The notes under the pieces: model-generated | Seen by the model: only the letters and a program-made list of their open reading frames with translations | Database searches by the model: none | Told to the model about the DNA's origin: nothing | Part shown: positions 1 through 23,476 of the stretch, one piece after another | How the letters are laid out: every line of letters begins with the position of its first letter | Position numbering within the stretch: the first letter of the stretch is position 1 | Made by a program: the position numbers and the translations under genes | Origin: a virus | Virus record (IMG/VR): IMGVR_UViG_3300009094_000074 | Location: 1-23,476 of that record | DNA length: 23,476 bases | Strand: one strand, 5' to 3'

Positions 1-5929: not shown

Positions 5930-8900
5930 TCACTTGGGCGACACTCCGAACTCTCCCATGATCGGAGAGCCTTCTTCTTGAGAGAGACGCCTTCTCTCGA
6001 TGTACGAATACTGCTGCCACTGTACCGTCGCTCCTGGAGGGGTGAGTTGGCACAGGACATAGTCACCAAATTCAAGGGTAAGGATAGCATCCCTCTGGGT
6101 AGTATCTGCCCCATTCAGTAGAAAGTTAGTTATGCGGGCAGTGTTAGATGCGTAGCGAGCAAGCAGGCCATCCACGTATGCCTGCGCATCTGCATCTGAC
6201 ACAAGGGGGATGCCGTCAATCTGCAAAACGTACTCGCCGTCCTCCTCGATGAGGTCAAGATCCTCTGCGATGAACGTTACCTCATCCTCACGTGTACCCA
6301 CGACCTTGTTGTAGTAGAACGTATCTGTGTCTGACGTGTTCATTCCCTCGTACTGGACGCCAGTAGGACCAATGGTGAACTCCGGCGTCGTCACATCTTC
6401 TCTGTAGTCGTTGTCACGGAACGTCGGGTACCCTTCACGTGAGAAGAAAAACAATGAAGGTTCCGTCTCTGCGAAGAGAACTTCATCAAGGAGTTCCTGT
6501 GGGGGCAGTCCTGCGTATCTCGCAGGTACCATCGTCTTCGTTCCAGGATCGATCTGGTAGGGGAGAGAAAACTTCCCCATTGTGTTCAGGACGTTGACGA
6601 GGCGCTCGCCAGATAGTGACTCCTCTAACCCGTAGAACGCAGCGTTGTACCTTGCAAGCGCGCGATCTACGGTGAAGAATTTCTCGTAGATACCCAACCG
6701 TGCAATTCGCCCATCGAAGTAAGCACCTGCACTTCCAAGACCTGCGATCCACTGGTTCCTTCCAATAGCACAGGTGCCCGCGACAGCAGTAGCGTTCACG
6801 ATGCCAAGAGAAGACCCAACCTCAACTCCGTTGAGGTACACGAACATCTCTCCACCATCTGCTCGTGTAGCACAGACGTGGTACCAAGTCCCTACACTCG
6901 TGGTTCCAGCAAAGACAACTCCGTCTGCACCAAACTCATCTTCAATCTCCCAAGATACTCCTCCGCCTGCATCGATCCGGACAAACCCTGGAATGAAGTC
7001 AACTCCAGCCTTGGTTGTCTTCGGGAAAGAGAAGATGGTCATATCAGAGGAGAGGCTGTCGAGATTTACCCAGGCCTCGATGGTGATCTCCTCTGTGTCC
7101 ACGAGTTCGCCAGAATCAATCGTGAAGGTGGCGTACTCATTCTGCGCTTTTCTAAACCGCACACACGTAGCGTCATCTCCAAAGATTGGACCTTCTTCCC
7201 CAAGAAGTGGAGTGTTCTTGTAGGTACCAGAAGGCCCGGCGATACCTGTCAGGTCTGCACGTGTCTCGCGAGTACGCCACTTCTTGATTCTCTTCTTCTT
7301 CCCTTTCTTCGGCCCTTTCTTGTACTTGATTACCTTCGTGTGGGCAACCATCTTCGTGCCTCTTTGCTCGTCGAGGTTGTAGAGAACGAAAGGATCGTCT
7401 GCCTGCTGCAACTCATCGTACTCTACAACGTCAGGGAGAGAGTGAATGAAGTTCGACCTAGCGAAGAACTTGCGTCCATCCGTAGCACGCATTCTCGCTG
7501 TCATCTCCCCGATGCCTGAATCATCCCAGGTTGGTCCCCACGTGTCCGTGTACCCGTAGAAGACAGGGTAGGTCTTTCCATTTGTCTGAATCCTGTGCCA
7601 GATAGTCCTATTCTGTCGAACGAGTCCAGCCATGGGACCACCCAGAATATTTGCTGAATCGAATGCTGCTGTTTCCCCCGTGACTCCACCTGTGACGTTA
7701 TCTGTGCGTAGAGGCAGAACAGGTACTGCAGATTCACAGAAGATGCCATCGTCAAGCCAGAACGTCGTTGCAGCAGTTCCTGACAGGGATACTCTCACGC
7801 GAGCACGTGCTGTGTTCGCAGGTGCAGTCGCGATCAAGTAAATCCACCTGAAATCAGTACGTGCAGACCTTGGAGTGGAGAAGGTAGTGGAGAGAACTGT
7901 GTCTGCGGAATTGCGCCACTCGATACCGATCCGGATCTGGTCGAAGGCATCCCCCGACATAAGGATCGCAGCAAAGTAAGTGTTGCCTGCAATGAGGCCA
8001 GTGAAGGATGCGTTTGAGGGTGCCTGTGCGATGAACACACCTTGCCCAGAAGCTGCGCCATTCGTGACAACCTTCAGGGAACCTGTCCCATGCGCAGACC
8101 TCGTCGTGTCCTGTGTCGTCGTTGTTGTGCCCCCACCTGCAGACGAGATGCCGTTCTTGTTTGTCTCAAAATCTGAGTTCTCGATGATCTGGTGGATGAC
8201 CTTGTTGAGGCCTACCGTTTGGTAGACACTCGGCCGTGTCTCTGGCGTCACGTCTGCGAGCGTATGTCCGACACAATAAGCATCGTGGCGGACAACGTTT
8301 GTAAATGCTGACGCGTTCCTGTAGAGGCCAATCTTGTCTGCAATAGGAGGAACTGTTGCGTCACCCTTCACCATTGGAATCGTCTGGATGCCGGATTCCA
8401 GAGCAAAAGTCTTCCACTCCTCGCCCCATCTGCGCATCTGCACCATGATGAAGCCATCTTTCTTTGTTGACCACTTGATGATGTAGCGCAGATCGACCCA
8501 GGCGTCTGCCTCAAAGGGCAGCATTTCGTAGTCCTTGTTGGTACCTGCGTTCGTTCCGTTGTTTGCATCTGTCAGGGTCGGGAACTCTCCTGTGTCAAGT
8601 GAAAACATGTAGCGTGTCCGTGCTGCATTAACCTGAACACGTAGAGGGGCCTGCCCGAAGCGTGAGTCCCCGATGCAATGCTGCTGGTGGAAAATCTCCC
8701 AACCTGTCGGGTGGGTCCATGGCCCCTCAGGACTCCAGGAGATGAAGTACGCGATCACCTGGCCGTCTAGGTTGCCTGTTCCGAACCCACCGTTCGGGTT
8801 ACCTCGACGCACCTCACAGCGTTCTCCTGTGGATGTCGAGAACTGGTCTCCTGACCGAACAGTGAACTTACCACACTTGGTGCCGAGACGCTTGTTAGAG

Positions 8901-9280
8901 GAGTCAGTTGTGAACTGCGCAGAAGCAGAGAATGCCTCAATGAGTCCGTTCAATTCTGTCCACTCAGGTGCCACTCCCGTACCTGCGTTCTCGAAGTCTC
9001 CCCAGAACTCGAGGTACCTCATCGTCGGCATGTTCAGTGGATTAAGGAACCCGTCCTTATTCCGCAGTATGTAGTTGCCGACCGTGGCATCGAAGTCTGC
9101 GAGTTCAGAGTCACGCCCACCCTCAACACTCCAGTTCTGCAATCTGTCTGAAACGTCAACCCAGGACTTGTCTTGCACGTCCGGAGGGTCAAACGACACC
9201 CACAGAACATGGAGAGGGTTGATGGGCTGCTCTGTTACCTCGTCAGTATCTGTCGTCTGAGCAGTTGATGTGACCTGCAT
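5930..9280 (-). CDS. Tail-tip protein with inserted polysaccharide-lyase-like, CBM-like and LamG domains
   Basis: This 1116-residue protein is the longest in the window. The N-terminus (25-100) has the WVDVSDRLQNWSV...DGFLNPLN pattern of actinophage-type minor tail proteins. The tail fold appears to resume at about 545-615 (FYGYTDTWGPTW...) and again at 885-1116. Between these lie three insertions. Residues 103-345 resemble polysaccharide lyases: GERCEVR, then YFISWSPEGPW, IFHQQHC, PLRVQV, and W-DLRYIIKWS-KKDGFI-V. Residues 361-517 look like a beta-sandwich carbohydrate-binding module (NSDFE start, FWLDDG end). Residues 629-880 form a LamG/concanavalin-A-like domain (VLYNLDEQRGT, EAWVNL, GTWYHVCATRADGGEMFVYLNG, FDGRIARLGIY) interrupted by a Lys-rich stretch at 649-668. 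Its ATG abuts the preceding stop (TAGATG). It is the likely host-recognition and glycan-degrading component of the tail tip. Confidence 0.88.
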   Translation of the reverse strand: MQVTSTAQTTDTDEVTEQPINPLHVLWVSFDPPDVQDKSWVDVSDRLQNWSVEGGRDSELADFDATVGNYILRNKDGFLNPLNMPTMRYLEFWGDFENAGTGVAPEWTELNGLIEAFSASAQFTTDSSNKRLGTKCGKFTVRSGDQFSTSTGERCEVRRGNPNGGFGTGNLDGQVIAYFISWSPEGPWTHPTGWEIFHQQHCIGDSRFGQAPLRVQVNAARTRYMFSLDTGEFPTLTDANNGTNAGTNKDYEMLPFEADAWVDLRYIIKWSTKKDGFIMVQMRRWGEEWKTFALESGIQTIPMVKGDATVPPIADKIGLYRNASAFTNVVRHDAYCVGHTLADVTPETRPSVYQTVGLNKVIHQIIENSDFETNKNGISSAGGGTTTTTQDTTRSAHGTGSLKVVTNGAASGQGVFIAQAPSNASFTGLIAGNTYFAAILMSGDAFDQIRIGIEWRNSADTVLSTTFSTPRSARTDFRWIYLIATAPANTARARVRVSLSGTAATTFWLDDGIFCESAVPVLPLRTDNVTGGVTGETAAFDSANILGGPMAGLVRQNRTIWHRIQTNGKTYPVFYGYTDTWGPTWDDSGIGEMTARMRATDGRKFFARSNFIHSLPDVVEYDELQQADDPFVLYNLDEQRGTKMVAHTKVIKYKKGPKKGKKKRIKKWRTRETRADLTGIAGPSGTYKNTPLLGEEGPIFGDDATCVRFRKAQNEYATFTIDSGELVDTEEITIEAWVNLDSLSSDMTIFSFPKTTKAGVDFIPGFVRIDAGGGVSWEIEDEFGADGVVFAGTTSVGTWYHVCATRADGGEMFVYLNGVEVGSSLGIVNATAVAGTCAIGRNQWIAGLGSAGAYFDGRIARLGIYEKFFTVDRALARYNAAFYGLEESLSGERLVNVLNTMGKFSLPYQIDPGTKTMVPARYAGLPPQELLDEVLFAETEPSLFFFSREGYPTFRDNDYREDVTTPEFTIGPTGVQYEGMNTSDTDTFYYNKVVGTREDEVTFIAEDLDLIEEDGEYVLQIDGIPLVSDADAQAYVDGLLARYASNTARITNFLLNGADTTQRDAILTLEFGDYVLCQLTPPGATVQWQQYSYIERRRLSQEEGSPIMGEFGVSPK

Positions 9281-9895
9281 CTACGCAACCCTAACAGGTT
9301 TAATCGACAGCCATCTGTCAAACCAAGTACCCTGGGTACCTCCAGATACCCGATACTGGAGCTTGACAACTGCTGAAGCTGCAAGTCCAGTCTTCACAAC
9401 TTTCTTCATCCCAGCTGCCCTGTTCGTTGCTCTTGTCGTGAACCCATCAGCATCCGCTGTTGCTGCTGCACCAAACTTCGGAGTTACAAACGCGTCATTC
9501 CCTGCAGTTGCGTTGAAGTGCTGCGCTCCAAAGTCAACCTCGTAGTCTCCTCCGAGGGGCAGAGTGATCTGGGGACCGTTAGTTGCGAGATCCAAGTAGG
9601 TGTTAGTAGAGGATGTTTCAAGAGTAGCGATAATCGCGTACAGAGGAGGACCTCCAACGAACTCCCACTTGTAGGAGGATGCGGACGCAGACCTGTATAT
9701 GAGGTGCCACTTGATTCCGTTCGTTGCGTCAGCGACGTAGTAAACCTCCTGACCATCGAACGGAGATCCAGGCAGTGAAGATACTGTCTGAATAGATGCA
9801 CGGTCGATTCCCTGTTCCATGTACCCTAGCCGTGCTGCAGACACTGGCTTCGTTACATCATTGTCAACCCAGGTTTGCTGAGTGTAGGCTGGCAC
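9281..9895 (-). CDS. Minor tail protein
   Basis: This 204-residue protein lies between the tape measure and the large tail-tip gene. Residues 8-33 (TWVDNDVTKPVSAARLGYME) match the short N-terminal segment common to many phage tail or fibre proteins. Residues 40-86 (LPGSPFDGQEVYYV, WHLIYRS, YKWEFVGG) form a typical fibre beta segment, and residues 90-204 look like a jelly-roll head domain. The GTG start overlaps the tape-measure stop by one base (TAGTG). By position it is a tail-tip or short-fibre component. No catalytic residues are seen. A Dit-like role is an alternative but the pattern fits a fibre better. Confidence 0.78.
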   Translation of the reverse strand: MPAYTQQTWVDNDVTKPVSAARLGYMEQGIDRASIQTVSSLPGSPFDGQEVYYVADATNGIKWHLIYRSASASSYKWEFVGGPPLYAIIATLETSSTNTYLDLATNGPQITLPLGGDYEVDFGAQHFNATAGNDAFVTPKFGAAATADADGFTTRATNRAAGMKKVVKTGLAASAVVKLQYRVSGGTQGTWFDRWLSIKPVRVA

Positions 9896-12273
9896 TAGGC
9901 AGCTCCGTTCGACATCTCGTACCTGGTTTGACCCATGCGTACGAGCTTGTAGAGTTCGTCGGCAACATCGCGTGAACCCAATCCGATAATCGTTCCAACG
10001 TTGAGATGCACAGTGACTGGGTTATTCGCGGGTACAGACTGACGCAACGCTCCAACGCTCTGAGGTTGACGGGAGGGGGTCCCTGTGACGTGTTGGACCA
10101 TGTGTCGTACCTCGTGAGACAAAGAGCGTGGGATTGCTGCTGCACCCTTCGCAATACCTTCCGCGATGCCTTGAGAGATCGGCACGCCAACCTGGTCACG
10201 AAACACCTTCGACGGCGAATCAATCCCAAGACCCTTCTTCGCCCACGAAAGCGCTCCTTCTGCACCATCGACAATTGCTCCGCCCAACCTGCTCGCGAGG
10301 TCACCGATTCCTGAGATGATCCCATCGACAATCGCCTTGCCGAGTTGCATGCCATATCCGAGAAACAGTCCAACGAACCCTCTGATTACGTCGATGATGC
10401 CGTTGAACTTGTTAGAGATCATCGTCTTGATTGTCTCAATGACGGTTGAGGCAGCCTCTTTCACTCGGTTCCAAATCGTGCGCACCACCCCCACGACTGG
10501 AGAGAGCACTGTCTTGACGACACCGACGATGGCGCCAACAACGTCAGAGATGAATCCTTTGACTGCATTGAAGATGGAGACAGTCAGGTTGTAGATCGAG
10601 CGCCACTTGCGAATAATCGCTGCTGCGATGAGTGCAGTGCCGAGAGTCATGATGACTAGAAGTAGAGGCCACCACTTACGGAAGAACCCTGCGATCGCTG
10701 TGAAAATCCTTGTAGCGATGTTCTTGATCTGGTTGAAGTACTTGAACACGAGAGCAGGAAGGGCGAGTAGACCTCCTGAGAAGATAACAGCGAGCAGCAT
10801 CCAGTGGTCACGGATGAAGTTCACAGTCGCAAGGACAGAGGACTTCAGAACCTCCCATGTCCCTAGTACGATGTTCCTAAATGTCTCTGAGCGCTTCCAC
10901 AGCACGACAAGTGCAACACCAAGACCTACAAGTGCTGCAACAAGCAGGACAACAGGGTTCGCAGCCATTGCTGCATCAAGCAAGAACATTGCTGCTGCGT
11001 AGGCCTTCGTTGCAGTTGATACTGCCATCGTAATCGTCTTGTAGGTCACAAACGCGGCAGTGAGACCTGCAACAAGTGCCGTAAGGACCGGCACCCCTGT
11101 GATGAGGTTATAGATTGCCTCCACACCAGAAGAGATAGCAGAGAAGAAAGCGATAATCCTGTCAGGGTCAATCGAGGCAATAAACCGTGACATAGCGCGC
11201 ACAAGAGACTCTGCCGCTGGCAAAAGCGCTGTACCCAACTGAATCGCAAGCGTCTCTGCAGCAGATCCGAACGCCTGCAGCGCACCGTTAAAGCCTTTGG
11301 TGCGTGCCTCTGCAAACTGCTGCGCTTCTCCCCCCTTCGTGATTGCATCATGGAACTTGTTCCACCCGTCCGTACCTGCCCGCATTTGGATCCGCGCAGC
11401 ACGAATCGCGTCAGACCCGAAGATCGTATAGAGGGCAGCATTCCTCTGTTTCTGCGACATCCCGTCCATCGCACTATTCAGTTCGGTGATGATCTCAGGC
11501 ATGCTCTTCATGTTCCCTGAAGAGTCATAGACCTGAATACCGAGCTCTTTCATCAGATCAGATGCCTTCTGCGTGGGAGCAGTCAGACGGTTAATCATCG
11601 TCTTCAGGGACGTACCTGCATCAGACCCGACAACTCCTGCGTTCGCCATCAGACCTAGGGAGGTCGTCAGTTCGTCAATCGTGTGCCCCGTACCAGCGAA
11701 CTGTGCAGACGCCATCTGGAAACCGAGTGCCACGTCAGTCATGTCCGCAGTCGACTTGTTTGCAGTCGCCGTGAAGAGATCGGCAACAGTCGTCGCTTCC
11801 TTACCGTTCAGGGAGAACGCAGACAGCGCACGTGCGACAATCGTTGCCGAGTCTGCGAACCCCATGTTCGCTGCAAGACCCAGTTGCAGGGTCCCGCGGG
11901 TCGCACCGAGGATCTGGTTGACGGATAGACCACCTTTAGCGAGTTCCTGCATCGCGTCCGCTGCATCCTTCGCAGACACGTTCGGCAGTTTGAAATCTGC
12001 ACCAAGGGCAATCGCTTCCTTGTCGAGTGCGTTCATCTGGTCTGCAGTCGCGCCCGACACAGCCTGGAGGATGTTCATTGACTGCTGGAAGTTACCTGCA
12101 GCGCGAAGCGACACAATGCCGATACCAGTCACTGCGAGACCGATACCGGCAGCCGCACGTGTCACGAGGCCGCCCGTACGCAGCATGGACGCGTTCGCAA
12201 TCGCCATCGACCTGTAGAACCCAGAGGTGTCTGCAGTCAGGCGTGCTACGAGCTGGGCGACAGTGAGTGGCAT
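9895..12273 (-). CDS. Tape measure protein
   Basis: This 792-residue protein sets tail length and is threaded through the tail tube. Residues 5-60 are Ala-rich helix; residues about 60-330 carry the TP901-type minor-tail core (AAGNFQQSMNILQAVSGAT, AMQELAKGGLSVNQILG, AGVVGSDAGTSLKTMINRL). Hydrophobic membrane-type segments lie at about 395-465, 490-515 and 540-560, followed by helical repeats and a C-terminal Gly/Ser-rich region. At about 0.15 nm per residue it predicts a tail of roughly 120 nm. ATG directly abuts the TAG of the frameshifted chaperone product (TAGATG). Longest in the tube module and immediately downstream of gpG/gpGT, it fits the conserved siphovirus order. Confidence 0.95.
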   Translation of the reverse strand: MPLTVAQLVARLTADTSGFYRSMAIANASMLRTGGLVTRAAAGIGLAVTGIGIVSLRAAGNFQQSMNILQAVSGATADQMNALDKEAIALGADFKLPNVSAKDAADAMQELAKGGLSVNQILGATRGTLQLGLAANMGFADSATIVARALSAFSLNGKEATTVADLFTATANKSTADMTDVALGFQMASAQFAGTGHTIDELTTSLGLMANAGVVGSDAGTSLKTMINRLTAPTQKASDLMKELGIQVYDSSGNMKSMPEIITELNSAMDGMSQKQRNAALYTIFGSDAIRAARIQMRAGTDGWNKFHDAITKGGEAQQFAEARTKGFNGALQAFGSAAETLAIQLGTALLPAAESLVRAMSRFIASIDPDRIIAFFSAISSGVEAIYNLITGVPVLTALVAGLTAAFVTYKTITMAVSTATKAYAAAMFLLDAAMAANPVVLLVAALVGLGVALVVLWKRSETFRNIVLGTWEVLKSSVLATVNFIRDHWMLLAVIFSGGLLALPALVFKYFNQIKNIATRIFTAIAGFFRKWWPLLLVIMTLGTALIAAAIIRKWRSIYNLTVSIFNAVKGFISDVVGAIVGVVKTVLSPVVGVVRTIWNRVKEAASTVIETIKTMISNKFNGIIDVIRGFVGLFLGYGMQLGKAIVDGIISGIGDLASRLGGAIVDGAEGALSWAKKGLGIDSPSKVFRDQVGVPISQGIAEGIAKGAAAIPRSLSHEVRHMVQHVTGTPSRQPQSVGALRQSVPANNPVTVHLNVGTIIGLGSRDVADELYKLVRMGQTRYEMSNGAA

Positions 12274-12579
12274 CTACCTCTTGCGTCCGAAGAACCGATT
12301 CATTTTCTTCTGCTTCTTCTCTTCTGCTTGCCCCTCAGCGGACATAACAGCGATCACGTGGTTGTAGTACCAGACGGGTTTCTCGACTACGACCCACGGT
12401 GGGCAGCCAAATCGATCGGCTGCTCGCTGAAGAAGGAACCAGTCCGGGACGCGTCCTGCTCGTCCGTCGAATTGGAGGTACTTGGTGAGGTCCCGGACTT
12501 CTGAGGGTCCGGCATCAGGTCTTGGGAGATCCCTTGCATGATGGTGCCGAGAACCACCAGCGGCAACCTCTTGATCTCC
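12274..12579 (-). CDS. Tail assembly chaperone gpGT-like extension, read by -1 frameshift
   Basis: On the - strand the frame ending at TAG 12276-12274 is open back to a TGA at 12582-12580, entirely in the -1 frame relative to the gpG-like gene. It contains no ATG, GTG or TTG before a GTG at 12357, yet from 12498 on it encodes protein-like sequence with many aromatic residues (LTKYLQFDGRAGRVPDWFLL, CPPWVVV, PVWYYNHVIAVM) and a basic end (FFGRKR). Expression therefore most likely needs slippage from the upstream frame, as in lambda G/GT and most siphoviruses. No canonical XXXYYYZ heptamer is visible in the overlap; C-CCU at about 12507-12504 permits P-site re-pairing only. The extension is about 74 residues from the likely shift zone and abuts the tape measure. 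Confidence 0.78.
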   Translation of the reverse strand, partial: GDQEVAAGGSRHHHARDLPRPDAGPSEVRDLTKYLQFDGRAGRVPDWFLLQRAADRFGCPPWVVVEKPVWYYNHVIAVMSAEGQAEEKKQKKMNRFFGRKR

Positions 12580-12824
12580 TCACCGTTGCACGGAAGAGGG
12601 GTTCCATCCTCACGGAGAAGATCCCAATCGACAAGGATGGGCTCAAGAACGAGACCTGCAACGTCGCCCTCGAACCCACCCTCCATCGCATCTTTGATCT
12701 TGTCCGAGATCTCGAGAGTGAGTTCGCCAGGCTTGTACTCCACCCTGATCGGTTCATCCTCACCCTCGACTGGAATGTCAACTACTCGGTTGGCACCTTT
12801 CAGCTGGTTAACACGAAGCGGCAT
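12387..12824 (-). CDS. Tail assembly chaperone gpG-like
   Basis: This 145-residue zero-frame product precedes the tape measure and should coat it during tail assembly. It starts MPLRVNQLKGANRVVDIPVE with a strong aaaggagag ribosome site just upstream. Residues 1-100 form a compact, acidic alpha/beta-like domain (GEDEPIRVEYKPGELTLE, LVLEPILVDWDLLREDGTPL). The last 45 residues are Ser/Thr/Asp-rich and of low complexity, as expected where the same DNA is selected in the -1 frame. The gene lies between the 86-residue acidic gene and the tape measure, the standard chaperone position. Confidence 0.85.
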   Translation of the reverse strand: MPLRVNQLKGANRVVDIPVEGEDEPIRVEYKPGELTLEISDKIKDAMEGGFEGDVAGLVLEPILVDWDLLREDGTPLPCNGEEIKRLPLVVLGTIMQGISQDLMPDPQKSGTSPSTSNSTDEQDASRTGSFFSEQPIDLAAHRGS

Positions 12825-12842
12825 ATCTCTCCTTTGTTGAAA

Positions 12843-13103
12843 CTACCCCTCTGGAGGGGCCTCTGCAAGTTCGACAGCATCCGAAGCGAGTGCAGACGTG
12901 TCGTCCCTGTACGAGTCCTCAAGCGGCACTTCCTTGCTGTCGCTCTTCGCAAGCGTACGCCCGCGGAGGATGTGCTTGTCGATGAACTTCGGATCGTCCT
13001 CGACCCTCTGCGGACCTGGATCCTCTCGCGGGTTGTACTTCGGGTCCACGACTGGACCGGTAGCGGCCCATTCCTCAGCTGCCTTTGAGTTCTTATCAGC
13101 CAT
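12843..13103 (-). CDS. Small charged protein between major tail protein and chaperone
   Basis: This 86-residue hydrophilic protein (MADKNSKAAEEW...) is rich in Asp, Glu, Pro and Lys, with DPKYNPREDPGPQRVEDDP in the middle and no hydrophobic core; it may be disordered. A strong aaggaggg ribosome site precedes the ATG, and the gene tiles between its neighbours with gaps of 9 and 18 nt. Many siphoviruses have a small gene here, often of unknown role. A tail-tube accessory or chaperone helper is possible. Confidence 0.75.
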   Translation of the reverse strand: MADKNSKAAEEWAATGPVVDPKYNPREDPGPQRVEDDPKFIDKHILRGRTLAKSDSKEVPLEDSYRDDTSALASDAVELAEAPPEG

Positions 13104-13112
13104 GTCCCTCCT

Positions 13113-14099
13113 TTAGAGAGCCGAGACCTTGTTGACGACGTTGGTCGTGAAGGCCTTACCCCACGCACCGTCATGTACCATATCGTAGGTAATGTCGATC
13201 ACGTAGAGGCCTTCGTTCTCATCAAAGTCACCAACATCTGCGACCTTGACAGCGCAGTCCCACGTCCACGAGTACGGAACAGTCGCTGCACCTGCGAGCG
13301 TGGGTGATGTTGCCTTGATACGGAGGAACTTGGTCGTACCTCCACGCATATCGGTCAACCACGCCATGCCTGCAGCATCTGCCTCGAGGGTCAACGCGAC
13401 CTGTGCAGTCGGTTCAGTCTCAACATGCGCGGCGTAGGAGTTGTTCGCTGTGTTCAGCACCCAGACAGGAGCGTACCTGTCACCGAGGGTGAGTGTCGCC
13501 TCGATGCAGCGCGTGAGTTTCGTCGTCCCGAGACCTGCGGACGTCGTGTCGAGGTAGATGTCGATGTCCGTTGGGAGTACCGGAACCTGAGCAAGGGAGG
13601 TCGGACCGGCGGTCATCGTGATACCGTCCGAAATGCGCTGCCCGAATCCACCTCCGCCAATCGTCACACCGTCTCTGTTGAGGGTGATCTCGACTGCATT
13701 GATGAGGCCGTAGTTGAACTTGTGCGCCCTGACGACTCCACCGACCTCGATGGTGTACGTCTTCGGCGTGTCCTCTGCTGAGGTCGCCGGCGTGAAGGTC
13801 CACGTCTGCGCTGACGTGTCCGAGACAGAAGGTGCGGACGGCGCGACGATTGCTGACGCGAACGCATAGATCAGTTCGGAGTAGTCGCCAACACCATCGA
13901 GGTCGAACTCGACAAACTCCTTGCCGGGAGTCTCGATTGTGGCGAACTTGTTTCCGAACGCCCGAAATCGCTGCATGTCCACAGCGACTCCTGGAACGAA
14001 TCCGATGGAGTTGAGCTTCTTGTTGGCAGCGACGTTCGTGCCCGGCGTGGATTCGACACCGATCTGAACGCCCTGCGTCAGTGCTGATCGTTCAGCCAT
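13113..14099 (-). CDS. Major tail (tube) protein
   Basis: This 328-residue beta-rich protein would stack as hexameric rings to form the tail tube. It opens MAERSALTQGVQIGVESTPG, characteristic of tube proteins with an early GxESTPGT segment. Beta-strand stretches follow (TWTFTP, YTIEVGGVVRAHKFNYGLINAVEITLNR in parts), then the C-terminal SWTWDCAVKVADVGDFDENEG region. Ribosome site aggaggag stands just upstream. It follows the tail terminator and precedes the chaperones, the expected order. It is long enough for one extra domain beyond the minimal tube fold, although no separate Ig-like tail is obvious. Confidence 0.9.
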   Translation of the reverse strand: MAERSALTQGVQIGVESTPGTNVAANKKLNSIGFVPGVAVDMQRFRAFGNKFATIETPGKEFVEFDLDGVGDYSELIYAFASAIVAPSAPSVSDTSAQTWTFTPATSAEDTPKTYTIEVGGVVRAHKFNYGLINAVEITLNRDGVTIGGGGFGQRISDGITMTAGPTSLAQVPVLPTDIDIYLDTTSAGLGTTKLTRCIEATLTLGDRYAPVWVLNTANNSYAAHVETEPTAQVALTLEADAAGMAWLTDMRGGTTKFLRIKATSPTLAGAATVPYSWTWDCAVKVADVGDFDENEGLYVIDITYDMVHDGAWGKAFTTNVVNKVSAL

Positions 14100-14110
14100 T
14101 TACACTCCTC

Positions 14111-14566
14111 CTACTTGCTCTGGACTATTGTACGGTAGAGTCCCCCGGCATGTCTATACCCTTCCTCGGTGTCTTCTTCTTCAGGAAGAGTGAAGGACTC
14201 TATCCGGACACAGGACATTACCCTGATCGTTGACGTCTCACCGTTCGTATCGTGCAGGACGGTGTCGAGCCTATCTGCGATTGGTACGAGGGGGGCGAGG
14301 CCTCGTCCTTTCGTCACGGCTGCGATGAGCCAGTCGAGTTGCACCATGATCCGTTCTGTCGGATTCCCGATGCCGCGTACGTCATTCCGCGTCTGCACGT
14401 GGAAGCGCACAGCAGGAGGTTCTATGTCAGGCGGGATGAGCCCGAAGAAGATGCCCGAGATCATTGGGTCACCCGTCTCCATTAGTCCTCCTGCACCTGT
14501 GTCCGCCCTGACCTTCGCCGTGATCCACTCTGCAGTATGCAGTTCTTCATTCTGATTCGCTGGCAT
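14111..14566 (-). CDS. Tail terminator protein
   Basis: This 151-residue protein should cap the growing tail tube and join it to the connector. Residues 12-30 form a short helix (EWITAKVRADTG), followed by beta strands with AVRFHVQTRNDVRG and a C-terminal segment (RIESFTLPEEEDTEEGYRHA, GGLYRTIVQ) like tail terminator or DUF3168-type proteins, where a GYRHxGG-Y strand near the end is common. It overlaps the upstream gp10-like gene by one base (TGATG) and precedes the tube protein. The assignment rests on motif feel plus conserved position. Confidence 0.75.
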   Translation of the reverse strand: MPANQNEELHTAEWITAKVRADTGAGGLMETGDPMISGIFFGLIPPDIEPPAVRFHVQTRNDVRGIGNPTERIMVQLDWLIAAVTKGRGLAPLVPIADRLDTVLHDTNGETSTIRVMSCVRIESFTLPEEEDTEEGYRHAGGLYRTIVQSK

Positions 14567-14928
14567 CAGAACTTCACTGCTCCTCTACCACAGGCGTCGA
14601 AGAAGGCGTTCTTGTGAGCCTCGACAGCAGGAGCGAGATAAGGCTGGGCAGCCATCTTGTAGGTGCCGTACTCAACGAAAGCACCGTAGGGTGCACCAAC
14701 CTGTACCTCTGCAGAGTGCCCTGCCTCAATGGACACAGCCTGAATCGAGGAACGCAAGAAACCTGTTCGCACAGGCGCCCTTGCGCGTGCATCTGCAGCG
14801 ATCTCGTCTGCCTGCTTCTTCACAGCCATACGAGTGTTCGCCTCGACAGCAACAAGCAGTTCCGGAATGCGATTCCAGATAACGACGATGCCCATTCCAC
14901 CTTTGCCCCTGAGCGTTGTCTTAGCCAT
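14566..14928 (-). CDS. HK97 gp10-like neck/tail-completion protein
   Basis: This 120-residue protein has the hallmark order of the HK97 gp10 family: a basic N-terminal helix, ADEIAADARARAPVRTGFLR (residues about 40-59), a beta region with VQVGAPYGAFVEYGTYKMA and the closing PYLAPAVEAH helix. These proteins act at the head-tail interface or in tail completion. The ATG has a caggag ribosome site within the end of the upstream gene and overlaps it by 8 nt. Confidence 0.92.
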   Translation of the reverse strand: MAKTTLRGKGGMGIVVIWNRIPELLVAVEANTRMAVKKQADEIAADARARAPVRTGFLRSSIQAVSIEAGHSAEVQVGAPYGAFVEYGTYKMAAQPYLAPAVEAHKNAFFDACGRGAVKF

Positions 14929-15331
14929 GGGGCTCCTGAAGTCGTTCTGTTTCTACTGCAACGACCCGTCGCTCGATCTCCAAGGTTTCAGGAGACAACA
15001 CAGCGTGGATATGCAGGTGGATGTTGTCCGTTGAATCGTGCGCGTGGACAACGAGGTGGTCCCCAACTAGGACATCTGTGTCTGCAGGCAAACTGACTGT
15101 GAAAACCTGAACTTCAGCTATAGCACCTGCGAAGAGACGTTCCTGGTCCTGGGCCGCACCTGATTCGACCATGCACGGTACGTCAGAGTAGAGAGCAGTC
15201 GACCCGTGCGTTCGTGAGTGTCCACCGTATGGATCATCTGCCCCCGTGACACGGAAAATGTCACACGTGTCCTCGAACCAGGTCTCAAGGTCATCTCTCA
15301 GACTGGTGAGTTCATCGTCAGATACCGGCAT
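14921..15331 (-). CDS. Head-tail stopper / head completion protein
   Basis: This 136-residue protein starts with an acidic helix (DDELTSLRDDLETWFEDTCDIFRV), then a beta barrel-like domain: DPYGGHSR loop, DVPCMVESG, VFTVSLPADTDVLVGDHLVV, and a final strand VVAVETERLQ. This matches SPP1 gp16-like stopper and head-completion proteins, which plug the portal after packaging. It overlaps the upstream adaptor gene by 14 nt and the downstream gp10-like gene by 8 nt. Confidence 0.8.
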   Translation of the reverse strand: MPVSDDELTSLRDDLETWFEDTCDIFRVTGADDPYGGHSRTHGSTALYSDVPCMVESGAAQDQERLFAGAIAEVQVFTVSLPADTDVLVGDHLVVHAHDSTDNIHLHIHAVLSPETLEIERRVVAVETERLQEPHG

Positions 15332-15707
15332 TCCAGTTGTTCTCTACCGCGTACGGAAGCACGTCTGACTCTGGCGTGAACCTGACGGCCATGACCTGTC
15401 CCCGTGAGAGGAACTTACGGTGCATCTCCATACAGTGGTCAAAGTATTGCTGGCGTGACAGCATCTTGCCACCCGTCATAAACAGGTAACGATTTGCTGT
15501 TCGCCCTGCCTTGACAAGCCAGGCCTGTGCGATTCCGTAGTTGATGTTGTAGGTAGGTGTCCATGAGGTGTCTGTTGGAAGCACACCGTTTACATCGACA
15601 ATCCGGCACATATTCACCAGGACGTCGAGATCTTCAGGAGCCAGGGCAGGATCAGTGTCGCCATCAGCGAACAGCATGATCCTGCCTCTGACTTCTGCTT
15701 CAGTCAC
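15318..15707 (-). CDS. Head-tail adaptor protein
   Basis: This 129-residue, mostly helical protein should bind beneath the portal. It has an acidic N-terminal helix (TEAEVRGRIMLFADGD), DLDVLVNMCRIVDVNG, a central NINYGIAQAWLVKAGRTANRY helix and a terminal segment FTPESDVLPYAVENNW. Length and helix pattern fit SPP1 gp15/HK97 gp6-like adaptors, and it lies directly before the stopper. The GTG start shares one base with the upstream TAG (TAGTGA). Confidence 0.75.
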   Translation of the reverse strand: MTEAEVRGRIMLFADGDTDPALAPEDLDVLVNMCRIVDVNGVLPTDTSWTPTYNINYGIAQAWLVKAGRTANRYLFMTGGKMLSRQQYFDHCMEMHRKFLSRGQVMAVRFTPESDVLPYAVENNWNAGI

Positions 15708-16168
15708 TACCCGCTCAGTTCAGCTTCGCGAGCCTCTCGGGCAGCCTTCTTCTCCTCAGCCTCACGCTGGGTAACGGCCTTCAGCGTCAGTGCGTCGGAA
15801 GGAGGCCCACCCGTGGGCGGGATGACTCCGGACTCCTCGACCGCGTCGAAGTAGTCCTGGACCTGCAATTGACCTGCGTCGAGGTCCGGGTTGATGCCCT
15901 CCGGGTTGATCCCGAAGGCTTCTGCCCTCTCGACTGGATCGTCAGGGGAGTTGAGAGACGTGACGGAGAACGCCTTGTCGCCTGCAAGCTTGTCCGAGGT
16001 TGCCGGAGGTTCACCGTCGTCACTGGCGCGACGGGACTGCTCGGACTGAGCCTTCTCCACAAGCGTTGAGCGGTCATCGTTGTCCACAATGTCCTGAAGT
16101 TCCTCGTCAGAGAGAGAAGAGACGTCGATCTCGTCGACTGTCTGATCTTCAAACGCGCTTCCTGCCAT
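15707..16168 (-). CDS. Acidic head-region protein, unknown function
   Basis: This 153-residue protein is strongly acidic. Residues 13-40 (DEIDVSSLSDEELQDIVDND) have the LSDEEL helix pattern seen in SAP/Rho-N-like helical motifs; the middle is polar and the C-terminus is a charged helix (REAEEKKAAREAREAEL). Many siphoviruses carry a similar acidic gene between major capsid protein and adaptor. A ribosome site aaaggat precedes the ATG. It overlaps the small basic upstream gene by 20 nt. Function is unknown. Confidence 0.75.
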   Translation of the reverse strand: MAGSAFEDQTVDEIDVSSLSDEELQDIVDNDDRSTLVEKAQSEQSRRASDDGEPPATSDKLAGDKAFSVTSLNSPDDPVERAEAFGINPEGINPDLDAGQLQVQDYFDAVEESGVIPPTGGPPSDALTLKAVTQREAEEKKAAREAREAELSG

Positions 16169-16334
16169 CGAAGATCCTTTCTCTGTTGATGATTGGTTCC
16201 CAGCGCTCTTTCACCTGACGTGCTGGGCCGCCAGGAGGCTTCAGTTGTCCTTGCAGGAACCTCTGAAACCTGAACCTACGCCGAGCGGACGCCCTGTAAT
16301 CGAGCGCCCGCTGCTCTTCCGGCGTAAGTGCCAT
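16149..16334 (-). CDS. Small basic protein, unknown function
   Basis: The product is 61 residues and Arg/Lys-rich (SARRRFRFQRFLQGQLK, a PPGGPARQV stretch, then KERWEPIINRERIFDGRKRV). ATG abuts the preceding TAG (TAGATG), and the gene ends 20 nt inside the next. Its strong positive charge contrasts with the acidic neighbour it overlaps; nucleic-acid contact or pairing with that acidic protein could be imagined. No family is recognised. Confidence 0.65.
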   Translation of the reverse strand: MALTPEEQRALDYRASARRRFRFQRFLQGQLKPPGGPARQVKERWEPIINRERIFDGRKRV

Positions 16335-16565
16335 CTACTGCAGGTGCTGCTGCCTGTACAGCCTGTAGGTAGCAGCGAGGCGCGATGAGAGCGAGGACTG
16401 CGCGGAAAGTGAAATGAGCGCACACTTTGCCGCGAGGAACTGCTCCGCCTCTGTGGTCGTGTCGTCCAGCCCGAGCTGCGTGACCTTCCCTGCCTTCGCC
16501 ACCTTCGCGTTGACAGTGACGTCCGCAGTGGTCGGATTGGCGACGAGGATCTGAACGGTTGCCAT
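16335..16565 (-). CDS. Small protein after the major capsid gene, unknown function
   Basis: The product is 76 residues, with a beta-strand-like first half (ATVQILVANPTTADVTVNAK) and a helical second half (EAEQFLAAKCALISLSAQSS) ending RLYRQQHLQ. A clear ribosome site (ggaaggagac) precedes the ATG. It follows the major capsid gene by 18 nt, where decoration proteins or small head proteins often lie, but no decoration-protein motif is seen. Confidence 0.7.
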   Translation of the reverse strand: MATVQILVANPTTADVTVNAKVAKAGKVTQLGLDDTTTEAEQFLAAKCALISLSAQSSLSSRLAATYRLYRQQHLQ

Positions 16566-16583
16566 CTCTTCGTCTCCTTCCTA

Positions 16584-17519
16584 CTACGGCGCCCTGAGCA
16601 CGGCGAACGGATAGCGCGAGGCTTCCGTGCCCTGCTCGTAGTTGATCGGGTTCGGAACCTGCCAGGCGAATCGCGCTACGACGCGCAGCGCGACCATATC
16701 CTGCTGTGGCAGGTTGTACTGGATGGCACCGAGGTTGTCCTGAATCACGGCCTGGTCGAGGACCTTGTACGTGATGTCTTGCCGGACAGCGAGGATGCCC
16801 TGAGAGAAGTCACCCACGAACATCTCTGCAGAACCTGAACCCGTAGGCCACAGGCCCGGCATGACGTACATGAGTGTCTCACCCTCGATTGAGCTGTTGG
16901 TTACATCAAGGAGACGCTGGCCCGTCGTGTCACGAGCGGAGCGCAGGCGCGCCTTGTAGGTTGTACGAGTGACGAACCCAGACGGGGCAAAACCATCCGC
17001 CTCGACAAGGGCCATCGTCTGGTTCAGGTCTTCCGCGATTCCACCCTGGGCTGCAGTTGCTGTGCCCCTGGTGTACGAGTTGCCCGCCGCGATTGCAGCC
17101 GTGACCACATCCGAAGGCCACGAGGAGGGCTTGTTCGTTCCGAAGAAGATGGCTGCATCGAGCGTGCGCCCAATCGCCTCTTCCAGCCTCGGACGAATCT
17201 CCGCCCAAACGTCGAAGGATGCATCATCGAGCACCGCCTCCGGGATGGGGACGATCGCTGCGATCTCTTCGGCGTTCAGGAACTTGTTGTCCCACGCCAT
17301 TTCAGTCGTCTGCTTCAGGCCGGTGTCACCGTTGACGAAGTAGGCAGTGGGCAGAGCGGCGAGTACTGGCATCCGCTGCTGGTTGCTTCCCATCGTCACT
17401 CGGCGGAACAGGCGAAGGGCAGCAGACTGATCTGCAACGTTCTGGATGATCTCGGACGAAACCTCTTCCGGGATCAGCGCAGAGACGTTGGAGCGTGAGA
17501 TGACGTTTGCGTATGGCAT
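16584..17519 (-). CDS. Major capsid protein, HK97 fold
   Basis: This 311-residue protein lacks a long N-terminal scaffold domain, consistent with the separate scaffold gene upstream. Features fit HK97-type capsids: [20 protein letters not shown] at residues 9-28, the [14 protein letters not shown] strand, a glycine-rich E-loop ([20 protein letters not shown]), the long spine helix region [28 protein letters not shown], and a C-terminal P-domain strand segment ([20 protein letters not shown]). The stop is doubled (TAGTAG). A ccaggagt ribosome site lies 8 nt ahead of ATG. By copy number this should be among the most heavily translated genes in the operon. Confidence 0.95.
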
Positions 17520-17536
17520 CTCTTACTCCTGGTCGG

Positions 17537-18115
17537 TTACGCCCTTCCTGAACCCGCTCGGATGAGCGCGTTCATGTCCGTTTCCTCACCAGTTTGACGA
17601 GTGCGGCCTGCCGACTGATCTGCGCCTCCTGCGGTCCTGCCGAGAAGGTACGGACGAGCCTTGACGAGTTCCTGAAGTGCTTCTGCGACTTGGTCCTCAT
17701 CCTCCGGGTCTTCGATCTTGTCCCAATCGAGCAGGCGCGCTGCGTCTGCACGGGCGTCTGGGTCAACACCGAGTTCGCCGGCGATGATTCGAGCCTGGAA
17801 CATGCGGTTCTTCTCAGCAAGGGCGTCTGCACGCTCCTGCAGTTTCTCCGCTCTGGTCTGGGCCTTCTCCAACTCGCTCTTGTCCTTCCCTTCAAGTTCC
17901 TCGACTTTGGCTTGAGCCTTCCGAAGTTCAGTGCGGTACTTCGCGGCTTCCTTTCGGGTTGCCTGAAGTTCCTTTTCCTTCGGATCGTCCTGCTGGTCAG
18001 GTTCGCCCTCCTGGGGCGCGGGAGGAGTGGGATCACCGGGATCTGGGTCTCCTCCACCATCTCCAGGATCACCAGGATCTGACTGGAAATGGATTGTGTG
18101 AAACGGATCGAGCAT
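17537..18115 (-). CDS. Capsid scaffolding protein
   Basis: This approximately 192-residue protein directs head assembly and is later removed. The frame extends to a GTG at 18121, but that GTG lies inside the Shine-Dalgarno (aaaggagag, 18129-18121), so the ATG at 18115 with 7 nt spacing is the true start. An acidic Gly/Pro/Asp-rich N-terminus (PGDPGDGGGDPDPGDP) leads into a long charged coiled coil (about residues 45-105, KEAAKYRTELRKAQAKVEEL), an alpha-helical ELGVDPDARADAARLLDWD region and a C-terminal tail. It directly precedes the major capsid gene (17-nt gap). No protease gene is seen near it, so removal by exit and not by cleavage is likely. Confidence 0.9.
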   Translation of the reverse strand: MLDPFHTIHFQSDPGDPGDGGGDPDPGDPTPPAPQEGEPDQQDDPKEKELQATRKEAAKYRTELRKAQAKVEELEGKDKSELEKAQTRAEKLQERADALAEKNRMFQARIIAGELGVDPDARADAARLLDWDKIEDPEDEDQVAEALQELVKARPYLLGRTAGGADQSAGRTRQTGEETDMNALIRAGSGRA

Positions 18116-18120
18116 TTGCA

Positions 18121-18129
18121 CTCTCCTTT
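18121..18129 (-). promoter_or_regulatory. Ribosome binding site that decides the scaffold start
   Basis: aaaggagag on the - strand lies 5 nt before the ATG at 18115 (7 nt from the AGGAG core) and overlaps the alternative GTG (18121-18119), excluding that GTG as a start. Confidence 0.75.
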
Positions 18130-18172
18130 CTACGCGCTAGAGTAGTCGAAGATCTCGCTAACCTCAACTCAG

Positions 18173-18189
18173 TAGTAGAAACTCTACTA
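18173..18189 (-). terminator. Short AT-rich hairpin at the end of the 18187-18546 gene
   Basis: tagtaga (18173-18179) and tctacta (18183-18189) form a 7-bp stem with a 3-nt loop that includes the gene's own TAG stop. There is no U tract and the stem is weak, so it may be an attenuator or mRNA-processing site ahead of scaffold and capsid, or chance. The 72-nt gap around it is the largest in the head region. Confidence 0.25.
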
Positions 18190-18546
18190 AGAGGTCGCCT
18201 TGGTCACTGTCTTGCGGATGCGGAGTGTTCCACGCTGCACCTGTTGTCCTTTCGAGGAGGACGCAGGCATCACCTTCACGTCATACGCGAGTGCCTCATC
18301 TGTGATCGACGCTGTGTCTGCAGGAGAAAGGACAACCTGGAACTTCCCGTTCGGTTCATCCGTGACCGTGATACCTGACAGGCCTCCCGCAACATTCAGT
18401 CCCTTGCGGATCACAGCATCCGCGTCTAGATCATCAAGGGACCTCTTCGCCGTGAACCAGATCTTGTCACTCGCCTGAGAGAGTGCAATCGGCACATCAA
18501 GCTCGAAGATGTTGTCTGCACCCTTGTCTGCAACAATCGTCGCCAT
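18187..18546 (-). CDS. Small structural protein, baseplate/tail-like beta domain
   Basis: This 119-residue protein begins MATIVADKGADNIFELDVPI and carries IWFTAKRSLDDLDADAVIRK, VVLSPADTASITDEALAYDV and a final strand RGTLRIRKTV. The order of a strand, an FTxKxxxxDxDA-IxK segment, an L-P-ADT loop and a YDV strand resembles small phage proteins related to the N-terminal domain of BppU-type baseplate proteins. Its ATG precedes by 3 bases the stop of nothing else: it follows the repeat protein with a one-base overlap. Position before the scaffold gene is unusual for a tail component, so it may decorate the head or portal vertex. Confidence 0.7.
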   Translation of the reverse strand: MATIVADKGADNIFELDVPIALSQASDKIWFTAKRSLDDLDADAVIRKGLNVAGGLSGITVTDEPNGKFQVVLSPADTASITDEALAYDVKVMPASSSKGQQVQRGTLRIRKTVTKATS

Positions 18547-19763
18547 TACTGCACCACCTTCTTAATTGTCGCCTCAAGGTCTTCCCCTGTGACACCTTCA
18601 AGGGTGACCTTGCCAACACCAGCTTCGAGATCTCCTGCGATCCCAGAGTTCAGAGTCACCTTCACAAGTGTAGCCTCGAGGTCAACCTCACCTGCAGGAA
18701 TGACAATGATCTGACTCGACTGGAGATTCGCGTCGAAGCCTACGAGGACGTAGGCACCTGGATTCGCAGCGAGAATTCTCGCAGCAAGCACTCCTGCGTT
18801 GACACCTGTGACAACGTACACACCCGGTGCCGCATTGATGACTCGTCCCGCAACGACCTGTGCCTGTGAACCTGTGTAGAGGTACGACCCAGGTTGAGCG
18901 TTCAGTGTCCGTGTCGCAAGCAACGTCGCCAGGATACCAGAGAGGGAATAGGCACCTGGTTGTGCGTTGAGGAGCCTCGCTGCAAGTACTCCTGCTGCAA
19001 CTCCCGTGACCCCGTAGGCACCAGGCTGAGCGTCGAGGATGTAGTTGATCGCTGCCTGCGAGTAAACGAGTGTCGCATCTACTCCAGAGATCACGTAGAC
19101 GCCAGGCTGCGCATTGAGCATCCTAGCGGTCAGAAGAGATGCAGCTACTCCTGTCACGACGTACACCCCAGGTGCTGCATTGATGAACAGTCCTCGTGCA
19201 AGGATCGCAGCAGCGCCCGTCAACGCGTACGCTCCCGGATCTGCGGTCAGAACGCGCCCGACGACCAATCCCGCCTGTGTGCCTGTTACTGCGTAGACAC
19301 CAGGTGCTGCGTTGACGACCTTACCCGAAACAACAGAAGCAGCAACACCAGACACTGCGTAGGTTCCAGGCTGAGCATCGAGGAAGTAAGGCGGCTTGAG
19401 ATCTGCAACAAACCCTGTGACAACGTAGTTACCTGACTGGGCATTGATGAAGTACCCACGTGCAAGGGTCGCAGCAACCCCCGTGACTGCGTAGGTGCCA
19501 GGAACAGCGTTAACGACAAGGCCGCGTGCGAGTGTTGCAGCGAGACCTGTGACTCCATAGGACCCAGGCACAGCGTTCACCATGAGTCCCCTGACAAGTG
19601 ATGCAGCTACACCACTGACAGCATACGAACCAGGTTGTGCATCGAGCGTGTAGGCAGCTGCAGTAGGTCCTACAAGGTCTTCGTCAAACCAACCACTGCT
19701 ATCGAGGGTTTCATCAAACCAGCCACTCCCAGTGAGTTCTGGATCGAATAACCCGACAGCCAT
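18546..19763 (-). CDS. Repetitive surface protein with 14 tandem 22-residue repeats
   Basis: This 405-residue protein is built almost wholly of repeats. Residues 4-33 are three 10-residue units (GLFDPELTGS, GWFDETLDSS, GWFDEDLVGP). Residues 40-352 are 14 units of consensus LNAQPGxYxVTGVAAxLxAR, all 22 residues except unit 9 (27). Residues 360-405 hold three DLEAT-KVTL units. Conserved Pro-Gly-x-Tyr turns and alternating hydrophobic strands suggest a beta-solenoid or beads of beta-hairpins, possibly a fibre. There is no signal peptide or catalytic motif. The ATG overlaps the upstream stop (TAATG). Similar PG-Y-TG repeat proteins occur among phage structural genes; the role is unproven, with head fibre or decoration as my inference from its place between portal and scaffold. 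Confidence 0.82.
   Translation of the reverse strand: MAVGLFDPELTGSGWFDETLDSSGWFDEDLVGPTAAAYTLDAQPGSYAVSGVAASLVRGLMVNAVPGSYGVTGLAATLARGLVVNAVPGTYAVTGVAATLARGYFINAQSGNYVVTGFVADLKPPYFLDAQPGTYAVSGVAASVVSGKVVNAAPGVYAVTGTQAGLVVGRVLTADPGAYALTGAAAILARGLFINAAPGVYVVTGVAASLLTARMLNAQPGVYVISGVDATLVYSQAAINYILDAQPGAYGVTGVAAGVLAARLLNAQPGAYSLSGILATLLATRTLNAQPGSYLYTGSQAQVVAGRVINAAPGVYVVTGVNAGVLAARILAANPGAYVLVGFDANLQSSQIIVIPAGEVDLEATLVKVTLNSGIAGDLEAGVGKVTLEGVTGEDLEATIKKVVQ
18549..18692 (-). repeat. Three C-terminal DLEAT-type repeats
   Basis: Units VDLEATLVKVTL, DLEAGVGKVTL and DLEATIKKVV recur at about 17-18-residue spacing after the main array, a third repeat class in the same protein. Confidence 0.65.
18708..19646 (-). 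repeat. Array of 14 tandem repeats, 66-nt unit
   Basis: Fourteen consecutive coding units begin at residues 40, 62, 84, 106, 128, 150, 172, 194, 216, 243, 265, 287, 309 and 331. DNA identity between units is moderate while the protein pattern (A-PG-Y-x-TG-A) is kept, so the array is old and under selection at the protein level. Unit 9 is 15 nt longer. Confidence 0.85.
19665..19754 (-). repeat. Three 10-residue GWFDE-type repeats
   Basis: Residues 4-13, 14-23 and 24-33 of the repeat protein share G-[LW]-F-D-[PE]-x-L with an exact 30-nt period. Confidence 0.7.
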
Positions 19764-20662
19764 TACAGATCTTCAGTAGTGGCGTTCATATCCTCGTAGG
19801 TGTGAACTGCCGAGGTTCCGCCGTTGTAGCTCAACCCGATGAGGAGTCCTGCTGTTGTAGCGTCAAACGCTGCACTCGTCACGGTCAGAGCCTTCACTGC
19901 GTTCGTGAGGCCTGTCGTCTGCAGGTTCGTTGTCCAGTTCGCCTTGCCCCTCAGGACAGCAGACGCTCCGATGGCCGTGAACTTCACGTCAAGTTCGATC
20001 TCACCTCGATCCGCCGCTGCTGTACCCGCACCCCAGGTGAAGGTCAGACGTGCAGTGTCTGCTGTCGTACCTGCAGTCCCGACGCGCACAGTCAAGATCG
20101 GAGTTGCAGTACCTGCTGCCGTCTTCGAGATCATGAGGCGCCAGTGGAAGGTGCGCCCGATCCGCAGGGCCCCGATCCCAGTCAGCGGGAGTGCCGTGTT
20201 CGCAAGGTAGGTGTCTGACGCAAAGCCTGCTGCAGGAGGAGTGACGAGGAAACTCGTCCCGATAGGTGCAGACGGAGATGCTGCGAGTTTGAAGAAACCG
20301 ACACCTTCGATGTACTCAAGACACTCTCCAGGCGCAAGGTTCGCTGAGTGCAACTGGATGACGTTTGCGCCAAACGAGTTCGCGTCGATCTGCACAGTGA
20401 CCTGGCAAGAGAGGGAAGCGTCACGGTTACGGATTGTCATCCCTTTGACGTTCCTCACCTTCGAGGCACTCGTCGGTGCTGTGCAGATAACTGTCGTCGT
20501 CGCAGTGGTGATGAGCGTCGGAGTCGCGTCCGGATTCTCAGGAACAGGAGGGGCAGCATCCGAGGCATCCACATGCGACACATGGACATCAATCGTCGCT
20601 GCCGCACCTGTGATGACTTCAAGTTCATCTGGTGTGGTAGCGTGACCAATCAGATTAATCAC
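19763..20662 (-). CDS. Beta-rich structural protein, unknown
   Basis: This 299-residue, Thr/Ala/Ser-rich protein contains no catalytic motif. The GTG start has an agggggtg ribosome site 6 nt upstream and overlaps the upstream gene (GTGA). Residues 20-75 contain a strand-rich domain ending in TIRNRDASLSCQVTVQID, a form typical of phage structural proteins that align receptor or head contacts; residues 95-130 (PGECLEYIEGVGFFKLAA) and the C-terminal half (FHWRLMISKTAAGTATPILT, a GxxxTADTARLTFTW strand) look like two jelly-roll domains. Context suggests a head or portal-proximal fibre component. I do not recognise the family. Confidence 0.7.
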   Translation of the reverse strand: MINLIGHATTPDELEVITGAAATIDVHVSHVDASDAAPPVPENPDATPTLITTATTTVICTAPTSASKVRNVKGMTIRNRDASLSCQVTVQIDANSFGANVIQLHSANLAPGECLEYIEGVGFFKLAASPSAPIGTSFLVTPPAAGFASDTYLANTALPLTGIGALRIGRTFHWRLMISKTAAGTATPILTVRVGTAGTTADTARLTFTWGAGTAAADRGEIELDVKFTAIGASAVLRGKANWTTNLQTTGLTNAVKALTVTSAAFDATTAGLLIGLSYNGGTSAVHTYEDMNATTEDL

Positions 20663-21381
20663 CTGTACACCCCCTGCCTAATTGGAGATTTCGGAAATTG
20701 AGAGTAGTCGACTTCAACATACGGGATACCTGCTACAGCTGCCTCCTTGAACTTCAAGCCGTACGCGCCCCAGAAGTCAGAAAATGCCCACGTTCCAGCC
20801 ACACTTGCAGAACCAGCTGCCCCTGCGATCCTGTGAGAGGCAACGATGGTTGAGCCAGATGAAGCCTGCTCCCAGTCCTCGACAGAGGGAGAGGTGATCG
20901 TGTTCCCTGGACCGTTGCCTGCGAAAGAGTTGACGACTACCAGCTCGTTGTCGAAACCGGTTGTGTAGGAGATCGACCAGCCTGTTCCTGTACCAGTTGC
21001 AGAGGTGACGACTGCATCGAAGGAGGAAGCGTCGCCCCCGAGGAACGAGTAGCCTCCAGCCACCTTGTTGCCAACGTCGCCCCCTGTCCAGGTGAACGTC
21101 CAGATAGTGCCTGAAGAAATGCCCGCAGGAGCGTAGGCGTACGCGAACGCGAGGCGAAGATCCTGTGTGGCGTCTGGGCGTACCTGTGTGCGCGCCCAAG
21201 TCAGTCCTGGCCCGTTGTCCGTTACCGAGGTTAACGTGTCTGAAAAGAACCATGCTGCTGGCATGATGGCCCAGGCTCCTGCAGCTACCGCCACATTTGA
21301 CGTAAAGGTCATGGATGTATCTCCATAACCTGCCTCGATAGCTCGAGGGCCAAGAGACGCCTGGTCGACAGTCCATGTCAT
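20659..21381 (-). CDS. Jelly-roll-like structural protein, unknown
   Basis: This 240-residue protein is rich in Gly, Ser, Thr and aromatics. It has strand patterns such as GDTSMTFTSNVAVAAGAWAI, the turn TSVTDNGPGLTWAR, LRLAFAYAYAP, and IWTFTWTGGDVGNKVAGGYS, like the beta-sandwich proteins found in many phage tail or decoration modules. The C-terminus (PYVEVDYSQFPKSPIRQGVYR) is distinct and basic. ATG abuts the GH16 stop (TAGATG), so its translation is coupled to that gene. It lacks a signal peptide, unlike its neighbour. It may be a surface-binding partner of the GH16 enzyme, but that rests on proximity alone. Confidence 0.7.
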   Translation of the reverse strand: MTWTVDQASLGPRAIEAGYGDTSMTFTSNVAVAAGAWAIMPAAWFFSDTLTSVTDNGPGLTWARTQVRPDATQDLRLAFAYAYAPAGISSGTIWTFTWTGGDVGNKVAGGYSFLGGDASSFDAVVTSATGTGTGWSISYTTGFDNELVVVNSFAGNGPGNTITSPSVEDWEQASSGSTIVASHRIAGAAGSASVAGTWAFSDFWGAYGLKFKEAAVAGIPYVEVDYSQFPKSPIRQGVYR

Positions 21382-22380
21382 CTATTTCTGCCATACCCGC
21401 ACCCAGTCGACCTCAGTTACGAGGGGATCTGGCGTCGAGGCATCACATGAGTTCGTAGAGTCCCAGCCGCAGGCCTGCATCGTCAGGGACATGACCATCT
21501 GTTGGTCGCCTGAGTCGAAGAGTGGTTGCGGAGCGCCCTGCTGTACGTCGTCTACGTACCACGTCACGTCAGTAGCCGTCCACTTCACAGAGAATGTATG
21601 CCACGTACCTGCAAGGATTCCAGGGTTCGTGAAGACAGACCTTGTGGTGTCAGGCGTCCCGCAGACATCCCCCGTGTTCCGATGCTGCGTCCCATAGAAC
21701 TGCGTCCTCTCGTCGCCCTGGTACTCCATGATGTCCAGTTCAAAGTTGAGATCTCGACCTGTGCAGGACGGGTAATTAGGCCACTCAGCCTGCTGACGCG
21801 CGAGGAGCCAGAACGCAGGCCATGACCCCTTCGCGTCTGTGAACTTCATCCGTGCCTCGAAATACCCGAACATCCAGGACTTCTTCGCTGTCTCAAGACC
21901 CCAGTAAGGTCCCGTCGAGATCGACTGGTCTCCGTAGTAAGGTCGTGCGTTTGAGATTTTCACAGTGCCATTTGAGACAACAACAGCACCAGGACGAGGC
22001 TCATCCTCCCAGAACTCCTTCGGGCTCCAAACAGTGGTATCGAGCGCCGTGCCATCGAACTCGTCTGCAAACACCTTCGCATAGCCTTGACCTGCGATAG
22101 GGGCAGGCTCGATCTGTGAGGTCGTCGTGCCTGCTGTCGTTGTGTCTGGAACCGTTGTCGTGACAGAATGCGTCTGCCCCGCAAACGTGTACGTCTGCGC
22201 AGGTGCTGTGAACGTCTTGACCTTGGTCGCTGAGGTGTACGTTTTCGCTGGAACTGTTACCGTCCGGTTCGAGTCCGTGAACGTAAACGAAAACACAGTG
22301 CCACCTGCAGCAAGTACTCCTACAGAGATGCCACAGACGAGAAGAACAACGAGTGCAAAGATGGAGAGGATCTTCTTCAC
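21382..22380 (-). CDS. Secreted GH16-family glycoside hydrolase
   Basis: This 332-residue protein has an N-terminal export signal (KK, hydrophobic core about 5-22, VLAAGG cleavage region), a Thr/Pro-rich linker with PAKTYT and PAQTYT repeats (40-92), and a GH16 jelly-roll domain (100-332). The catalytic ELDIME segment supplies the family E-x-D-x-x-E motif (E214 nucleophile, D216, E219 acid/base). Supporting motifs are FADEFDGT-LD-TVW near the domain start, YFEARMKF, SWPAFWLL, GTQHRN, WHTFSVKWT-DVTWYVDD and the closing VDWVRVW strand. Family members cut beta-1,3/1,4-glucans, galactans or related polymers; the substrate is not readable here. The GTG start overlaps the upstream gene (GTGA). A secretion signal on a phage-encoded enzyme in the head gene block is unusual. 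Confidence 0.93.
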   Translation of the reverse strand: MKKILSIFALVVLLVCGISVGVLAAGGTVFSFTFTDSNRTVTVPAKTYTSATKVKTFTAPAQTYTFAGQTHSVTTTVPDTTTAGTTTSQIEPAPIAGQGYAKVFADEFDGTALDTTVWSPKEFWEDEPRPGAVVVSNGTVKISNARPYYGDQSISTGPYWGLETAKKSWMFGYFEARMKFTDAKGSWPAFWLLARQQAEWPNYPSCTGRDLNFELDIMEYQGDERTQFYGTQHRNTGDVCGTPDTTRSVFTNPGILAGTWHTFSVKWTATDVTWYVDDVQQGAPQPLFDSGDQQMVMSLTMQACGWDSTNSCDASTPDPLVTEVDWVRVWQK

Positions 22381-22571
22381 AGAGCAGTCCCCCGCGAATT
22401 GTACACACCTGGTTCTGCGTTCCCCTCGAAGTGCCTACGCCCGCACACTCTGCAATAGCGGACAGTGAGACTCTCCGTCAGCTTTTCCACCCTGTCGAGA
22501 TTCTCAGGCTTCGAGCAGCAGACGAAGATGAGGTTGCCTGCGACGATTGTTGTCTCGTTAGCTTCGTCCAT
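22377..22571 (-). CDS. Small Cys-rich protein, possible zinc-binding
   Basis: This 64-residue protein has CC at 18-19, CxxC at 40-43 (YCRVCGRRH) and H47, a spacing that could hold one zinc ion. The ATG overlaps the upstream TAA (TAATG), and its TGA overlaps the GH16 GTG (GTGA), so it is tightly coupled on both sides. The end (NAEPGVYNSRGTAL) is polar. No membrane segment. Function unknown; it may be a small structural or regulatory partner in this block. Confidence 0.7.
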   Translation of the reverse strand: MDEANETTIVAGNLIFVCCSKPENLDRVEKLTESLTVRYCRVCGRRHFEGNAEPGVYNSRGTAL

Positions 22572-23002
22572 TACGCGAGGGTGAAGATCGAGCCCGTGGT
22601 GTCAGAGTTGTTCGGTTTCCACGAGAACGTCTCTCCGATCTGCAGCGTGATCGCAGACCCGTAATCCCACCATGCGATCAGTGGGTCTGCAGGAGACGTC
22701 TGCGTGTCGTTGTACATATCGACGTAGCGGAACGGCCCGATAGTGCCGCCTGCAGCAGTCCACACGACCTTCGTACCTGTGCAGGTTGCCGTACCTGAAG
22801 CCTCAGCCCACGTGTTCTGCGTGTCCTCTCCACCTGCCGTGTACCCGTTGCCTGCCGAGATCTCAGTCAGGTCCGACTTGATTGTGTTCGCTGCAGTCGG
22901 CGCTGTGTTCGTCAGCAGGACTTTGAAGGTATCCGTGTTGCAGTTGTGCTTCGCGAGACCCAACTGCTCCACAAAATCGTTGTGCTTGTTGTATGCAGCC
23001 AC
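22571..23002 (-). CDS. Phage structural protein, beta-rich
   Basis: This 143-residue protein has the pattern of a widespread small phage virion protein: DTFKVLLTNTAP near the N-terminus, DLTEISAGNGYTAGG, VVWTAAGGTIGPFRYVDMYN and a terminal WWDYGSAITLQIGETFSW-FTL. Such genes often sit beside portal or capsid genes and are thought to be virion or tail-collar components. GTG start with an aaggagg ribosome site 8 nt upstream. Confidence 0.78.
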   Translation of the reverse strand: MAAYNKHNDFVEQLGLAKHNCNTDTFKVLLTNTAPTAANTIKSDLTEISAGNGYTAGGEDTQNTWAEASGTATCTGTKVVWTAAGGTIGPFRYVDMYNDTQTSPADPLIAWWDYGSAITLQIGETFSWKPNNSDTTGSIFTLA

Positions 23003-23014
23003 TACCTATCCTCC

Positions 23015-23476
23015 TTAGCTCGGTACGCCCTGTCTCGACCGTCCTTGGTCACCAGTTGGTGTAGGCCTCATCTGCTGGGCCAGTTCAGCCTCCTGTTTCG
23101 CCTTCACCTGCGCCTCAGAATCTGCCTCTGCGATAAACTGAACGATCTCCTCCTCCGAGTACCCGAGTTCACGCAGGATCTGCGACCGCGGTACCCCAAC
23201 TGCCTTCTTCTTCACTGCAGTGTCAGCGAGTTCCGCTTCTGACCTCGGGGTCGCATCCCGCCAGAGGGAGTTGAGAACGAGACCATCAGCAACCCCTGAG
23301 TCGAGGCGCATAGCGAACGTCATTACGTCTTCCCAGATGTTTCCCCACCCAACCTGGCGATTAGAGATCTTCGTGATGAATCTCCCTTCTGCTGACTTGA
23401 TCGCCTCGCCAGATGGGAAGTCGCCCTGCGTGATGAAGAAGTAATGCAGAGGTGTGCCTGTCACGCGTGAGGCCGA
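23015..23476 (-). CDS. Portal protein, C-terminal part (cut by window edge)
   Basis: The frame is open to the right edge, so only the last ~153 residues are present. The visible start ASRVTGTPLHYF, then DFPSGEAIKSAEGRFITKIS and WGNIWEDVMTFAMRL match the region of SPP1/HK97-type portals after the clip, where SG-A and a long helix follow. The tail is a charged, Gln/Glu-rich helix (YSEEEIVQFIAEADSEAQVK) with a polar end. The portal forms the dodecameric DNA-packaging vertex. It is the first gene of the late block visible here; terminase genes should lie beyond the edge. Confidence 0.85.
   Translation of the reverse strand, partial: SASRVTGTPLHYFFITQGDFPSGEAIKSAEGRFITKISNRQVGWGNIWEDVMTFAMRLDSGVADGLVLNSLWRDATPRSEAELADTAVKKKAVGVPRSQILRELGYSEEEIVQFIAEADSEAQVKAKQEAELAQQMRPTPTGDQGRSRQGVPS

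Follow-up and report, generated by a model that had tools for sequence, protein, structure and literature searches.

Phage depolymerases are usually regarded as virion parts or as enzymes released at lysis. A glycanase gene in the head-gene block of a phage known from metagenomes only therefore raises the question of why its product should start with an export signal and where it would act. The window that we analysed (23,476 nucleotides; IMG/VR record IMGVR_UViG_3300009094_000074) is part of a siphophage-like genome with the C-terminus of the portal, the scaffold, the major capsid protein (MCP), the tape measure, further tail genes and an endolysin, and with a DNA polymerase on the opposite strand from the head and tail genes. 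The glycanase, termed SP-GH16 here, consists from N- to C-terminus of an export signal, a Thr-rich linker and a domain of glycoside hydrolase family 16 (GH16). The features referred to below are as follows; L numbers denote the loci compared.

21382 to 22380, minus strand: SP-GH16 gene, GTG start, 332 aa (Pfam PF00722, PDB matches, AF2/Foldseek)
22309 to 22380, minus strand: signal peptide, residues 1-24, cleavage predicted between VLA and AGG (sequence, rule-based scan with controls)
22108 to 22308, minus strand: Thr/Val/Pro-rich linker, residues 25-91 (sequence)
21385 to 22107, minus strand: GH16 catalytic domain, residues 92-332 (Pfam, alignment, AF2, Foldseek)
21724 to 21741, minus strand: catalytic motif ELDIME, with E214, D216 and E219 (alignment of 13 sequences)
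23015 to 23476, minus strand: C-terminal part of the portal (phrog_104, E 8e-27)
22571 to 23002, minus strand: phrog_644-family protein, upstream edge of the module (PHROG, E 3e-14)
22377 to 22571, minus strand: small CxxC (zinc-ribbon-like) module protein (similar proteins in L011, L135, L194 and L195)
20659 to 21381, minus strand: hypA, predicted jelly-roll-like, without a signal peptide (fold predicted from sequence)
19763 to 20662, minus strand: hypB, module anchor (54% identical in L009; weak tail-fibre PHROG match, E 0.03)
18546 to 19763, minus strand: hypC, with repeats of about 20 aa, xAxPGxYxVTGxxAxL (sequence)
18187 to 18546, minus strand: phrog_1084-family small protein, downstream edge of the module (PHROG, E 9e-8)
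17537 to 18121, minus strand: scaffold (phrog_2303, E 3e-13)
16584 to 17519, minus strand: MCP (PF05065, 107 bits)

The family, the predicted fold and the intact catalytic residues of SP-GH16 are established. The Pfam profile Glyco_hydro_16 (PF00722) matched at 55.2 bits (E 7.8e-15; cut-off 22 bits), and of the 30 PDB sequences matching at E<=1e-3, almost every one was a GH16 enzyme, laminarinases and beta-1,3-glucanases among them. The intact ExDxxE motif claimed in the initial annotation is present in its beta-bulge form as ELDIME, with the three acids invariant across 13 phage GH16 domains. A full-length AF2 model built from a shallow set of three sequences was discarded (pLDDT 40) in favour of a model of the domain alone from the 13 phage sequences (pLDDT 84.5). 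This model has the beta-jelly-roll fold of GH16 members and retrieved laminarinases with Foldseek (E 3e-16, probability 1.00, TM about 0.75), those of Thermotoga and Nocardiopsis being the top structural neighbours. GH16 enzymes act on many different substrates, and while laminarinases are nearest to SP-GH16, the E-values are close for several substrates. The laminarinases of Thermotoga maritima (3azx) and Nocardiopsis (2hyk) share its fold, ExDxxE site and secreted-enzyme architecture but are only 21-28% identical, and SP-GH16 differs from them in being encoded in a phage head operon.

The N-terminus, MKKILSIFALVVLLVCGISVGVLA followed by AGG, has a basic n-region, a hydrophobic core of roughly 20 residues and an AXA-like site, and was called as a type I signal by a rule of our own rather than by SignalP. 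Four textbook Sec signals all passed this rule, as did just 7 of 754 cross-supported ORFs of related loci, three of these seven being GH16s; the export signal proposed in the initial annotation is thus borne out by the rule-based scan. A lipoprotein reading was rejected: the sole N-terminal cysteine (C16) is preceded by LLV, which is not a lipobox.

Retention of this signal could be followed through the relatives of the enzyme, as all four members of the nearest group (the window, L009, L010a and L092) encode one despite 28-62% divergence. The GH16 of L009 is 63% identical over its full length, signal included, is accompanied by the hypB homologue and lies upstream of TerL; the TerL, portal and MCP of L009 have no significant similarity to those of the window's virus. 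The first GH16 of L010 (L010a) is 72% identical in the enzyme domain, combines a different signal with a fn3-like region (assigned from reading the sequence), Pro-rich linkers and a C-terminal extension, and lies between an MCP without significant similarity to the window MCP and the head-tail adaptor. In L092, a 38%-identical GH16 with a signal and with Ig-like and TSP3 regions is flanked by the genes of the terminase and of a portal/head-tail protein. L010a and L092 have linkers unrelated to that of SP-GH16, and the four phages place the gene at four sites (portal/scaffold, upstream of terminase, MCP/head-tail adaptor, terminase/portal). These comparisons indicate that the GH16 module has moved between phages with unrelated head genes and that a signal was retained. 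The GH16 domains of the window, L009 and L010 form one clade (support 100/99); on a broader GH16 tree, whose deep branches are not resolved, proteins with signal peptides occur in scattered positions. The GH16s of L095-L104 and L109-L115 were left aside as too divergent to bear on SP-GH16, and a match in MT838766.1 (L005, 'Bacteriophage sp.') was rejected as a fragment of a Bacteroides-type gene cluster; there, the GH16 gene is followed by two glycoside-hydrolase-like genes in an arrangement resembling a Bacteroides polysaccharide-utilisation fragment.

The enzyme itself is under purifying selection, since dN for the GH16 domain is about 0.22 whereas dS is either saturated or 1.8. Cysteines 206, 240, 304 and 312 of mature SP-GH16 are common to L009 and L010, and no cysteines occur in the MCP, scaffold, tape measure, hypA or hypC. 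Two disulfides in the GH16 domain would be consistent with these cysteines and would fit folding outside the cytoplasm. Cytoplasmic enzymes of any kind are released at lysis, so a conserved signal is sensible only if the enzyme is needed outside the cell before lysis or must fold there.

Placement of the gene between portal and scaffold, as initially annotated, was confirmed by PHROG matches, though six further genes share the interval and SP-GH16 adjoins neither landmark. At its start, 4 bases are shared with the upstream gene, and its stop codon directly adjoins the ATG of the next, indicating a compact operon. A separate contig of the same virus (L008; 99.8% identity, 13 mismatches in 6,503 bases) has the order TerL-portal-phrog_644-CxxC-GH16-hypA-hypB-hypC-phrog_1084-scaffold-MCP, and an assembly artefact is therefore unlikely. 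Related phages of Arthrobacter, Microbacterium and Rhodococcus encode a MuF-like protein between portal and scaffold; no MuF-like minor capsid protein was found in this interval of the window (18187-23002). Among the closest MCP relatives, the interval is short or filled by variable jelly-roll- or repeat-like proteins, often with the phrog_1084 protein last, and thus resembles a site into which an adsorption-type module inserts. The phrog_1084 protein preceding the scaffold is conserved in L011, L012, L013, L014, L017, L018, L023 and L026, phrog_644-family proteins occur in phages of several morphologies, and homologues of hypB are found on more than 100 viral contigs. Proteins related to hypC are present in L011, L116, L117, L194 and L195, while hypA gave no family matches in Pfam or PHROG. 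From these features, we infer an adsorption/depolymerase role for the module as a whole (phrog_644, CxxC, enzyme, hypA, hypB, hypC and phrog_1084). No RNA families or tRNAs were found. The stretches scanned around the module contained neither DNA tandem repeats, the hypC repeats included, nor sigma-70 promoter-like sites, and promoters thus lend no support to any expression timing.

Exchange within this slot is seen in L011, a close relative (MCP 92%, portal 73%, TerL 83% and phrog_644 87% identical). Its DNA aligns with L008 at 75% as far as L008 base 5907, where phrog_644 ends, and the alignment resumes at 8828 with hypC; between these points GH16, hypA and hypB have given way to two proteins, the first of 251 aa with a signal peptide and a DUF1996 domain (30.7 bits; cut-off 27 bits), the second of 308 aa. 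Signals are also present in the DUF1996 relatives of L105 and L106. The Manatee Spring podovirus L195 (MW202742.1) preserves the order phrog_644, CxxC, enzyme, and then, further on, hypC-like repeats and head genes, with a gene annotated as pectate-lyase-like (NCBIfam PelZ, E 1e-19) and without a signal in the slot; the beta-helix protein of L014 likewise lacks one. In the region 1360-3353 of L195, the phrog_644 protein next to the pectate-lyase-like gene is annotated as a 'general glycosylation pathway protein', which is probably wrong. The slot contents of L011, L195 and L014 lead us to conclude that it holds polysaccharide-active or surface-type proteins that are exported in some lineages only; export is not essential to the slot. 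A survey of hypB neighbourhoods, which includes spurious as well as real ORFs and from which we draw no statistic, found most loci to be without a signal-peptide protein nearby, the candidates being PKD plus beta-helix (L133), fn3 (L131) and Ig (L139) proteins. In L139, a jelly-roll-like protein adjoining hypB (8874-10700) has an apparent signal peptide of its own, and exported versions of virion-type domains may exist. SP-GH16 would thus be part of an exchangeable, adsorption-like module whose enzyme slot often appears to be exported.

The initial annotation had envisaged a secreted enzyme acting outside the cell, encoded by a lone gene in the head block. Secreted action is the best-supported reading, given the signal in all four members of the nearest group, the DUF1996 swap and the signal-less state of virion-like GH16s; the lone gene has given way to a variable slot in an exchangeable multi-gene module, the enzyme of which is not always exported. 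We consider it reasonably probable that SP-GH16 is an exported laminarinase-like endo-glycanase that acts on a surface or matrix glycan before lysis and occupies the enzyme slot of a mobile module.

The steps that we infer, from export in vivo, signal cleavage and late timing to disulfides, substrate and benefit, would run as follows. A laminarinase-like endo-glycanase would be made late, alongside the head proteins, and exported by the host Sec pathway while the cell is still intact. The signal would be removed outside the membrane, where SP-GH16 would fold, probably with two disulfides, and, before lysis, would cleave a beta-linked glycan on the cell surface or in the matrix around it. The phage would probably benefit from clearance of exopolysaccharide, so that progeny spread, and from stripping of its own adsorption glycan, so that the dying cell and its debris capture fewer progeny. 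Both are favoured over lysis support or host feeding because the co-located genes look adsorption-like. A more specific version is possible but tentative: the exchangeable late-operon module may pair adsorption proteins with a dedicated exported enzyme (GH16, DUF1996 or others) that, before lysis, strips the dying cell and its neighbours of the glycan receptor used by the phage or of matrix, as a counterpart of receptor-destroying enzymes among bacterial viruses.

Alternatively, the hydrophobic N-terminus may be an uncleaved membrane or virion anchor, which would hold the GH16 at the host membrane or in particles as a depolymerase. The module otherwise looks virion-related (hypB has its weak tail-fibre match), other phages carry GH16 domains within large minor tail proteins, and a core of about 20 residues is long for a cleaved signal. 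We nevertheless regard an anchor as unlikely. In the window, L010, L092 and L105, an AXA-like site comes directly after the core, linkers typical of secreted enzymes are present in L010 (Pro-rich) and L092 (Ig-like/TSP3), and the cysteines of SP-GH16 contrast with the cysteine-free MCP, scaffold and tape measure. Virion-like GH16s, moreover, are without signals: the second GH16 of L010 (L010b, fused to another N-terminal domain), that of L094 and a 941-aa Curtobacterium phage minor tail protein. SP-GH16 is a stand-alone protein of 332 aa with neither a tail domain nor a tail PHROG match, and so does not resemble a virion depolymerase or tailspike. The Curtobacterium phage tail proteins are similar to it in having the GH16 domain encoded near packaging genes, but differ in size, in being tail proteins and in the absence of an export signal. 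The two GH16 genes of L010 lie at 9656-11377 and 12522-13886, with epimerase-, methyltransferase- and glycosyltransferase-like genes upstream.

A quite improbable alternative is that SP-GH16 is cargo, an auxiliary metabolic gene whose exported product digests environmental beta-glucan and feeds the host during infection or lysogeny. GH16 genes of uncultivated soil phages have been reported as auxiliary carbohydrate genes for carbon degradation (PMC6460857, PMC10127799), in accounts that, in the parts available to us, do not mention an export signal or a head-operon slot, and enzymatic activity has been shown for a chitosanase of a soil virus (PMC9485262). Against this reading, SP-GH16 is embedded in a tightly packed head operon and in an adsorption-like module, we found no genes for transport or catabolism next to it, and the window genes scanned included no identified integrase. 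It is also exchanged for a DUF1996 protein, which to our knowledge is not a catabolic enzyme.

Signal-peptide lytic enzymes are known from phages. Kayvirus Tgl, a lysis-module enzyme that cuts peptidoglycan (PMC7150955), and Lys44 of Oenococcus phage fOg44 (PMC6116005) both have a typical N-terminal signal peptide, as does SP-GH16, and are exported by the host. By analogy with such secreted endolysins, SP-GH16 could support lysis by weakening an envelope polymer other than peptidoglycan, which we judge very improbable: Tgl and Lys44 are lysis enzymes, while SP-GH16 is a head-operon protein with GH16 as its only enzyme domain, about 17 kb from the endolysin gene (4141-4866) and with adsorption-like genomic partners. 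We know of no GH16 acting on peptidoglycan. Beside the endolysin gene, the window also encodes a collagen-like protein with an N-terminal transmembrane segment (5003-5635, minus strand); its PHROG matches point to a tail fibre, but it may instead function in lysis or at the membrane. Finally, recent capture of a bacterial secreted GH16, with the signal as a leftover without a role in infection, is scarcely credible even though similar laminarinases are secreted bacterial enzymes, as the signal is kept over 28-37% divergence in three phage backgrounds, the domain is under purifying selection, gene and genome GC are equal (56.2% both) and a search of genome contigs for a bacterial donor gave one match, at 26%, and no close homologue.

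The preferred reading, of an exported enzyme in a mobile module, has a functional parallel in superinfection-exclusion proteins such as the T5 lipoprotein Llp, which are described as keeping phages from adsorbing to infected cells and to fragments of lysed ones (PMC9586334). Like the proposed SP-GH16, Llp is a phage protein at the cell surface that targets the phage's own receptor; its target, however, is a protein receptor, which it blocks, and it is described as an early protein, whereas SP-GH16 would destroy a glycan and probably act late. Phage GH16s and signal-peptide phage enzymes are already known, while the present module and the combination appear to be a new variation on them; searches confined to an open-access library gave no description of an exported GH16 in an exchangeable head-operon slot. 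A signal-peptide enzyme within a module bounded by phrog_644 and phrog_1084 provides a search marker for further cases. If our reading is correct, some phages act on extracellular polysaccharide in a host that is still living, which would be relevant to the spread of environmental phages through biofilms and to the ways in which they escape loss on debris.
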